Position numbers and translations under genes: made by a program | DNA from: Pseudomonas lijiangensis | Lineage (GTDB): Bacteria; Pseudomonadota; Gammaproteobacteria; Pseudomonadales; Pseudomonadaceae | DNA length: 64,000 nucleotides | NCBI RefSeq assembly: GCF_018968705.1 | Contig: NZ_CP076668.1 | Coordinates: 5,591,001-5,655,000 of the forward strand | Reading direction: 5' to 3' | Notes under the pieces: model-generated | Database searches by the model: none | What the model saw: the letters and a program-made list of their open reading frames with translations, nothing else | What the model was told of the DNA's origin: nothing | Shown: one piece after another, positions 1-64,000 of the stretch | How the letters are laid out: every line of letters starts with the position of its first letter | How positions within the stretch are numbered: the stretch's first letter is position 1

Positions 1-158
1 GTCAACGTATCGGACAGTAAAGAAGTCTGAGCAGGCAATCACGTGTACAAGCACATTGCCTGTCCCCGTTTCATGTAGTGAACGTTAGCTAACGCTGGCA
101 AACGGCATCCATCCCGTTTACGCTCTCGACTCAGCGCACGGGACGCGCAACTATGTGA

Positions 159-890
159 ATGGATGCCATGCAAGAAAAACGCAACTCATACGAGCACTTC
201 AGTGCCAATGAGGAAGACGCGGCGCATTACGTGCGACGCCACTCATCGAACTTTTCGACGTTCTACCGCAACCTGTTGGCCTTGCTCATATTCATGGCCC
301 TGAGCAGCTACGGCGTACTCTATTACAGCGGTGTCTTGCGGCTGATCGCGAACAATTCCGCCTCGCCCCCGATTCACAAGGTCACGCAGACCACTGCCTC
401 TACCGCGCCCGCTCAAACCTCACAACGCCCTCAACCGCTGGCCGATTGCATAGGCCCGGACAATCTCATCGACGAAGCCGTTGCAACCTGCCGCTTTGGA
501 CAGTTCCCCCGGGCGACCCAAAACCATGAGGCCCAGGGCATGGTGTCCGACAGGTTCATGGCGCAATACATGGCCGACCAGCAAGCGCCACAAGCCGGAC
601 GCGCCAGCGTGGAAAGCGTCGAATGGGCGACTGTGAACCAATGGGATAAAAAGCGCACCTACCGGGCGGTCTGGAGCATTACCGACAACCGCATCGAAGG
701 CAGCAGCGTCTGCACCAACTGGCCCAGAGGCTCGATCGAATACCGCGAATGCCGAAAAGGCGCGAAGGTGTATTTCAGAGAGCAATGCAAAAGCTGGAGC
801 CGGCAATGGGACCGAAGCCATGCCGGCTCAAGCAAGGCTGCGCAGCAACGTTATTGCAGCGCAGGTGAAGGGTTCAATCCGTTGGGGTGA
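159..890 (+). CDS. Hypothetical single-pass membrane protein
   Basis: I do not recognise this 243-residue protein. It has a charged N-terminus of about 37 residues, one hydrophobic segment at about residues 38-58 (NLLALLIFMALSSYGVLYYS), and then a Ser/Thr/Pro/Ala-rich linker. The C-terminal domain, about 150 residues, carries several cysteines (near residues 96, 110, 183, 197, 209 and 233) and is probably periplasmic, where these could form disulfides. The topology suggests an inner-membrane anchored periplasmic protein. An alternative ATG lies three codons downstream at 168. It stands alone, facing the hydrolase gene. Confidence 0.6.
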   Translation: MDAMQEKRNSYEHFSANEEDAAHYVRRHSSNFSTFYRNLLALLIFMALSSYGVLYYSGVLRLIANNSASPPIHKVTQTTASTAPAQTSQRPQPLADCIGPDNLIDEAVATCRFGQFPRATQNHEAQGMVSDRFMAQYMADQQAPQAGRASVESVEWATVNQWDKKRTYRAVWSITDNRIEGSSVCTNWPRGSIEYRECRKGAKVYFREQCKSWSRQWDRSHAGSSKAAQQRYCSAGEGFNPLG

Positions 891-909
891 GCCCTGTTAT
901 TGCGGCGTG

Positions 910-1950
910 TCAGGCTTTCAGCTTTCGTGAAAGGAAATCGCGAATGTACCCGGCAACCTCCGGAGCGTGGGTTTCCAGAGCGAAGTGTCCTGCGTCCAGA
1001 AGATGAACTTCGGCAGTCGGAATATCCTTACGATACGCCTCGGCTCCTGGCGGGATAAAGGCCGGATCATGCTTGCCCCAGACAGCCAGCAATGGCGGCT
1101 GGTGTTTGCGCAAATACTGCTGAAATGCCGGATAGGCTGCCACGTTGCTACGATAGTCGAGTATCAGATCGAGCTGAATCTCTTCCGCGCCCGGCCGCGC
1201 CATGTAAAGGATGTCCAGGTTATAGCCGTCCGGTGACAGTTTTCTCGGATCGGAGCCCGTTCCATATTGCCAGTCACGGATCGTTTCCGGCGATAACGAA
1301 GCACGGCATGCCTCACGATTGGCCGCCGTCGGTTCGCGCCAATAGGATTGCCAAGCCCCCCATTGATCGCTGAAGCCTTCCATGTAGGCATTTCCGTTCT
1401 GACTGATGATGGCCGTGACTTTTTCAGGATTGGCGACGGCAAGACGCAGGCCTGTGGGCGCGCCGTAATCGAAAATGTAGAGGCTGTATTTCTTCAGATC
1501 CAGAGCCTGGGTAAAGCCTTCGATTACCTTGTAGAGGTTTTCAAAGGTGTAATCAAACTGACCGCGCGGTGGTGCTTTGGTGTTACCGAAACCTGGCAGG
1601 TCTGGCGCGATCACGCGGTACTGACTTGCCAGCAACGGCATCAGGTTACGGAACATGTGGCTGGATGTCGGGAAGCCGTGCAACAGCAACAACACCGGCG
1701 CATCCTTGGGGCCGGCTTCGCGATAGAACACCTCGACCTCGCCAACCTTTTGTGTTTTGAACGTAATACGGAAGGCATCATCAACGGGCAAAGCGCTTTT
1801 TCTGGAAGCAGAACCTTGAGCGGTAGCTCCGGCAGCACCTGCCGCCGAAACGACAAGCGCCGAAGCAGCACCCACTGCCGATGCCATGAGGATTTTGCGC
1901 CGGCTGACATCCAGCGTGTCACTGCCCGTCCGGGAGTTGGAATGGTTCAT
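910..1950 (-). CDS. Tat-exported alpha/beta hydrolase (haloalkane dehalogenase/epoxide hydrolase type)
   Basis: This 346-residue alpha/beta hydrolase begins with a twin-arginine signal (SRRKILMASA at residues 16-25, then an Ala-rich hydrophobic stretch), so it is predicted to be exported folded. The oxyanion-region motif HGFP is at residues 91-94. The nucleophile elbow reads IFDYGAP, giving Asp161 in place of Ser, as in haloalkane dehalogenases and epoxide hydrolases. The candidate triad is completed by Asp295 (GKHDPAF) and His322 (DAGHF). The substrate is unknown. It is divergent from a LysR regulator 115 bases away, which probably controls it. A hairpin covers the likely ribosome binding site. 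Confidence 0.85.
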   Translation of the reverse strand: MNHSNSRTGSDTLDVSRRKILMASAVGAASALVVSAAGAAGATAQGSASRKSALPVDDAFRITFKTQKVGEVEVFYREAGPKDAPVLLLLHGFPTSSHMFRNLMPLLASQYRVIAPDLPGFGNTKAPPRGQFDYTFENLYKVIEGFTQALDLKKYSLYIFDYGAPTGLRLAVANPEKVTAIISQNGNAYMEGFSDQWGAWQSYWREPTAANREACRASLSPETIRDWQYGTGSDPRKLSPDGYNLDILYMARPGAEEIQLDLILDYRSNVAAYPAFQQYLRKHQPPLLAVWGKHDPAFIPPGAEAYRKDIPTAEVHLLDAGHFALETHAPEVAGYIRDFLSRKLKA

Positions 1951-1956
1951 GGTTAA

Positions 1957-1980
1957 ACCTCAACAGAATGGAATTGAGGT
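1957..1980 (-). promoter_or_regulatory. Leader hairpin overlapping the SD of the hydrolase gene
   Basis: On the minus strand the words ACCTCAA and TTGAGGT, separated by 10 bases, form a perfect 7-bp hairpin. The 3' arm contains the GAGG that is the best Shine-Dalgarno candidate for the hydrolase start at 1950. This could limit translation. No function has been shown. Confidence 0.4.
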
Positions 1981-2065
1981 CCATACTAGGCATTGCGTAA
2001 TTCGCAGAGAATGACCACGTACGTCAATTCACTGTTGCAGAGACTGCAATACCGACAGGAAACCT

Positions 2066-2968
2066 ATGGACCGAATTCAGGAAATGACCCTTTTCTCCGC
2101 TGTGGCGGAGCAATCCAGCTTCGCCAGCGTGGCTCGCCATTTCGGTCTTTCTACCGCCACGGTGACTCGTGCAATCGCTCAACTGGAAAGCCGCCTGGGA
2201 GTTCTGCTGGTCGTGCGCACAACCCGCAGCCTGCGCCTTACGGAAGCAGGACAGCGTTTTGCGATGGACTGTCGTCGCTTGCTTGCAGACCTTGAGGAGG
2301 CGCAAAGCGCAGCGGCAGGCGTCCACGCCAATCCCAGTGGGCTACTGACGATCACAGCACCACAGATGTTTGGCGCATTGCACGTCACGCCGGTGCTGAC
2401 TCGCTTTCTTGAAAAGCACCCCACCGTAGACATTCGCGCCATCCTGGTGGATAGAGTCGTCCACATGCTGGATGAAGGCATCGACGTAGCCATACGAATC
2501 GGTGCCCTGCCCGATTCATCACTGACGGCTATTCCTGTCGGCAGCTTACGCCGCATGGTTTGTGCATCCACAGCCTATCTATCGGCGCATGGCACCCCGC
2601 AACACCCTGACGATCTGCGGCTGCATTCAACCATTTCAACATCAGCTTCCGAACGCTCAGCCAAATGGGCTTTCCGGGTCGATGGACGCGACCATTCAGT
2701 AGACGTTGCTTCAAGACTTCGCCTGACGTCCTTCAACGCAGCCATCAGCGCAATGATGCAAAACTGGGGGCTGACTCAGGTGTCGTCGTACCAGGTACGT
2801 GAGCACCTGCAGAATGGGAGCATCCAATGCGTGCTGGAAGCCTTTGAAATTGCCCCGGAGCCCGTGCATGTGATCTATCTGGAAGGTCGCCGTGGATCAT
2901 CCAAGGTGCGCGCCTTTGTAGACTTCTGCGTCGAGGCCCTGAGGCGCGATTTAAGCCTTGGCAGTTGA
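2066..2968 (+). CDS. LysR-family transcriptional regulator
   Basis: The 300-residue protein has an N-terminal winged helix-turn-helix (residues about 1-60, with SSFASVARHFGLSTATVTRA and SRLGVLLVVRTTR) followed by the two-lobed LysR effector domain. The length is usual for the family. It is transcribed away from the Tat-exported hydrolase, the classic arrangement of a LysR regulator with its target. The intergenic region holds a small palindrome, TGCAG/CTGCA, at about 2035-2047, which may be part of an operator. The effector cannot be told from sequence. Confidence 0.9.
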   Translation: MDRIQEMTLFSAVAEQSSFASVARHFGLSTATVTRAIAQLESRLGVLLVVRTTRSLRLTEAGQRFAMDCRRLLADLEEAQSAAAGVHANPSGLLTITAPQMFGALHVTPVLTRFLEKHPTVDIRAILVDRVVHMLDEGIDVAIRIGALPDSSLTAIPVGSLRRMVCASTAYLSAHGTPQHPDDLRLHSTISTSASERSAKWAFRVDGRDHSVDVASRLRLTSFNAAISAMMQNWGLTQVSSYQVREHLQNGSIQCVLEAFEIAPEPVHVIYLEGRRGSSKVRAFVDFCVEALRRDLSLGS

Positions 2969-2970
2969 AG

Positions 2971-3029
2971 AGCTTCGCGACTGAAGTCGCTCCTACCCGG
3001 CGCTGCAGGAGCGAATTCATTCGCGAAGG
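2971..3029. repeat. REP-type palindromic element pair
   Basis: Two short palindromic units in opposite orientation, containing GCTTCGCGACTGAAGTCGC and GCAGGAGCGAATTCATTCGC, fill the gap between the LysR gene and the DUF3077 gene. The same cores recur at 9.88, 19.76 and 45.2 kb. Confidence 0.75.
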
Positions 3030-3031
3030 CC

Positions 3032-3238
3032 TCAGGTCACCTCAATCTTGTTTAGCGAACGCTCAACCAGCGCATGAGCCATTTCCACCAGATAGATCAC
3101 CGAATACGCCAGATCACGTTTCTGGCCACTGAGCTGGTCACCGGTTTCATAGGCCGCAGCCGAAGCACTGCGCAAGAGGTCGAAAACCCGCAGGAGGGTT
3201 TCTTCGAGTTTGATGGGTTCGGGGGTTACTTTTAGCAT
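3032..3238 (-). CDS. DUF3077 family small protein
   Basis: A 68-residue protein. The core ETLLRVFDLLRSASAAAYET...GQKRDLAYSVIYLVEMAHALVERSL matches the Pseudomonas-restricted DUF3077 family and is similar to the proteins at 43996-44319 and 52956-53216. The start at 3238 is chosen because GCAGGGAG lies just upstream and because the sequence conserved with the other copies begins at MLKVTPEP. It is preceded by a c4-type antisense RNA (3295-3373) whose loop is complementary to this ribosome binding site. The function of the family is not known. Confidence 0.8.
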   Translation of the reverse strand: MLKVTPEPIKLEETLLRVFDLLRSASAAAYETGDQLSGQKRDLAYSVIYLVEMAHALVERSLNKIEVT

Positions 3239-3294
3239 TTCGATTTCTCCCTGCGCTGAATGGGAGCCAGCTTTTATCGTTCTCACACGACAAA

Positions 3295-3373
3295 GGGTGG
3301 CAACTGTGTACAGGGTGAGAAACCGGTGCAGGGACCCGGCCAGACCGAAGTCTGCCCGTACACAGCCGCCATA
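3295..3373 (-). ncRNA. c4-type antisense RNA, module 1
   Basis: On the minus strand GGCGGCTGTGTACGGG and CCCTGTACACAGTTGCCACC form a long closing stem. Inside are a TTCG-capped hairpin (CAGACTTCGGTCTG) and the recognition arm. This matches the c4 antisense RNA fold of phages P1/P7. The loop word TCCCTGC (plus-strand 3328-3334) is complementary to GCAGGGA over the SD of the next gene (3248-3254). The word TTCTCAC (3315-3321) is complementary to GTGAGAA in the leader (3280-3286). The same GTGTGAGAAC word also occurs upstream at 3426-3435. Confidence 0.88.
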
Positions 3374-3430
3374 GAGCGCGCCGAAAGACGACGAACAATT
3401 GACTGCTCATTACCCAAACAAACGGGTTCT

Positions 3431-3607
3431 CACACCCGATCGCTGATTTGTCAGCGAAGGAACGCAGCCTAGTTCCCGGATTTGGCAGGCACAAGCGGGG
3501 TTGGATTGTCAGGGAAGTTTCACGCAGAAGATACGGACGAGTCTTTCGAAATCGTCACATTTCTTGAGCCAAAAACCCTCGTGGGAGGGAGCTTGCTCGC
3601 GACAGGG
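3431..3607. repeat. Direct repeat, copy A: upstream region of c4 module 1
   Basis: This stretch recurs almost base for base at 3951-4125 (offset 520), with only a few substitutions and a two-base difference in an A-run. It lies upstream of c4 module 1 on the minus strand. It includes the inverted repeat TCGCTGATTTGTCAGCGA, which other c4 modules share in degenerate form, and probably holds the promoter. Confidence 0.85.
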
Positions 3608-3679
3608 CAGTGAAGTCAGCACATATTTCAGCGCCTGAAAAATCGCTTCGCGGCTAAAGCCGCTCCTACACGGTTTGCG
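3581..3679. repeat. Composite REP/BIME, left arm of a 100-bp inverted repeat
   Basis: Two REP units (GGGAGGGAGCTTGCTCGCGA and CGCTTCGCGGCTAAAGCCG) with the spacer between them. The whole block occurs in inverted orientation at 4150-4250 with only scattered differences. Confidence 0.8.
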
Positions 3680-3714
3680 TTGATGTTGTGGGAGCCAATT
3701 CATTCGCGAAGGCT

Positions 3715-3744
3715 TCAGATGGGTTCGGGGGTTGCTTTGAGCAT
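3715..3744 (-). pseudogene. Truncated DUF3077 gene (nine codons left)
   Basis: Downstream of c4 module 2 the reading frame starts MLKATPEPI, like the intact neighbour's MLKVTPEPI, but stops directly afterwards, where a REP element (GAAGCCTTCGCGAATGAATT) begins. The rest of the gene is gone. The leader and the c4 pairing sites are still present. It looks like a deletion or REP insertion after tandem duplication of module 1. Confidence 0.75.
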
Positions 3745-3797
3745 GATGAAACTCCTACACATTCCGGAGCCATCCCTTAACGTTTCCACACGACAAA

Positions 3798-3876
3798 AGG
3801 TGGCAGCTATGAACGGGGTGGAAAACCAGGCTGTAGGCACCCGGCCAGACCGAAGTCTGCCCGCACATAGCCGCCA
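3798..3876 (-). ncRNA. c4-type antisense RNA, module 2
   Basis: Same fold as module 1: GGCGGCTATGTGCGGG pairs with CCCCGTTCATAGCTGCC, with the internal CAGACTTCGGTCTG hairpin. The loop word CCTACA (plus-strand 3832-3837) is complementary to TGTAGG at the leader SD (3754-3759). TTTCCAC is complementary to GTGGAAA (within 3782-3791). Copies of both targets also lie upstream, at about 3928-3935 and 3946-3955. The words differ from those of module 1 although the modules are duplicates, so RNA and targets have changed together. Confidence 0.87.
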
Positions 3877-3950
3877 TAGTGCACTCGCCGATTACATATC
3901 CGGCAAGCAACTTGGTGACGCTTGTGCGCCTACAGAAAAGAACAGGTTTC

Positions 3951-4125
3951 CACACCCGATCGCTGATTTGTCAGCGAAGGAACGCAGCCTAGTTCCCGTA
4001 TTTGGCAGGCACAAGCGGGGCTGGATTGTCAGGGAAGTTTCACGCAGAAGATACGGACGAGTCTTTCGAAATCGTCACATTTCTTGAGCCAAACCCTCAT
4101 GGGAGGGAGCTTGCTCGCGACGGGG
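3951..4125. repeat. Direct repeat, copy B: upstream region of c4 module 2
   Basis: Second copy of 3431-3607. It precedes c4 module 2 on the minus strand and shows that the RNA, its upstream region and the gene were duplicated in tandem. Confidence 0.85.
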
Positions 4126-4149
4126 CAATACAGGTATCCACAGAATCAC

Positions 4150-4250
4150 CGCAAACCGAGTAGGAGTGGCTTTAGCCGCGAAGCGATCTTCGGGCGCTGA
4201 AATGTGTGCTGACTTCACCGGCCCCGTCGCGAGCAAGCTCCCTCCCACGG
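4150..4250. repeat. Composite REP/BIME, right arm of a 100-bp inverted repeat
   Basis: Inverted copy of 3581-3679, ending in the reverse complement of GGGAGGGAGCTTGCTCGCGA. The two arms bracket c4 module 2 and its truncated gene. Confidence 0.8.
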
Positions 4251-4276
4251 AAACTCACTTCACGCCGCAGCCCCAA

Positions 4277-4306
4277 ATAAAAAACCGCCCCGAAGGGCGG
4301 TTTTTT
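4277..4306 (-). terminator. Intrinsic terminator after pckA
   Basis: The stem CCGCCC/GGGCGG with loop CTTCGG or its complement is flanked by A-run and T-run, and ends 17 bases beyond the pckA stop codon. The symmetric flanks could let it work in both directions. Confidence 0.9.
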
Positions 4307-4322
4307 GTGCAACTGACCCGAA

Positions 4323-5954
<1,632 letters not shown>

Positions 5955-6046
5955 TTATGCCAGAAAAGCCCAAAAATGGTAGGACCCTCCTGTCAGAACC
6001 GCATTACAACCGCCCACACGATGTTCTGAGACAGTTTCTCTGGCGA

Positions 6047-6949
6047 TTAGTGGCGCGTGTCAGATGGAGAATCGACACCACCGCCAGCAAACAGCTGGGC
6101 GACGTCAGCGGCATCGAACAAATAGCGCTCATTGCAGAACTGGCAGTCGATCTCGATCGCGCCGGCATGCTCCTGAACCAGTTGCTGTGCATCCTCCAGA
6201 CCCAGGCTGACCAGCGCATTGGCAGAACGCTCACGCGAGCAACTGCAACGGAAGCAGATCGGCTGGATATCGAACAGGCGAACCGGGTCTTCGTGGTACA
6301 GGCGATGCAGGATGGTCTGGTTGTCCAGGCCCAGCAATTCCTCGGCCGACAGGGTGCTGGCCAGGGTGATGACATGTTCCCAGCTGGCGTCGCGCTCTTC
6401 GGGGTCGGTGATCTGTGCCACGGGAAGCTGTTGCAACAATAGACCACGGGCGCGATGTCCGTCGGCCTTGAGCCAGAAGCGGGTACCAAGCTGCTCGGAC
6501 ATCACGAAGTAGCTGGAGAGGCTTTCCGAGAGGTCGACGCCGTCCAGAGCCACGATGCCCTGATAACGCTTGCCCTTCTTGGGGTCCACGGTCAGGGTCA
6601 ACGAACCTTCCGGCATCAGGTCTTGCAGGCCGGCACCCGGAGCGATCAGGGATTCGTCATAACGGGCAATGCCGCGCAATTCCCGCTCGCTGGAGCACTC
6701 GACCATCAGCAGCGGCACAGCGCCGCTGGAGCGCGCCTGCAGAATCAGCAAGCCGTCGAATTTCAGTGTCCCCACCAGCAAGGCAGCAGCGGCCATCAGC
6801 TCGCCGAGCAGTTGCGCGACCGGCTCCGGGTAGGGGTGCTTGGCAAGCACTTCGGCGTAACTGCGCTCCAGCGCGACCAGTTCTCCACGAACGTCGCTTT
6901 CGTCAAAGATGAAGCGCTGGGTGAAGTCGATGTCCGGTAAATCATGCAT
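6047..6949 (-). CDS. hslO: Hsp33 redox-regulated chaperone
   Basis: A 300-residue holdase, cytosolic and activated by oxidation. The C-terminal zinc-redox switch is present as CSC (in CFRCSCSRE) and CQFC about 30 residues later. The start at 6949 gives [15 protein letters not shown], which matches the usual Hsp33 N-terminus and length. The 20 extra upstream codons that are open do not look like the family. It lies just downstream of hslR on the same strand, an order common in proteobacteria, so both heat-shock genes are probably transcribed together. Confidence 0.95.
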
Positions 6950-7097
6950 AAGAAGAAGGTATCTGAAGGAATGACAATTGATGGCAGTGTCAGGCATCCA
7001 TGGATGCACTCTGCCATACCGTTGCTGGGCATTTTATGGGCTACGGAGCGCTCTTCCAAGCCGGATGGCGATTCGTGCTGATTACTGGCGCACAGTT

Positions 7098-7508
7098 TCA
7101 GTCGCCGTGATTGCTGCCGTGAAACTCGAAAAGCTGGCGACGCTGCTTCTTGGTCGGTCGCCCGTCGGTGGTCACGCTCAGGTTGCCCGCCTTGCGTTGT
7201 GCGGCTGCGTGTTCGCGTTTTGCGATGCTGTCGGGTGTTTCGCGATACAGGGTTTGCGCCTCGGGCGCGCCGCGCCGCACGATGGACAACGCCTCAACCA
7301 CGACCGTGCGCTCATCGAAACCGGTGCGTACCAGAATCTCGTCACCGATATGAGGCTCCTTGCCCGGCTTGCAACGCTCGCCACGGCAATGCACCTTGCC
7401 GCTTTCTATAGCAGCCTTTGCCAGCGCCCGGGTCTTGAAGAAACGCGCCGCCCACAGCCATTTGTCCAGACGAACCTTGTCATCGTCTTCTTCAGTCTTT
7501 TTTGCCAT
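7098..7508 (-). CDS. hslR: S4-domain RNA-binding heat shock protein (Hsp15)
   Basis: A 136-residue protein with an S4 RNA-binding domain at about residues 12-70 (VRLDKWLWAARFFKTRALA, ESGKVHCRGERCKPG) and a basic C-terminal tail. Hsp15 binds stalled 50S subunits that carry nascent peptidyl-tRNA and helps to recycle them. It precedes hslO by about 150 bases and is divergent from rimA. Confidence 0.92.
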   Translation of the reverse strand: MAKKTEEDDDKVRLDKWLWAARFFKTRALAKAAIESGKVHCRGERCKPGKEPHIGDEILVRTGFDERTVVVEALSIVRRGAPEAQTLYRETPDSIAKREHAAAQRKAGNLSVTTDGRPTKKQRRQLFEFHGSNHGD

Positions 7509-7684
7509 GTGAATTCCTCACTCGTGAAACAGTCAGAACTATCGGGTTCAGTATAGAAAGTGACTGCATGCAGTCGCCGGTCTACGTACACTCCCTGCGC
7601 CCTGTCGAACATGAAGCAATCAATCCTTGCGTGTCAAAGCCGGTCAGTGCGAATTTATTCCCAACCTCAGCATGGAAGAGCGAC

Positions 7685-8467
7685 ATGACAGAGTTCCCGA
7701 CCTCATTGACCGCACCCCGAAAGGGCTGTGAAGGCTGCACCGGCAGCCCGGAACTGGACTTCTCGTTCGAGTTTGCCTACCAGCCGATCGTGGACCTGCG
7801 CGACCAGTCGGTATTTGCGCATGAAGCACTGGTCAGAGGCCCCAATGGCGAGGGTGCCTATTCGGTCCTCGACAAGGTCACGGACACCAACCGCTACCGC
7901 TTCGATCAGGGCTGTCGCACCAAGGCCATCGCGGGCGCGGCCCAACTGGGAATGACCGAGCGTTTATCGATCAACTTCCTGCCCAATGCCGTGTACCGTC
8001 CCGAGCTGTGCATCCGCACCACCCTGGAAGCCGCACGCCAGCACAACTTCCCGCTTGAGAACCTCATATTCGAAACGCTGGAAACCGAGCATGTAAATAA
8101 CGATGGCCATTTGAGTAATATTTTGCGCGAATATCGCGAATTCGGTTTCATGACCGCCATCGACGATTTCGGCGCCGGCCATGCCGGGCTGACGCTTCTG
8201 GCGAATTTCCAGCCCGACCTGATAAAACTCGACATGGATTTGATTCGCAACGTCCACCGTGATCGGGCGCGTCAGGCTATCGTTCGTGGTGTTGTCACAA
8301 TGTGTGCGGAGTTGGGCGTTACAGTGATCGCCGAAGGCATCGAACACGCCGAAGAACGGGACTTCCTCGCTGACTGCGGAATTTTCCTGATGCAAGGCTA
8401 CTGGTTCGCCAAGCCTGCGTTCAAAGCACTGGCCCAGGTTGATCCTGGTGTCTGGAAGACGTCTTGA
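7685..8467 (+). CDS. rimA: EAL-domain c-di-GMP phosphodiesterase of the rimABK operon
   Basis: A 260-residue EAL-only protein. The signature EALVRG, the Asn in SINFLP, Glu in IFETLE, the DDFGAGH metal site, the Lys in LIKLDMDL, EGIE and QGYWFAKP are all present, so catalysis of c-di-GMP hydrolysis is expected. The start at 7685 is chosen for its SD (GGAAGAG) and because upstream in-frame sequence is not EAL-like. In P. fluorescens the equivalent RimA acts with RimB and RimK to link c-di-GMP to glutamation of ribosomal protein S6. The gene order here is the same. Confidence 0.9.
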   Translation: MTEFPTSLTAPRKGCEGCTGSPELDFSFEFAYQPIVDLRDQSVFAHEALVRGPNGEGAYSVLDKVTDTNRYRFDQGCRTKAIAGAAQLGMTERLSINFLPNAVYRPELCIRTTLEAARQHNFPLENLIFETLETEHVNNDGHLSNILREYREFGFMTAIDDFGAGHAGLTLLANFQPDLIKLDMDLIRNVHRDRARQAIVRGVVTMCAELGVTVIAEGIEHAEERDFLADCGIFLMQGYWFAKPAFKALAQVDPGVWKTS

Positions 8468-8483
8468 ATCATATGGAATCGCA

Positions 8484-8960
8484 TTGAAGACATTCGATCA
8501 TCTGACAGTTGTCGGCCTGCGTGAGTGGGTGGCGCTACCCGATCTGGGAGTAGCGGGCCTGCGAGCAAAAATCGATACCGGTGCAAGCACTTCAAGTCTG
8601 CATGCCACCGAGATCGAACCTTTTGAACGCGACGGCCAGAAATGGGTTCGTTTCAATGCTCATCTGGGCACCGTGGTGCAGTTGCGTCATCGCCGATGCG
8701 AGGCCCAACTGGTCGCCATGAAAACGATCAAAAGCTCCAATGGCCAGGCGCAGGTTCGCTATGTGATCCGCACCACGCTGGCCCTGGGTGATCGCGTCTG
8801 GCCAGTGGAATTCACCCTGGCCTGCCGCAAGTCGATGCGCTATCGACTGCTATTGGGTTCAAACGCCTTGATCGACGGCCAGCTGGTGGTCAATCCGGGC
8901 ATTACTTACGTTCAAGAAAAGCCGGTGTTCCCGGCCTCTACTTCCTCAGGTGCTGCATGA
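8484..8960 (+). CDS. rimB: RimB-type retropepsin-like protease
   Basis: A 158-residue protein of the RimK-associated family often annotated as an ATP-dependent zinc protease. It carries the aspartic-protease-like [14 protein letters not shown] motif near residue 30 and [10 protein letters not shown] near the C-terminus. The likely start is TTG at 8484 ([15 protein letters not shown]), where family similarity begins. An in-frame upstream start at 8439 overlaps rimA and is less convincing. Its stop overlaps the rimK start by four bases (ATGA), pointing to translational coupling. Confidence 0.85.
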
Positions 8961-9862
8961 AGATCGCTGTGCTTTCGCGTAATCCGCGTCTGTATTCCAC
9001 CCGTCGTCTGGTCGAAGCTGGTATCGAGCGTGGCCACGAGATGGTGGTGATCGACACCCTGCGCGCCTATATGAACATCGCCAGCCACAAGCCGCAGATC
9101 CACTATCGCGGCAAGCCGCTGGAAGGCTTCGATGCGGTCATCCCGCGCATCGGCGCTTCGGTAACGTTCTATGGCTGCGCGGTGTTGCGCCAGTTCGAAA
9201 TGATGGGCGTGTTCCCGCTCAATGAGTCGGTGGCCATTGCCCGCTCCCGGGACAAGCTGCGCTCGCTGCAATTGCTGTCGCGCCGTGGCATCGGCCTGCC
9301 GGTTACCGGTTTTGCCCACTCGCCGGACGATATTCCCGACCTGATCCAGATGGTCAACGGCGCACCGCTGGTCATCAAGGTACTCGAAGGCACCCAGGGG
9401 ATCGGCGTCGTGCTGTGTGAAACAGCCACAGCCGCCGAGTCGGTGATCGAGGCGTTCATGGGCCTCAAGCAGGACATCATGGTTCAGGAGTACATAAAGG
9501 AAGCGGGTGGCGCGGATATCCGCTGCTTCGTGGTCGGCGACAAGGTCATCGCTTCGATGAAGCGTCAGGCCAAGCCGGGGGAGTTCCGTTCCAACCTGCA
9601 CCGTGGCGGCAGCGCCAGCCTGATCAAGATCACCCCGCAGGAACGCATGACCGCCCTTCGCGCCGCCAAGGTCATGGGCCTGAGTGTCGCGGGCGTGGAC
9701 ATCCTGCGCTCCAACCATGGTCCGCTGGTGATGGAAGTGAACTCGTCGCCGGGGCTGGAAGGTATCGAAGTGACGACCAGCAAGGACGTGGCCGGCATGA
9801 TCATCGAGTATCTGGAGAAGAACAGCGGGCCGCACATGACGCGGACCAAGGGGAAAGGGTAA
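8957..9862 (+). CDS. rimK: Ribosomal protein S6 glutamate ligase
   Basis: A 301-residue ATP-grasp enzyme that adds glutamate residues to the C-terminus of ribosomal protein S6. Diagnostic stretches are [19 protein letters not shown], the ATP-grasp loop [29 protein letters not shown], and the metal-binding [14 protein letters not shown] near residue 260. Length is usual. It is the last gene of rimABK, followed by a REP element and a terminator shared with secB. Confidence 0.96.
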
Positions 9863-9874
9863 CTAACCAACGCT

Positions 9875-9914
9875 GTAGGAGCGAATTCATTCGCGAATAA
9901 ATTCGCTCCCACAA
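9875..9914. repeat. REP-type palindrome
   Basis: GTAGGAGCGAATTCATTCGC followed by GAATAAATTCGCTCCCAC forms a palindrome downstream of rimK, of the same family as those at 2.97, 19.76 and 45.2 kb. Confidence 0.75.
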
Positions 9915-9938
9915 AGTTGAATTGAATGAATTTTGCCC

Positions 9939-9968
9939 AAAAAAAAGCGCCTCTCGAGGCGCTTTTTT
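9939..9968. terminator. Bidirectional intrinsic terminator between rimK and secB
   Basis: AAGCGCCTC/GAGGCGCTT stem with an A-run on the left and a T-run on the right, placed between the convergent rimK and secB genes so that it can serve both. Confidence 0.9.
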
Positions 9969-9971
9969 CGT

Positions 9972-10457
9972 TTACTGCACGGTTGGCGTTTCGCCGGCTT
10001 CCTGCATGCGTTGCAGCTCTTGAGCATACAGCGCGTCGAAGTTGACCGGGGACAGCATCAGCGCAGGGAACGAGCCACGAACAACCAGGTTGTCGATCGC
10101 TTCACGAGCGTAAGGGAACAGCAGGTTCGGGCAGAACGCGCCCAGGGTGTGGCTCAGGGAAGCGTCGTCCAGGCCCTTGATCAGGAAGATACCGGCTTGC
10201 TGGACTTCAACGATGAAGGCAACTTCATCACCGTTGTTGACGGTTACGGACAGGGTCAGCACCACTTCGTAGAAATCGCCTTCCAGCTGCTTCTGACGGG
10301 TGTTGAGGTCCAGGCTGACGCTTGGAGTCCATTCCTGACGGAAGATTGCCGGGCTTTTCGGTGCTTCGAACGACAGGTCGCGAACATAAATACGCTGCAA
10401 GGAAAACTGAGGGGAGTTTTCTTCGTTGGTAACGCCGTTGGTCGATTGCTCGGTCAT
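9972..10457 (-). CDS. secB: Protein-export chaperone SecB
   Basis: A 161-residue cytosolic tetrameric chaperone that keeps preproteins unfolded and hands them to SecA. Recognisable stretches are [33 protein letters not shown] and the conserved [20 protein letters not shown] near residue 105. Usual length. It follows grxC and the rhodanese-like gene on the same strand. Confidence 0.97.
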
Positions 10458-10494
10458 GTCGAATCCTTATGAAAAATAGGGTGTGAAGTTGAAC

Positions 10495-10749
10495 TCAGTT
10501 TTCAAGCCACTGGTCGAGCTTGCCTGCGCGCTCAAGGGCAAAGAGGTCGTCGCAGCCGCCGACGTGCCTGGAACCGATCCAGATCTGCGGAACAGAGGTA
10601 CGACCGGCCTTCGCAACCATTTCGGCGCGAACCTGCGGTTTGCCATCGACTCTTATCTCGTTGAAGGCAACTCTCTTGCTTTGCAGCAACTGCTTGGCGC
10701 GTGTGCAATAGGGGCAATAGTCGCTGGAGTAGACGATGACTTCAGGCAT
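10495..10749 (-). CDS. grxC: Glutaredoxin 3
   Basis: An 84-residue glutaredoxin with the dithiol active site CPYC at residues 12-15 (YSSDYCPYCTRAKQLL), the cis-Pro loop TSVPQIWIG and the glutathione-binding GGCDDL. It reduces disulfides and mixed disulfides using glutathione. It starts one base before the end of the rhodanese-like gene and precedes secB, the usual order in Pseudomonas. Confidence 0.96.
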   Translation of the reverse strand: MPEVIVYSSDYCPYCTRAKQLLQSKRVAFNEIRVDGKPQVRAEMVAKAGRTSVPQIWIGSRHVGGCDDLFALERAGKLDQWLEN

Positions 10750-10750
10750 T

Positions 10751-11164
10751 TCATTTCACCAAAGGCAAGTTATCGGCGCGCCAGCTGGAAATACCGCCAG
10801 ACAATTTGGCTGCCTTGAAACCCGACTTCAGAAGCTCGCGGGCTGTGCTACCTGCATGCTGCCCGAATGCATCGACTATGATCAACGTCTTGTCCTTGTG
10901 TTTTTGCAGTTCAGACGTGCGGGTCAGCACTTTGTCCTGCGGAAAATTCAGGGAGCCGACGATATGGCCAGTCGCGAAATCCTTGGTGGAACGCACGTCG
11001 ATGACCACGCCCTGGTCGCTGTTGACCAGAGCTGTCAGCTCGCGTGTGCTCAGGCTGCGACCGCCCTTGCTCAATTCATAGGCAATCAGCAATGCCAGCA
11101 GAATGAAGAAAGCACCGGTGATCAGGTAGTGGTTAGTGGCGAATTCAAGCAGATGAGCAACCAT
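10751..11164 (-). CDS. Membrane-anchored rhodanese-like protein lacking the catalytic Cys
   Basis: A 137-residue protein with one N-terminal membrane segment (about residues 10-28) and a rhodanese fold (VVIDVRSTKDFATGHIVGSL, GGISSWRADNLPLVK). Where active rhodaneses carry a Cys in the active-site loop, this one reads VDAFGQHAG, so sulfurtransferase activity is not expected. The start at 11164 (MVAHLLEFA) removes 15 unlikely upstream codons. As I recall, Pseudomonas orthologues share the Cys-less loop. It opens the grxC-secB cluster and may have a structural or docking role. Confidence 0.85.
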   Translation of the reverse strand: MVAHLLEFATNHYLITGAFFILLALLIAYELSKGGRSLSTRELTALVNSDQGVVIDVRSTKDFATGHIVGSLNFPQDKVLTRTSELQKHKDKTLIIVDAFGQHAGSTARELLKSGFKAAKLSGGISSWRADNLPLVK

Positions 11165-11310
11165 CAGTAGGTTCCAGGGCGTTAAAATGTCGGCCAGTAT
11201 ACACAGCACCCAAGGTGCGCCAAAGTCCGTGCGGCAGTGACGTGGTTTGAACTTGCCCCTAAAATGCGGATCTTTTTTGTACTTTCTTTAACCAGCCTCG
11301 AGTGGGTTCT

Positions 11311-12843
11311 ATGACTGCCACCCCAAAACCTCTGGTCCTTATCATCCTGGATGGCTTCGGACACAGCGAAAACCCTGAAGGCAACGCCATTCTGGCCGCC
11401 AAGATGCCAGTCATGGATCGTCTCTACAAAACCATGCCCCACGGCCTGATTTCAGGTTCGGGCATGGATGTGGGCCTGCCGGACGGGCAGATGGGCAACT
11501 CCGAAGTCGGCCATATGAATCTGGGCGCCGGGCGTGTGGTTTATCAGGACTTCACTCGGGTGACCAAGGCCATTCGCGACGGCGAGTTCTTCGAGAACCC
11601 GACCATCTGCAAGGCCGTGGACAAGGCTGTAGAAGCGGGCAAGGCCGTTCATATCCTGGGCCTGCTGTCCGACGGTGGCGTTCACAGCCACCAGGATCAT
11701 CTGGTCGCCATGGCCGAACTGGCTGTAAAACGTGGTGCCGACAAGATCTACCTGCATGCTTTCCTCGATGGCCGCGATACGCCGCCGCGCAGCGCGAAAA
11801 GCTCCCTTGAGCTTCTGGACGAAGCCTTCGCCCGCCTGGGCAAGGGCCGCACGGCGACCATCATTGGTCGTTACTTCGCCATGGACCGCGACAATCGCTG
11901 GGACCGCGTATCAACCGCCTACAACCTGATTGTCGACAGCACGGCAGAATTCCAGGCTGAAACCGGCGTTGCCGGGCTGGAAGCGGCCTACGCCCGTGAC
12001 GAGAACGACGAATTCGTCAAAGCCACCCGCATCGGCGAGCCGGTCAAGGTCGAAGACGGCGATGCCGTGGTCTTCATGAACTTCCGCGCCGACCGTGCCC
12101 GCGAGCTGACCCGGGTTTTCGTCGAAGACGATTTCAAGGATTTCGAGCGCGCCCGTCAGCCGAAGGTCAACTACGTGATGCTGACCCAATACGCTGCCAG
12201 CATTCCCGCGCCATCGGCATTTGCGGCCGGTAGCCTGAAGAACGTGCTGGGCCAGTACCTGGCCGATAAGGGCAAGACTCAGCTGCGCATCGCTGAGACC
12301 GAAAAGTACGCCCACGTGACGTTCTTCTTCTCCGGTGGCCGCGAAGAGCCGTTCCCGGGCGAAGAGCGCATCCTGATCCCGTCGCCAAAGGTCGCCACCT
12401 ACGACCTGCAGCCGGAAATGAGCGCGCCGGAAGTCACCGACAAGATCGTCGACGCCATTGAAAACCAGCGTTATGACGTGATCGTCGTCAACTATGCCAA
12501 CGGCGACATGGTGGGTCATAGCGGCGTGATGGAAGCGGCGATCAAGGCCGTGGAATGCTTGGACCTGTGCGTCGGCCGCATCACCGAGGCCCTGGAAAAG
12601 GTCGGTGGCGAAGCCCTGATTACAGCCGACCACGGCAACGTCGAGCAGATGACCGATGACTCCACAGGCCAGGCGCACACCGCGCACACCTCGGAGCCGG
12701 TGCCTTTCATCTATTTCGGCAAGCGTCCGTTGAAAGTCCGCGAAGGCGGGGTTCTGGCCGATGTCGCGCCGACCCTGCTGCAACTGATGGATCTGGAAAA
12801 GCCGCAAGAGATGACCGGCCATTCGATTCTGGTCGCGGAGTAA
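11311..12843 (+). CDS. gpmI: 2,3-bisphosphoglycerate-independent phosphoglycerate mutase
   Basis: A 510-residue cytosolic enzyme of glycolysis and gluconeogenesis that interconverts 3- and 2-phosphoglycerate using two Mn ions. The alkaline-phosphatase-like metal sites are visible as [18 protein letters not shown] at the start and [11 protein letters not shown] near the end. The phosphoserine motif is [14 protein letters not shown]. The start at 11311 ([10 protein letters not shown]) matches the family. Two terminators follow, yet envC and ctpA continue in the same direction. Confidence 0.97.
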
Positions 12844-12851
12844 GTGCTCTG

Positions 12852-12887
12852 AACCGGCATTTCGACATCAGGAAATGCCGGTTTTTT
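12852..12887 (+). terminator. Intrinsic terminator after gpmI
   Basis: CCGGCATTTC and GAAATGCCGG pair around an eight-base loop and are followed by six T residues, starting nine bases after the gpmI stop. Confidence 0.88.
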
Positions 12888-12895
12888 GTGTATCA

Positions 12896-12929
12896 GGCCC
12901 CAAAGCAGTGGCTGCGGGGCGTTTTTTTT
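12896..12929 (+). terminator. Second terminator-like hairpin upstream of envC
   Basis: GCCCC and GGGGC arms around an AAAGCAGTGGCTGC loop region, followed by a run of eight T residues. It stands in tandem with the previous terminator. Confidence 0.7.
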
Positions 12930-12995
12930 GTGTCGTATGGCGGGCATACTAGGCCTGTCATTTTTTCTCACAATTCCTCGGTATCGCCCACCCTC

Positions 12996-14291
12996 ATGCT
13001 CCGCGCCTTGATTGCCCTTGTCCTGCTTTGCCTGCTCAATCCGGCGTTCGCCGATGACGAGCGTGCGCAAACCCAAAAACAGATAGACGCTGCGCGCCAG
13101 GATGTTGCCGAGCTGCAGAAAGTCCTGAACAAACTCCAGGAAGAGAAAGCGGGCGTCCAGAAGGACCTTCGCGCCACTGAAACCGAAATGGGTAAGCTGG
13201 AAAAGCAGGTCGAGGTCCTGCAAAAGGAACTAAAAAAGACCGAAACCGAGCTCCAGCGGCTCGACAGTGAGAAAAAAAAACTCAACACCGCTCGCGCTGA
13301 GCAGCAACGCCTGATTGCCATCCAGGCCCGTGCCGCCTATCAGAGTGGCCGTCAGGAATACCTGAAACTGCTGCTCAACCAGCAGAACCCCGAAAAATTC
13401 GCCCGTACCCTCACCTATTACGACTACATCAGCCAGGCCCGGCTGACCCAGTTGAACAATTTCAATGAAACCCTGCGCCAGCTGGCCAGTGTCGAGAAAG
13501 ACATCGACCTGCAGCAGGCGCAATTGCTGGTCCAGAAAAGCAACCTGGACAGCCAGAGCGAAGAACTGGCCAAAGTCCGCCAGGAACGCCAGCAGGCACT
13601 CGCCAAGATCAATCAGGATTACAAGGCCCGGGACCAGAAGCTCCAGGCACGCCAGCAGGATCAGGCCGATCTGGCCAAGGTGCTGAAGACCATCGAGGAA
13701 ACCCTCGCCCGTCAGGCTCGCGAAGCCGAGGAAGCGCGTCAGAAAGCACTGGTTGCGGCCCGGGAAGCCGAAGAGCAGCGCCAGCGTGCCGCCAGCAGCA
13801 GCCGAAATAATGATGAACCCGCGCCGAAGCGACCAGTCAAAGCCCCCGGCGCCATGGTTTCCAGTGCCGGCGCGTCGTACGGCGGCGCTTTTGCCGAAGC
13901 CAGGGGTAAACTTCCCTGGCCTGTCGATGGTCGATTGCTTGCCCGCTTTGGTGAAGCCCGTGGAGATGACGAGCGGACCAAGTGGGATGGTGTGATGATC
14001 AGCGCTGCTGCCGGAAGCCAGGTCCATGCCGTGCATGGCGGGCGTGTGGTTTTCGCTGACTGGTTGCGCGGCGCCGGTCTTCTGGTCATTCTCGACCATG
14101 GCAACGGATATCTGAGCCTGTATGGTCACAACCAGAGCCTGCTCAAGTCGGCAGGCGACATCGTGAAGGCCGGTGAGGCAATATCCACCGTAGGCAATAG
14201 CGGCGGTCAAGACACATCAGCGTTGTATTTTGCTATTCGTCAGCAGGGTCGCCCCAGCGATCCAGCCCAATGGTGCCGCACTCAAGGATAA
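12996..14291 (+). CDS. envC: Murein hydrolase activator EnvC
   Basis: A 431-residue periplasmic protein. It has a signal peptide (MLRALIALVLLCLLNPAFA), a long coiled coil at about residues 22-260 rich in Glu, Gln, Lys and Leu, and a C-terminal LytM/M23 domain from about residue 335. The M23 zinc ligands are not in place (the domain reads GVMISAAAGSQVHAVHGG), as in EnvC, which activates amidases instead of cutting peptidoglycan. The start at 12996 is set by the signal peptide. It precedes ctpA by 33 bases, a widespread operon. Confidence 0.93.
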   Translation: MLRALIALVLLCLLNPAFADDERAQTQKQIDAARQDVAELQKVLNKLQEEKAGVQKDLRATETEMGKLEKQVEVLQKELKKTETELQRLDSEKKKLNTARAEQQRLIAIQARAAYQSGRQEYLKLLLNQQNPEKFARTLTYYDYISQARLTQLNNFNETLRQLASVEKDIDLQQAQLLVQKSNLDSQSEELAKVRQERQQALAKINQDYKARDQKLQARQQDQADLAKVLKTIEETLARQAREAEEARQKALVAAREAEEQRQRAASSSRNNDEPAPKRPVKAPGAMVSSAGASYGGAFAEARGKLPWPVDGRLLARFGEARGDDERTKWDGVMISAAAGSQVHAVHGGRVVFADWLRGAGLLVILDHGNGYLSLYGHNQSLLKSAGDIVKAGEAISTVGNSGGQDTSALYFAIRQQGRPSDPAQWCRTQG

Positions 14292-14324
14292 GTCGGCCCC
14301 AATATCTGTAGGAGTTCGTTAGAC

Positions 14325-15653
14325 ATGCTGCATTTGTCCCGCCTCACCTCGCTGACCCTGGCTATTGCCATTGTGATTGGCTCGCCTCTGGCACTGGCTG
14401 CCGAAAAAGCCACGCCAGCACCAGCGCCAGCAGCTGTCGCGCCCGCCAACGCCAAGGCACCGCTGCCGCTCGATGAGCTGCGCACCTTTGCCGAAGTCAT
14501 GGATCGGGTCAAGGCCGCTTATGTCGAGCCGGTGGACGACAAGACCCTGCTGGAAAACGCCATCAAGGGCATGCTCAGCAACCTTGACCCGCACTCGGCC
14601 TATCTGGGCCCGGAAGACTTCCAGGAGTTGCAGGAAAGCACCAGCGGCGAGTTTGGCGGCCTGGGTATCGAGGTCGGCATCGAAGACGGTTTCGTCAAGG
14701 TGGTTTCCCCGATCGACGACACCCCGGCATCCAAGGCCGGCATCGAGGCTGGCGACCTGATCGTCAAGATCAACGGCGCACCGACTCAAGGTCAGACCAT
14801 GCAGGAAGCGGTCGACAAGATGCGGGGCAAGATCGGTGAAAAGATCACTCTCACGCTGGTTCGCGATGGCGGCACGCCATTTGACGTGACGCTGGCTCGC
14901 GCCACCATTCAGGTCAAGAGCGTCAAGGCGCAGATGCTGGAGAACGGCTACGGCTATATCCGCATCACCCAGTTCCAGGTCAAGACGGGCGACGAAGTCG
15001 GCAAGGCACTGGCCAAGCTGCGCAAGGACAACGGCAAGAAAATGAGCGGTCTGATCCTGGACCTGCGCAACAACCCGGGCGGCGTACTGCAGTCGGCGGT
15101 GGCCGTGGCGGATCACTTCCTGACCAAGGGTTTGATCGTCTACACCAAGGGTCGCATCGCCAACTCCGAACTGCGCTTCTCCGCCGACCCGGCAGATGCC
15201 AGCGAAGGCGCGCCTCTGGTGGTGCTGATCAACGGCGGCAGCGCCTCCGCCTCGGAAATCGTCGCCGGCGCCCTGCAAGACCAGAAGCGCGGCATCCTGA
15301 TGGGCACGGACAGTTTCGGCAAAGGCTCGGTGCAAACCGTATTGCCGCTGAACAACGACCGCGCCCTGAAGATCACCACGGCGCTGTACTACACGCCTAA
15401 CGGTCGCTCCATTCAGGCTCAGGGCATCAACCCGGACATCGTTGTGCGCCGCGCCAAGGTCACCAACGAAGCGGACGGCGAGAACTACAAGGAAGCCGAC
15501 CTTTCCGGCCACCTGGGCAATGGTAACGGCGGTGCCGACAAGCCGACCGTCAAGGGCGGCGCAGCGGCCAAGGCGCGTCCGCAGGATGAAGACTTCCAGC
15601 TCAATCAGGCGCTGAGCCTGCTCAAAGGCTTGAGTATCACCCGCGGCAACTAA
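14325..15653 (+). CDS. ctpA: C-terminal processing peptidase (S41A)
   Basis: A 442-residue periplasmic serine protease with a signal peptide. A PDZ domain is at about residues 95-180 (FGGLGIEVGIEDGFVKVVSP), and the S41 catalytic domain has DLRNNPGGVLQSAV, the nucleophile region GSASASEIVAGAL and the general-base region GKGSVQT. It removes C-terminal segments from exported proteins and, in Pseudomonas, CtpA-type proteases degrade peptidoglycan endopeptidases. It is sandwiched between envC and a YibQ-type gene, three bases apart from the latter, so probably one transcript. Confidence 0.95.
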   Translation: MLHLSRLTSLTLAIAIVIGSPLALAAEKATPAPAPAAVAPANAKAPLPLDELRTFAEVMDRVKAAYVEPVDDKTLLENAIKGMLSNLDPHSAYLGPEDFQELQESTSGEFGGLGIEVGIEDGFVKVVSPIDDTPASKAGIEAGDLIVKINGAPTQGQTMQEAVDKMRGKIGEKITLTLVRDGGTPFDVTLARATIQVKSVKAQMLENGYGYIRITQFQVKTGDEVGKALAKLRKDNGKKMSGLILDLRNNPGGVLQSAVAVADHFLTKGLIVYTKGRIANSELRFSADPADASEGAPLVVLINGGSASASEIVAGALQDQKRGILMGTDSFGKGSVQTVLPLNNDRALKITTALYYTPNGRSIQAQGINPDIVVRRAKVTNEADGENYKEADLSGHLGNGNGGADKPTVKGGAAAKARPQDEDFQLNQALSLLKGLSITRGN

Positions 15654-15656
15654 GGC

Positions 15657-16442
15657 ATGCGTTTTCTCTCATGCCTGCTGCTGGCCTTCTCGCTGACCGG
15701 TGTTGCCCATGCGGCACCCGACGGCGAGAAGGCTGACAAGCCGCCCGCCATCTATCTGAGCCTGATCATCGACGATCTGGGCCAGAACCCCGCTCGTGAC
15801 AGCCGCACTCTCGCCCTTCCCGGCCCCGTGACGCTGGCGATCATGCCCGACACGCCTCATGCCACCGATTTCGCCCGACAAGCCCACGCTGCCGGCAAGA
15901 CGGTCATGCTGCACATGCCGATGGACCCGGCGACCGGCCCGTATGCCTGGCATCCCGGCCTGCCCTTGCCCGAGCTTGAAAGCCGTCTGAACGCCGCGCT
16001 GCTCAAGGTGCCTTATGCCGCAGGCATCAATAATCACATGGGCAGCCGCATGACCAGCGAGCCAGTGGCCATGGCCTGGCTCATGGAGGAATTGCAGCGC
16101 CGGCACATGTTCTTCGTCGACAGCCGCACCAGCGCCAAGACCGTGGCCGCCGCCGCAGCCCAGCGTATCGGGCTGGCAAGTGTGTCTCGCGATGTATTTC
16201 TGGACGATGAACGCACAGCCGAGGCCATTACCCGGCAATTGCAGATCGCGATCAAACTCGCCCATAAACAGGGATCGGTGGTCATCATCGGTCACCCTTA
16301 CCCCGTGACCCTCGATGTGCTGGAACGCGAGTTGCCCAAGCTCAAGGCACAGGGCGTTGAATGGATCGAGCTGCGCCACATGATCAGCGAGAGAGGCAAC
16401 AAGGCCATGGCCGGGCATGGGAAGGAAGGGATCTACCGCTGA
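15657..16442 (+). CDS. Divergent polysaccharide deacetylase (YibQ/DUF610)
   Basis: A 261-residue exported protein with a signal peptide (MRFLSCLLLAFSLTGVAHA) and the divergent polysaccharide-deacetylase fold. Visible family stretches are LSLIIDDLGQN, TLAIMPDTPHATDFARQAH, LHMPMDP and GINNHMGSRMT. The metal-binding Asp and His positions are retained. The substrate is unknown. The envC-ctpA-yibQ arrangement is common in gammaproteobacteria and suggests a cell-wall role. Confidence 0.88.
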   Translation: MRFLSCLLLAFSLTGVAHAAPDGEKADKPPAIYLSLIIDDLGQNPARDSRTLALPGPVTLAIMPDTPHATDFARQAHAAGKTVMLHMPMDPATGPYAWHPGLPLPELESRLNAALLKVPYAAGINNHMGSRMTSEPVAMAWLMEELQRRHMFFVDSRTSAKTVAAAAAQRIGLASVSRDVFLDDERTAEAITRQLQIAIKLAHKQGSVVIIGHPYPVTLDVLERELPKLKAQGVEWIELRHMISERGNKAMAGHGKEGIYR

Positions 16443-16518
16443 TTACCGACCTGAACGGCTTGAATCTTCCACACGCGCTGTAGGCTCCGCCTGCTTTAAA
16501 TGTCCCCTGCCATTGCTG

Positions 16519-16577
16519 CCTTGATAACAGCATCAGCCCCCGCTTAAAGGGACTGATCGTCATAGCTGTTATCAAGG
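16519..16577 (+). promoter_or_regulatory. Long leader hairpin covering the SD of the protease gene
   Basis: CCTTGATAACAGC (16519-16531) and GCTGTTATCAAGG (16565-16577) are perfect inverted repeats of 13 bases. Inside them ATCAG/CTGAT and CCC/GGG can extend the stem. The 3' arm runs into AAGGAAG, the Shine-Dalgarno of the gene that starts at 16585, so folding would hide it. No U-tract follows, so it is not an ordinary terminator. Confidence 0.65.
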
Positions 16578-16584
16578 AAGAATC

Positions 16585-18075
16585 ATGAATCTTCGCGTTT
16601 TTGCTGGCGCCTGCTGCATCGCCAGCCTTATGCACTTGCCCACCGCCATGGCCCAGGATCTGGGCGAAGGCCTGATTTCTCTTGCCCCGTCAAAAGTGCT
16701 GCTCGAAGCAGATGGCCAGAGCACTCACTGGAACGGAATCGGCCGCATAAAGAGCACAAAAGGCTCGCATTGCACCGCCACCCTGATCGATACACGTAGC
16801 CCCGGCAGCCCGGACGACGCGCCTGCCTACCTGCTTACCAACGGCCACTGCATCTCTCGACGCAACGGGCTGATCATCACCGACAGTGAAATCGAGGGGA
16901 CCGTCCAGTTCAACTTTTTCACTGACAGCCTCGCCTACAGCTATCCATTGAAACGCGTTAACTGGAGCAGCATGCAAGGTGTGGATCTGGCGATTGTCGA
17001 GTTGCAGCCGACGCTGGCATCGCTGATCGCTGACGGCATCCAGCCACTTCGCCTTACCAACCAGATGCCGGAGGACGGTCGCGAAATCCTGTCCATTGGT
17101 GCCCCGCTCTATATCGGCACAGGGCACCTGCGCATGGCGGCCTGCGTTCATCAGTCTTCAGGAGAAATCCTGCAGCGACCCTGGGTCTGGCGTCACACGG
17201 TCAGTAACCAGTGCAAGGATATCGCTCAGGGCTCATCCGGCAGCCCATTGCTGACCCGTGATACCGGCGAAGTGTTCGCAGTCTTGAATTTCACCAACCA
17301 GCCATCACCCGAAAGCTCTGCGGTAAAGGGTGAAGTGACGTTACCACCCGGTTTCCCGCCCCAGGCTACCGACAGCAACTTTGGCATCCCGGTCACGAGC
17401 CTGAACGAATGCTTCATTGATGGCGTGCTCACTACCGATCCCCAGCAGTGCCGGCTCTTTCCTGTGCACTCGATCATCTTTGAGTCACCACCCAGACAAT
17501 ATGTGAAGGTCAGGCTGGATGCTCTGGGCAATGAGGTTTATCCATCGTGGGGCCTGCATTTCAAGGTGGATAAACCTTTCTATCGCTACAAGAAGGCCGA
17601 CTCGCCGCTGGAATGTGAGAATCCGGTGGGCTACAGCGCCGCGATAACGTCCCGTGATGCCCGTATCGATGACCCGATAGACGCACGGGTCGGCATCAAC
17701 TGGCTATGTATCATCGGCGTCTCGTCCGCCGATGACCGGCCCAGCCACGGGATGATGCGCAACGCCCTGACACTGGCTGTGGAGTTGCAGGCAGCAGGCC
17801 CCACAAGCGACCCGCAAATGCATATTGAAAAGAATCGCTTCGGTACTTATGAGGTCAACTGGTTAAGTGACCCCGGACGCATCGATTACTACACCGCGAA
17901 GATCGGCCCGCCCGCAATAACGGATTGCACAGAGCCGCAAGGCTTCAAAAGACGCCTGGGCAGCAATCTGGTACTGCGTACCAAGTCACTGCCCGTGAAA
18001 ATCTGTACTTACGCCCACGATATCAACGGCCAGCGCTCCAGTGTGCGCGAGGACATTGTGTCCGTGACCCGATGA
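16585..18075 (+). CDS. Exported trypsin-like serine protease
   Basis: A 496-residue protein with a signal peptide (MNLRVFAGACCIASLMHLPT) and a chymotrypsin-fold domain. The candidate triad is His in LLTNGHCIS (about residue 92), Asp in GVDLAIVEL (about 134) and Ser in AQGSSGSPLL (about 216). The remaining C-terminal 280 residues are not recognised and could be a binding or propeptide domain. It stands alone in its direction. Its leader is a strong hairpin over the SD, which suggests translational control. Confidence 0.85.
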   Translation: MNLRVFAGACCIASLMHLPTAMAQDLGEGLISLAPSKVLLEADGQSTHWNGIGRIKSTKGSHCTATLIDTRSPGSPDDAPAYLLTNGHCISRRNGLIITDSEIEGTVQFNFFTDSLAYSYPLKRVNWSSMQGVDLAIVELQPTLASLIADGIQPLRLTNQMPEDGREILSIGAPLYIGTGHLRMAACVHQSSGEILQRPWVWRHTVSNQCKDIAQGSSGSPLLTRDTGEVFAVLNFTNQPSPESSAVKGEVTLPPGFPPQATDSNFGIPVTSLNECFIDGVLTTDPQQCRLFPVHSIIFESPPRQYVKVRLDALGNEVYPSWGLHFKVDKPFYRYKKADSPLECENPVGYSAAITSRDARIDDPIDARVGINWLCIIGVSSADDRPSHGMMRNALTLAVELQAAGPTSDPQMHIEKNRFGTYEVNWLSDPGRIDYYTAKIGPPAITDCTEPQGFKRRLGSNLVLRTKSLPVKICTYAHDINGQRSSVREDIVSVTR

Positions 18076-18079
18076 AGTG

Positions 18080-18835
18080 TTATTGATAACGCGCCTGAAC
18101 CTTGTCCACCCAGCCTTCGGCGCGCATGTCATCCAGCTGCTTTTGCAGACGGCTGACAACGTCGTCGGGCGTTTCCTTGTTCAGTGCCAGAAACAGCTCG
18201 GCCGTATGGAAGCGCAAGACCGTTTTCAACCCCGTGATGCCTTCCTGCCTGGCCAGATAACGACCAACAGGATCGGCAGTGGCCCACAGGTCGATCTGGC
18301 CAGTGGCAAGTTTTCTGGCATTGTCCTGATCCCGCAGCATCAGCACCGGGGTGAAGCTCTTGAGAATCAGGCTCTGGGCAACCGCATCACCTTTATAGGC
18401 GCCGACCTGATAAGCCTTGGCCTGCTCCAGATCTGTCAGGGTGATGGTGCTGTCCTCACGGGCCAGCATGACCCAGTCAACCGGGCCGATGGGGCCCACC
18501 CATTTGAAGAGTTTTTCCCGCTCGGGCGTACGCACGGTGGAGAACACACCATAGCCGCGCTTTTCCAGCGCCAGCTTGTAGATGCGCTCCCACGGAAAAC
18601 GCAGGGTCAGGTTGTAGCTGATACCGGCCCGCTTGAACATCTCGCGCACGATCTCGACAGCGATGCCATCGAGGTTGTTTTCCTGTGCGAAGTTCTTGCC
18701 GTCCACCGCCATGTTGTAGGGCGGATAGTTTTCGGTCAGCAACACGATCGAAGGCGTCGGCGCATCACTGCCCCGAGCACTCAAACTCAGAAGAGCGCTG
18801 GCGCCCAGTAGTGCAAGAAAAAGACGTTTGAACAT
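18080..18835 (-). CDS. Periplasmic solute-binding protein, amino-acid type (family 3)
   Basis: A 251-residue protein with a signal peptide after the start at 18835 (MFKRLFLALLGASALLSLSA) and a family-3 binding fold (VLLTENYPPYNMAVDGKNF, IAVEIVREMFKRAGI, GYGVFSTVRTPEREKLFKWV). No permease or ATPase gene is adjacent, so it may be an orphan binding protein or a sensor-type protein. It ends four bases from the convergent protease gene. The ligand cannot be inferred. Confidence 0.85.
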   Translation of the reverse strand: MFKRLFLALLGASALLSLSARGSDAPTPSIVLLTENYPPYNMAVDGKNFAQENNLDGIAVEIVREMFKRAGISYNLTLRFPWERIYKLALEKRGYGVFSTVRTPEREKLFKWVGPIGPVDWVMLAREDSTITLTDLEQAKAYQVGAYKGDAVAQSLILKSFTPVLMLRDQDNARKLATGQIDLWATADPVGRYLARQEGITGLKTVLRFHTAELFLALNKETPDDVVSRLQKQLDDMRAEGWVDKVQARYQ

Positions 18836-18955
18836 ATTTCGGCACTCGAGCATGACGACCTCGTGCAGAGTGCCGCTATACCATGACAGTGTCTAGCAGT
18901 GTCGCTGCAACCGGAAAACTCATGACAGGGCGAGCAAGGGCTGCCCGCCTGCCAA

Positions 18956-19726
18956 TCAACGAACGACGATACCGCGCTGAGCCATGTAGGCCTTGGCTTC
19001 GGGCACAGTGTATTCGCCAAAGTGGAAGATGCTTGCCGCCAGAACAGCGCTCGCATGCCCCTCAATGACGCCCGCCGCCAGATGCTCCAGGTTGCCGACG
19101 CCACCGGAGGCAATCACCGGAATGCCCAGTGCATCGCTGATGGCCCGGGTAACGCCCAGGTCGAAACCGTTTTTCATGCCGTCCTGGTCCATGCTGGTCA
19201 GCAGGATTTCACCGGCACCCAGGTCTTCCATCTTTTTCGCCCACTGCACGGCGTCCAGACCGGTCGGCTTGCGACCGCCATGGGTGAAGATTTCCCAGCG
19301 CGGGGTTTCGCCGGGCAGGGAAACCTTCTTGGCATCGATAGCGACCACGATGCACTGCGAGCCGAAACGGGAAGCCGCTTCGCCAACGAATTCCGGGTTG
19401 AACACCGCCGCCGTGTTGATCGATACCTTGTCGGCACCGGCGTTCAGCAGGTTGCGGATGTCCTGGACGGTACGCACGCCACCGCCGACGGTCAGCGGAA
19501 TGAATACCTGACTGGCCATGCGCTCGACGGTATGGAGCGTGGTATCACGGCCATCAACGCTGGCGGTGATGTCCAGAAAGGTGATTTCGTCCGCGCCCTG
19601 CTCGTTGTAACGACGAGCAATTTCCACCGGATCGCCCGCATCGCGGATGTTCTCGAACTTGACGCCCTTGACCACTCGACCGTTGTCGACGTCCAGGCAA
19701 GGGATGATGCGTTTGGCCAGGGCCAT
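18956..19726 (-). CDS. hisF: Imidazole glycerol phosphate synthase, cyclase subunit
   Basis: A 256-residue TIM barrel that, with HisH, makes imidazole glycerol phosphate and AICAR in histidine biosynthesis. The two catalytic Asp are in [18 protein letters not shown] (Asp11) and [12 protein letters not shown] (Asp130 region). Phosphate loops are VGGGVRT and ASGGVGN. The start at 19726 has GGAGACTGACCCC upstream. It is the last gene of hisB-hisH-DUF2164-hisA-hisF, separated from hisA by a REP pair. Confidence 0.97.
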
Positions 19727-19755
19727 GGGGTCAGTCTCCAAAACAGATCAGACCC

Positions 19756-19851
19756 GTAGGAGCGAATTCATTCGCGAAATCAGCGTGTCAGACAATGAAG
19801 ATGTCGACGCTGAAACCGCTTCGCGAATGAATTCGCTCCTACGGTTGGATT
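19756..19851. repeat. REP pair (BIME) between hisA and hisF
   Basis: GTAGGAGCGAATTCATTCGC at the left and its reverse complement GCGAATGAATTCGCTCCTAC at the right face each other across about 50 bases. It sits inside a presumed operon and may influence mRNA stability of hisF relative to hisA. Confidence 0.85.
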
Positions 19852-20587
19852 AGCGTTGTTCCAGATCGCACAGCGCCTGCGCCTCAGCCACATCCAGCGT
19901 GCCTTCGTAGATCGCGCGGCCGGTGATTGCGCCGATGATGCCCGGTGCCTTGGCGTCCAGCAGGGCCTTGATGTCGCCCAGGTTGTGGATGCCACCGGAA
20001 GCGATGACCGGAATACGGGTCGCAGCAGCCAGCGCGGCGGTGAACGGGATGTTGCAGCCCTGCATCATGCCGTCTTTGGCGATGTCGGTATAAACGATGG
20101 CCGAAACACCATCAGCCTCGAAACGCTTGGCCAGGTCGATGACCTGCACGGTGCTGACTTCAGCCCAGCCGTCGGTGGCGACGAAACCATCCTTGGCGTC
20201 CAGGCCGACGATCACTTTGCCAGGGAATGCGCGGCAGGCTTCAGCCACGAACTCTGGCTCCTTGACGGCCTTGGTGCCGATGATGACGTAGCTCACGCCC
20301 GCCTTGACGTAGTGCTCGATGGTTTCCAGCGAGCGAATGCCGCCGCCGATCTGGATCGGCAGTTGTGGATAACGCTTGGCAATGGCCGTAACGACGTCGC
20401 CATTGACCGGCTGACCTTCGAACGCACCGTTCAGGTCGACCAGATGCAGGCGACGGCAGCCACCGTCGACCCATTTGGCAGCCATGCTCACCGGATCATC
20501 GGAAAACACCGTGGAATCTTCCATGCGGCCCTGGCGCAGGCGTACACAGGCGCCGTCTTTAAGGTCGATCGCGGGAATAATCAGCAT
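19850..20587 (-). CDS. hisA: ProFAR isomerase
   Basis: A 245-residue TIM-barrel enzyme, 1-(5-phosphoribosyl)-5-[(5-phosphoribosylamino)methylideneamino]imidazole-4-carboxamide isomerase, acting one step before HisF/HisH. Motifs are [20 protein letters not shown] with the catalytic Asp8, IGGGIRSLE, and [14 protein letters not shown] with the second Asp. The start at 20587 fits the family exactly. The C-terminus overlaps the right REP unit. Confidence 0.97.
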
Positions 20588-20670
20588 ACTTTTTCCTTCG
20601 TCAAAGAGCGGCAAGCGTCAAGCGTGCGTGTCTGTCTAATTCAATTCTTGCAGCCTGAAGCCTGAGGCGT

Positions 20671-20934
20671 TCAGCTGCTCTTTTCGAGCGACCACAGATC
20701 GCTTTCGATGCTCTCGAAACGCTCCTTGAGGAGCTGCTGGGCATCGAAAACCGCTCGGTTGTAATAGTGCGGGGCAATCTCGCTGGTAAAGAACTCCAGC
20801 ACCTCGGCCACTTCAAACGACCCCAGATCCATTTCAAAGCGCTGGGCGAACAACCGCTTGAGCTTGTCGATGGCCTGCTGCTCCTGTTCAGGAGTGAGGG
20901 TAAGAATCGGGGCCTTGGCTCTGGCTTTACTCAT
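20671..20934 (-). CDS. DUF2164 family protein in the his cluster
   Basis: An 87-residue protein of the DUF2164 family (LTPEQEQQAIDKLKRLFAQR, LGSFEVAEVLEFFTSEIAP). It starts at 20934, five bases after hisH ends, and precedes hisA. The many upstream open codons lie inside hisH in another frame and are not part of it. The function is unknown; its place inside the his genes is a feature I associate with Pseudomonas. Confidence 0.88.
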   Translation of the reverse strand: MSKARAKAPILTLTPEQEQQAIDKLKRLFAQRFEMDLGSFEVAEVLEFFTSEIAPHYYNRAVFDAQQLLKERFESIESDLWSLEKSS

Positions 20935-20939
20935 GGCGA

Positions 20940-21578
20940 TTACCAGCGACCGTCCCAGGCCACGAAGTTCTGCAGCAATTGCAGGCCATGGGTATGGCTC
21001 TTCTCGGGGTGGAACTGCACGGCAAAGCGCGAGCCGTCCGCCAGGGCTGCGGCGAAATCGACGCCGTAATGCCCGCTGCCCACCACCTGACGCTGGTTGG
21101 CCGCCTGGATATAGAAGCTGTGGACAAAGTAGAAGCGCGCCCGGTCCGGGATGTCGTGCCACAGCGGGTGATCCACCGACTGGGTCACTTCGTTCCAGCC
21201 CATGTGCGGCACTTTCAAGTGCTCGCCCTGCTCTTGCAGGTCCTTGCCGAAGAACTTCACCTGGCCGGGGAACAGGCCGATGCAGTCCACGCCGCCGTTT
21301 TCTTCGCTGCGATCGAGCAAAGCCTGCATGCCGACGCAGATCCCCAGAAAAGGACGATCCTTGCTCACTTCACGCACCAGTGCATCGAACTCCAGGCGGC
21401 GAATTTCAGCCATGCAGTCGCGAATCGCGCCCACACCCGGAAACACGATGCGGTCGGCTTCGCGAATCACTTTGGCATCGCTGGTGATCAGCACACGACC
21501 GGCGCCCACATGCTCGAGCGCCTTGGCGACCGAGTGCAGGTTGCCCATGCCGTAATCGATGACAGCAACCGTCTGCAT
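20940..21578 (-). CDS. hisH: Imidazole glycerol phosphate synthase, glutaminase subunit
   Basis: A 212-residue class I glutamine amidotransferase that supplies ammonia to HisF. Start [17 protein letters not shown]; nucleophile Cys in [13 protein letters not shown] (about residue 84); His and Glu in [13 protein letters not shown] near residue 193. Its start codon shares one base with the hisB stop, so the genes are translationally coupled. Confidence 0.97.
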
Positions 21579-22171
21579 CAGAGCACACCCTTGGTCGAAG
21601 GCATTTGCCCGGCCATGCGCTCATCCAGCTCGACCGCCATGCGCAGGGCGCGACCGAATGCCTTGAAGACGGTTTCGATCTGGTGGTGAGTGTTGGTGCC
21701 GCGCAGGTTGTCGATGTGCAGGGTCACGTTGGCGTGGTTGACGAAGCCCTGGAAGAATTCCTGGAACAGGTCCACGTCGAAGCCACCGACCACGGCACGG
21801 GTGTAAGGCACATGCATCTGCAGGCCCGGACGACCGGAGAAGTCGATGACCACGCGGGACAGGGCTTCATCGAGCGGCACATAGGAATGGCCATAGCGAC
21901 GGATGCCTTTTTTGTCCCCGATAGCCTGGCTGAATGCCTGGCCCAGGGTGATACCGACGTCTTCCACGGTATGGTGGTCGTCGATTTCCAGGTCGCCTTT
22001 GCACTCGATATCAAGGTCGATCAGCCCGTGCCGGGCGATCTGGTCGAGCATGTGCTCAAGGAAAGGAACTCCGATATCGAATCGGGCCTTTCCGGTGCCA
22101 TCCAGGTTGATCGAGGCTTTGATCTGGGTTTCCAGGGTATTGCGCTCGACGGATGCCTTACGTTCGGCCAT
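21578..22171 (-). CDS. hisB: Imidazoleglycerol-phosphate dehydratase
   Basis: A 197-residue monofunctional enzyme that dehydrates imidazole glycerol phosphate to imidazole acetol phosphate. Mn-binding motifs are [35 protein letters not shown]. The start at 22171 ([12 protein letters not shown]) follows GGAGCTGGTG. First gene of the his cluster. Confidence 0.97.
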
Positions 22172-22346
22172 CACCAGCTCCGCAAAATCATTGGGCGAAA
22201 AAGATGACCATTATAGGCCCAGATGCGGCCGGCATGAAGCAAACAGACGAGGGGAAGGCAAGATGATGGCGGTTTGTCGGAGTTGAGGGGGCAAAATCGA
22301 CGATTTCACGCCCCTCAAGCCTGCCGACACACGCTTGCGGAAGGTT

Positions 22347-23558
22347 TTACGCAGGTTTTCCGGCAAACAGGCTGCCCAGCGCATCGCAGAACTTGCCGAT
22401 ATTGGCTTCGTTCAGCCCGGCCATGCACACCCGGCCGCTGCGAATCAGGTACACGCCATATTTTTCACGCAGCTCATCGACCTGTTCAGGGCTCAGGCCG
22501 GTGTAACTGAACATGCCGCTCTGGCGAAGGATGAAGCTGAAATCACGGCTCGGGACTTTCTGTTCCAGTGCGGTCACCAGCTTCTGACGCATGTCGATGA
22601 TGCGCAGGCGCATGTCTTCGACTTCACTCAGCCACTCGTCGCGCAGTTGCGGGGTGTTAAGTACACGGGCAACCACCTGCGCGCCATGGGCTGGCGGGCT
22701 GGAGTAGTTGCGGCGCACAGTGGCCTTGAGCTGCCCCAGTACGTTGGTGGCTGAAGCCACGTCCTCGCAGACGATGGACAGACCGCCGACCCGCTCGCCA
22801 TACAGCGAGAAGATTTTCGAGAACGAGTTGCTGATCACGGTGGTGATGCCAGCGCTGGCCATCGCCCTGATCGCATAGGCATCTTCATTCATGCCCTTGC
22901 CGAAACCCTGATAGGCGGTATCGAGGAACGGAATGAGCTGGCGGCTCTTGATCAGCTCGATCAGTCGGTCCCACTGCTCCACCGACAGGTCGGCGCCTGT
23001 GGGGTTGTGGCAGCAAGGGTGCAGCAGCACGATGCTGCGCGCCGGCAAGGTCTGCAGCTTGTCCAGCATGGCTTCGAAATCAACGCCACCCGTGCTGGAA
23101 TCGAAGTACGGGTAAGTGTGAACCTTGAAACCCGCACCACCGAACAGCGCGTGGTGGTTTTCCCACGTCGGGTCGCTGACCCAGACCTGGGATTCAGGGA
23201 ACGCATACTTCAGGAAGTCCGCACCGACCTTCAACGCACCGGAGCCGCCCACGGTCTGGATGGTCGCCACACGACCTTCAAGCAACGCAGGATGATCGGC
23301 ACCGAACAGCAGGTTCTGCACGGCCTCGCGATAAGGAGCCAGACCTTCCATCGGTAGATAGAGAGAAGCGGCCTGCTGCTCGCTTTCGGCCACTTGCTGC
23401 AAAGCACGGATTGCCGAAGCCAGAGGCGGGATGCGCCCTTCGGCGTCATAGTACAGACCGATACTGAGGTTGACCTTGTCCGCACGCGGGTCCTTCTGGA
23501 AGGTTTCCATCAGCGACAGGATCGGATCTCCGGCGTAGGACTCTACGTGGGCTAGCAT
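22347..23558 (-). CDS. Aromatic amino acid aminotransferase (aspartate aminotransferase fold I)
   Basis: A PLP enzyme of about 403 residues, TyrB/PhhC-like. Motifs are [41 protein letters not shown] and the PLP-lysine in [16 protein letters not shown] near residue 250. It transfers amino groups between tyrosine/phenylalanine (or aspartate) and 2-oxo acids. The start at 23558 ([12 protein letters not shown]) has GAGGAG upstream. The Lrp regulator and an aromatic-type permease close by support a role in aromatic amino acid metabolism. Confidence 0.88.
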
Positions 23559-23585
23559 GCGCAACAACTCCTCTTGTTTAGTGAA

Positions 23586-24209
23586 TCAGGCCGAATAGCG
23601 ATCGGATCGGTGGTTTTGCGCAATGATGAAATTCAGCAGCACGGCACCGACTATGGAAGCTACCAGAGTCGGCAGGCTGATGAACGTCAGGGAAGCGACA
23701 AGCACGCAAATATCCACACCCATCTGCAGCCAGCCTGCCTTGAAACCATATTTATCCTGAAGATACAGCGCAAGAATATTCACGCCACCCAGGCTGGCCC
23801 GGTGCCTGAACAGGATCAGAAAACCCACCCCCAGAATCAGGTTACCCAGCACCGAGGCATAAAAGGGCTGCAACTGATCGATGTGGATGAACAGGGCATG
23901 CTGATCGGAAAAGAAGGATACCAGCCCCACGGCACAAAAGGTCTTGAGCGTGAACAGCCAGCCCATCCGGCGAAAGGACAGGTAATAGAACGGCAGGTTG
24001 AGGGTGAAGAACGCCACGCCGAAAGGCACGGCAAAGGTGTAGTGGAAAAACAGTGCAATGCCTGCCGTACCACCCGTCATGACACCCGCCTGGCGCAGCA
24101 TCAGCACGCTGAAGGAAATCAGGATGGTGGCGATGACCAGGGCGAATACGTCTTCCTGGGCCGAGTGACGGGTATCAAGACTGTTGGGCACGGCTGTATG
24201 GGTTGTCAT
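23586..24209 (-). CDS. YitT-family membrane protein
   Basis: A 207-residue protein with about five or six hydrophobic segments. Typical YitT stretches are GVMTGGTAGIALFFHY and ASLGGVNILALYLQDKYG. It lacks the C-terminal soluble DUF2179 domain present in the longer Firmicute members. The start at 24209 (MTTHTAVPNS) excludes 22 implausible residues. The gene lies just upstream of the aminotransferase on the same strand. Transport activity is assumed only from topology. Confidence 0.85.
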   Translation of the reverse strand: MTTHTAVPNSLDTRHSAQEDVFALVIATILISFSVLMLRQAGVMTGGTAGIALFFHYTFAVPFGVAFFTLNLPFYYLSFRRMGWLFTLKTFCAVGLVSFFSDQHALFIHIDQLQPFYASVLGNLILGVGFLILFRHRASLGGVNILALYLQDKYGFKAGWLQMGVDICVLVASLTFISLPTLVASIVGAVLLNFIIAQNHRSDRYSA

Positions 24210-24420
24210 CTGGGCGCTCAGGCAGGATCGATGCAGGTGAATGACAGCGCTCTTGACCCAGCAACGCCATGGCAACTCACGATATGAGCATAAATCCTAC
24301 ACAATACGACCAATCTTAGCCAACAAATACAACTTTACGCACACTAACAACTATAAAAACAACATATATGCATCATTTACGCACACCAATAACGCGCATG
24401 TGCCATAACAGTGCAGCGCT

Positions 24421-24885
24421 TTATACTGTCACCACGCTGTTTTCCTTCAGGCGCTCCAGAACAACTGCTGTCTTTATATGCGCAACGCTGTCGCTTGCAG
24501 TAATACACTCCATCAACTTGTTGAGACTATCGAGGTCGGCAACAGCAACCTTGAGCGTATAATCCGCGTCCCCTGTCGTCTTGTATGCGTCGATGATCGA
24601 ACTGAGGTCGGCAACCAGTGCCTGGAATATCTCCCGATATTGCGTGTTGTGGCTGACCAGACGGACTTCGATCATTGCCAAAACCTCGCGGCTCAGGGCT
24701 TGTGGAGCGATGCGGGCGTGATAGCCCAGGATCAGATGGTCCTGCTCCAGACTGATTCTGCGACGCGAGCATTGCGATGCCGAAAGCCCGACCAGATCGC
24801 TCAGCTCCTGATTGGTCAGGCGGCCATTGGCCTGAAGCAGGGTCAGGATCTTCAAGTCGAAGTCGTCGATTTCATTCATTTTCAT
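24421..24885 (-). CDS. Lrp/AsnC-family transcriptional regulator
   Basis: A 154-residue protein with an N-terminal AsnC helix-turn-helix (DFDLKILTLLQANGRLTNQE, LSASQCSRRR) and a C-terminal RAM effector domain. These proteins sense amino acids as oligomers. It lies between a YitT/aminotransferase pair and a divergently transcribed aromatic amino acid permease, so control of amino acid uptake or catabolism is the natural inference. Confidence 0.92.
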   Translation of the reverse strand: MKMNEIDDFDLKILTLLQANGRLTNQELSDLVGLSASQCSRRRISLEQDHLILGYHARIAPQALSREVLAMIEVRLVSHNTQYREIFQALVADLSSIIDAYKTTGDADYTLKVAVADLDSLNKLMECITASDSVAHIKTAVVLERLKENSVVTV

Positions 24886-25074
24886 TGAGGGCAATCGCTC
24901 GTACCAGAGAGTTCAGGCCGGGAAGCCTATCAGTTTCAAAGCATCAACAGCGACCGCCCGAAGTGCATCACCGGACCACAAGAGAGATGGCACCTGTCTT
25001 GCAATCGAGGCCAATCGTAAAGCCAATGATGGCCATACCAGCCGATCCGTTATTAATACTTGCAGGGATTTTCA

Positions 25075-26460
25075 ATGACCCAATCAACGCCGCCCGATCA
25101 ACTGCATCGGGGTTTGAAGAATCGGCATATCCAACTGATCGCGCTGGGTGGCGCCATCGGTACGGGGTTGTTTCTAGGAATTGCTCATACCGTCAGCATG
25201 GCTGGCCCTTCGGTGATTCTGGGTTATGCGATTGCAGGTCTGATCGCATTTTTCATCATGCGCCAGTTGGGCGAGATGGTGGTCGAGGAGCCGGTCGCCG
25301 GAACCTTCAGCCACTTCGCCAACAAATACTGGGGCAACTTTGCAGGCTTCATGTCCGGCTGGAACTACTGGGTCCTGTATGTGCTGGTCGGCATGGCCGA
25401 GCTTACCGCGGTCGGGGTGTACGTCCAGTACTGGTGGCCAGACGTCCCTACCTGGGTTTCGGCAGCCGTGTTCTTCGTGATCATCAACCTGATCAACCTC
25501 AGCAGCGTAAAGCTGTACGGTGAAATGGAGTTCTGGTTCTCCATCATCAAAGTGCTGGCCATCGTCGGCATGATTGTCTTCGGCGCCTATCTGCTGGCCA
25601 GCGGCAATGGCGGCCCGGACGCTGCCGTAGCCAACCTGTGGCAATACGGCGGCTTCTTCCCCAATGGCGTCAGCGGACTGGTGATGGCCATGGCCTTTAT
25701 CATGTTTTCGTTCGGCGGCCTGGAGCTGATCGGCATCACCGCAGCCGAAGCGCAGGACCCTCAGCGCAGCATTCCGCGCGCGACCAATCAGGTGATCTAC
25801 CGCATCCTGATTTTCTATGTGGGCGCGCTGGTGGTTCTGCTGTCTCTGTACCCATGGCAGAAAGTGGTGACCGGCGGCAGTCCTTTCGTGATGATCTTCC
25901 ATGAGATGGACAGCGATGTAGTCGCGACCGTACTGAACGTCGTGGTCCTGACGGCTGCACTGTCGGTCTACAACAGTTGCGTCTACAGCAACAGCCGGAT
26001 GATGTTCGGCCTGGCCAAGCAGGGTAACGCACCCAAGGCGATGCTCAAGATCAACGCCCGTGGCGTACCGGTCAATGCCCTGGCGATTTCGGCGCTGTCT
26101 ACAGGCACCTGTGTACTGATCAACTACCTGATGCCGGAGCAGGCCTTCAAATTGCTGATGGCTCTGGTGGTGGCGGCTCTGGTACTCAACTGGGTCATCA
26201 TTACCATTACCCACCTGAAATTCCGTAACGCCAAACGCCAGGCCAACGAAACCACGCTGTTCAAGAGCTGGGGCTATCCGGCCACCAACTACATCTGCCT
26301 GGCTTTCCTGTTCGGTATTCTGGTGATCATGCTGTTCACGCCGGGGATCAGCATCTCGGTGTACATGCTGCCAGTCTGGCTGATCGCACTGGGCGCGGCC
26401 TACGCCGTCAAGACCCGCAACGCACCTGCCGCCTTCGCGGACAAGTCAGCCACCCGATAA
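25075..26460 (+). CDS. Amino acid permease, aromatic (AroP/PheP) type
   Basis: A 461-residue APC-superfamily permease with 12 predicted membrane segments. The N-terminal LKNRHIQLIALGGAIGTGLF is the family signature, and VEEPVAGTFSHFANKYWG follows. Overall resemblance is closest to AroP/PheP, importing aromatic amino acids with protons; CycA-like specificity cannot be excluded. It is divergent from the Lrp regulator and ends in a strong terminator. Confidence 0.88.
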   Translation: MTQSTPPDQLHRGLKNRHIQLIALGGAIGTGLFLGIAHTVSMAGPSVILGYAIAGLIAFFIMRQLGEMVVEEPVAGTFSHFANKYWGNFAGFMSGWNYWVLYVLVGMAELTAVGVYVQYWWPDVPTWVSAAVFFVIINLINLSSVKLYGEMEFWFSIIKVLAIVGMIVFGAYLLASGNGGPDAAVANLWQYGGFFPNGVSGLVMAMAFIMFSFGGLELIGITAAEAQDPQRSIPRATNQVIYRILIFYVGALVVLLSLYPWQKVVTGGSPFVMIFHEMDSDVVATVLNVVVLTAALSVYNSCVYSNSRMMFGLAKQGNAPKAMLKINARGVPVNALAISALSTGTCVLINYLMPEQAFKLLMALVVAALVLNWVIITITHLKFRNAKRQANETTLFKSWGYPATNYICLAFLFGILVIMLFTPGISISVYMLPVWLIALGAAYAVKTRNAPAAFADKSATR

Positions 26461-26467
26461 ACAGGCA

Positions 26468-26509
26468 TAAAAAAAGCGCTTGCACATCCTGTGCAAGCGC
26501 TTTCTTTTT
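26468..26509. terminator. Bidirectional terminator between the permease and OFA transporter
   Basis: AGCGCTTGCAC and GTGCAAGCGCT form a perfect stem with A-run on one side and T-run on the other, between two convergent genes. Confidence 0.92.
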
Positions 26510-26520
26510 ACCCGACTGTT

Positions 26521-28182
26521 TTAGTTGAACAGTACGGCCGTCTTTTGCAGGGTGACCCACACGCCCCACGCCAGAGGAACACCAACAGCCAGCCAGGCCA
26601 GAATAACCAGCGGCTTGCTGCCTTCAGACGCTTTCCACTCCAGAGAAGTGGTGACAGAAGCGTTCTTGTCGAGGCCGATGGCTTGTTCAGCAGCCAGTTC
26701 GGCGTCAGTCATGAAGTACTTGTCGGCAACCGGACGAATCAGCAGGTTGCAGATGAAGCCCAGTACCAGCATGCCGGCCAGGATGTACAGCGTGATGTCG
26801 TAGGCTGCAGCACGGGCAACGCCGTGGCTGAGCTGATATTCACGCAGGTAGTTGACCAGAACCGGACCCAGTACACCGGCAGCCGCCCAGGCGGTCAGCA
26901 GACGACCGTGGATTGCACCGACCATTTGCGTACCGAACAGGTCAGCCAGATAGGCAGGAACGGTCGCGAAACCACCGCCGTACATCGACAGCACGATACA
27001 GAAGGCACCCACAAACAGCGCGATGCTGCCCAGATGGCTCAGGGTCGGAACCGATGCATACAGCACGAAGCCCAGGGCAAAGAACACAAAATAGGTTGCC
27101 TTGCGGCCGATGTAGTCGGAGCACGAAGCCCAGAAGAAACGACCACCGATGTTGAACAGGCTCAACAGACCGGTGAAGCCTGCCGCGATGGCAGCGATGG
27201 CTTTCAGTTGATCGGCATTCAGCTGGCTGAAGGTCAGATCGTTACCCAGCAGTTTACCGGCGAACACTTCCTGCAGCAGTGGCGAAGCCATGCCCAGGAT
27301 ACCGATACCGGCCGAAACGTTCAGGCACAGCACCAGCCATACCAGACGGAATTGCGGAGTTTTCCAGGCCACGCTGACGTGCACGTGACGATTGGTGATC
27401 ATCGCGTTGCTGGCCTTCTTGGCAGGAGCCGTCCAGCCTTCAGGTTTCCAGCCGGTCGGTGGAACGCGGTAGCCCAGGGCGCCGCCCATCATGAAGACGA
27501 AATAAATCACCGCCATCACCGCGAAGCTCTGCCATACGCCCACGCTTTCAGCCGAAGCGAAGTAGCCCATCAGCGCGGTTGCCAGTGGAGCACCCACCAT
27601 CGCACCGCCGCCGAAGCCCATGATCGCCATGCCGGTCGCCATGCCGCGCTTGTCCGGGAACCACTTGATCAGGGTCGAAACGGGGGAGATATAACCCAGG
27701 CCCAGGCCGATACCACCGATCACACCGGAACCGAGCCACATCAGCCAGATCTGGTGAGTGTAGATACCGAGCGAGGAGATCAGCAGACCGCCACACCAGC
27801 ACAGAGCCGAAACCACACCGGCCTTGCGCGGGCCTGCGTGTTCGAGCCAGCCACCCCAGATGGCAGCAGAGCAGCCCAGGAAGATGAAGAACAGTGTGTA
27901 GATCCAGCCCAGCATGGAGATCTGCCAGTCACAGGTCGACGCGAACATCTGTGCGAAGAAACCCATGTCAGGTGTGCAGGCAACCGGCGCAGTGATACCG
28001 ATAGCCTTGGAAAGCGGCAACCAGAATACCGAGAAGCCGTAAGCCATACCGATACAAAGGTGAATTGCCAAAGCAGCGGGCGGAACCAGCCAACGGTTGA
28101 AACCGGGCTTGGCGATGATGCGTTCCTTGGACAAGAACGCAGGTTGAGCGGTGGCGCCGCCCAAAGCTGTACTTGTGCTCAT
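26521..28182 (-). CDS. OFA-family MFS transporter (oxalate/formate antiporter type)
   Basis: A 553-residue major facilitator with 12 membrane segments. Features are GMAYGFSVFWLPLSKAIG, the family loop GGWLEHAGPRKAG and WFPDKRGMATGMAIMGFGGG. It is about 100 residues longer than average OFA members, mainly through an extra periplasmic loop between the first helices and a loop near residue 240. The substrate is a small organic anion by family, not determinable here. No catabolic genes adjoin it. Confidence 0.85.
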   Translation of the reverse strand: MSTSTALGGATAQPAFLSKERIIAKPGFNRWLVPPAALAIHLCIGMAYGFSVFWLPLSKAIGITAPVACTPDMGFFAQMFASTCDWQISMLGWIYTLFFIFLGCSAAIWGGWLEHAGPRKAGVVSALCWCGGLLISSLGIYTHQIWLMWLGSGVIGGIGLGLGYISPVSTLIKWFPDKRGMATGMAIMGFGGGAMVGAPLATALMGYFASAESVGVWQSFAVMAVIYFVFMMGGALGYRVPPTGWKPEGWTAPAKKASNAMITNRHVHVSVAWKTPQFRLVWLVLCLNVSAGIGILGMASPLLQEVFAGKLLGNDLTFSQLNADQLKAIAAIAAGFTGLLSLFNIGGRFFWASCSDYIGRKATYFVFFALGFVLYASVPTLSHLGSIALFVGAFCIVLSMYGGGFATVPAYLADLFGTQMVGAIHGRLLTAWAAAGVLGPVLVNYLREYQLSHGVARAAAYDITLYILAGMLVLGFICNLLIRPVADKYFMTDAELAAEQAIGLDKNASVTTSLEWKASEGSKPLVILAWLAVGVPLAWGVWVTLQKTAVLFN

Positions 28183-28439
28183 TGTGATTACCCCCAGATG
28201 TGTAATGCTCGCAGGATTAATGCGCTGGTCCGCTCACAGTCTCCATGCCTGACGGCCATGACTGTTTTTTTATCGGGCGGTATCCAGAGGCGTGGCAAAA
28301 GGCCGCACCTTACCAGCGATGGCGAGAGACTAACACTTACCAAGGGCCGTAAGTATCTTGTTACATCAATTAATTACTTACCCAATCCACGCCATCTATG
28401 AAGTAATAGACACAATCAATTGCAGACAGAGGAAATACA

Positions 28440-28844
28440 ATGCCGGTCTTAGTTGGGATTATTAATTCCCCCACTTATCAGGATCAGGAAGATCTGCAAA
28501 AGATATATCGCGACGCACCGCAATGGCTGTTTGCCCCCTTCAGCGATGCGGCGCAATTGATTGAAATGAGCCTGAGTGACGGAACACTTCTGGCGGGACG
28601 CTTCAATGACCGGCTGCTGGGCGCTGCACGCCTGGAGCAGACCGGTGATATCTGGCGGCTGTCACATCTTTGCGTGCGCGCCCTCACCCGTCGGCGCGGT
28701 GTTGCAGAGCGACTGGTGGCCCATGCACAGAAATCGGCCCGCGATGCAGGTTGCGAACTACGCTTGCAGACAACCGCCGAGCTTCCTGAAGTCCTGGCCC
28801 TTGCGGCCAAGCTCGACGTGCCGCTGGAAATCGCAAGCATCTGA
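28440..28844 (+). CDS. PanZ-family GNAT protein (acetyl-CoA sensor)
   Basis: A 134-residue GNAT-fold protein. The acetyl-CoA loop is seen as ALTRRRGVAERLVAHAQKSA. Overall it matches the PanZ family, which in enterobacteria binds PanD and links its maturation and inhibition to acetyl-CoA in pantothenate synthesis. Whether the Pseudomonas form acts on PanD is unclear. It stands alone before asmA. Confidence 0.8.
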   Translation: MPVLVGIINSPTYQDQEDLQKIYRDAPQWLFAPFSDAAQLIEMSLSDGTLLAGRFNDRLLGAARLEQTGDIWRLSHLCVRALTRRRGVAERLVAHAQKSARDAGCELRLQTTAELPEVLALAAKLDVPLEIASI

Positions 28845-28942
28845 CCCCGCGCAGCAGCCCAAGGCATCCAAAGCCCCCGACACTCGTTAGAGCGGTATAC
28901 TCGTGGGCTATTTTTTGAACGATCGATAACAAGGACTCGCCC

Positions 28943-31168
28943 ATGAAAGCGTTCGGCAAAATCCTGGGACTGTTTATTCTCGGGTTGTTGCTGATCATCG
29001 TGGCTCTCGGCTTCGCCTTGACCCATCTGTTTGATCCCAACGACTACAAAGACGAGATTCGCCAACTGGCACGCGAAAAGGCAAACGTCGAGCTGACGCT
29101 CAACGGCGACATCGGCTGGAGCCTGTTTCCCTGGCTGGGCCTTGAGTTGCATGACGCCAGCGTCGCCAACCTGAGCGCGCCCACGGCGCCATTTGCCGAC
29201 CTGCAGATGCTCGGGTTATCGGTTCGTGTACTGCCGCTGTTGCGTCGCGAAGTCCAGATGAGCGATGTGCGGGTAGAAGGCTTGAACCTGCGCCTCAACC
29301 GCGATGAAAACGGCCATGGCAACTGGGAAGACATCGGCAAGCCGGCCACCGCCACTGCTGCCACGCCGACACCCGAGCAGCCTTCGGGCACAACGCCTGT
29401 GCCGCCAGCGGACAAACCCTCGCGCCCCGTCAAGCTGGATATCGACAGCCTGACGGTCAATAACGCCCGGGTCGAGTACAGCGATGCCCGCAAAGGCCGG
29501 ACCCTCACTGCCGAAAGCATTCAATTGAGCACCGGCGCCATCCGCGAAGCCTCGGACATCCCGGTCAAACTTACCGCGTTCCTCAGCACCAACCAGCCGG
29601 TTGTGCGCATCAGGACCGAACTGGTAGGCGACGTGCGACTGGACCGCGCCCTCAAGCGCTATCAATTCGAAGACATGCGCCTGTCGGGCGAAGCGGCTGG
29701 CGAACCCTTGCAGGGCAAGACCGTGACCTTCGCCGCTCAGGGCCAGTTGCTGGTCGACCTTGCCGCCAACATCGCGGAATGGAACAGCCTCAAGATTTCC
29801 GCCAACCAGTTGCGCGCTCTTGGCGAACTGCGTGCCCGCGACCTGGACAAGACTCCGCAGATCAGCGGCGGCCTGTCCATCGCCCAACTCGATGTGCGCA
29901 CCTTCTTCGACAATATCGGCCACCCGCTGCCTGCCATGGCCGACGGCGCGCTGAGCAAGGTCGAAATGGTCACCCGCCTGAACGGTACGCCGAACAGCCT
30001 CGCGCTCGAAGAGCTGAACCTCAAGGTCGATGACAGCACCTTCACAGGCCGCGTCGCCATTGACGACTTCGCCAAGCAGGCACTGCGTCTGCAACTCAAG
30101 GCCGACACTTTCAATGCCGATCGTTACCTACCGGCCGAGAGCGAAGAAAGCAAAGGTGCCAAGGCGGCGCGTCAGTCCGAAGTGCAAAGCGGTGAAGCCG
30201 CCGCCCTCGCTGGCAACACGCCGCTGCCGGACCAGCCTACCAAGGCCGCCTGGAGCACAGCCAAGCTGCTGCCTCTTGAGCGTCTGCGCACCCTCGACGT
30301 CCAGGCCGACCTGAACTTCGGCAAACTGACCCTCGACAAACTGCCCATCGACAATGCCGTGCTCACCACCCAGGCACAGAACGGCGTCATCAGCGTCGAA
30401 AGCCTGCGCGGCGACCTCTACAACGGCAACTTCGACATCAAGAGCAACCTCGACGCCCGCCAGGACATTCCTCTGGCCAGCGTGCAGGCCAAGGTCAACC
30501 GGGTTCCGGTCGAGCGTCTCCTGCAAAGCCAGGGGCAGACACCACCGGTCAAAGGCCTGCTGAACCTCAACAGCGACCTGACCGCCAAGGGCAACAGCGA
30601 AAAAGCCCTCGTCGACAGCCTCAACGGCACGGCCAGTTTTGTGCTCAACAATGGCGTGCTGGTCAACGCCAACCTTGAACAGCAACTGTGCCAGGGCATC
30701 TCGACCCTCAACCGCAAGACGCTCAGTGGCGAACCTCGCGGCAAGGACACGCCCTTCCAGCAGCTCAACGGCAACCTGACCATCCGCAATGGCGTGGCCA
30801 GCAACCCTGACCTCAAGGCTCGCATCCCGGGCCTGACCGTCAACGGTAACGGCGATGTCGACCTGCGCGTGCTGGGCATGAACTATCGCCTGGGCATCAT
30901 CATCGAAGGCGACAAGAGCGACATGCCGGACCCGGCCTGCGAGGTCAACCCGCGTTATGTGGGCATCGAGTGGCCAGTCCAGTGCCGAGGCCCGCTTGAA
31001 CTGGGTGCCAAGGCGTGCCGTATGGACAAGGAAGGCATCGGCCAGATCGCGGCGAAGCTCGCTGGCGACCGGATCAGCGAGAAGCTCGAAGAAAAGCTGG
31101 ATGAGAAGCTCGGTGACAAGGTCAATCCGGAACTCAAGGACGCCCTCAAGAACCTGTTCAAACGATGA
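28943..31168 (+). CDS. AsmA family protein
   Basis: A 741-residue envelope protein with one N-terminal membrane anchor (FGKILGLFILGLLLIIVALG) and a long periplasmic beta-rich region ending in the typical AsmA C-terminal domain (LNGTASFVLNNGVLVNANLE, GNGDVDLRVLGMNYRLG). AsmA-like proteins form grooves thought to carry phospholipids between membranes. A low-complexity Ala/Thr/Pro linker is at about residues 133-155. Its stop overlaps the first possible mutY start (ATGA), pointing to coupling. Confidence 0.92.
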   Translation: MKAFGKILGLFILGLLLIIVALGFALTHLFDPNDYKDEIRQLAREKANVELTLNGDIGWSLFPWLGLELHDASVANLSAPTAPFADLQMLGLSVRVLPLLRREVQMSDVRVEGLNLRLNRDENGHGNWEDIGKPATATAATPTPEQPSGTTPVPPADKPSRPVKLDIDSLTVNNARVEYSDARKGRTLTAESIQLSTGAIREASDIPVKLTAFLSTNQPVVRIRTELVGDVRLDRALKRYQFEDMRLSGEAAGEPLQGKTVTFAAQGQLLVDLAANIAEWNSLKISANQLRALGELRARDLDKTPQISGGLSIAQLDVRTFFDNIGHPLPAMADGALSKVEMVTRLNGTPNSLALEELNLKVDDSTFTGRVAIDDFAKQALRLQLKADTFNADRYLPAESEESKGAKAARQSEVQSGEAAALAGNTPLPDQPTKAAWSTAKLLPLERLRTLDVQADLNFGKLTLDKLPIDNAVLTTQAQNGVISVESLRGDLYNGNFDIKSNLDARQDIPLASVQAKVNRVPVERLLQSQGQTPPVKGLLNLNSDLTAKGNSEKALVDSLNGTASFVLNNGVLVNANLEQQLCQGISTLNRKTLSGEPRGKDTPFQQLNGNLTIRNGVASNPDLKARIPGLTVNGNGDVDLRVLGMNYRLGIIIEGDKSDMPDPACEVNPRYVGIEWPVQCRGPLELGAKACRMDKEGIGQIAAKLAGDRISEKLEEKLDEKLGDKVNPELKDALKNLFKR

Positions 31169-31182
31169 GAGCCGATTCTGCA

Positions 31183-32250
31183 ATGCAACCCGAGCAATTC
31201 TCCCAGGCAGTACTGAACTGGTACGACCGTCATGGCAGACACGATCTGCCATGGCAACAAGGCATTACCCCGTACCGGGTGTGGGTGTCGGAAATCATGC
31301 TGCAACAGACCCAGGTCAGCACGGTACTGAACTACTTCGACCGCTTCATGGAGGCGTTGCCCACCGTGCAGGCCCTGGCTGAAGCGCCGGAAGACGAAGT
31401 GCTGCATCTGTGGACCGGGCTGGGTTACTACACCCGCGCCCGCAACCTGCAGAAGACGGCAAAGATAGTGGTTGCCGATCACGGCGGTGAGTTTCCTCGT
31501 GACGTGGAACAACTCACCCTGCTGCCCGGCATCGGTCTGTCGACGGCGGGCGCCATTGCCAGCCTGAGCATGGGCATTCGAGCGCCAATTCTCGACGGCA
31601 ACGTCAAGCGCGTCCTTGCCCGCTACACCGCGCAGGAAGGCTACCCGGGCGAGCCCAAGGTCGCCAGGCAGCTTTGGGCCACCGCCGAGCGCTTCACGCC
31701 CCACAGCCGTGTGAACAACTACACCCAGGCGATGATGGATCTGGGCGCCACGCTCTGCACCCGCAGCAAACCCAGTTGCCTGCTGTGCCCGCTGGAGCGT
31801 GGCTGCGAAGCGCACCTGCTGGGCCTGGAAACCCGCTACCCGATTCCCAAGCCCCGCAAGACCGTCCCGCAGAAGCGCACCCTCATGCCGATGCTCGCCA
31901 ACCGCGACGGCGCGATCCTGCTTTATCGTCGCCCTTCCAGCGGTCTGTGGGGCGGTCTGTGGAGCCTGCCGGAGCTGGATGACTTCAACGACCTCAAAGA
32001 CCTGGCGCTGCAACACTCCCTGGAGCTGGGCCAGCATCACGAACTGCCGGGACTGGTCCACACCTTCAGCCATTTCCAGCTGAGCATCGAACCCTGGCTG
32101 GTACAGGTCCAGGAGTCTGCCCATCACGTGGCCGAAGCCGACTGGCTCTGGTATAACCTCGCCACCCCGCCGCGCCTGGGCCTCGCCGCCCCGGTGAAAA
32201 AGCTGCTCAAACGCGCGGCCGACGTATTGAATGCAGGAGAGTCGTCATGA
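31183..32250 (+). CDS. mutY: A/G-specific adenine DNA glycosylase
   Basis: About 355 residues. It removes adenine mispaired with 8-oxoguanine. Catalytic Glu is in [10 protein letters not shown], the helix-hairpin-helix is [13 protein letters not shown] with Asp in [12 protein letters not shown], and the 4Fe-4S cluster is CX6CX2CX5C ([17 protein letters not shown]). A C-terminal Nudix-like domain recognises 8-oxoG. Start [10 protein letters not shown] at 31183 matches the family; the ATG at 31165 overlapping the asmA stop would add six residues. It overlaps yggX by four bases. Confidence 0.96.
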
Positions 32251-32519
32251 CCCGCACCGTAATGTGCCGCAAATACAAAGAAGAACTGCCCGGCCTGGAA
32301 CGCGCTCCGTATCCGGGTGCCAAGGGCGAAGACATTTTCAACAACGTCTCGCAGAAAGCCTGGGCCGACTGGCAGAAACACCAGACCCTGCTCATCAACG
32401 AACGTCGCCTGAACATGATGAACGCCGAAGACCGGAAATTCCTCCAGACCGAGATGGACAAGTTCCTTTCCGGCGAGGAATACGCCAAGGCCGAAGGCTA
32501 CGTTCCCCCCGAGAAATAA
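32247..32519 (+). CDS. yggX: Fe(2+)-trafficking/oxidative damage protection protein YggX
   Basis: A 90-residue protein with the family N-terminus [17 protein letters not shown], whose single Cys7 is conserved, and [19 protein letters not shown]. It protects Fe-S clusters from oxidants. It is translationally coupled to mutY (ATGA overlap), a conserved pairing that joins protection of Fe-S proteins to a Fe-S repair glycosylase. Confidence 0.95.
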
Positions 32520-32621
32520 AGCGTTTCCAGCAATGAAGGTCGTAAGCGTCGGTAATAATTCAAATTTTTTTCAACATGACGCTTGACGACCTCCTGAAAA
32601 ACACGTCTAATGCGCCCCGTT

Positions 32622-32697
32622 GCCCAGATAGCTCAGTCGGTAGAGCAGGGGATTGAAAATCCCCGTGTCGGCGGTTCGATTCCGTCTCTGGGCACCA
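32622..32697 (+). tRNA. tRNA-Phe (GAA)
   Basis: A 76-base cloverleaf: acceptor GCCCAGA pairs with TCTGGGC, D-arm GCTCAGTCGGTAGAGC, anticodon loop with GAA (GGGGATTGAAAATCCCC), T-arm GGCGGTTCGATTCCGTC, and an encoded CCA end. It follows yggX and is followed by a terminator. Confidence 0.97.
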
Positions 32698-32734
32698 CTA
32701 ATTAGATTCAGGTGGTGTCAAAGCCATCTGAAAA

Positions 32735-32763
32735 ACAGAAACCCGCCTAGTGCGGGTTTTTTG
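32735..32763 (+). terminator. Terminator after tRNA-Phe
   Basis: ACCCGC/GCGGGT hairpin with a four-base loop and a T-run. Confidence 0.9.
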
Positions 32764-32867
32764 TTGTCCGGGATTTAACCTCAAGCTGCAAACATCCCCG
32801 CCGCCATAGGTGCTCAATACCTTTGCAGAAACATCAGGATAAATCTCAAACGTTGTAAGCCTATAGA

Positions 32868-32900
32868 TTTATAAGTAAAAATCCGTGCATTACTTATAAA
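32868..32900 (+). promoter_or_regulatory. Probable autoregulatory operator of the toxin-antitoxin pair
   Basis: TTTATAAGTAA (32868-32878) and TTACTTATAAA (32890-32900) are perfect 11-base inverted repeats with an 11-base spacer, ending 11 bases before the toxin start. This is the expected position and symmetry for binding by the Xre-type antitoxin. Confidence 0.6.
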
Positions 32901-32911
32901 AGACCTATATT

Positions 32912-33172
32912 TTGCCTGTAAACACGATCAACTGGACCAGAAAAGCCGTTAAGCAGCTCCTGAAACTGCATTCCCGGCATCAAATTCAGATTCGCGATGC
33001 GGTGACCACCCTCAGCACCATGCCGGACGTCACCAACGTCAAGGCCCTGAACCAACACGAATACGGGTATAGGCTGCGGGCAGGCAATTATCGCGTTCTG
33101 TTCGACTGGGATGGAGCAATCAGGATAGTCAGCATTCAAGAGGTTAAAAAACGCGATGAACGCACCTACTGA
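32912..33172 (+). CDS. RelE/ParE-superfamily toxin (HigB-like order)
   Basis: An 86-residue toxin with the RelE/ParE fold: INWTRKAVKQLLKLHSR, ALNQHEYGYRLRAGNYRVLF and IQEVKKRDERTY. Such toxins usually cut mRNA at the ribosome. Start TTG at 32912 is the best available; a later start would cut into the fold. The toxin gene comes first and overlaps the antitoxin gene by 17 bases, the higBA-type arrangement. A palindrome upstream is a likely operator. Confidence 0.85.
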   Translation: MPVNTINWTRKAVKQLLKLHSRHQIQIRDAVTTLSTMPDVTNVKALNQHEYGYRLRAGNYRVLFDWDGAIRIVSIQEVKKRDERTY

Positions 33173-33482
33173 CGTTCAAATCATCAATGGACCGGATGGC
33201 AAACCGGCCTTTGTGGTGATTCCTTACGAACAATACGTTGCACAACATCACCGCGACACGAATCTGATCCCACACGAAGTGGTCAGCCGCATCGTCGATG
33301 GGGCCTCCCCTATTCGCGCCTGGCGTGAGCACCTGAACCTCACTCAAGAAGAGGTGGCCAGGCGCATGAATATCAGCCAACCAGCCTACGCCCAGCAAGA
33401 AACAGTCGCCAAGCCACGCAAGGCCACACGCGAGAAAATTGCAGCTGCATTCGGAATCAGGGCGGATCAGTTGGAGCTGTAG
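33156..33482 (+). CDS. Xre-family antitoxin
   Basis: A 108-residue protein with an N-terminal segment that could bind the toxin (IINGPDGKPAFVVIPYEQYV, reminiscent of Phd-type sequences) and a C-terminal Cro/C1 helix-turn-helix (LTQEEVARRMNISQPAYAQQ). It overlaps the toxin gene and should both neutralise the toxin and repress the operon. Confidence 0.87.
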   Translation: MNAPTDVQIINGPDGKPAFVVIPYEQYVAQHHRDTNLIPHEVVSRIVDGASPIRAWREHLNLTQEEVARRMNISQPAYAQQETVAKPRKATREKIAAAFGIRADQLEL

Positions 33483-33679
33483 GCTATCGGACAAGCCTGG
33501 CCCTGCGCTCTAGGATGCCCACAGAAACATCCCTACCCCACTGCTGCTCCCAGCGCAAATCCCGCTCAATAATTTCTGCCCACCCCAACAAGCCTTTGCT
33601 ATATTCGAGCAACATCAAACAGCCAGCCCACCCGCTCAGGCGATGCGAACTCAGGGATTTATCAGCAGAAGGATCTGTC

Positions 33680-33811
33680 ATGAAGTTCACCACCTTCCTC
33701 CTCGCAGCACTTCTCGCTGCAACCTCTCTTTCTGCAATCGCACACGGCGGCCGGACCGACAAGCAAGGCTGTCATAACGACAAGAAGGCCGGCACCCGGC
33801 ATTGTCATTGA
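33680..33811 (+). CDS. Small exported YHYH-type protein
   Basis: A 43-residue precursor: signal peptide MKFTTFLLAALLAATSLSAIA and then a 21-residue mature part, HGGRTDKQGCHNDKKAGTRH plus CH, rich in His and with two Cys. It resembles the YHYH-domain proteins (GGTDKxGCHxDxKxGxxHCH). A metal-binding role is plausible but unproved. The start at 33680 is set by the signal peptide. Confidence 0.75.
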   Translation: MKFTTFLLAALLAATSLSAIAHGGRTDKQGCHNDKKAGTRHCH

Positions 33812-33840
33812 CTGCGGGCGTAGCCCTGACGGAGACCAGT

Positions 33841-34077
33841 ATGCCTTTGAACAAACCCAACCAGGACCTGCGTCGCGACCTGCAAGGCATCGCCTCCGAT
33901 CTGAAATGGTCGGCGGTTGAGCTGATGCGTATTGCGGAGCGGCTTAGTACTTCAGGCAATGAGCCGGACGCCCAGGCCGTGCTGCGCATATGCAGCGTGA
34001 TGCAGGCCGGGGAAGAGAAGCTGCAAGCGGTGACAAATGAGGTGTCACTGGGCAGGCTGGTACAGGCTCGTTCTTGA
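33841..34077 (+). CDS. Hypothetical small protein
   Basis: A 78-residue, mostly helical, soluble protein (MPLNKPNQDLRRDLQGIASD...). I do not recognise a domain. It starts 29 bases after the YHYH-type gene, with GGAG upstream, and may be cotranscribed with it. Confidence 0.55.
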   Translation: MPLNKPNQDLRRDLQGIASDLKWSAVELMRIAERLSTSGNEPDAQAVLRICSVMQAGEEKLQAVTNEVSLGRLVQARS

Positions 34078-34344
34078 ACACATGGAGCTGAAGGCAGTCA
34101 CCGGAAATTAATTTTCCATGGCGATGGAACCGAATTCGCTCACCGGCCACTCACCTGTAACCCTTGCCGTTTTCAGGGCTGACAATCGCCACAGCCCGCC
34201 CCTCCAGCATCCCGATTCACAGCGCATGCCAGCCTTCAAGGCAACCCGGCAGACCTCATCAGACATGTCCACGCCCTTGGTTATTCAGACCGTCTGGGGT
34301 TCAATGTCGACCATTGCCCTTATCGCCTGCCAAAGGACCCGCTC

Positions 34345-34830
34345 ATGGCCTCGCCAGACAAACAGCAAAAACGCGCAAAGCGCGCGAAGATCAAAGCCAA
34401 GCAGAACCGCTCGGGCAAGGCGACACAAAATGTCGTTCACCCGGTATTCGCTTCAGCCCTCGTGAATCAGCCGTTCGACGACGTGCAAATCGATCTGAAC
34501 ACCTTCGACTTCCAGGACATCGTCGAAAACGGTTTCGACCCGGCCGACTACGAAGACCTGTTCGAGGCCATGAAGGCTGCCGAAGCCATCAGCCTGCTGG
34601 CGCTGTGCGCGGTCTTCCTGCAATACCCGGTTCTGGCACTGGTTATCAGCGAAGAAGAGGAAGAACAGGCCACCGACTTCATGATGAGCCTGCTCATCAG
34701 CTACCGCGCCCTGTACCACGATGAAGACGAAGACGCCGCCTTCGAATGGATCGGCAGCCCGGCGTTCCAGACTGATTACAGAAAGGCCTCCGAGTTGCTG
34801 ATGATGCGAGACTCAAAAGGGCACCGTTGA
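34345..34830 (+). CDS. Hypothetical acidic protein
   Basis: A 161-residue protein with a strongly basic N-terminus (residues 1-25, Lys/Arg/Gln-rich) and an acidic, hydrophobic body (DIVENGFDPADYEDLFEAMK, EEEEEQATDFMMSLL). No domain is recognised. The 267 bases upstream contain no convincing gene. Confidence 0.6.
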   Translation: MASPDKQQKRAKRAKIKAKQNRSGKATQNVVHPVFASALVNQPFDDVQIDLNTFDFQDIVENGFDPADYEDLFEAMKAAEAISLLALCAVFLQYPVLALVISEEEEEQATDFMMSLLISYRALYHDEDEDAAFEWIGSPAFQTDYRKASELLMMRDSKGHR

Positions 34831-34997
34831 AAATGACACAAAAGCGTCATGCCCCCCACAATAACGACAAGAGCGCTCTAAACAGCAGGTTTCATCTAAA
34901 GCAGGCTTAAGCTTCTACCCGAAAACCCGATACATCTGCATACGCGCCTGTTCAGGCGCTCCTTAACGCAGTACATCGGATGAACTCGGGAGCGGGT

Positions 34998-36623
34998 ATG
35001 TATTTGAGAAACATGAAAATTGCCAAGCGTACCCTGGCCTGTTTCACGTTTATGGTTGCCTTGGTTGTGGGGCTCGGCATTTTCAATATCCAGCAAATGA
35101 GCAACATTCGCTCAGAAGGCCTGGAAATTGAAAACGACTCGATGCCCGGAATTGCACTGGGCGACGACATCACCCTGGCATTTGCCAATACCCGCATCGC
35201 CATCCTCAGAATGATCTCGAGAAGCCCGACAGAGATCGAGCAGGCGTATAACGATCTGCTGAAGGAAGAGGACAAGTTCTACAACGCGGTCAAAGCCTAT
35301 AAGCCACTCATCAATACTGATGCCGAGCAAAACCTGATCGCCAGTATCGAGTCCACTTACAAGTCCTACGCCGACGGCGCCGGGCAAGCCTACAAGCTCA
35401 TCAGGGATAACCAGCCGGACGCTGCTCGCCAGGTCATCAGGGTGGACATGCCAAAGAGTGCCGAAGCCATGACCGCTGCGCTCTCCAGACTGGAAAAGGT
35501 CAACGACGACGCAGAAGCAGAGTCCAGCGCAAGTGCGACGGCAGCGTATGAAAATGCCAAGACCATTTCCATTTCGGTCATGATCCTGGCGGTGCTGGCA
35601 ACTGTTGCTCTAGCCTGGCGCCTGACCCAGAGCCTTGCCGCTCCCATCAACCAGGCCCTCAAAGCCTCGGAAGTTTTTGCGTCGGGAGATCTGCGTCCGC
35701 TCGATGTGGACAGTCGCGGCGTCGACGAAGTCGCCTTGCTGCTGCAATCGATGGAGCGCATGCGCAAAAACCTGCAGGCCACCCTGAATCAGGTCGACGA
35801 CGCGGCACAGCAGCTATCGTCCGCCACCAGCCAGATGAGCAGTCTGATGGCCAGCAGCAACGCCGACCTGGTCACCCAGAACAGTGAAATCGAAATGGCA
35901 GCCACTGCCGTGACCGAGATGAGCCAGGCGGTTGACGAGGTTGCGCGCAGCGCAGTGTCGACATCGGAAGAATCGAAATCATCGTCACGCTCGGCACAAC
36001 AAGGGCAGGAAGAGCTCAAGCAGACCGTCAATTCCATCACTGAACTGACCCGCAATGTCAGCAGCGCATCAGAGCAAGCGCAGCAACTGGCAAGTCGTAC
36101 ACTGGAAATCAGCAAGGTTCTGGAAGTGATTCGCTCGGTATCCGAACAGACCAACCTGCTGGCCCTCAACGCCGCAATCGAAGCTGCTCGCGCCGGCGAT
36201 GCAGGCCGAGGCTTCGCCGTCGTCGCCGACGAGGTTCGGGCGCTGGCACACAGAACCAATGAGTCGACTCAGGAAATCGAATCCATGATCGGCCATATCC
36301 AACAAGGCACCAAAAATACGGTGTCGGCGCTGGAAATCAGTACCGAGCAGGCTCAACGCACCAAAGGCCAGGCTGAATCCGCTAACGCAGCACTGGCGAT
36401 CATTGCCAGCTCGGTGATGGTGATCGACGATCGCAACACCGTAATCGCCAGCGCATCAGAAGAGCAGGCACAGGTCGCCCGCGAAGTGGACCGCAACCTG
36501 GTACGCATCCGCGACCTTTCCGCACAATCAGCCGTAAGAGCGGATGAGACGAACAACGCAAGCCATGCCCTGGCGACACTGGCTACAGAACTGAACACCA
36601 CCTTGCGTCAGTTCAAGTTGTGA
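34998..36623 (+). CDS. Methyl-accepting chemotaxis protein
   Basis: A 541-residue inner-membrane chemoreceptor. First membrane helix at about residues 12-32, a periplasmic four-helix-bundle ligand domain to about residue 190, a second helix ([18 protein letters not shown]), a HAMP domain, and the cytoplasmic signalling hairpin with the invariant tip [20 protein letters not shown]. It reports ligand binding to CheA/CheW. The start at 34998 has GGGAG upstream. No che genes adjoin it. The ligand is unknown. Confidence 0.93.
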
Positions 36624-36703
36624 TGCGTGCGGATGAGCGGATCACACCCGCTCATCCACGAACAGGCCGCGCACTCAATGCAAATGCACTGCTTTGAATA
36701 CCA

Positions 36704-37042
36704 TCAATTGATTCTTTTTCTGGCCGCGTGATAGACGACCTCATTGTCACGTCGACCGACTGCAATCACCAAGACAACAAGCCTGGCATCTATGACCTCG
36801 TAAACCAGTCTGATGCCACTGGCTCGCAGCTTGATCTTGTAACACCCAGGCATATCTCGCAGCTTGTCAGCCTGAACCTTGGGCTCCAGCAATCGTGACC
36901 GCAGTTTTTTCAGTAGCTGAAGCTGAACTGTCTTGTCCAGGTCGTCGTATTCTTTTTTGGCATCTATCAAAAACTCAAGCGTGTAAGTTCCTGCGGTATG
37001 AGGGACCGACTTATCGCTTCTCTGCCTCGGCGATGAGGTCAT
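36704..37042 (-). CDS. RelE/StbE-family toxin
   Basis: A 112-residue toxin whose RelE core begins around YTLEFLIDAKKEYDDLDKTV; then KLRDMPGCYKIKLRASGIRL and VVLVIAVGRRDNEVVYHAA follow, the usual RelE pattern. The first 18 residues overlap the antitoxin gene by 32 bases; a later start is possible. It would act as an mRNA interferase when the antitoxin is lost. Confidence 0.85.
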   Translation of the reverse strand: MTSSPRQRSDKSVPHTAGTYTLEFLIDAKKEYDDLDKTVQLQLLKKLRSRLLEPKVQADKLRDMPGCYKIKLRASGIRLVYEVIDARLVVLVIAVGRRDNEVVYHAARKRIN

Positions 37043-37280
37043 TTATATCTACCTTCACAGTGCGGCCACCTCTGCGCTCTTTGATCTTGCGGGCAAGCGC
37101 AGCGTCATCGAGCAGATCGAGAAGCTCTTCATATCGTTCTGGCGAAAGAATGTAGAAAGCAGGCTCATTACGATTAAGGATCACCATCGGGTCGCCATTG
37201 CTTTCACGATACGTCCCCATGGGATCTTTCTTGAGGTCAGTCACAGACGCAGCGACTTCCGCCAGCAGTGCGTATGCCAT
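37011..37280 (-). CDS. StbD/Phd-YefM-type antitoxin
   Basis: An 89-residue antitoxin: MAYALLAEVAASVTDLKKDP, MVILNRNEPAFYILSPERY, then an acidic and basic tail that would wrap the toxin. Start at 37280 has AGGAG directly upstream. Antitoxin-first order and overlap with the RelE-like gene form a standard stbDE-like module. Confidence 0.87.
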   Translation of the reverse strand: MAYALLAEVAASVTDLKKDPMGTYRESNGDPMVILNRNEPAFYILSPERYEELLDLLDDAALARKIKERRGGRTVKVDINDLIAEAEKR

Positions 37281-37361
37281 TGTTTTTCTCCTGTCGACCC
37301 AAGGCCGAGTCACATAATGGTGCCTAAAAAAGTACTTTAAAAAGCATATTTAAATATACAC

Positions 37362-37399
37362 AAAAAACGGCCGTTCTCATTTATCGAGAACGACCGTTC
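37362..37399 (-). terminator. Terminator after gabP
   Basis: On the minus strand GAACGGTCGTTCTCG pairs with GAGAACGGCCGTT (one mismatch), then a T-run. It stands 75 bases after the permease stop. Confidence 0.85.
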
Positions 37400-37474
37400 A
37401 GGGTCATGCGCTATTTTTTGCTTACGGCTGCAAGTGCGAATCGGGCGGCGCTCCGCTCATTCGCGATCAACGGC

Positions 37475-38866
37475 TCAACTCAAAGCAGCAGACCCGACCC
37501 GTGAAGCCTTGCGGCGGCGAGACACCAGCAGGCCTGCCGCGATGACCAGCACGCTGAGCAGACCGGTGGCGATGATTTCTACGCGATGGTCTTGCTGGAC
37601 CAGCATCACCGTCAACACGGCCACGATGAAGAAAATCACCGCCCAGGTCAGCCATGGGAACAGCCACATCTTGAAGTCGATGGCTTCGCCCTTGGCAGTA
37701 CGCTTCTGACGCATGCGCAGTTGGGAGACGGCGATGACCAGATACACCAGCAAGGCAATTGCGCCTGAGCTGGCGAGCAGGAAATCGAACACTGCGGCCG
37801 GAGCGAAATAGTTGGCGAATACCGTCAGGAAGGCCGCTGCGGTCGACAGCATTACAGCCCAGTGAGGCGTGCCGCTCTTGCTGACGCGTGTGGACACTGC
37901 CGGTGCATCGCCACGCTTGCCCAGGGAGAACAGCATGCGCGAAGCAGTGTAAAGCGCGGAGTTCAGGCAACTGGTCACGGCAACCAGAACCACCAGGTCC
38001 ACGATCAGCTTGGCGTTGGGAATCCCCATCGCATCCAGCACCGTCTGATAGGAGCCCACTTCAGCCAGACGACTGTCGTTCCATGGCACCAGCGACACGA
38101 CGATAAAGATCGAAACCAGATAGAACAGGAAGATCCGCCAGATCACCGAGTTGGTGGCCTTGGTGATCTGCTTGCCCGGGTTCTTCGATTCGGCAGCCGC
38201 GATGGTCACGATCTCGGTCCCCATGAAGGAGAACATGGTGGTCAACATTGCTGCCAGGACCGCGCCCAGGCCGTTAGGCATAAAACCCTGGGTATCGAAC
38301 AAGTGGCTGACACCGCTGACATTGCTGGTCGGCAACAGACCGAAGATCGCCACAACACCCAGCACCACGAAAGCAATGATCGCCACGACCTTGATCAGCG
38401 CGAACCAGAACTCGAACTCGCCGTAGTTCTTGACGCTGAACAGGTTGGTAGCCGTCAGCAGCAGCGTAATCACCAGAGTGAACACCCAGATCGCCACGTC
38501 GGGAAACCAGGCATGCAGGATGGTCGCAGCGGCGTTGGCCTCCAGCGGGATCACCAGCACCCAGAACCACCAGTACAACCAGCCGATGGTGAAACCGGCC
38601 CAGTGCCCGATAGCACGGTCGGCGTATGTGGAAAACGAACCGGTATCGGGCGAGGCCACAGCCATTTCGGCCAGCATGCGCATCACCAGAACAACCAGCG
38701 TACCGGCTGCGGCATAGGCGAGAAGCACGGCTGGGCCGGCTTCGGCAATCGCATGGCCTGAACCTACAAACAAACCTGCGCCGATCACACCGGCAATCGA
38801 CAGCATCGTGATGTGCCGAGGTTTCAGCCCCTGTTCGAGCTCGGAAGAGTTAGCGGTACTGCTCAT
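37475..38866 (-). CDS. gabP: GABA permease-type amino acid transporter
   Basis: A 463-residue APC permease with 12 membrane segments, starting MSSTANSSELEQGLKPRHIT with LSIAGVIGAGLFVGSGHAIA. It is closest to GabP-type importers of 4-aminobutyrate, a plant apoplast compound that plant-associated pseudomonads use. Substrate assignment is by resemblance. Start at 38866 has AAGGTGG upstream. A terminator follows. Confidence 0.82.
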   Translation of the reverse strand: MSSTANSSELEQGLKPRHITMLSIAGVIGAGLFVGSGHAIAEAGPAVLLAYAAAGTLVVLVMRMLAEMAVASPDTGSFSTYADRAIGHWAGFTIGWLYWWFWVLVIPLEANAAATILHAWFPDVAIWVFTLVITLLLTATNLFSVKNYGEFEFWFALIKVVAIIAFVVLGVVAIFGLLPTSNVSGVSHLFDTQGFMPNGLGAVLAAMLTTMFSFMGTEIVTIAAAESKNPGKQITKATNSVIWRIFLFYLVSIFIVVSLVPWNDSRLAEVGSYQTVLDAMGIPNAKLIVDLVVLVAVTSCLNSALYTASRMLFSLGKRGDAPAVSTRVSKSGTPHWAVMLSTAAAFLTVFANYFAPAAVFDFLLASSGAIALLVYLVIAVSQLRMRQKRTAKGEAIDFKMWLFPWLTWAVIFFIVAVLTVMLVQQDHRVEIIATGLLSVLVIAAGLLVSRRRKASRVGSAALS

Positions 38867-39394
38867 GAAAACCACCTTTTGCAAGACGAGCGATACACAC
38901 CGAAACCCCTCGTAAAAAGAAAGCAACGGTGCCGTTCTTTATTCTTGACGCAAAAAGTGCGCCAAAATATTTCAAAAACGACGTCGTGCCTGGAACACAA
39001 GGCTTGCAGCCCCGCAAGCATGGAAGTGAAAGAAAGAATTCGTTCTGTGGCCTGCAGGTTTTGTTACCGAACACCTCACGACTCACTCACATCAATGCAC
39101 CGAAAACACACACCCTGAATCGATTAAGCCCGCATATGGTGCAAGGCAGTGCAAAAGCCCCTTCCAACACCCGGCCAAAGCTGGCAACATCGCGCCTTTT
39201 TCGCGCATTCAGGCTGGCAAACAGGCATCAAACAGACGCATCGCTTGCCTTGCGGCGACAGTCTGCTGCGATGATGCGACACCCATCGCGTAACCCTGCC
39301 CGCCAGACCTGACGCTGTTGGTTGTCCTTCAAGCCCTGTGCTAGCTTGGCGCTCGCCCCGGTCGAAGGGCGCACAAAATATATGAGGTCCCCAC
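38867..39394. other. Intergenic region without a recognised gene
   Basis: 528 bases between the divergent gabP and ABC-transporter genes. It must hold both promoters. I see no conserved RNA, REP unit or convincing open frame. A weak TTGACG...TATTTC pair lies near 38946 on the plus strand. Confidence 0.6.
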
Positions 39395-40168
39395 ATGGCC
39401 GAGGCCACGCCCGCCCTGGAAATCCGCAATCTGCACAAGCGCTACGGAAAGCTGGACGTGCTCAAAGGCATCTCGCTGACCGCTCGTGACGGTGATGTGA
39501 TCTCGATCCTGGGTTCATCCGGTTCAGGCAAGTCCACACTGCTTCGCTGCATCAACCTGCTGGAAAACCCTCATCAGGGTCAGATCCTGGTGGCGGGTGA
39601 AGAACTGAAGCTCAAGGCCGCCAAGAATGGCGAGCTGGTCGCAGCGGACAATAAACAGATCAATCGCATGCGCAGCGAGATCGGTTTTGTGTTCCAGAAC
39701 TTCAATCTGTGGCCGCACATGAGCGTGCTCGACAACATCATCGAAGCTCCGCGCCGGGTGCTGGGCCAGAGCAAGGCCGAAGCCATCGAAGTCGCTGAAG
39801 CGCTGCTGGCCAAGGTCGGCATCGCCGACAAACGCCATGCCTACCCCGCACAGCTTTCCGGTGGCCAGCAGCAACGCGCCGCCATCGCACGCACTCTGGC
39901 CATGCAGCCTAAAGTGATTCTGTTCGATGAGCCGACCTCCGCGCTGGACCCGGAAATGGTCCAGGAAGTGCTCAACGTCATTCGCGCACTGGCCGAAGAA
40001 GGCCGGACTATGCTGCTGGTGACCCACGAAATGAGTTTTGCGCGACAAGTTTCCAGTGAAGTCGTCTTTTTGCATCAGGGACAGGTCGAAGAACAAGGCA
40101 CACCACAGCAAGTATTCGAGAACCCGCTGTCGGTAAGGTGTAAACAATTCATGTCGAGCAATCGCTAA
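39395..40168 (+). CDS. Basic amino acid ABC transporter ATPase (HisP/AotP type)
   Basis: A 257-residue ATPase with Walker A GSSGSGKSTLLRC, Q-loop FQNFNLWPHMS, signature LSGGQQQRAAIARTLA, Walker B VILFDEPTSALDPEM and the H-loop VTHEMSFARQ. Together with the next three genes it forms a histidine/lysine/arginine/ornithine-type importer. The ATPase gene comes first here, 13 bases before the binding protein. Confidence 0.93.
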   Translation: MAEATPALEIRNLHKRYGKLDVLKGISLTARDGDVISILGSSGSGKSTLLRCINLLENPHQGQILVAGEELKLKAAKNGELVAADNKQINRMRSEIGFVFQNFNLWPHMSVLDNIIEAPRRVLGQSKAEAIEVAEALLAKVGIADKRHAYPAQLSGGQQQRAAIARTLAMQPKVILFDEPTSALDPEMVQEVLNVIRALAEEGRTMLLVTHEMSFARQVSSEVVFLHQGQVEEQGTPQQVFENPLSVRCKQFMSSNR

Positions 40169-40181
40169 CGGAGCAACCCCC

Positions 40182-40946
40182 ATGCAGATGTACAAGAAGT
40201 TCCTGCTGGCAGCCGCTGCCACTGTGGCAATCAGCAGCAGTGCTTTTGCTGAAACCCTGAAAATGGGCATCGAAGCCGCTTACCCGCCGTTCAACAACAA
40301 GGACGCCAGCGGGCAGGTCGTCGGTTTCGACTACGAAATCGGCCAGGCCCTGTGCGCCAAGATGAAAGCCGAGTGCTCGGTCGTCACTTCCGACTGGGAC
40401 GGCATCATTCCGGCACTCAACTCCAGAAAGTTCGACTTCCTGATCTCGTCGCTGTCGATCACCGACGAGCGCAAGCAGGCTGTGGATTTCACCGATCCGT
40501 ACTACTCCAACAAGCTGCAGTTCATCGCGCCGAAAGACTCGCAGATCAACACCGAAACCGTCGAAGCCGCCAAGGCATCGCTCAACGGCAAGATCATCGG
40601 TGCCCAGCGCGCCACACTGTCCGGCACCTGGCTTGAAGACAAGCTGGGCGACAGCGTGACCATCAAACTCTACGACACTCAGGAAAACGCCTACCTCGAC
40701 CTGGCTTCCGGTCGTGTCGACGCCCTGCTGGCCGACAAATACGTCAGCTATGAGTGGCTGAAAAGCGACGCCGGCAAGAACTTCGAGTTCAAGGGTGATC
40801 CCGTCGAGCAGAACGACAAGATCGGCATTGCCGTGCGCAAGGGCGACCCGCTGCGCGAAAGGCTCAATGACGCTCTGAAAGAAATCATCGCTGACGGCAC
40901 CTACAAGAAGATCAACGACAAGTACTTCCCGTTCAGCATTCTCTGA
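40182..40946 (+). CDS. Periplasmic basic amino acid-binding protein
   Basis: A 254-residue family-3 binding protein: signal peptide MQMYKKFLLAAAATVAISSS, then KMGIEAAYPPFNNKDASGQV, GFDYEIGQALCAKMKAEC and IPALNSRKFDFLISSLSITD, as in HisJ/ArgT/AotJ. It captures a basic amino acid for the adjoining permeases. The exact ligand is not certain. Confidence 0.92.
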   Translation: MQMYKKFLLAAAATVAISSSAFAETLKMGIEAAYPPFNNKDASGQVVGFDYEIGQALCAKMKAECSVVTSDWDGIIPALNSRKFDFLISSLSITDERKQAVDFTDPYYSNKLQFIAPKDSQINTETVEAAKASLNGKIIGAQRATLSGTWLEDKLGDSVTIKLYDTQENAYLDLASGRVDALLADKYVSYEWLKSDAGKNFEFKGDPVEQNDKIGIAVRKGDPLRERLNDALKEIIADGTYKKINDKYFPFSIL

Positions 40947-41012
40947 TCTGCCTGACGTGGCCGTTACGTCTTTCCTGAAGGCGTGACGGTCCGTCCCTAG
41001 CAAAGCCTGCCC

Positions 41013-41708
41013 ATGAATATTGACCTCCAAGGATTCGGCCCGGCCCTTGCGGCTGGTGCGCTGATGACTGTTCAGCTTGCCCTCTCGGCCCTGTGTCTGG
41101 GGCTGATACTGGGGTTGCTCGGCGCCCTGGCCAAAACCTCGCCTTACAAGCCACTGCAATGGCTGGGCGGTACTTACTCGACGCTGGTGCGCGGTATTCC
41201 TGAATTGCTCTGGGTGTTGCTGATCTACTTCGGCACCGTCAACGGCATGCGCGCCCTGGGCGAAATGCTCGGCATTCCCGACCTTGAGCTCAACGCCTTT
41301 GCTGCGGGCGTCATTGCCCTGGGCCTGTGCTTTGGCGCCTATGCGACCGAAGTCTTTCGCGGTGCCATCCTGGCCATTCCCAAAGGCCATCGCGAAGCCG
41401 GTCTGGCGCTGGGCATGTCGCGTTCGCGCATTCTGTTCAAACTGATCCTGCCGCAGATGTGGCGCATCGCGCTGCCGGGCCTGGGCAACCTGTTCATGAT
41501 CCTGATGAAAGACACCGCGCTGGTTTCGGTCATCGGCCTTGAAGAAATCATGCGGCATTCGCAGATTGCCGTCAGCGTCACCAAGGACGCCTTCGTGTTC
41601 TATCTGGTCGCCGCCTTCATGTACCTGGCCCTGACCATTCTGGCCATGATCGGCATGCACTTTCTGGAAAAACGTGCCGCTCGCGGCTTCGTGAGGAGCG
41701 CGTCATGA
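41013..41708 (+). CDS. ABC permease subunit (HisQ/AotQ type)
   Basis: A 231-residue inner-membrane permease with about five helices and the cytoplasmic EAA loop (GHREAGLALGMSRSRILFKL). It starts MNIDLQGFGPALAAGALMTV. It pairs with the next gene, which it overlaps by four bases. Confidence 0.92.
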   Translation: MNIDLQGFGPALAAGALMTVQLALSALCLGLILGLLGALAKTSPYKPLQWLGGTYSTLVRGIPELLWVLLIYFGTVNGMRALGEMLGIPDLELNAFAAGVIALGLCFGAYATEVFRGAILAIPKGHREAGLALGMSRSRILFKLILPQMWRIALPGLGNLFMILMKDTALVSVIGLEEIMRHSQIAVSVTKDAFVFYLVAAFMYLALTILAMIGMHFLEKRAARGFVRSAS

Positions 41709-42394
41709 ACTGGGAAGTCATCATCAAGTGGCTGCCGAAACTGGCTCAGGGCGCGACCCTGACCCTGGAACTGGTGGCAATTGCGGTTACCGCCGGTCTG
41801 ATCATCGCCATCCCGCTGGGTATCGCCCGCTCGTCGAAACATCTGTACGTACGTGCACTGCCTTACGCCTACATCTTCTTCTTTCGCGGCACACCACTGC
41901 TGGTGCAACTGTTTCTGGTCTATTACGGACTGGCGCAGTTCGAAGCGGTACGCAAAGGGCCACTGTGGCCGTACCTGCGCGACCCGTTCTGGTGTGCCGT
42001 CATCACCATGACCCTGCATACCGCTGCCTACATTGCCGAGATCCTGCGTGGTGCAATCCAGGCCGTTCCGGTGGGAGAGGTAGAGGCTGCGCGGGCGCTG
42101 GGCATGTCCAAGTGGAAAGCGCTGTTCTACATCATCCTGCCTCGCGCAGCCCGCATCGGCCTTCCCGCCTACAGCAACGAAGTGATTCTGATGCTCAAGG
42201 CCAGCGCCCTGGCCAGTACGGTCACGCTGCTGGAACTGACCGGCATGGCGCGCACCATCATTGCCCGCACCTACCTGCCGGTGGAGATTTTCTTCGCGGC
42301 GGGCATGTTCTATCTGGCAATGGCGTATGTGCTGGTACAAGGGTTCAGATTGCTGGAACGGATATTACGCGTAGACGCCAGCCAAGGGCGCTGA
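41705..42394 (+). CDS. ABC permease subunit (HisM/AotM type)
   Basis: A 229-residue permease with the EAA loop GEVEAARALGMSKWKALFYI and the typical FFFRGTPLLVQLFLVYYGL. It is the second half of the heterodimeric channel. Translation is coupled to the preceding gene by an ATGA overlap. Confidence 0.92.
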   Translation: MNWEVIIKWLPKLAQGATLTLELVAIAVTAGLIIAIPLGIARSSKHLYVRALPYAYIFFFRGTPLLVQLFLVYYGLAQFEAVRKGPLWPYLRDPFWCAVITMTLHTAAYIAEILRGAIQAVPVGEVEAARALGMSKWKALFYIILPRAARIGLPAYSNEVILMLKASALASTVTLLELTGMARTIIARTYLPVEIFFAAGMFYLAMAYVLVQGFRLLERILRVDASQGR

Positions 42395-42445
42395 TATGAA
42401 GGGGGCTGGCTTTTACAGAGTCAGCCCTCACACCCGGTCACCATC

Positions 42446-43663
42446 ATGCCTTCTGATACTTGCTTGCAGGATGAACACATTCGCAGCCGCTTTCGGGCGC
42501 TGGACAGTTTTCTGTTCGCGCATCAGGCGCTGTGGCGACCCAAGCCTTTCACGCACCTGCACATGCCGTGGGAGCAACGTTATCCGACACTGGCCCAGTG
42601 GCTGCGACTGCGCACGCTGGATGAGGCCGAAGCTGCGCACAACCACCCCGAACGTCTCGACGCGCCCTACCCCTTCGCACAACTGGCGGATGAAGCCTAT
42701 GAACTTGGGCATCTCTGCGAGCTGCCTGCCTATCCACTCGAACCTGTGGAACCCCGCCAGAGCGTCGATGTGCCGGGGCGCAAATGGCAGCAGATCGAGG
42801 CCTTTGCCAGCCACCTGCAAGCCCGGCAAAGCGCTACTCACTGGCTCGACTGGTGTTCGGGCAAAGGACATCTGGGACGTCGCCTGACACTCAGCGGGCA
42901 GAAACTGACCTGCCTTGAACGCGACCCGGCCCTGATCGAAGCCGGTCGTAAACTCAGCGCCCGGCAACACATCGATGCGGAGCATCTGCAGCAGGATGTC
43001 ATGGCCGATGACACCTGGCGCCACCTCAAGCCCGAACACACCCCCGTCGCCCTGCACGCCTGCGGCGATCTGCATGTGCAATTGATGCAGGTCGCCAGCC
43101 AGACAGGCTGCATACAAATGGCCATTGCCCCGTGCTGTTACAACCGTACGCGGTTCGACGAGTATCAGGCACTTTCCAGCGAAGGCCGCAGCTCCGCCTT
43201 GAAGCTGTCCCGGGACGAACTGGGCCTGCCAATGAGCGAAACCGTCACGGCGGGCGCTCGGGTGCGCCGTCAACGCGACACCTCAATGGCTCGCCGCCTG
43301 GGGTTTGACCTGCTGCAACGCCAGTTGCGGGGCGTCGATGAATACCTGCCCACACCTTCATTGCCCGTGAGTTGGCTGGAAAAACCCTACAGCGACTACT
43401 GCCGCGAGCTGGCAGAGATGAAAGACCTGCCAGCACCCGGCCAGCAGGACTGGGCTGAACTAGAGGCCGCTGGCTGGCAACGACTGGCCGAAGTTCGAAA
43501 CCTGGAGCTGGTGCGCAACCTGTTCCGTCGACCTCTGGAATTATGGCTGGTCCTGGATAGAGCCATGTACGTTCAGGAACACGGCTACAACGTCAGCGTC
43601 GGGACCTTCTGCGACAGCCAGCTCACCCCTCGCAACCTGCTGGTGCTGGCACAAAAACAATGA
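42446..43663 (+). CDS. SAM-dependent methyltransferase
   Basis: A 405-residue protein with a Rossmann methyltransferase core in the middle: motif I WLDWCSGKGHLGRRLTL at about residue 135, then TCLERDPALIEAGRKL and VALHACGDLHVQLM. Flanking N- and C-terminal parts are not recognised. The substrate is unknown. It follows the ABC genes by 51 bases and may be cotranscribed. Confidence 0.8.
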   Translation: MPSDTCLQDEHIRSRFRALDSFLFAHQALWRPKPFTHLHMPWEQRYPTLAQWLRLRTLDEAEAAHNHPERLDAPYPFAQLADEAYELGHLCELPAYPLEPVEPRQSVDVPGRKWQQIEAFASHLQARQSATHWLDWCSGKGHLGRRLTLSGQKLTCLERDPALIEAGRKLSARQHIDAEHLQQDVMADDTWRHLKPEHTPVALHACGDLHVQLMQVASQTGCIQMAIAPCCYNRTRFDEYQALSSEGRSSALKLSRDELGLPMSETVTAGARVRRQRDTSMARRLGFDLLQRQLRGVDEYLPTPSLPVSWLEKPYSDYCRELAEMKDLPAPGQQDWAELEAAGWQRLAEVRNLELVRNLFRRPLELWLVLDRAMYVQEHGYNVSVGTFCDSQLTPRNLLVLAQKQ

Positions 43664-43995
43664 CCCAAATCAACGGAACATCCTGTGGATAACTCTGTTG
43701 ATGAAAATTCAGACGAACGTTTTAAAACCTTAGCGCGCCAGTTACTGAAGCGCCTTGTTTTTTCCTGACACCCAGGTCAGAAGCCTTGAAAAACGGCGCT
43801 TCACGGCAAAATGCAAACAACCGCACGGATCGGCGCAAAAATCGTTCTGATTCTGAACGGGTTGTGCATAAAGGATCTGGGGCGGGGTGTTTTCAAAAGC
43901 TGTGACCTTCGCGAGCAAGCTCCCTCCCACGGTGTGGGCTAACCTCGAAAACTGGATGCAGGCCACAGTGAAGCTTGCTCACGAAAGATAGTGCA
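43664..43995. other. Intergenic region with one REP unit
   Basis: The 332 bases contain a REP-type unit at about 43909-43931 (TTCGCGAGCAAGCTCCCTCC), the complement of those at 3.58 and 4.1 kb. I see no gene in the rest. Confidence 0.6.
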
Positions 43996-44319
43996 TCAAC
44001 TCGCTTCCACACACTCCAGTGATCGCTCCACCATCACCTTGGCCATTTCCGCCATATGCATGGCGGCAAAAGCCAGGTCGCGCTGCGAACCATTCAGATC
44101 ATCTCCCAGCTCATAAACCGTTGCCGATGCACATCGCAGAAAATCCATCGCATGCAGCAGCGTCGCCTCAAGGCTCATGAAATCAAAACCTTTGTCATCT
44201 CCTTTTGGCGGACGACTTGTCGGCAGATAACAGGCCAAGGCACGCTTGACGACTGACTGATCGAAAACCGGTGCAGTGGATGCATCATTGAGGGGTGGAT
44301 CAGGGGTAATTTTGACCAT
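43996..44319 (-). CDS. DUF3077 family protein
   Basis: A 107-residue member of the family. Conserved core is LLHAMDFLRCASATVYELGD and QRDLAFAAMHMAEMAKVMVE near the C-terminus; the first 45 residues are extra compared with the copy at 3032. The start at 44319 (MVKITPDPPL) follows GGAGAGCTAA, which is the target of the c4 loop of module 3. Function unknown. Confidence 0.8.
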   Translation of the reverse strand: MVKITPDPPLNDASTAPVFDQSVVKRALACYLPTSRPPKGDDKGFDFMSLEATLLHAMDFLRCASATVYELGDDLNGSQRDLAFAAMHMAEMAKVMVERSLECVEAS

Positions 44320-44368
44320 GCGTTTAGCTCTCCATATGGAGCTGCCAACAGATCGCTACTAAACGAAA

Positions 44369-44447
44369 GGGTGGCAGCTGTACGCGAGTTAGTAGACCGG
44401 TGAGCTAAGAACCGGCGCACCCGGAGGTGCCAAGCGCACAGCCGCCA
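44369..44447 (-). ncRNA. c4-type antisense RNA, module 3
   Basis: GGCGGCTGTGCGC pairs with GCGTACAGCTGCC; the inner hairpin is GGCACCTCCGGGTGC. The loop word TTAGCTC (44402-44408) is complementary to GAGCTAA at the SD of the DUF3077 gene (44324-44330). CTACTAA (44389-44395) is complementary to TTAGTAG in the leader (44356-44362). The 10-base word GCTACTAAAC is repeated upstream of the RNA at 44507-44516. Confidence 0.88.
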
Positions 44448-44513
44448 TAACAGGCAGGCATGAGACGCCTGACAGAGTGCGGTTGTGTTACGCCTTAACT
44501 CATTGGGCTACTA

Positions 44514-44540
44514 AACCCGATCACTGATAAGCAGCGACCG
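44514..44540 (-). promoter_or_regulatory. Conserved upstream element of c4 modules
   Basis: On the minus strand TCGCTGCTTATCAGTGATC leads into GGGTTTAGTAGC. The same imperfect inverted repeat followed by CGGGT(T) and the module-specific b-word stands upstream of the RNAs at about 3431, 3951, 52741 and 59950. It may be part of the promoter or of the transcript start. Confidence 0.5.
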
Positions 44541-44673
44541 ACGCAGACTAGAAGCACAAATTGAGAGACGCAAGCGGGCCGGGATTCTCTCGGAAAAGTC
44601 TGTCAAAAGAAAGGGAGCAGACCTGCAAGCTCAGGCCAAAAACATTGCAAAGCATCACAAGGCGGGGTGATTA

Positions 44674-44753
44674 AGGGAGGCAACTGTACGAAGGTTAGTC
44701 GACCGACGAGCTAAGAATCGGCGCCCCCGAAAGTGCCCTGCGCACAGCCACCA
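44674..44753 (-). ncRNA. c4-type antisense RNA, module 4 (no gene of its own)
   Basis: GGTGGCTGTGCGC pairs with CGTACAGTTGCC; the inner arm is GGCACTTTCGGGGGCGCC. No leader or DUF3077 frame follows; instead the upstream region of module 3 begins. It lies 22 bases after the stop of the gene at 44776-45105, so it could be made from that gene's 3' untranslated region. Its loop still carries TTAGCTC, complementary to the module 3 SD word. Confidence 0.75.
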
Positions 44754-44775
44754 TCAAGAAATGGGCTGCGAGAAT

Positions 44776-45105
44776 TTACCTGCGCGCCAACTCATGTTTG
44801 ACGCATTGTTCGTAGTAGGTCTGCTTGATCGCGGCTGGTTTGAGGCGTGACGAGCTTTTGTAGGTCTGCTCCGTAATGCCCATGGCGGTCATGCGCATCC
44901 AGGGTTGGGGAAACTTGCGGGCCTGCAGTTTGTTGCGTGCGCCGTAGAGGGAAATCCCGGCAAGCTTCGACTCCTGAGCCCCCGCGGCGATGCCCGAACC
45001 CCATGTGCATATAGAGCGAGTGCTCTTGGTCAACTCCTTGGCCTGAACCCCGACCGAGACGCCGGCCAGGACAAACACCGCAACGGTCAATGCAAAACTT
45101 CGCAT
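44776..45105 (-). CDS. Hypothetical exported protein
   Basis: A 109-residue protein with a signal peptide after the start at 45105 (MRSFALTVAVFVLAGVSVGV, cleavage probably after VQA). The mature part has two Cys (ICTWGSG and EQCVKHEL) that could form a disulfide. No domain is recognised. It lies directly upstream of the orphan c4 element. Confidence 0.7.
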   Translation of the reverse strand: MRSFALTVAVFVLAGVSVGVQAKELTKSTRSICTWGSGIAAGAQESKLAGISLYGARNKLQARKFPQPWMRMTAMGITEQTYKSSSRLKPAAIKQTYYEQCVKHELARR

Positions 45106-45207
45106 AGCGCCAGCACCCAAGCTTCTGAAAGGAAGGCGAGTTTGCCAACGAAAAAGAAATCAAAGGGCCAGCTATGTGCTTCTTTTCATGGGTGTTTTTG
45201 AGGTGTT

Positions 45208-45262
45208 TCGCTGGTTCGCGAATGAATTCGCTCCCACACAAGCGAATTCATTCGCGAAAGCC
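45208..45262. repeat. REP pair
   Basis: Two facing units, GTTCGCGAATGAATTCGCTC and GCGAATTCATTCGCGAAAGC, fill the gap between the exported unknown and the dehydratase gene; the latter ends inside the repeat border. Confidence 0.8.
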
Positions 45263-46537
45263 TCAAAACCTTGGCTTGACGGTCTTCCAGTCCGGTTTGT
45301 AACGCTGCATCTGTTTCACGTCATCGCGCTGGCGGATGCCGCAGCTCAGGTATTGGTCGTGCAGTTTGCCCAACTGGTCGTAATCCAGCTCCAGCCCAAG
45401 GCCCGGAGCGCGGGTGATTTTTACGCAGCCGTCGACGATGGGCAGCTTGCCGCCTTTTATCACTTCTTCATCCGGTTCCTGCCAGGGGTAATGGGTGTCG
45501 CAGGCGTAATCCAGATTGGGGACCGAAGCGGCGACATGGGCCATGGCCATCAGGCTGATGCCCAGGTGTGAGTTGGAATGCATGGACACGCCAAGGCCAA
45601 AGGTCTGGCACATTTTCGACAGCGCCTGAGTATCACGCAGGCCGCCCCAGTAATGGTGGTCGGCAAGAACGATCTGCACGCTGTTCAGCGCAACGCTACG
45701 GCGGAACTCATCGAAATCTGTGACCACCATATTGGTCGCCAGCGGCAGTCCGGTGCGTTTGTGCAGCTCGGACATGCCTTCCAGCGTCGGCGTCGGATCT
45801 TCGTAATATTGCAGGTCATCGCCCAGCAATTCGGCCATGCGGATGGAAGTTTCCAGCGACCAGTTGGCATTGGGGTCGATGCGCAGCGGGTAACCGGGGA
45901 ATGCCTTTTTCAGCGCCTTGATGCAGGCAACCTCATGCTCGGGCTCCAGCGCGCCGGCCTTGAGCTTGATGCTCTTGAAACCATAGGCCTCGATCATGCG
46001 CCGGGCCTGGGCCACGATCTGCTCTTCGTTGAGGGCTTCGCCCCAGTTGTCCGGCTTGTAAGGCGAGTCGATATGCTGCCCGTACTTGAAGAACAGATAC
46101 GCACTGAACGGCACCTCATCACGAATCGCGCCACCCAGCAGGTCCACCAGCGGTACGTTCAGGTAATGGGCCTGAAGGTCCAGAAACGCGACTTCAAAAG
46201 CCGAGTAAGCGTTGCTCACCGCCTTGCTGGCATGGGAACCGGGCGCCAGTTCCGCACCGGCCAGGCTGTCGGTCTTGTTGGCTGCCACAGTCGCCTGCAC
46301 GATGGCCCGCAACTGGTTGAGGTTGAACGGGTCAAGGCCGATCAGTTGATCCTTAACACGCTCCTGAATCGCCAGCGCCGTTGCGTCGCCATAGCTCTCG
46401 CCCAGGCCGATGTAGCCGTTGTCGCTCTCGATCTCGATGATCGAGCGCAGCGCGAAGGGTTCGTGAATGCCACTGGCATTGAGCAGCGGCGGATCGCGAA
46501 AGGCGATGGGGGTCACGGTCACTCTTTTGATTTTCAA
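45263..46537 (-). CDS. Glucarate dehydratase-like enolase-superfamily enzyme
   Basis: A 424-residue enolase-superfamily acid-sugar dehydratase. Visible sites are the Lys pair in SIKLKAG, metal ligands in RIDPNANW and YEDPTP, ATNMVVTDF, and the His in SMHSNSHLGIS. It is closest to the glucarate dehydratase subgroup, forming 5-keto-4-deoxyglucarate. The start is TTG at 46537 with GGGAGC upstream. It is encoded just downstream of a matching MFS transporter, so together they take up and degrade an aldarate. Confidence 0.86.
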   Translation of the reverse strand: MKIKRVTVTPIAFRDPPLLNASGIHEPFALRSIIEIESDNGYIGLGESYGDATALAIQERVKDQLIGLDPFNLNQLRAIVQATVAANKTDSLAGAELAPGSHASKAVSNAYSAFEVAFLDLQAHYLNVPLVDLLGGAIRDEVPFSAYLFFKYGQHIDSPYKPDNWGEALNEEQIVAQARRMIEAYGFKSIKLKAGALEPEHEVACIKALKKAFPGYPLRIDPNANWSLETSIRMAELLGDDLQYYEDPTPTLEGMSELHKRTGLPLATNMVVTDFDEFRRSVALNSVQIVLADHHYWGGLRDTQALSKMCQTFGLGVSMHSNSHLGISLMAMAHVAASVPNLDYACDTHYPWQEPDEEVIKGGKLPIVDGCVKITRAPGLGLELDYDQLGKLHDQYLSCGIRQRDDVKQMQRYKPDWKTVKPRF

Positions 46538-46558
46538 GGTAATGCTCCCGATCAGATA

Positions 46559-47923
46559 TCAATGTGTTGCAGCGCGACCAGGCACTGCCGCTTCGACAGG
46601 CTTGCCCCGTCGATTGGCAGGCGTTGTGCGGGCAAAGAAGATCACCACGGCAGCCAGCAGCGAGGTTGCCGCCAAGCCATACAGACCGCCCTCGATGGAG
46701 CCTGTGGTCTGCTCCAGAATCCCGAAGGTCGTAGGCGCGACGAAACCGCCCAGGTTGCCGATGGAGTTGATCAGCGCGATCACCGCTGCGGCGATGCGAG
46801 CGTCCAGATAGCTTTGCGGGATCGGCCAGAACAGCGCAGATGCAGCCTTGAAGCCGATGGCGGCAAAACAGATGGCCACGAAAGCGAAGACCGGGCCGCC
46901 GGTGGTCGACATGAACATGCCGAACGAAGCGATGACCAGCGTCAGCGCAACCCAGGCCTGCTGAAATTTCCATTTGCTGGCCATGGCCGCAAAGCCATAC
47001 ATCGCCACGATGGAAATGATCCAGGGCACCGAGTTGAACAGGCCGACCTGGAAGTCACCCAGATTGCCCATTTTCTTGATCATGCTGGGCAGCCAGAAGG
47101 TCGCGCCGTAGATGGTCAGGGCGATGGAGAAGTAGATGAAGCAGAACAGCGCAATCTGCCGGTCGGCCAGCAGCCTGAGCATCGAAGGCCTGGCGACCTG
47201 CACGGCCTCACGCTCGCGTTGCTCCTGGGCAATGGCTGCAATCAGGACGCTTTTCTCTTCCTCACTCAACCATTTCGCTTCGCTCGGATGGGACTGCAAC
47301 CAGAACCAGACGAACCCGCAGAGCAACACGGAGGCAAAGCCTTCGATCAGAAACATCCACTGCCAGCCATGCAGGCCAAGCCCCGTGATATGCAGCAGTG
47401 CTCCGGAAACCGGCCCGGAGATCACCGAAGCGATGGCTGAACCACTGAGGAAAACCGCCATGGTCTTGCCGAGTTCGGAAGACGGCAGCCATTGGGTGAA
47501 GTAGTAAATGATGCCAGGGAAAAAGCCGGCTTCGGCCGCGCCAAGGATGAAGCGCAGTACATAGAAACTGGTCTCCCCGCGCACGAACGCCATGGCCATG
47601 GCTGCCGCACCCCATGTGAACATGATGCGCGTCAGCCAGACGCGAGCGCCGTAGCGTTGCAGCAACATGTTGGATGGCACTTCGAACAGCGCGTAGCCGA
47701 CAAAGAACAACCCGGCACCCAGCCCATAGGCCGCGGCACCAATGCCCAGGTCGGTTTCCAGGTGGCTGCGCACGAAGCCGATGTTCACGCGGTCGATGTA
47801 GTTGACGATGAACATCACCACGAACAGCGGCAGCACATGACGCTTCACTTTGGCCGCTGCCCGGGCAAGCACGGCAGGGTCGGAGGGACTCTGGAGATTC
47901 TTCAAGATGCGACTCCCGTTCAT
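46559..47923 (-). CDS. MFS transporter, anion:cation symporter family (GudP-like)
   Basis: A 454-residue transporter with 12 predicted helices. The family signature FIVNYIDRVNIGFVRSHLE and GAAEAGFFPGIIYYFTQWLP mark the ACS family that imports hexuronates and aldarates. The start at 47923 (MNGSRILKNLQ) is within 90 bases of the divergent LysR gene. The following dehydratase gene points to glucarate/galactarate as the likely substrate. Confidence 0.88.
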   Translation of the reverse strand: MNGSRILKNLQSPSDPAVLARAAAKVKRHVLPLFVVMFIVNYIDRVNIGFVRSHLETDLGIGAAAYGLGAGLFFVGYALFEVPSNMLLQRYGARVWLTRIMFTWGAAAMAMAFVRGETSFYVLRFILGAAEAGFFPGIIYYFTQWLPSSELGKTMAVFLSGSAIASVISGPVSGALLHITGLGLHGWQWMFLIEGFASVLLCGFVWFWLQSHPSEAKWLSEEEKSVLIAAIAQEQREREAVQVARPSMLRLLADRQIALFCFIYFSIALTIYGATFWLPSMIKKMGNLGDFQVGLFNSVPWIISIVAMYGFAAMASKWKFQQAWVALTLVIASFGMFMSTTGGPVFAFVAICFAAIGFKAASALFWPIPQSYLDARIAAAVIALINSIGNLGGFVAPTTFGILEQTTGSIEGGLYGLAATSLLAAVVIFFARTTPANRRGKPVEAAVPGRAATH

Positions 47924-47969
47924 TGTTTTTGTAGGGACGAGCCGATCATGGACGCGGTGATTGTTCCCG

Positions 47970-48008
47970 TCTAATCTAACTTGGCATTCCATTGATACCC
48001 GGATTAGA
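47970..48008. promoter_or_regulatory. Candidate LysR operator between divergent genes
   Basis: TCTAATC (47970-47976) and GATTAGA (48002-48008) are inverted repeats across 25 bases in the short region shared by the MFS and LysR genes. The right half adjoins the regulator start. Confidence 0.45.
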
Positions 48009-48011
48009 TCA

Positions 48012-48923
48012 ATGTTCGAGCTGACTCAACTGCGCTGCTTCACCACTGTCGCGACTGAACTCAATTTCCGCCGTGCCGCAGAACGGCTGAACATGACTCA
48101 ACCGCCGCTTAGCCGTCAGATCCAGTTGCTGGAGCATCATCTGGGCGTTGATCTGTTTACCCGCAACACGCGCAATGTGGCCCTGACGGCCGCCGGCCGC
48201 GCCTTTTTCGTCGAGGCCCAGAACCTGCTGGAGCGCGCGCAGCAGGCCGCCGTCACGGCCAGACGCTTCGCCGAGGGCGATATCGGATCGGTCAATATCA
48301 GCTTCGTCGGCAGTGCGGTGTATGAGTTTCTGCCCAAGGTCATCGCCGAAGCGCGGCTCAAGCAGCCACACGTCAGAATCAACCTGTCGGAAATGAACAC
48401 CTATCAGCAGCACGAGGCACTGCGCGGTCGTCGCATCGACCTGGGCATCGTGCGCACCCCGCTGCTGGAACCGGGCTATGCCACCGAATGCCTGGTGCGC
48501 GAACCCTTCGTGCTGGCCGTGCCCGGCAATCACCGGCTGGCCAGCAGTCCAACCGTGTCGGTCCAGGATCTGGATGCGCAGCCCTTCCTGATGTACTCCC
48601 ACTCGGCCTATCCGCCATTCAACGAGCTGCTGACCGGCATGCTCCGCTCGGCACGGGTTGCCCCTGAATATGTGCAATGGCTGGGTTCGTCACTGACCAT
48701 ACTGGCGCTGGTCAATGCGGGAATGGGGCTGGCACTGGTCCCACGCTGTGCAACGAGTGTGGTCTTCAGGAACGTGGTGTTTCGGGATATCGATCTGGGG
48801 GAAGGCGTACAGAGCGAACTGCATCTGATCTGGACCGAAAACAACGACAATCCGGCGTTTGCAATGCTGCTGGAAGGGATCAGAAAAGCCGTGCGCGAAG
48901 GCTGGGGCGACAGCAACCATTAG
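48012..48923 (+). CDS. LysR-family regulator of the aldarate genes
   Basis: A 303-residue regulator with the winged helix MFELTQLRCFTTVATELNFR, RRAAERLNMTQPPLSRQIQL at the N-terminus and an effector domain resembling BenM/CatM types. The start at 48012 matches the usual family N-terminus. It is divergent from the GudP-like and dehydratase genes, so it is their probable activator. Confidence 0.9.
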   Translation: MFELTQLRCFTTVATELNFRRAAERLNMTQPPLSRQIQLLEHHLGVDLFTRNTRNVALTAAGRAFFVEAQNLLERAQQAAVTARRFAEGDIGSVNISFVGSAVYEFLPKVIAEARLKQPHVRINLSEMNTYQQHEALRGRRIDLGIVRTPLLEPGYATECLVREPFVLAVPGNHRLASSPTVSVQDLDAQPFLMYSHSAYPPFNELLTGMLRSARVAPEYVQWLGSSLTILALVNAGMGLALVPRCATSVVFRNVVFRDIDLGEGVQSELHLIWTENNDNPAFAMLLEGIRKAVREGWGDSNH

Positions 48924-49121
48924 GGTTTACGTATCGGGCGGAGGATTATAGGATAGCCCCCGCTACTTTTCCTGCTAGTTGCATAAGGATATTACCCTCG
49001 TTACATGGCTATTGATCTAGATAGTCATGATCTACATGCGTGGGCGTCTTTCAGGAAACATAAAGAAACAATTAAATGCGAAACCGATTTTTGCGCCTGC
49101 GTCCAAGCGATTAATGAGTAC

Positions 49122-49961
49122 ATGACGATGAGCAATTCTGATTCTGTATCTGATAAAACACCTACCTTCAGCATTGCCATAGTCAATTACAAGACTCTCG
49201 AAATTACCAAGATATGCCTGGATCTATTGCAACAGCATCTGGGCAACACCCCGCATCAGGTCTGGGTGGTGGACAACGATTCCGCCGATGACAGCACCGA
49301 ATACCTGCGCACACTGGACTGGATCAACCTGATCGAGCGCAAGAGCCCCGGACCGGAGTGTGGTCACATCGCTCACGGCAAGGCTCTCGACATGATTCTC
49401 GAGCGGACCGAAACCGATTACCTGTTCCTGCTGCACACCGATACATTCATCTTCGACAAGAAGGTGTTTTCCATGATGCTGAAGAAGTGCATCAGGAACC
49501 CGAAAGTTGCAGCAGTCGGCTGTGTAGAACAGCTGAACCGTGGCACGGCCAGAACCATCTGGCGCTTCAGTTCCCGCCTGTTCAAACATCACTTCCGTCG
49601 CCTGAAACTCGCTCTGGGCCTGCGCTCCAAACAGCCGAAGCCCTACCGCGAAGCCCACCTGAAAAGCTTCTGCACCTTGTGGAACACCAAGCTGATGAAG
49701 CAGCACAACCTGCACTTCCAGATGGATGAGCGGGTGCCGGGTTATACCCTGCAGGACACCATGGTCGAGCTTGGCTATGACATCGAGTTTCTGTCACCAC
49801 GCAAGATATTCAGCTACCTGGACCACATCCAGGCAGGTACTGTTTCGGCAGCCGGTGGCTATGACACGACGCATCGCCGGGTCAAGATGTACAACGAGAT
49901 CCTGGAGCGTATCAACAAGAACAACGCTCGCAGGCAAAATGCGCCGACAATGAACACCTGA
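49122..49961 (+). CDS. Family 2 glycosyltransferase
   Basis: About 279 residues with a GT-A fold: FSIAIVNYKTLEITKICLDL, the nucleotide-binding VWVVDNDSADDS and a DXD-like HTDTF after YLFLL. The C-terminal 120 residues are basic. Nucleotide sugar and acceptor are unknown. The start is uncertain: 49122 or 49128 fit the fold, while the frame is open back to 49005. It is followed 25 bases later by a 2OG-Fe(II) oxygenase gene, and the two may modify the same surface molecule. Confidence 0.82.
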   Translation: MTMSNSDSVSDKTPTFSIAIVNYKTLEITKICLDLLQQHLGNTPHQVWVVDNDSADDSTEYLRTLDWINLIERKSPGPECGHIAHGKALDMILERTETDYLFLLHTDTFIFDKKVFSMMLKKCIRNPKVAAVGCVEQLNRGTARTIWRFSSRLFKHHFRRLKLALGLRSKQPKPYREAHLKSFCTLWNTKLMKQHNLHFQMDERVPGYTLQDTMVELGYDIEFLSPRKIFSYLDHIQAGTVSAAGGYDTTHRRVKMYNEILERINKNNARRQNAPTMNT

Positions 49962-49986
49962 TGAATTTCCGACTATTGGAGCGGCA

Positions 49987-50790
49987 ATGACTGCGACTCA
50001 CCACACACTGCCCATTACCCTGGCTCCAGAGCTTGATTTCGACCTGGCAGCCGCTGGCGAGCTGGGCCAGTCGCTGACCGATAGCTACACACAGGCCACA
50101 CCGTTCGCGCATATCGTCCTCGACGACTTTCTACCGCCGGACCTGATCGCCAGCATCTGCGAACACTTCCCCGCCGAGCCGACCGACAACGAAATGCTCT
50201 ACGAGCGCGGCTACAAGGGGCAGCACAAAAGACAGATCAGCCCCAATGAATGCGACCCTCACCTGAAGAAGATCTTCAGCGCCTTCAACTCGGCCCCCAT
50301 GCTGCACTTTCTTGAAAAGCTCACCGGCATCGAAGGCCTGATACCTGACCCCTACTTCACCGGCGGCGGCCTGCATGAAACCAAGAAGGGCGGCTTCCTG
50401 GGCGTGCACTCGGACTTCAGGCTGAACAAGAAGCTCAATATCGACCGCCGCATCAACGCCATCATTTACCTCAACCCGGACTGGAAAGAGGAATACGGCG
50501 GCAATCTGGAACTCTGGGATGTGGACATGCGCACATGCCTGAAGAAAGTCCTGCCGATCTACAACCGCTGCGTGATCTTCAACACCGACGCCGACAGTAA
50601 CCACGGTCACCCGGAACCGCTGACGACGCCCGAGCACATCACTCGCCGCTCGGTTGCGCTTTACTACTACACCGCATCAAAGGGGCCAATCGACCCCACG
50701 CAAAGAAACAAGACCCACTACAAGCCAAGGCCCAAAGACCTCATCAGCCCCAGGTACTACCTGAACAAGCTCATCAGAAAGAAAAACTGA
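49987..50790 (+). CDS. 2-oxoglutarate/Fe(II)-dependent oxygenase
   Basis: A 267-residue prolyl-4-hydroxylase-like oxygenase. The iron triad is His and Asp in GVHSDFRLNKK and the distal His in NHGHPEPLT, followed by RRSVALYYYT with the 2OG-binding Arg. Conserved INAIIYLNPDWKEEYGGNLE supports the fold. The substrate is unknown; cotranscription with the glycosyltransferase suggests a sugar or peptide at the cell surface. Confidence 0.85.
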   Translation: MTATHHTLPITLAPELDFDLAAAGELGQSLTDSYTQATPFAHIVLDDFLPPDLIASICEHFPAEPTDNEMLYERGYKGQHKRQISPNECDPHLKKIFSAFNSAPMLHFLEKLTGIEGLIPDPYFTGGGLHETKKGGFLGVHSDFRLNKKLNIDRRINAIIYLNPDWKEEYGGNLELWDVDMRTCLKKVLPIYNRCVIFNTDADSNHGHPEPLTTPEHITRRSVALYYYTASKGPIDPTQRNKTHYKPRPKDLISPRYYLNKLIRKKN

Positions 50791-50805
50791 AGGATCTGGC
50801 AGCCG

Positions 50806-51816
50806 TCAGAACTGATCGTTTTTCAGGTTGGAGAACTGCGAATTGCGGTTCTGTAGCTTGCGCAGTGTCAGCTTGTAGACACTGGATTTGACCTGGCTGC
50901 CCATGGGCGTTTCCTCGAGCAGAATCCGGTTCGAGGCGAACGCACAGCCGGTGTTGAGCATCTTGTATTTGAGCAGGTACAGGCCGGCGTCCATCTTGGA
51001 GAAAGCGAACACCGATCCGGCCGGAATGAACGCATGCCGAAAGGCATTGCGGCCCACCGCATCGGTGACCTTGGCGTAAACCGCCGACTCACCGCCCGTA
51101 TTGTCGATGATGATCTGCGACCAGCCGTTGTCCTTGCGCAGCGGCATGTCCTTCACATAACCCGCCTTCTGCGGCCATGCAGCGCCCATCGGGTCGAGAT
51201 CCGGTATCACGCACTCGGGCTGGGCCGGATCCACCAGCTTGATCGGATTTCCCACCGGAGCTTCTTCAGGTGCGGGAACTGGTGCTGGCTTTACCCAGGA
51301 ATGAGCAACCGGCAACGCCTCGGTCGGCACATAGGCCTTGCCTGCGTTCGGGTCATACCCCATCCAGACACCGGCTCCGCAAAAAATCATGAACACCAGC
51401 GCCCAACGCAACACACTGCGCCGTCGCTTGCGACGCGAAACCTTTGAGGATGGACCGGCCTGAGACGTATTCGGCTGCGCCGCACGAGGTTGCACGGGCC
51501 GGGTGGCAGGCGCAGCCGCCGCGTAGGCACTGGCAGCGCGCGCACCGGCTGTTTGCAGCTGTCGGCTGCGCAGATAGGCCTCTCTGGCTCTTTGCTCTTC
51601 ATACGCAAGCTGGGCGTCATAGGCGGCGCGCTTTGCAGCATCAGCCAACACATCATGAGAGGCATTGAGAATGCACATCCTGTCTGAAGCGTCGGGGGCC
51701 GGATTCCTGTCCGGGTGCAACTGCTGGGCCAGCTTGCGATAGGCCTTCTTGATCTGTTCAGGAGAGGCATCGCGAGCGACCTTGAGCTGCTCGTAATGAG
51801 TAAGAGTTCTCTGCAT
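50806..51816 (-). CDS. J-domain membrane protein
   Basis: A 336-residue protein. The N-terminal J domain (residues about 5-70) contains the HPD motif in AQQLHPDRNPAPD, needed to stimulate DnaK. An Ala-rich linker, a membrane helix (about residues 145-163, LRWALVFMIFCGAGVWMGYD) and an unrecognised C-terminal domain of about 170 residues follow. It may recruit DnaK to the inner membrane. Start chosen at 51816 (MQRTLTHYEQLKV). Confidence 0.85.
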   Translation of the reverse strand: MQRTLTHYEQLKVARDASPEQIKKAYRKLAQQLHPDRNPAPDASDRMCILNASHDVLADAAKRAAYDAQLAYEEQRAREAYLRSRQLQTAGARAASAYAAAAPATRPVQPRAAQPNTSQAGPSSKVSRRKRRRSVLRWALVFMIFCGAGVWMGYDPNAGKAYVPTEALPVAHSWVKPAPVPAPEEAPVGNPIKLVDPAQPECVIPDLDPMGAAWPQKAGYVKDMPLRKDNGWSQIIIDNTGGESAVYAKVTDAVGRNAFRHAFIPAGSVFAFSKMDAGLYLLKYKMLNTGCAFASNRILLEETPMGSQVKSSVYKLTLRKLQNRNSQFSNLKNDQF

Positions 51817-52468
51817 ACGTCTTGCAATCCATGGCGACATGCCACTTAACAAGCTCTATATCGGCAAGATTTGCTCTTACATCAGTCCACGACAGACTGA
51901 AATGCCCGGATCCTTGGACCCGGGCATTTTTTGAAGCATTAGTTCAGATTAAAAATGACTACTTTTCAGACAACCCCCGACCAGCGGTTTACTGCATACC
52001 GTGGCAAGGTCTCGATCCCTCGAATACTCATGACAATCCTTGTCCTGTCGCTGAAAAGCCAACAACCCTTTCCGTGTTGCCAGTGGTCCGGGCCGTTGAA
52101 ACCAAGCTTATGCAAGCCCCCCCAGCCCCGCAAATGGGGGCAAATCGCCAATAGCTGTCCCAAGAGAAAAACCAGTGCGGATTGCCATCACCACTCAAGC
52201 ACCTGATTCAAAAGGCCCGCTCAAAAAATCCGAATACCGGGTAAGCATCAGCCCCATAGCACGGGCACCCAAGACAACGCCCAACTGCCCTGCTTTCAGC
52301 GTCACCCTCCAGCCTCATCGCCCAGCAACCGGAGAAATCCCCTACATATCGACCCGTAGCAATCCTGCATTCAGACCACAGGCCACACCACTCCTCGGTT
52401 TTTTTCAACCGAATCAGACAGCTAGGCTTTACAAGCGCAACAGACTCTATATACTCGCAGCCCATTAC
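51817..52468. other. Intergenic region before tRNA-Thr
   Basis: 650 bases without a convincing gene. It contains an isolated terminator-like hairpin at 51899-51932. Open frames here have no family resemblance. The tRNA-Thr promoter must lie in the last 60 bases, where TTTACA and TATACT are seen. Confidence 0.55.
51899..51932 (+). terminator. Isolated intrinsic terminator with no gene upstream on its strand
   Basis: AATGCCCGG pairs with CCGGGCATT and is followed by TTTTTT on the plus strand. The only neighbour, the J-domain gene, runs the other way, so the hairpin could end a short unannotated transcript starting inside or near that gene's upstream region. Confidence 0.7.
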
Positions 52469-52544
<76 letters not shown>

Positions 52545-52556
52545 TACGAAGTACCA

Positions 52557-52588
52557 AAAGAGGCTCACCGAAAGGTGGGCCTTTTTTG
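52557..52588 (+). terminator. Terminator after tRNA-Thr
   Basis: AGGCTCACC and GGTGGGCCT form the stem around GAAA and are followed by a T-run. Confidence 0.88.
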
Positions 52589-52600
52589 TTTGGGGTGAGC

Positions 52601-52625
52601 TTTTGTGGGAGGGAGCTTGCTCGCG
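52601..52625. repeat. REP-type unit
   Basis: GGGAGGGAGCTTGCTCGCGA, the same core as at 3581 and 4101. Confidence 0.7.
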
Positions 52626-52827
52626 ACGGGGCCAGTTAACCGCCCACCAACGCTGTAGGACTCTTCTGAACTTCAGCAATCCCCCTAGCAACCGCTTGTA
52701 GATGCCTGACGCCACGACTACCTTCCTGCCTGTCGCCAAAACCAGCGACCGGGTTTAGTCGCCCGAACACGTCAAGCCAACATGCGCCCCTAGCCAGCGC
52801 CGCGTCATCGAGACCGGCGTAATGCTT

Positions 52828-52909
52828 TATGGTAGCTGTGCACGGGGCACCTTCGGGTGCGCCGGGTGCTTGACGTTCCGGTCGACTAACCCGTGCATGG
52901 CCGCCACCT
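52828..52909 (+). ncRNA. c4-type antisense RNA, module 5
   Basis: GGTAGCTGTGCACGGG pairs with CCCGTGCATGGCCGCC; the inner hairpin is GGCACCTTCGGGTGC. Loop word CTTGACGT (52869-52876) is fully complementary to ACGTCAAG (52940-52947), which overlaps the AAGGAG of the next gene. CGACTAA (52883-52889) is complementary to TTAGTCG (52914-52920). Both targets are also present upstream: GTTTAGTCGC at 52753-52762 and ACGTCAAG at 52769-52776. This is the clearest example of the set. Confidence 0.92.
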
Positions 52910-52955
52910 TCGTTTAGTCGCGAAAGTGATGGCTCAACTACGTCAAGGAGTCACC

Positions 52956-53216
52956 ATGATCGAAACCACCCCAACCCCACCCCGCGATATCACCACCAGC
53001 CTGTTCACCGTAAAGCAAGGCGTCAGCGTTGAAGACGCGCTGATACTCGCATCCGAATACCTGACCTGCGCAGCAGCCACCGCTCATGAAACGGCGGATA
53101 ACAGCTCAAAGGAATACCGACCGCTGGCTCGGGCCGTGGTGCATCAGATAGAGGCTGCGTTGGCGTTGGTGGAAGCTTCGGTGGTTGGGTTGGAGAAGAG
53201 GCCGTTGGCGGTGTAA
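52956..53216 (+). CDS. DUF3077 family protein
   Basis: An 86-residue member: DITTSLFTVKQGVSVEDALI, LASEYLTCAAATAHETADNS, then ARAVVHQIEAALALVEASV. The start at 52956 has AAGGAG seven bases upstream; upstream open codons lie in the c4 element. It is the first gene inside the tRNA-Thr island and is controlled, by inference, by c4 module 5. Function unknown. Confidence 0.85.
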   Translation: MIETTPTPPRDITTSLFTVKQGVSVEDALILASEYLTCAAATAHETADNSSKEYRPLARAVVHQIEAALALVEASVVGLEKRPLAV

Positions 53217-53299
53217 GAAGCCATTCGCTGTGGATATCGCTGAAGCCGTTATGGAAGTGTGGGCGCGGATCGGAATTATCCACAGGTGTCAGGGCGAAA

Positions 53300-53820
53300 G
53301 AGATTTATCGTCTGGCAGCTTATTTCTTTTCATAGCTACCTTGCAGTGACCAATACGTTTGGCCATTTCATTAAGCCAACCTGCGTCCGTCTCTTTCTAC
53401 CGGAATGAGAGGGGCGTCTCCTAACTCTGCTGCATTTGCGGCATTCCCCCCTCGTGACAGTCGGTGTGACAAACGCCGATGTCTCCAGCAACAGCGATGT
53501 AGATGATGGTGCCGCAGACCATGGATTGGACTGCACTTGGCTGACAGCTAGGCATGCCCCGATCACCGCATAGCTGCCTTCATACGGCTCAGGATCTCGC
53601 GGCGCTGGTTTCGTCAGCCAATGCAGCCTCCACCACCCGCCCACCGGTATCGGTGCTCCGGAGGCCAGATCATAAGTTGCCCATGCTCCCGGTCGTAAGG
53701 AGTCGCCAGTCCCGCGTTAGTGGACAACCCTCACAGGTCGCAGGGCCCTTGATCACTGATAACACTCAGCATTCTTGGCGGGATGACGTGGGGCGAGGAC
53801 TGGAGCGCAGAAGATGAGGT
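53300..53820. other. Decayed coding sequence, origin unclear
   Basis: About 500 bases with short open frames on both strands, none matching a family I know. On the minus strand pieces such as TPYDREHGQLMIWPPEHRYR and AEMAKRIGHCKVAMKRN look protein-like but lie in different frames, which suggests a degraded gene, perhaps from a prophage or the same element as the integrase. Confidence 0.4.
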
Positions 53821-53827
53821 GACCAAT

Positions 53828-54787
53828 ATGGCATTGGTGGGTAGACGTGATGGCCGCAATTTCGGCTACGGCAGATAGTTGAGCTACGCGGGGCGGCAAG
53901 CGCTGAAAGACATGTTCGGCGGAGGCCACTACGGCACGGTCAAGGCGCACTGTGATCGGTGGTAGGCATTCGTGAGGTAGTTCCGCTCCGAACAGGGCCC
54001 CGGTATCAATGACACGCGGCAGATTGATCGGAAGGTGTTGGCCGACTATACGGCGTATCTGCGCGATGTGGTTGGGCGCAGTGACCTCGCCGTCAGTACT
54101 GCATAAAATCGGCTATCCAGCGTTAACAGGACCATGGCGGCGCTTCGCGGTGATCATTGCGTGAAATTGCCAAGCCCGAGCAAGGCGTTGGGAATACAGC
54201 GCACCGGGGTTCGACAGTCTGTACCACAGGGCCAAAGCCGCGAGCAGGTTAAGCAGATCGTCGATGCGCTTTGCAGTCGTGATCAGTTGCGGGCCGCCGC
54301 GATCATTCTGTTGGCGCGAGCCACCGGCATGCGCTTGCGTGAGGCCATCTTGGCGGATCTGCCACGACTAAGCCGCGAGGCTAACAACCTAGCAGGATGA
54401 ACATTCAAGACGGCACCAAAGGCGGCCGCGCCGGTACCTCGGCGCCACATTGGCTTGCCGTGGACGACCATGTTCGAAGTGCACTTGGGTTTGCGCGAAA
54501 GGTGTCGCCTGCGCACAGCCGCCACCTTATTGCGCCAAACGAAAGCTACCTGAACGTTCTCGCGGGATATCCTCCATGCCCACAACCTCAAAGGCTTTCA
54601 TGAGCTACGGGCGGCGTATGCATGTGATCGCTATGAGCAAATCACCCAATACCGCGCACCTATCAACGGCGGCCAAAGTTGTCTGGTAGATAGGAGCCTT
54701 GATCGTGAAGCCCGGAGGCAGATCAGCTATGAGCTGGGACACGGTCGGATCAATGTAGTCGCTGCCTACATTGGAGGACGGACATGA
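53828..54787 (+). pseudogene. Tyrosine recombinase (integrase) pseudogene
   Basis: Reading from 53828 (MALVGRRDGRNFGYG) the frame is broken by stops at 53876, 53963, 53978 and 54104. Then MAALRGDHCVKLPSPSKALG leads to ARATGMRLREAILADLPRLS, the first catalytic Arg region. After a stop at 54398 frameshifts continue through GTKGGRAGTSAPHWLAVDDH to HNLKGFHELRAAYACDRYEQ and ISYELGHGRINVVAAYIGGR, where the H-x-x-R and LGH...Y boxes are still seen. It resembles the integrases found near tRNA genes in Pseudomonas elements. It cannot make an active enzyme. Confidence 0.88.
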
Positions 54788-54990
54788 GGAAGCCATTCGA
54801 CATGGAACTGCTCCTAGCTGGTGTGCTGGCTGGCTCGCATGTAACACGGAAAACGGCATCTACGTCAGGGAAGGAGCATCCAAAAGGAAATAGCAGAACG
54901 CTGACAGTTAGAACCCCCTTGGGCTTGGCAAAGAAAAGATGTCGCATGGTTTTTTAGTTCATCGCCTCACTCAACACAGCAAGGCGACAA
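54784..54990 (+). pseudogene. Remnant of the small gene that follows the integrase
   Basis: MRKPFDMELLLAGVLAGSHV starts over the integrase stop (ATGA). The frame is lost after about 20 codons, and RKDVAW-like pieces continue in another frame with a stop (ER*QLEPPWAWQRKDVAWFF). It appears to be the integrase partner gene, decayed like its neighbour. Function unknown. Confidence 0.55.
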
Positions 54991-55037
54991 AATATTATTA
55001 TTTGACGGTACGAGCACTCATTCGCCTCTTAGAGAAT

Positions 55038-56555
55038 TCATGGAAGCTCAAGGAGATTCTTTAAGCGATTAACATTTTCTAAATAATTTCTTGCATACAC
55101 TCCAAACGGATGTGTCATTGATGTTTCTTGCTCGATCCAGGCTTTCAAATCCCACCCAAGATCCAGTAGATCAGATGCAGCGAAAACAAACTCCAGAGTA
55201 TCAGTAAGGAAGGCAAACTCCGTGAAATTACTTTCATAGTCAAATGAACCCTTGCTGCCATGCACATAGTGATTACGTGACAATACCGCATGATTACATG
55301 GCAAATACAAATCTGGAAATTTTTCTCCAACCGCCGAAATTACTTTTTCAGCTCGGTGATATATTTTATCGCGCAAACTTGCATTTCCAATTCTCCCTAA
55401 GCTCGATAGAACAGACTGCCTAGCGAAGCTATCCGGCAACTCTTTGAATATATCACGGCATTTTTTCACTGCATCTTTGAGCAAAGCATCTGCTTCCTTT
55501 ACTTTAGGCGCATGGCTCTCAGGCAACAAGTCAAACATATTGGCAGCACCAACTATACGATTGACACTATAGCTGTCAAAGAAGGCAGTCGCGAATCGTG
55601 TCCTGGGGCGACTCATACTCCCAGTACTATTGATCCAACCTGTCATTACTTTGGAAAATTCTTCGGGACGTCGTTCTGGAGACAAAAGGGCGTCGCCGAG
55701 ACTGATCTTTGAATCACCGTCAACACGTTCGTTGCACAGGCTCCAATATAAGCGTGCACAACTAGGAATATCAGGCGCCGGGGCCGTTGAGCGATGGGTG
55801 AGTTCGAGCTCAATCCAGCGATAACGCTGACGGTGTCCAAGGATAAGCTCAAACAAACTGTGCAAGCTTATAAGTGCATCAATCGCTATGCCGAGTGTCT
55901 TAGCTTCTTTAAATTCGATATTAACAGTGACTTCATTGCTTATTCCGATTCCGGCAGCACTTCCCATGTTATGAGAAGTCCTATTCGTCAATGATATTTT
56001 GCCAACATCCGATTGACCAGCTAATATTTCCCATGCGCCGCTGAAATACAGAAGATGCGGATAATCACCAATTTGAGGGTCAAATTCGAGTTTTGCCCAC
56101 CCATAAGTTTCTCCTATTTGCTCCTGACGCTTGTGATCGCTCTCAAGTAGCTGGCGAACGTCTTCTACGTCTGGGTGTAACGCCTTGAAAGTTTTGTGAC
56201 TGCTTAAAAGACAATCGACGTTCTCGAAATGGTAGCGAACTGCCTGAATGACGCGCTCACCAGAGCGAATGAACTCTTCACCGACAGCGATATAGTGTGG
56301 GAAGAAAATGCTTTCACATTGCGAGTTGTCATCGAACCTATATTTCTTCTTACCATTCAGCACACAATCCAGAAGCGAGGCCTTTTTACCATCGTTCATC
56401 ACCCCATGAATATCTGTATATTCGGCTTCGGGACACTCCCAGAATTTCTGCCCAACAAGTTTCAGGTTACTGTTCGCTCCCGCAACCTTTAGAAGCCCGG
56501 CAAACTGGCTATCAGTTGAAAGAAAAATTCCATTGTACTGTTCGTGCGTATGCAT
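55038..56555 (-). CDS. ApeA-like HEPN protein, candidate anti-phage defence
   Basis: A 505-residue protein. The N-terminal region (YNGIFLSTDSQFAGLLKVAG, NLKLVGQKF) fits the beta-rich ApeA N-terminal domain. The C-terminal 170 residues form an all-helical HEPN domain with the R-x4-H RNase motif RNHYVHG (Arg427, His432). ApeA proteins are single-gene abortive defence RNases. The gene is AT-rich against its surroundings and lies in the tRNA-Thr island. The SD before 56555 is weak. The start is therefore less sure than the family call. Confidence 0.78.
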   Translation of the reverse strand: MHTHEQYNGIFLSTDSQFAGLLKVAGANSNLKLVGQKFWECPEAEYTDIHGVMNDGKKASLLDCVLNGKKKYRFDDNSQCESIFFPHYIAVGEEFIRSGERVIQAVRYHFENVDCLLSSHKTFKALHPDVEDVRQLLESDHKRQEQIGETYGWAKLEFDPQIGDYPHLLYFSGAWEILAGQSDVGKISLTNRTSHNMGSAAGIGISNEVTVNIEFKEAKTLGIAIDALISLHSLFELILGHRQRYRWIELELTHRSTAPAPDIPSCARLYWSLCNERVDGDSKISLGDALLSPERRPEEFSKVMTGWINSTGSMSRPRTRFATAFFDSYSVNRIVGAANMFDLLPESHAPKVKEADALLKDAVKKCRDIFKELPDSFARQSVLSSLGRIGNASLRDKIYHRAEKVISAVGEKFPDLYLPCNHAVLSRNHYVHGSKGSFDYESNFTEFAFLTDTLEFVFAASDLLDLGWDLKAWIEQETSMTHPFGVYARNYLENVNRLKNLLELP

Positions 56556-56710
56556 AAGGAGTCACCAGCAGTCAACTATAAAGGAACCACGTATCCATGA
56601 TTAACAAAAAGGCAATTTATATGTACAAGATAGGCAATTAAGCAATTGTGGACATGTCAAAAATCTAAAATGTGCATCACCTGTAAATACAGCCAGCCAC
56701 ACCTTGAAAC

Positions 56711-58300
56711 TTAGATAACATGCTTCGATATGTATATCTTTGGCTTAAGCCCGAACCCCTTGACAAGCTTGTGCCATGACTCCACAGCTAGAAGAAACTG
56801 AATGGAATTGTAGTCAGTGATCTTTTCTATATCACCCTCAAATACAAACCACAACGAAGCCGTTTTTATTGACTTGTCAAATGTTATCGTCTTCCTTTTG
56901 ATTAGCTCTATGGAATCTTTGGACTGCTCGATATTGTAGATCAATTCAGAGTTGGTCTCAGAAATCTTTACAGAAATGATCTCACCTGACTTATATATAT
57001 CAGCGACCTCAACCCGGTACTGGTTTTTCTTTTTCTTTAGTGACTGTATCAGAGTCAACTGCCTATCAAGCAATACAAACCCACGCTCAGCACATATTTT
57101 CTGGTTAAAATATGCTTCCCGATAGGTTAGCTTATCATCGACTGGCTCGTTGGCAGCGATTTTTCGCTCTTTCTCAGCTTTCCATCGCTGAAAGTCTGCT
57201 TCTACTAAATCTTCTTCAACAACTATATCGATACTTTCTAAGGAACGCTTCAGATAATCCATGAAAGTCTGGTTAAATACAAACCACTCCCCGCCCTTTA
57301 GGAAGTAATCTGCACCATCGAAGGATATCGGAAAGTCGAGCAGCTCTTTAAGCGGCTTAGTAAAAGCCCCAGACTCCTCGTTCTTAAACTGGACAGAGAT
57401 CTCATTAATGTTTGTAATCTCTGCATGGTCTTGAATAAAGCCTGAGACACTAGCAATGTCTAGCGTATTCCCTAAGTTCTTGCGGAATATATTACCCTCA
57501 GTTCTTGCTGAAATTCGATAGTCGTAGTCATGAAAACTAAAGCATATTGCAACCCCGTGCACTTGGAACTCCTGAATGGCGACGCCCCCCTCACCACGCT
57601 TCAAACTCTCAAACGCTACAGAATCCAGCTCACCGCTCAACTCCTCTGTCACAGCCTCCAATTTTGGCAAGTGTATAATTTTATCATCCTGGTAACTTTT
57701 CTCAATCTGTTCAAAAATTTCTGATAATTCAAGCGGAGCCTTATCCATGTCCATTTGGATAGAGTCTGCAAAGATAATATTACGTTTGCCCCAAATATCC
57801 TTGTCTGCTGCTTTTAGCTTGAGGTGATCAACCGACTCCCCAGGCTCGTAACTATCAATCTGAAATTGCTGGTACGAAGAAACATCCTGTCTTTTTGTAC
57901 CCGTAAAGTAGCAACTTTTCTTCAGCAATATTGAATTTTCGTCTGCCATACGAATGGCCAAGTCAATACCAAAATCAAGCTGGATAAATTTAGATAGATA
58001 AAAGTGCGACTTACCCAAGCTTACCGCATAAATTGTTTCAGGCTGGACTGTATGCTGGCAAAGCAACATCCCGAAATTGAAAATATTTTTAGGTGCTGGC
58101 AAATCATCTTTAAAGAAGGTCCGATAAGTATCCCACCACCAAACGTCATTCCCCGGATTAACTTCAGAATAGTAAAATGTCTTTGAGTAAGCATTTGCAA
58201 CATGAGTCTTCTGCTCAGCTAACCCCACCGCCCGGAGCTTATCTTTGAGCTGCTCCAACTTATGGGGTTTTACCTTGTATATATTATAAGTATTGGCCAT
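56711..58300 (-). CDS. TIGR04141/DUF6119-family sporadically distributed protein
   Basis: A 529-residue protein. The N-terminus MANTYNIYKVKPHKLEQLKD and a central GKSHFYLSKFIQLDFGIDLA segment with DSYEPGESVDHLKLKAADKD resemble the TIGR04141 (DUF6119) family, known for patchy occurrence and for turning up in defence islands. No enzymatic motif is evident. The start at 58300 has GGAGGCGGGC directly upstream; 26 upstream codons are excluded. It is AT-rich like the ApeA gene, 155 bases downstream, and may share its transcript. Confidence 0.72.
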   Translation of the reverse strand: MANTYNIYKVKPHKLEQLKDKLRAVGLAEQKTHVANAYSKTFYYSEVNPGNDVWWWDTYRTFFKDDLPAPKNIFNFGMLLCQHTVQPETIYAVSLGKSHFYLSKFIQLDFGIDLAIRMADENSILLKKSCYFTGTKRQDVSSYQQFQIDSYEPGESVDHLKLKAADKDIWGKRNIIFADSIQMDMDKAPLELSEIFEQIEKSYQDDKIIHLPKLEAVTEELSGELDSVAFESLKRGEGGVAIQEFQVHGVAICFSFHDYDYRISARTEGNIFRKNLGNTLDIASVSGFIQDHAEITNINEISVQFKNEESGAFTKPLKELLDFPISFDGADYFLKGGEWFVFNQTFMDYLKRSLESIDIVVEEDLVEADFQRWKAEKERKIAANEPVDDKLTYREAYFNQKICAERGFVLLDRQLTLIQSLKKKKNQYRVEVADIYKSGEIISVKISETNSELIYNIEQSKDSIELIKRKTITFDKSIKTASLWFVFEGDIEKITDYNSIQFLLAVESWHKLVKGFGLKPKIYISKHVI

Positions 58301-58569
58301 GCCCGCCTCCTTTGGAGTATCTTCCCTAGCGAGCACTAAAGGTGCCATTTCTGAATCCCCAACGCAACATGTGCGCATGCTAGAAAATTACTGGCCCTCT
58401 TTCATGGATTTTCTCAAAGCCATACAACTCCAGTCGGGTTTACTAAGCTACCTAGAGAGTTCTAATGAATAAAATATGAAATCAACGGGGTGGCTTTAGG
58501 ATAGTTTTAGCGATTCCAATCAGGAGGAGAGCTTTAAATTTCTTTGAAAATCATAATGTTAACGGATAA

Positions 58570-58585
58570 TTCGACTCCTGGTGCC
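58570..58585 (+). other. attR-like site
   Basis: TTCGACTCCTGGTGCC, an exact 16-base copy of the tRNA-Thr 3' portion at 52522-52537. It marks the distal end of the island. Confidence 0.75.
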
Positions 58586-58634
58586 CAAAACAAAGCCCAC
58601 GCCCTAGCCGTTACAATTTCACGCTAACGCAACA

Positions 58635-58662
58635 TTGACGGGCTCTAACACCTACCTATAAT
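58635..58662 (+). promoter_or_regulatory. Strong sigma-70 promoter of the abiF-type RNA
   Basis: TTGACG (58635-58640) and TATAAT (58657-58662) are separated by 16 bases, near consensus. The expected start of transcription is about 58669. Confidence 0.8.
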
Positions 58663-58668
58663 GCACCC

Positions 58669-58730
58669 CAACACACCCGCCAAGCCTAGGTTGACCCAGT
58701 CAGCAAGCTCAAATCGTGCGGGTTTTTTTT
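58669..58730 (+). ncRNA. Candidate AbiF-associated small RNA
   Basis: The roughly 60-base transcript begins at the promoter and ends in eight T residues. ACCCGC (58675-58680) pairs with GCGGGT (58718-58723) as the closing stem. Within it GTTGAC pairs with GTCAGC around a CCA loop and AGC with GCT. It ends 15 bases before the AbiF start codon. Small RNAs upstream of abiF genes are a known motif class. The match is by position and architecture; I could not run a covariance model. Confidence 0.7.
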
Positions 58731-58745
58731 GCCCGGAGAAACTAC

Positions 58746-59735
58746 ATGAGGCCCTTCGATAAGCCGGCCCTCAGCGTAGAACAGCAATTGGAACTGCTAA
58801 AGCAACGAGGCCTGCACGTCGCCAACGATGATCGGGCTATGCGTTTTCTGGAAGTGGTCACGCTGTTTCGCTTGAGCCCCTACATGAGCCCCTTCCAAGG
58901 GCCAGACCCTGAACACAACTTCAAGCCCGGTAGCACTCTGAAAGCAGTCGTCGACATCTACCGCTTCGACGGTTCATTACGACGCATCACCATGGATGCC
59001 ATCGAACGTGTCGAAGTCGCCATACGCGCGACTATGAGCAATCACATGAGCCCCAAGTATGGGCCTGGCTGGATAGCTGATGCGTCCGTCTTTTCCTCGT
59101 CATATTCACACTCGGATCTACTGCGTCCCTTGCGAGATCAACTGAGCAAGGAACGTAACAAACTTGGACGTGAGATAGACCGCATAAAAAAGAGCCGTCA
59201 GGCTGATGGCGTCCAGCAACAGCGGATTGAAAACCGCATGCGCGATAACTATTTTCGATTCTACGGATCGACTTACGCCCATCCTGAGTTACCGCCCGCT
59301 TGGGCTGTTCTGGAAGAGCTCAGCCTTGGAACGGTGTCTACCCTCTTCAATGCCATAGGCAAAAGTGTCGACAAGAAAGCGATCGCTAGCAGATTCAATC
59401 TGCCTTTCGAAGTCCTGGCCTCTTGGCTCCACACCCTTACCTTCATTCGAAACTGCTGTGCCCATCACTCACGACTATGGAACCGAGAGCTCTCGATTCG
59501 TCCCTCCCTCCCCAACGAATGGATCATCCCAAATGCGCATGCTGGTCAGCCTCAACCCAAACAGCGGCTGTACATCGTATTGACGATGCTAGCCTATCTG
59601 ACCGACTTGATCAGTCCAGACAGCCAGTGGAAATTTCGCCTGGCCGAAATCATGGATCAACAGGAATTGGGTTATTTGAGACTGATGGGATTTCCAAATG
59701 ATTGGAAACGCCAGCAGCAATGGTGTTTGGAGTAA
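58746..59735 (+). CDS. Abi_2 family (AbiD/AbiF) HEPN protein
   Basis: A 329-residue protein of the Abi_2 family. It carries two R-x(4-5)-H HEPN-type motifs: IRATMSNH at residues 93-100 and RNCCAHHSRLWN (Arg235, His240), with the family stretch RFDGSLRRITMDAIERVEVA. Abi_2 proteins cause abortive infection and are thought to act as RNases kept silent by an adjoining RNA. The start at 58746 follows CCGGAGAAACTAC; an earlier GTG at 58716 lies inside the RNA hairpin and is unlikely. Confidence 0.88.
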   Translation: MRPFDKPALSVEQQLELLKQRGLHVANDDRAMRFLEVVTLFRLSPYMSPFQGPDPEHNFKPGSTLKAVVDIYRFDGSLRRITMDAIERVEVAIRATMSNHMSPKYGPGWIADASVFSSSYSHSDLLRPLRDQLSKERNKLGREIDRIKKSRQADGVQQQRIENRMRDNYFRFYGSTYAHPELPPAWAVLEELSLGTVSTLFNAIGKSVDKKAIASRFNLPFEVLASWLHTLTFIRNCCAHHSRLWNRELSIRPSLPNEWIIPNAHAGQPQPKQRLYIVLTMLAYLTDLISPDSQWKFRLAEIMDQQELGYLRLMGFPNDWKRQQQWCLE

Positions 59736-60027
59736 GGAAGCCAGAAATAGACCACGATTGCCTTGCTTGATCACTCAAATAAAAAATCGTGGCCTGTCAC
59801 AAATAGAGCAGACCGACTACGACCCTAGGCAAACAAACAGAAACAACCTTCCCTCATAAACCCCATCAAGCTGTAGGACCCTTCTGAACTTTAAGGATAT
59901 CCTCTTGCCCGTCTTGCGCCTCACGTAAACCAAGGCCTAACCTCGCTGCGTCGCTGATCACAGCGATCGGTTTGACAGGCCGTTCAATCGAAGCGCAACA
60001 CCCTCTATCAGCCACGCGGATTGCGTT

Positions 60028-60107
60028 ATGGCGGCTGTTCGTGGGGCACATTCGTGTGCGCCGGGTTCCTTGATTCCTGGTCTGTCAACCCGCGTACAGT
60101 CGCCACC
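60028..60107 (+). ncRNA. c4-type antisense RNA, module 6
   Basis: GGCGGCTGTTCGTGGG pairs with CCCGCGTACAGTCGCC; the inner hairpin is GGCACATTCGTGTGC. Loop word TCCTTGATT (60067-60075) is complementary to AATCAGGGA (60142-60150) over the SD, with one G-U pair. CTGTCAA (60082-60088) is complementary to TTGACAG (60115-60121), which also occurs upstream at 59972-59978. The flank at 59870 (GCTGTAGGACCCTTCTGAAC) resembles that of module 5 at 52651. Confidence 0.9.
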
Positions 60108-60158
60108 ATTCTGATTGACAGCAGAAGGTGTCGGCTCAACCAATCAGGGAGATTCGAC

Positions 60159-60257
60159 ATGATCAGATCAACACCACATTCGCCCCAGGCTCATGCAACG
60201 ACCCGCGATTTCAACATCGGTCTTTTCAATGTAAAGCCCGGTATCGAGTTCATATGA
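60159..60257 (+). pseudogene. Truncated DUF3077 frame serving as leader ORF
   Basis: 32 codons, from MIRSTPHSPQAHATTRDFNI through GLFNVKPGIEFI, correspond to the N-terminal part of the DUF3077 protein at 52956 (TTSLFTVKQGVSVED). The helical core is missing. Its SD is the target of c4 module 6 and its stop overlaps the next start (ATGA). It may act as a coupled leader peptide. Confidence 0.65.
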
Positions 60258-60568
60258 GTTTTGTTGAGCTTTGCCTGAAAGGCGACGTACTGGAAGAAGA
60301 AATCGATCAGTTCGTGGAAGACTGGCACGAAGGGCGCCAAGGTGCGGACATCGAGCTGCATGAGCATCTCGGTATGAGCTGGGAAGAATATCAGTTGTGG
60401 TCTACCACACCTTCCGTGCTGCCGTTTGTACTGGCTGCACGTAAATGCGGCATCAGATTGGAAGACCAACTGGCCCAAGACACATTTGCCATAGCCACCA
60501 GCGCAAGCTCTGTTGCCGAAGCAACCAAAGTTGAGGTTTGGCTGCGCAGCATTGGCAAAATCCAGTGA
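60254..60568 (+). CDS. Small acidic protein of unknown function
   Basis: A 104-residue protein starting MSFVELCLKGDVLEEEIDQF, with FVEDWHEGRQGADIELHEHL, MSWEEYQLWSTTPSVLPFVL in the middle and a helical end. I do not recognise a named family. The start is chosen at 60254, overlapping the leader stop; longer in-frame readings run into the c4 leader. By coupling it would come under c4 module 6 control. Such small acidic proteins are often antitoxins or immunity factors, but nothing here proves it. Confidence 0.65.
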   Translation: MSFVELCLKGDVLEEEIDQFVEDWHEGRQGADIELHEHLGMSWEEYQLWSTTPSVLPFVLAARKCGIRLEDQLAQDTFAIATSASSVAEATKVEVWLRSIGKIQ

Positions 60569-60843
60569 CGCCAGAAGGCAAAGTGGCTAGCCGCGTCCTG
60601 CCCATTCGGAAATTGACACTACACTTCGATCTCGATCAATTCGCCACTGAGTATGGTGAGCTTGAGTCATCCTTGGTTCCTTAGGCGGATTAAGAAGCTG
60701 CCATCCACCGTTGCGACACGGAAAAAGGGTTGCAAATCTAGTAGTCGGACCGCGCCCACGCAATCAACGTATGTGTCTTGTTGTTTCGTAGGCTTTTTCT
60801 GGCAAGGCTTTCTAAACCGATTGATAGCGAGAGGGTGACCCTA

Positions 60844-61632
60844 TCAAGAAACAACAACCCTCTCAATCTCGCCCTCACCCCTCACATCCGCCGCAACCCC
60901 ACTCGTATCCGCAAAAACATTAACCGCTCTCCTCTTCCGCGCATCACGAAGCTGCATCCAGAGCAAACTGGCGGCCAGTGAGGCGGCGACGATCAGAGTC
61001 AGCCACAACACGATCAGCAGATTGAAGGAAACGCCATTGTTCAGTTCCCGGAAGATGCCGAGGGCAAAGGCGGTGTACCAGGACATTGCGGAGAGTGCGC
61101 CTGATACCAGGAAGATGGCGATGCGGGTACGCGATACGCCTTCAAGAATCGGTTGGCTCATGTCGCGCAACACGACGGGCAATACGAATACGTGGATAAG
61201 CATGCCGTTTAGGGTCAGGGCGGCGACTATGCATACCTTTGCCCAGAGTTTGGGGTTGCTGAGTTTTTCCGGGGACTCCAGGCCGTAGAGGGCGAGGAAT
61301 CCCAGGCCGGAAAGCCATAGCAGGCCGAGGCCTATGGCGACTACGGTGCTGATGAAGGTGAAGGTGCTCTTGATTTCAACCGGCAGACTGCCCTTGCGCA
61401 TCCAGCGAAGGATCCAGTAATCCAGCATGGTCGCGCCGCCCAGGCCGAAACACAGGCCGAGAAGATGCAGGCCTATCAGGACGGTCAATACTCGTACGTG
61501 AGGAAGTGGATCGGGCAAATCGATGCGCAGCGCACGTGGGTCTGCCAGCACAGGCTCACTGGCAATCAATGCCACTGCTCCCGCTATCAAAGGGATGACT
61601 AAATAAAGCGGGTTAGCAGTTCGTTTGTCCAT
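60844..61632 (-). CDS. Multi-spanning membrane protein of unknown function
   Basis: A 262-residue protein with about six hydrophobic segments, among them YLVIPLIAGAVALIASEPVL, VLIGLHLLGLCFGLGGATML and LLIVLWLTLIVAASLAASLL. His residues in the second and fourth segments could bind heme or metal. I do not recognise the family with confidence. It stands alone with an AT-rich region upstream. Confidence 0.65.
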   Translation of the reverse strand: MDKRTANPLYLVIPLIAGAVALIASEPVLADPRALRIDLPDPLPHVRVLTVLIGLHLLGLCFGLGGATMLDYWILRWMRKGSLPVEIKSTFTFISTVVAIGLGLLWLSGLGFLALYGLESPEKLSNPKLWAKVCIVAALTLNGMLIHVFVLPVVLRDMSQPILEGVSRTRIAIFLVSGALSAMSWYTAFALGIFRELNNGVSFNLLIVLWLTLIVAASLAASLLWMQLRDARKRRAVNVFADTSGVAADVRGEGEIERVVVS

Positions 61633-62414
61633 TTGTAATTACCTCGGCCAAGGAGACCTTATCCATGAGAAAGCCAGATCCTTGCCGAAGAATAATGAAC
61701 AGGAATTAAAAGTATAATTAAAATTCTGAATTATCTAATTCAATAAATACTTCTTGATTTTTATTGCCTACCGGTGAGTAATTGGAAGTTTTTATTTTTC
61801 TTATTAACCCTCGGCGATTGAAATACTTTTTTACAAAGCTTGTCTCAATCTTCAGGCTTTTACCCATACTTACTTTCACGTAAGTACTTTAAAACTTCTG
61901 AAAGCAAATTAACAGCTTCATTTTTTAAATGTTCGCACCCCGATTGGGTCGTGGCCACTCCACGCCTTGGTAACGGTACAGACGTGCAGCAACGGTGCCC
62001 GCGCCTGGGGCTTGCTCAAGGAACACTGTTGACAGCGAGACCTAGGATGAACTGAAAATCATCGTGGGCGGCGTGTGACCCCATTCACAGAAAGCCGTTC
62101 GGGGCAGTACGTGTAAAAGTCTTGATCACGCATATTGATGATGAAGAACTTTATAACGATTGCTATCGAGTGGGATTACAAATGAAATAGTGGAAAACCT
62201 GTCAGTTCAAGCAATACCCAAGCCTTTCACATAAGCGAGCAGACCGAGGAGAGCGACGGCTAAAAAGTATGAGCTACACATCTTTACCTCTCACATCATT
62301 GCTGGATAATGGCTTTCGGCCACCCTTCCTCACCTAAGGGTTTCTATCGCAATAATCCGTTAGCCGTCTTCAAACAGGATGATCAGGCTACGGGACAAGG
62401 AGTTAGCACCGTTG
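61633..62414. other. AT-rich intergenic region with gene fragments
   Basis: 780 bases. On the minus strand a 32-codon frame (61860-61958, starting at GTG: ATTQSGCEHLKNEAVNLLSE, then VLKYLRESKYG) looks protein-like. On the plus strand at about 62097-62190 RVKVLITHIDDEELYNDCYR is another fragment. Neither is assignable. The rest shows no gene. The composition suggests remnants of transferred DNA. Confidence 0.35.
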
Positions 62415-63173
62415 ATGCCGTCACCAGACTCATCCCCCCCTCTGAACCGCACTCAGAAAATCACTTCCTGGATTGCCAAAGGCATGACAGGTATCGGCGT
62501 TGTACTAGGGGTCATGTGGACGCTGATTACCTATGCGATACCCGATCCTAGTGTGCTCGGCTTCAGCTTCATCAGTTGGAAGAACGTAGTGTTGCTGGTC
62601 AGTACATTCCTGTTCCTGGGTGTCGTATCCATAGGGTGGCAGATACGCAACTTGATGCCGGTGTTCAGGGGATTACTGCAGTTCTTCATGGTCGCCGTTT
62701 TGTCTTTTGGCTTTTTCACTTTGGGCACTGAATACGCCAAGCCATCTTTTGAGTTCGCCAAGCTGCAATCCAAGATCGTCGAGAATGATGGCAGCAATCT
62801 TCTAGGCAAGCGTATGGAGGTGCTGGATAACGTACGGATCGAGCTGGATGGCTGTGAAAGCATTGGCCGCTTTCCTAATTGCACTTTTGTGCTGACCAAT
62901 CTGAATGTGGATCGTTTCTTCCGCTTTGACGGCAGTACCCGACTGTTTGATGAGTCCGGCGGCCCACTGAACCCCGAGAAAATTCGGGTCGGGCAGGTCG
63001 AAGACACCTACCGGCTACAATTTCAGCTAATTCGCAACGTACCGACACGAGTGACGCTGGCCTTCCAGCAAAGCAGCGACAAGCTGAATAAAACACCAGC
63101 GATCAAGCTGGCCTTTCAAGATGTGAACAGTGAGTTACTGACACTCAAATTCAGTGAAATCGTGATGCGCTAA
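62415..63173 (+). CDS. Hypothetical membrane protein
   Basis: A 252-residue protein with three N-terminal membrane segments (MTGIGVVLGVMWTLITYAI, NVVLLVSTFLFLGVVSIGW, LLQFFMVAVLSFGFFTLG) and a soluble domain from about residue 115 with a beta-rich character (GCESIGRFPNCTFVLTNLNV). The family is not recognised. The start at 62415 has AAGGAG 13 bases upstream. Confidence 0.65.
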   Translation: MPSPDSSPPLNRTQKITSWIAKGMTGIGVVLGVMWTLITYAIPDPSVLGFSFISWKNVVLLVSTFLFLGVVSIGWQIRNLMPVFRGLLQFFMVAVLSFGFFTLGTEYAKPSFEFAKLQSKIVENDGSNLLGKRMEVLDNVRIELDGCESIGRFPNCTFVLTNLNVDRFFRFDGSTRLFDESGGPLNPEKIRVGQVEDTYRLQFQLIRNVPTRVTLAFQQSSDKLNKTPAIKLAFQDVNSELLTLKFSEIVMR

Positions 63174-63242
63174 CAAACAGGCGCGTAGGCGTCAGCCATT
63201 CGCCTCGTCTCGAATGCGCCTCCCAGTACATTGCTCTGATAT

Positions 63243-64000
63243 CTACCGTTTGCCTTCCAGACGCCGTCTGATCGTGCCTCCTTGGGAGGTCAGACGATAT
63301 TTCTGGTTACGGCTGGTAGGCTTGTCAGGGACGGTCATGGCTATGATCCCCTGCTCCAGAGCTGGTACCAGGTACTGTTTGCGAAAGTGCTCGGCATCGC
63401 TCAGCTTCAGTTGCTGCTGAAGATCCATGCGGCTCACTTCACCATCCAAGGCCAGGATGAGTTTTTCGACTTCCGGGGTGACTTCCGGGGTGACTTCCGG
63501 GGTGACTTCCGGGGTGACTTCCGGGGCGAAGAAGGTAAGCGTAACCCCGGAAGATCCTTCGGAGTGCCAGATGGGTGCAGGGAGACCTGCATCTTCACAT
63601 GCTCGGCGAATCAATACGCTTCCACGCCCTAGCTTTTCCATGTAACCGAGCAGGTAGAGAACATGGGCAATATCCGGGTTGCGCAATACGGAAATGTGCC
63701 CCTGTTGGAGTTGCTCAGCACTGACCCCTTCAGGCAATCCACCCGAGTTCCAGATCTGCACCTGTGACGGACTGATTTCCACTTTGATGCCTCCGGAAAA
63801 GCTACTGTAGTCACGGTGGGCAAAAGCGTTGACGATGCCTTCACGGATAGCCATTTCGGGATACAAAGGGAGGTCTTCACGCTGAGTGCTGTCGCTGCTG
63901 AAGCGCGCTCTCGAGGGCGTGTTGCGCATGATGAAGGTGAACAGTTGCTCGATCACCTCGGTCATGGGGCCCGCAAAGTGCTGCAGGTCCTGGTATTCAT
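63243..64000 (-). CDS. RecG-like/AlbA-type ATP-binding transcriptional protein, C-terminal part
   Basis: Partial: the frame is open to the window edge. About 250 residues are seen. EMAIREGIVNAFAHRDYSSF is the GHKL-like ATP-binding box of the proteins that usually begin with an AlbA_2/Schlafen domain and are annotated as RecG-like helicases. WNSGGLPEGVS and GRGSVLIRRACEDAGLP follow, then an EVTP repeat linker and a winged-helix end. Such proteins sit in accessory regions and have regulatory or toxin-antitoxin-like roles that are poorly defined. Confidence 0.8.
   Translation of the reverse strand, partial: EYQDLQHFAGPMTEVIEQLFTFIMRNTPSRARFSSDSTQREDLPLYPEMAIREGIVNAFAHRDYSSFSGGIKVEISPSQVQIWNSGGLPEGVSAEQLQQGHISVLRNPDIAHVLYLLGYMEKLGRGSVLIRRACEDAGLPAPIWHSEGSSGVTLTFFAPEVTPEVTPEVTPEVTPEVEKLILALDGEVSRMDLQQQLKLSDAEHFRKQYLVPALEQGIIAMTVPDKPTSRNQKYRLTSQGGTIRRRLEGKR
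63468..63527. repeat. Five-unit 12-base tandem repeat inside the ATP-binding protein gene
   Basis: GACTTCCGGGGT is repeated five times, the last with one change. On the minus strand it encodes the linker EVTPEVTPEVTPEVTPEV. Unit length is a multiple of three, so copy-number change alters linker length without breaking the frame. Confidence 0.9.

Follow-up and report, generated by a model that had tools for sequence, protein, structure and literature searches.

The start of icd is the direct target of the c4 antisense RNA of phage P1. RNase P cuts this RNA from a precursor, and the RNA covers the ribosome-binding site on the transcript toward ant (PMC5320573, PMC8198154). Acinetobacter baumannii resembles the organism studied here in having many chromosomal copies of such RNAs. 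One strain has 21 similar Group 1 C4-like small RNAs, 15 of them full-length; these RNAs are expressed, and all except two seem to be processed at a GG site (PMC5320573). Their targets are not identified in that account, whereas here each C4 RNA tested matches its neighbour gene.

The second relevant system is the IsrK-orf45-anrP locus of the Salmonella prophage Gifsy-1. As described in PMC4825925, the long transcript is untranslated, a stable species of ~80 nt is processed from the read-through transcript, and a terminator stands behind the leader. The authors propose alternative folds of isrK-orf45, compare IsrK with P4 seqA, and treat the stretch that we read as C4 as part of orf45 (PMC4825925). 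The main text of that paper makes no mention of phage P1, Citron or Weinberg. The CI immunity RNA of satellite phage P4 likewise is an antisense RNA that has a target copy on either side within one transcript, but it is reported to terminate transcription (PMC4825925), and its likeness to the modules below is taken from that description. In a 2025 review, IsrK and c4 have an entry each (PMC12197685). The Rfam C4 and isrK profiles have already been found to detect CI and seqA relatives (PMC10111431), so the kinship of C4, isrK, CI and seqA is known and not a new result.

Here we describe C4 modules in a 64,000-nucleotide stretch of Pseudomonas lijiangensis DNA (contig NZ_CP076668.1, positions 5,591,001 to 5,655,000), called the window. 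A library search, with subscription papers and supplements outside its scope, found no published description of chromosomal C4 targets for Pseudomonas.

C4 modules of the window

The original prediction read six loci of the window as C4 folds with the logic of P1 c4. All six exceed the gathering score of the Rfam covariance model RF01695, at 57.6–81.2 bits (Table 1); P1 itself scores 68.8 bits. As in P1, junction and loop words face targets over the leader and start region behind the C4 RNA, a second target copy lies upstream, and the RNA has ATGG and CCACC ends. Fold, layout and word pairing are thus alike, and the regulation itself would follow by analogy. Different from P1 are the many chromosomal copies, each with its own words, and the gene behind, which belongs to DUF6124, Bro-N or another small family and is not the icd-ant of the P1 and P7 operon. 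P1 Icd affects cell division, and AnrP of Gifsy-1 affects prophage induction.

Table 1. Features of the C4 modules, in window coordinates
Feature	Position	Strand	Basis
Module 1 leader (c4-a1b1)	3419..3472	-	RF03163 40.6 bits, E 2.7e-8, below gathering score
Module 1 C4 RNA	3293..3376	-	RF01695 73.6 bits; words TCCCTGC/GCAGGGA, TTCTCAC/GTGAGAA
Module 1 DUF6124 gene, 68 codons	3032..3238	-	PF19619 43.7 bits
Module 2 leader (c4-a1b1)	3939..3992	-	RF03163 38.4 bits, E 1.2e-7, below gathering score
Module 2 C4 RNA	3796..3881	-	RF01695 72 bits
Module 2 target frame, broken, 9 codons	3715..3744	-	
Module 3 leader (c4-a1b1)	44500..44551	-	RF03163 42.7 bits, E 5e-8, below gathering score
Module 3 C4 RNA	44367..44452	-	RF01695 73.1 bits
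Module 3 DUF6124 gene, 107 codons	43996..44319	-	PF19619 56.9 bits
Module 4 C4 RNA, without target gene of its own	44673..44758	-	RF01695 57.6 bits
Module 5 promoter-like site TTGTAG-17-TACCTT	52696..52724	+	Consensus match alone
Module 5 leader (c4-a1b1), upstream target words	52718..52776	+	RF03163 match (52718-52769, 25.3 bits, E 0.0093; gathering score 46.7 not reached) and words
Module 5 C4 antisense RNA	52825..52911	+	RF01695 73.6 bits, gathering score 45
Module 5 loop word CTTGACGT	52869..52876	+	Word match
Module 5 junction word CGACTAA	52883..52889	+	Word match
Module 5 downstream junction target TTAGTCG	52914..52920	+	Word match
Module 5 loop target ACGTCAAG into Shine-Dalgarno AAGGAG	52940..52950	+	Sequence, word match
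Module 5 DUF6124 gene, 86 codons	52956..53216	+	PF19619 36.1 bits, cut-off 27
Module 6 leader (c4-a1b1)	59937..59986	+	RF03163 31.7 bits, E 1.1e-4, below gathering score
Module 6 C4 RNA	60024..60110	+	RF01695 81.2 bits
Module 6 target frame, cut short, 32 codons	60159..60257	+	

Five of the six C4 RNAs have a matching target region of their own, module 4 being the exception; it shares the loop word TTAGCTC with module 3. In these five modules the loop word, carried by the second hairpin, complements the Shine-Dalgarno region, and the junction word complements a leader word ~20–30 nt upstream of the Shine-Dalgarno target. For module 5, the proposed complementarity of the two C4 words to a site overlapping AAGGAG and to TTAGTCG in the leader is borne out by the coordinates: the complement of CTTGACGT occupies 52940–52947, reaching into AAGGAG, with the ATG at 52956. 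The module 5 observation, a C4 RNA with paired words, is confirmed as real. The different words proposed at 3.3, 3.8, 44.4 and 60.0 kb are each present at their own target; the loop pair at 60.0 kb (module 6) includes one G-U and is hence absent from the Watson-Crick word list.

The window modules also carry a further set of target words ahead of C4, which the original prediction did not include. The junction target recurs upstream of C4 in modules 1, 2, 3, 5 and 6, where it is the loop sequence of a small hairpin, as folding shows for modules 1, 2 and 5 and inspection for 3 and 6. In module 5 the upstream junction target TTAGTCG lies in the hairpin loop at 52755–52761, followed by an upstream loop target ACGTCAAG at 52769–52776. 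A leader with two target words upstream of C4 is also the layout of the c4-a1b1 motif (RF03163), already published as a table entry (Weinberg 2010, PMC2864571). RF03163 matches upstream of the same five modules with E values from 2.7e-8 to 0.0093, but all five window leaders score below its gathering score. The isrK model RF01394 matches modules 1 and 2 at 27.6 and 28.7 bits, short of its gathering score of 50.

The target family had been named as DUF3077, an assignment that does not hold for the window. With Pfam cut-offs of 27 bits for DUF6124 (PF19619) and 21 bits for DUF3077 (PF11275), the genes of modules 1, 3 and 5 are all DUF6124. DUF3077 reaches 19.7 bits in module 5 and is not listed for modules 1 and 3. 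A true DUF3077 gene does stand behind C4 in another genome (L054, 108.9 bits). The DUF6124 structure model, built for module 5, is a plain helical hairpin (mean pLDDT 84) with 277 PDB matches, all weaker than E 0.001. Five proteins tried against NCBIfam had no match, and a literature search returned no paper on DUF6124. For DUF3077, the literature consulted describes a Pseudomonas putida pseudogene that is mutated in evolved strains.

Two neighbours of the modules were recorded. A tRNA gene (52469–52541) ends ~180 bases before the module 5 leader. The stretch 58676–59735 holds a 339-codon frame that matches Abi_2 strongly (152.6 bits), together with an abiF-like RNA over its start (34.2 bits; the gathering score is 37). 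This is likely an abortive-infection unit, ~200 bases upstream of the module 6 leader.

Private pairing of C4 words and targets

Our computations establish the C4 fold, a private, two-sided pairing of two words, co-change across paralogs and species, and a fixed position before DUF6124 and Bro-N genes. The swap test sets the duplex energy of the C4 words on their own targets against the energies on all swapped targets, over 20,000 shuffles. The test used 25 of the 30 C4 loci of the P. lijiangensis genome; L005, L026, L027, L028 and L030 were dropped for having no gene at the expected place (L026 retains the junction target). The loop word pairs with its own Shine-Dalgarno window at a mean of -12.35 kcal/mol (swapped, -6.88) and the junction word with its own leader at -7.59 kcal/mol (swapped, -4.12), values reached by 0 of 20,000 shuffles in both cases. 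The first C4 hairpin served as control, and its value was reached by 18,597 of the 20,000. The leader words upstream of C4 match their own C4 words in the own-genome swap tests too.

The test was repeated on 72 further loci in three sets. The genus set has 30 loci, one per genome, all near the top of the ranking, not a random draw. The order set has 29, among which L062, L075 and L089 come from the genus itself. The third set, Orth13, consists of the 13 C4 matches in the 20 loci L091–L110 (L111–L119 lay outside the scan). In each set 0 of 20,000 shuffles reached the own-target value, and the controls were not significant. The original prediction had also claimed that seed and target change together. 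This is upheld in four sets and 97 loci, with pairing to the own target far above pairing to swapped targets; the analysis used no tree, so the loci cannot be counted as independent events.

The 7-nt junction word finds its match upstream as well as downstream in 24/25 own, 29/30 genus, 25/29 order and 11/13 Orth13 loci. No loop word occurs twice among the 25 own modules, which have 12 different junction words between them. The own target is strictly the best in 14 of the 25 own loci by loop alone and in 21 by loop and junction together; cross-talk between modules is therefore possible.

The CCACC end of a C4 RNA is tRNA-like. The ATGG and CCACC motifs occur in 22/25 and 23/25 own loci, in 30/30 and 30/30 genus loci and in 21/29 and 14/29 order loci, respectively. 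The GG cutting site of C4-like RNAs is described in PMC5320573.

The module 5 gene has 12 relatives in named genomes, of which those of Pseudomonas capsici and P. cichorii are the closest; not all of the 12 are necessarily orthologs. C4 precedes the gene in 11 of the 12. The exception, L133, has no C4 passing the threshold and keeps leader and gene, possibly a natural target without its antisense RNA. The 12 loci with C4, window included, have the junction word CGACTAA (five loci) or CTGTCAA (seven), with a matching junction target both upstream and downstream in 12/12. Loop and Shine-Dalgarno region form at least six Watson-Crick pairs in 10/12 of them, with four in L128 and five in L130. This homolog set overlaps Orth13 (L095 = L129, L092 = L130). 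A tRNA of equal score also precedes the gene in L124 and L126, so these two and module 5 may be true orthologs.

Leader RNA and mode of action

Judged by sequence, the modules are predicted C4 switches of a known kind, real and well supported, in an unusual setting of many chromosomal copies, the majority with words private to the gene beside them. We consider it highly probable that each module is a C4-type switch, off by default, on a single transcript. The order would be promoter, leader with target-word copies, C4, target words over leader and Shine-Dalgarno, and gene. Excision of C4 from its precursor would probably be the work of RNase P, the enzyme that does so in P1. Its junction and loop words would then pair with the start region of the gene, such that ribosomes could not load. 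Having its own words, each module could work beside many others with limited cross-talk. The leader copy would probably set the amount of free C4, and leader RNA supplied in trans should lift the repression in the manner of its homolog IsrK. Transcription, processing, repression and leader relief are thus predicted by analogy with P1 and Gifsy-1. A sigma-70-like site precedes the leader in 20/25 own-genome modules (mononucleotide shuffles: mean 5.4, maximum 10).

Gifsy-1 shows the same order of leader RNA, C4 and gene with a matching start region. The Rfam C4 model finds a C4 of 69 bits 25 nt behind IsrK. The junction word of this C4 complements both IsrK and the start region of the gene that follows, whose Shine-Dalgarno is complementary to the loop word. 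The published compensatory mutants sit in these pairing words. IsrK G28A and G31A and the opposite C162U and C159U act as partners (PMC4825925); the C4 junction word contains positions 159 and 162, and the upstream target word positions 28 and 31 (pairs G28-C162 and G31-C159). Twelve base identities given in PMC4825925 fit this numbering at zero shift, and the next best shift fits 6/12. The Gifsy-1 mutant data are a direct test of the pairing.

The same data bear on what the leader does. In Gifsy-1 the form with leader and C4 paired in cis is reported to be silent, and double mutants restoring the pairing lowered expression (PMC4825925). A leader that is merely a decoy would not account for this. 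When the precursor is folded to minimum energy, junction word and leader pair in 12/25 own, 7/30 genus and 17/29 order loci, and in neither P1 nor Gifsy-1; the energies of such long RNAs are too rough for a verdict on leader capture in cis. As the on-state, such capture is opposed by the Gifsy-1 mutants, which point the other way.

C4 might instead act as P4 CI does, binding the leader copy and the downstream copy and terminating transcription rather than blocking ribosomes. The upstream copy fits the seqA-CI-seqC layout described in PMC4825925, and the profile matches of PMC10111431 link C4 and isrK to CI and seqA. A hairpin with a T-run lies between leader and C4 in 16/30 genus and 19/29 order loci (shuffles 1.9 and 2.2), and also in P1. 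In the own genome, by contrast, the terminator scan scores 6/25 modules (shuffles 1.1), of which 4 were judged convincing and module 5 is not one; the matches at L001 and L014 are the leader hairpin itself. No clear intrinsic terminator was found between leader and C4 in module 5, a difference from Gifsy-1 as its authors describe it, nor a convincing one in any window module, and the same scan found 0/13 in the loci near module-5-like genes. Far upstream it scored 3/25, 0/30, 3/29 and 0/13 loci (own, genus, order, Orth13), and behind C4 none in any of the four sets. IsrK in trans also raised an anrP transcription fusion 8-fold, against 139-fold for translation (PMC4825925), and the Shine-Dalgarno lies under the loop word in P1 and Gifsy-1 as well as in the own genome. 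We therefore regard termination as rather unlikely and prefer the block of ribosome loading. Given the hairpin and T-run in many genus and order loci, the leader there could be a separate RNA, like IsrK. In the window modules it is probably part of a long precursor.

Distribution and meaning

With 150 of 1,420 candidates scored, the P. lijiangensis genome has 30 C4 loci: 16 before DUF6124 genes, 6 before Bro-N genes, 3 before broken or cut-short frames and 5 without a gene. The last two groups count against the switch model, as does the weaker CCACC end of the order set. Bro-N genes are thus C4 targets as well, beyond the family named in the original prediction. Seen from the genes, the genome has 17 DUF6124 matches, 16 of them following a C4 at 70–198 bases, and 7 Bro-N matches, 6 of them at 116–135 bases; one of each lacks C4. 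Modules are duplicated in tandem in places (e.g. L004 with L022, L007 with L018). L027 is a near copy of the L006 leader and C4, with an identical loop word and no target behind.

C4 was found in 110 of the 119 Pseudomonas genomes drawn (109 over the cut-off), with a median of 13 per genome; 73 genomes have at least 10 and 17 at least 33. The order sample has a C4 match in 29/194 genomes, mostly one or two each, counted up to 21 per genome. Other genes behind C4 in the examples scanned encode DUF3077, Bro-N, AntA, Rha, KilA-N and small proteins without a family. Related-looking frames of 52–57 codons follow C4 in L031–L034, L045, L048, L049, L051, L052, L056 and L059; one of these was scanned in full (from L032) and has no Pfam match. 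Several distant C4 loci precede antirepressor-type phage genes. The small target families look like an expansion within Pseudomonas.

DUF6124- or DUF3077-like genes adjoin the PrrF RNA without a C4 match in 8 of 20 loci examined (L100, L101, L103, L105, L106, L108, L109, L110), so the gene family can exist without a C4 switch. In the viral collection, one contig ends in a complete C4-DUF6124 module (L123:2769-3171) that is near-identical to a P. abietaniphila locus (L134) and may be host DNA flanking a prophage.

The C4 copies could also be leftover phage immunity, silencing matching genes of incoming phages or elements with the adjacent genes as passengers. C4 was first found in phages, some distant C4 RNAs stand before AntA, Rha, KilA-N or Bro-N genes, and orphan copies exist. 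Weiss and co-workers gave this as one option for Acinetobacter, control of bacterial transcripts being held potentially more likely. We judge it highly unlikely here: the tested C4 RNAs each retain, through divergence, words private to their own neighbour gene. In the viral collection, one DUF6124 query, which reaches close relatives only, found a single locus, itself a C4-DUF6124 module, and this is weak evidence of absence. That target stretches were simply copied within each module, without regulation, is extremely improbable even with tandemly duplicated modules in places, since the C4 and target words are complements and not copies, 25 modules match with 25 different loop words, the other C4 hairpin has no match, and the C4 fold is kept.

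The default-off C4 switch thus remains our reading, and the ~30 chromosomal copies suggest that a phage immunity switch may have multiplied into separate chromosomal switches. A wider version, plausible but on balance doubtful, is that dozens of mutually insulated switches, each made of a leader decoy, an antisense C4 and a target start site and derived from a phage immunity region, silence non-phage genes, with the leader, where it is terminated, as activator of its own module alone.

If IsrK-orf45 is read as a leader plus C4, the published mutant data would be opened to the C4 field. Chromosomal C4 RNAs are numerous in Acinetobacter, where targets are not identified in PMC5320573; here the target would be readable as the next gene, through two private words. 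With the target readable from sequence, the question could be tested at once in laboratory Pseudomonas. The modules form a natural collection of candidate RNA repressor-target pairs, diverged yet matched, that may inform how insulated antisense pairs evolve.
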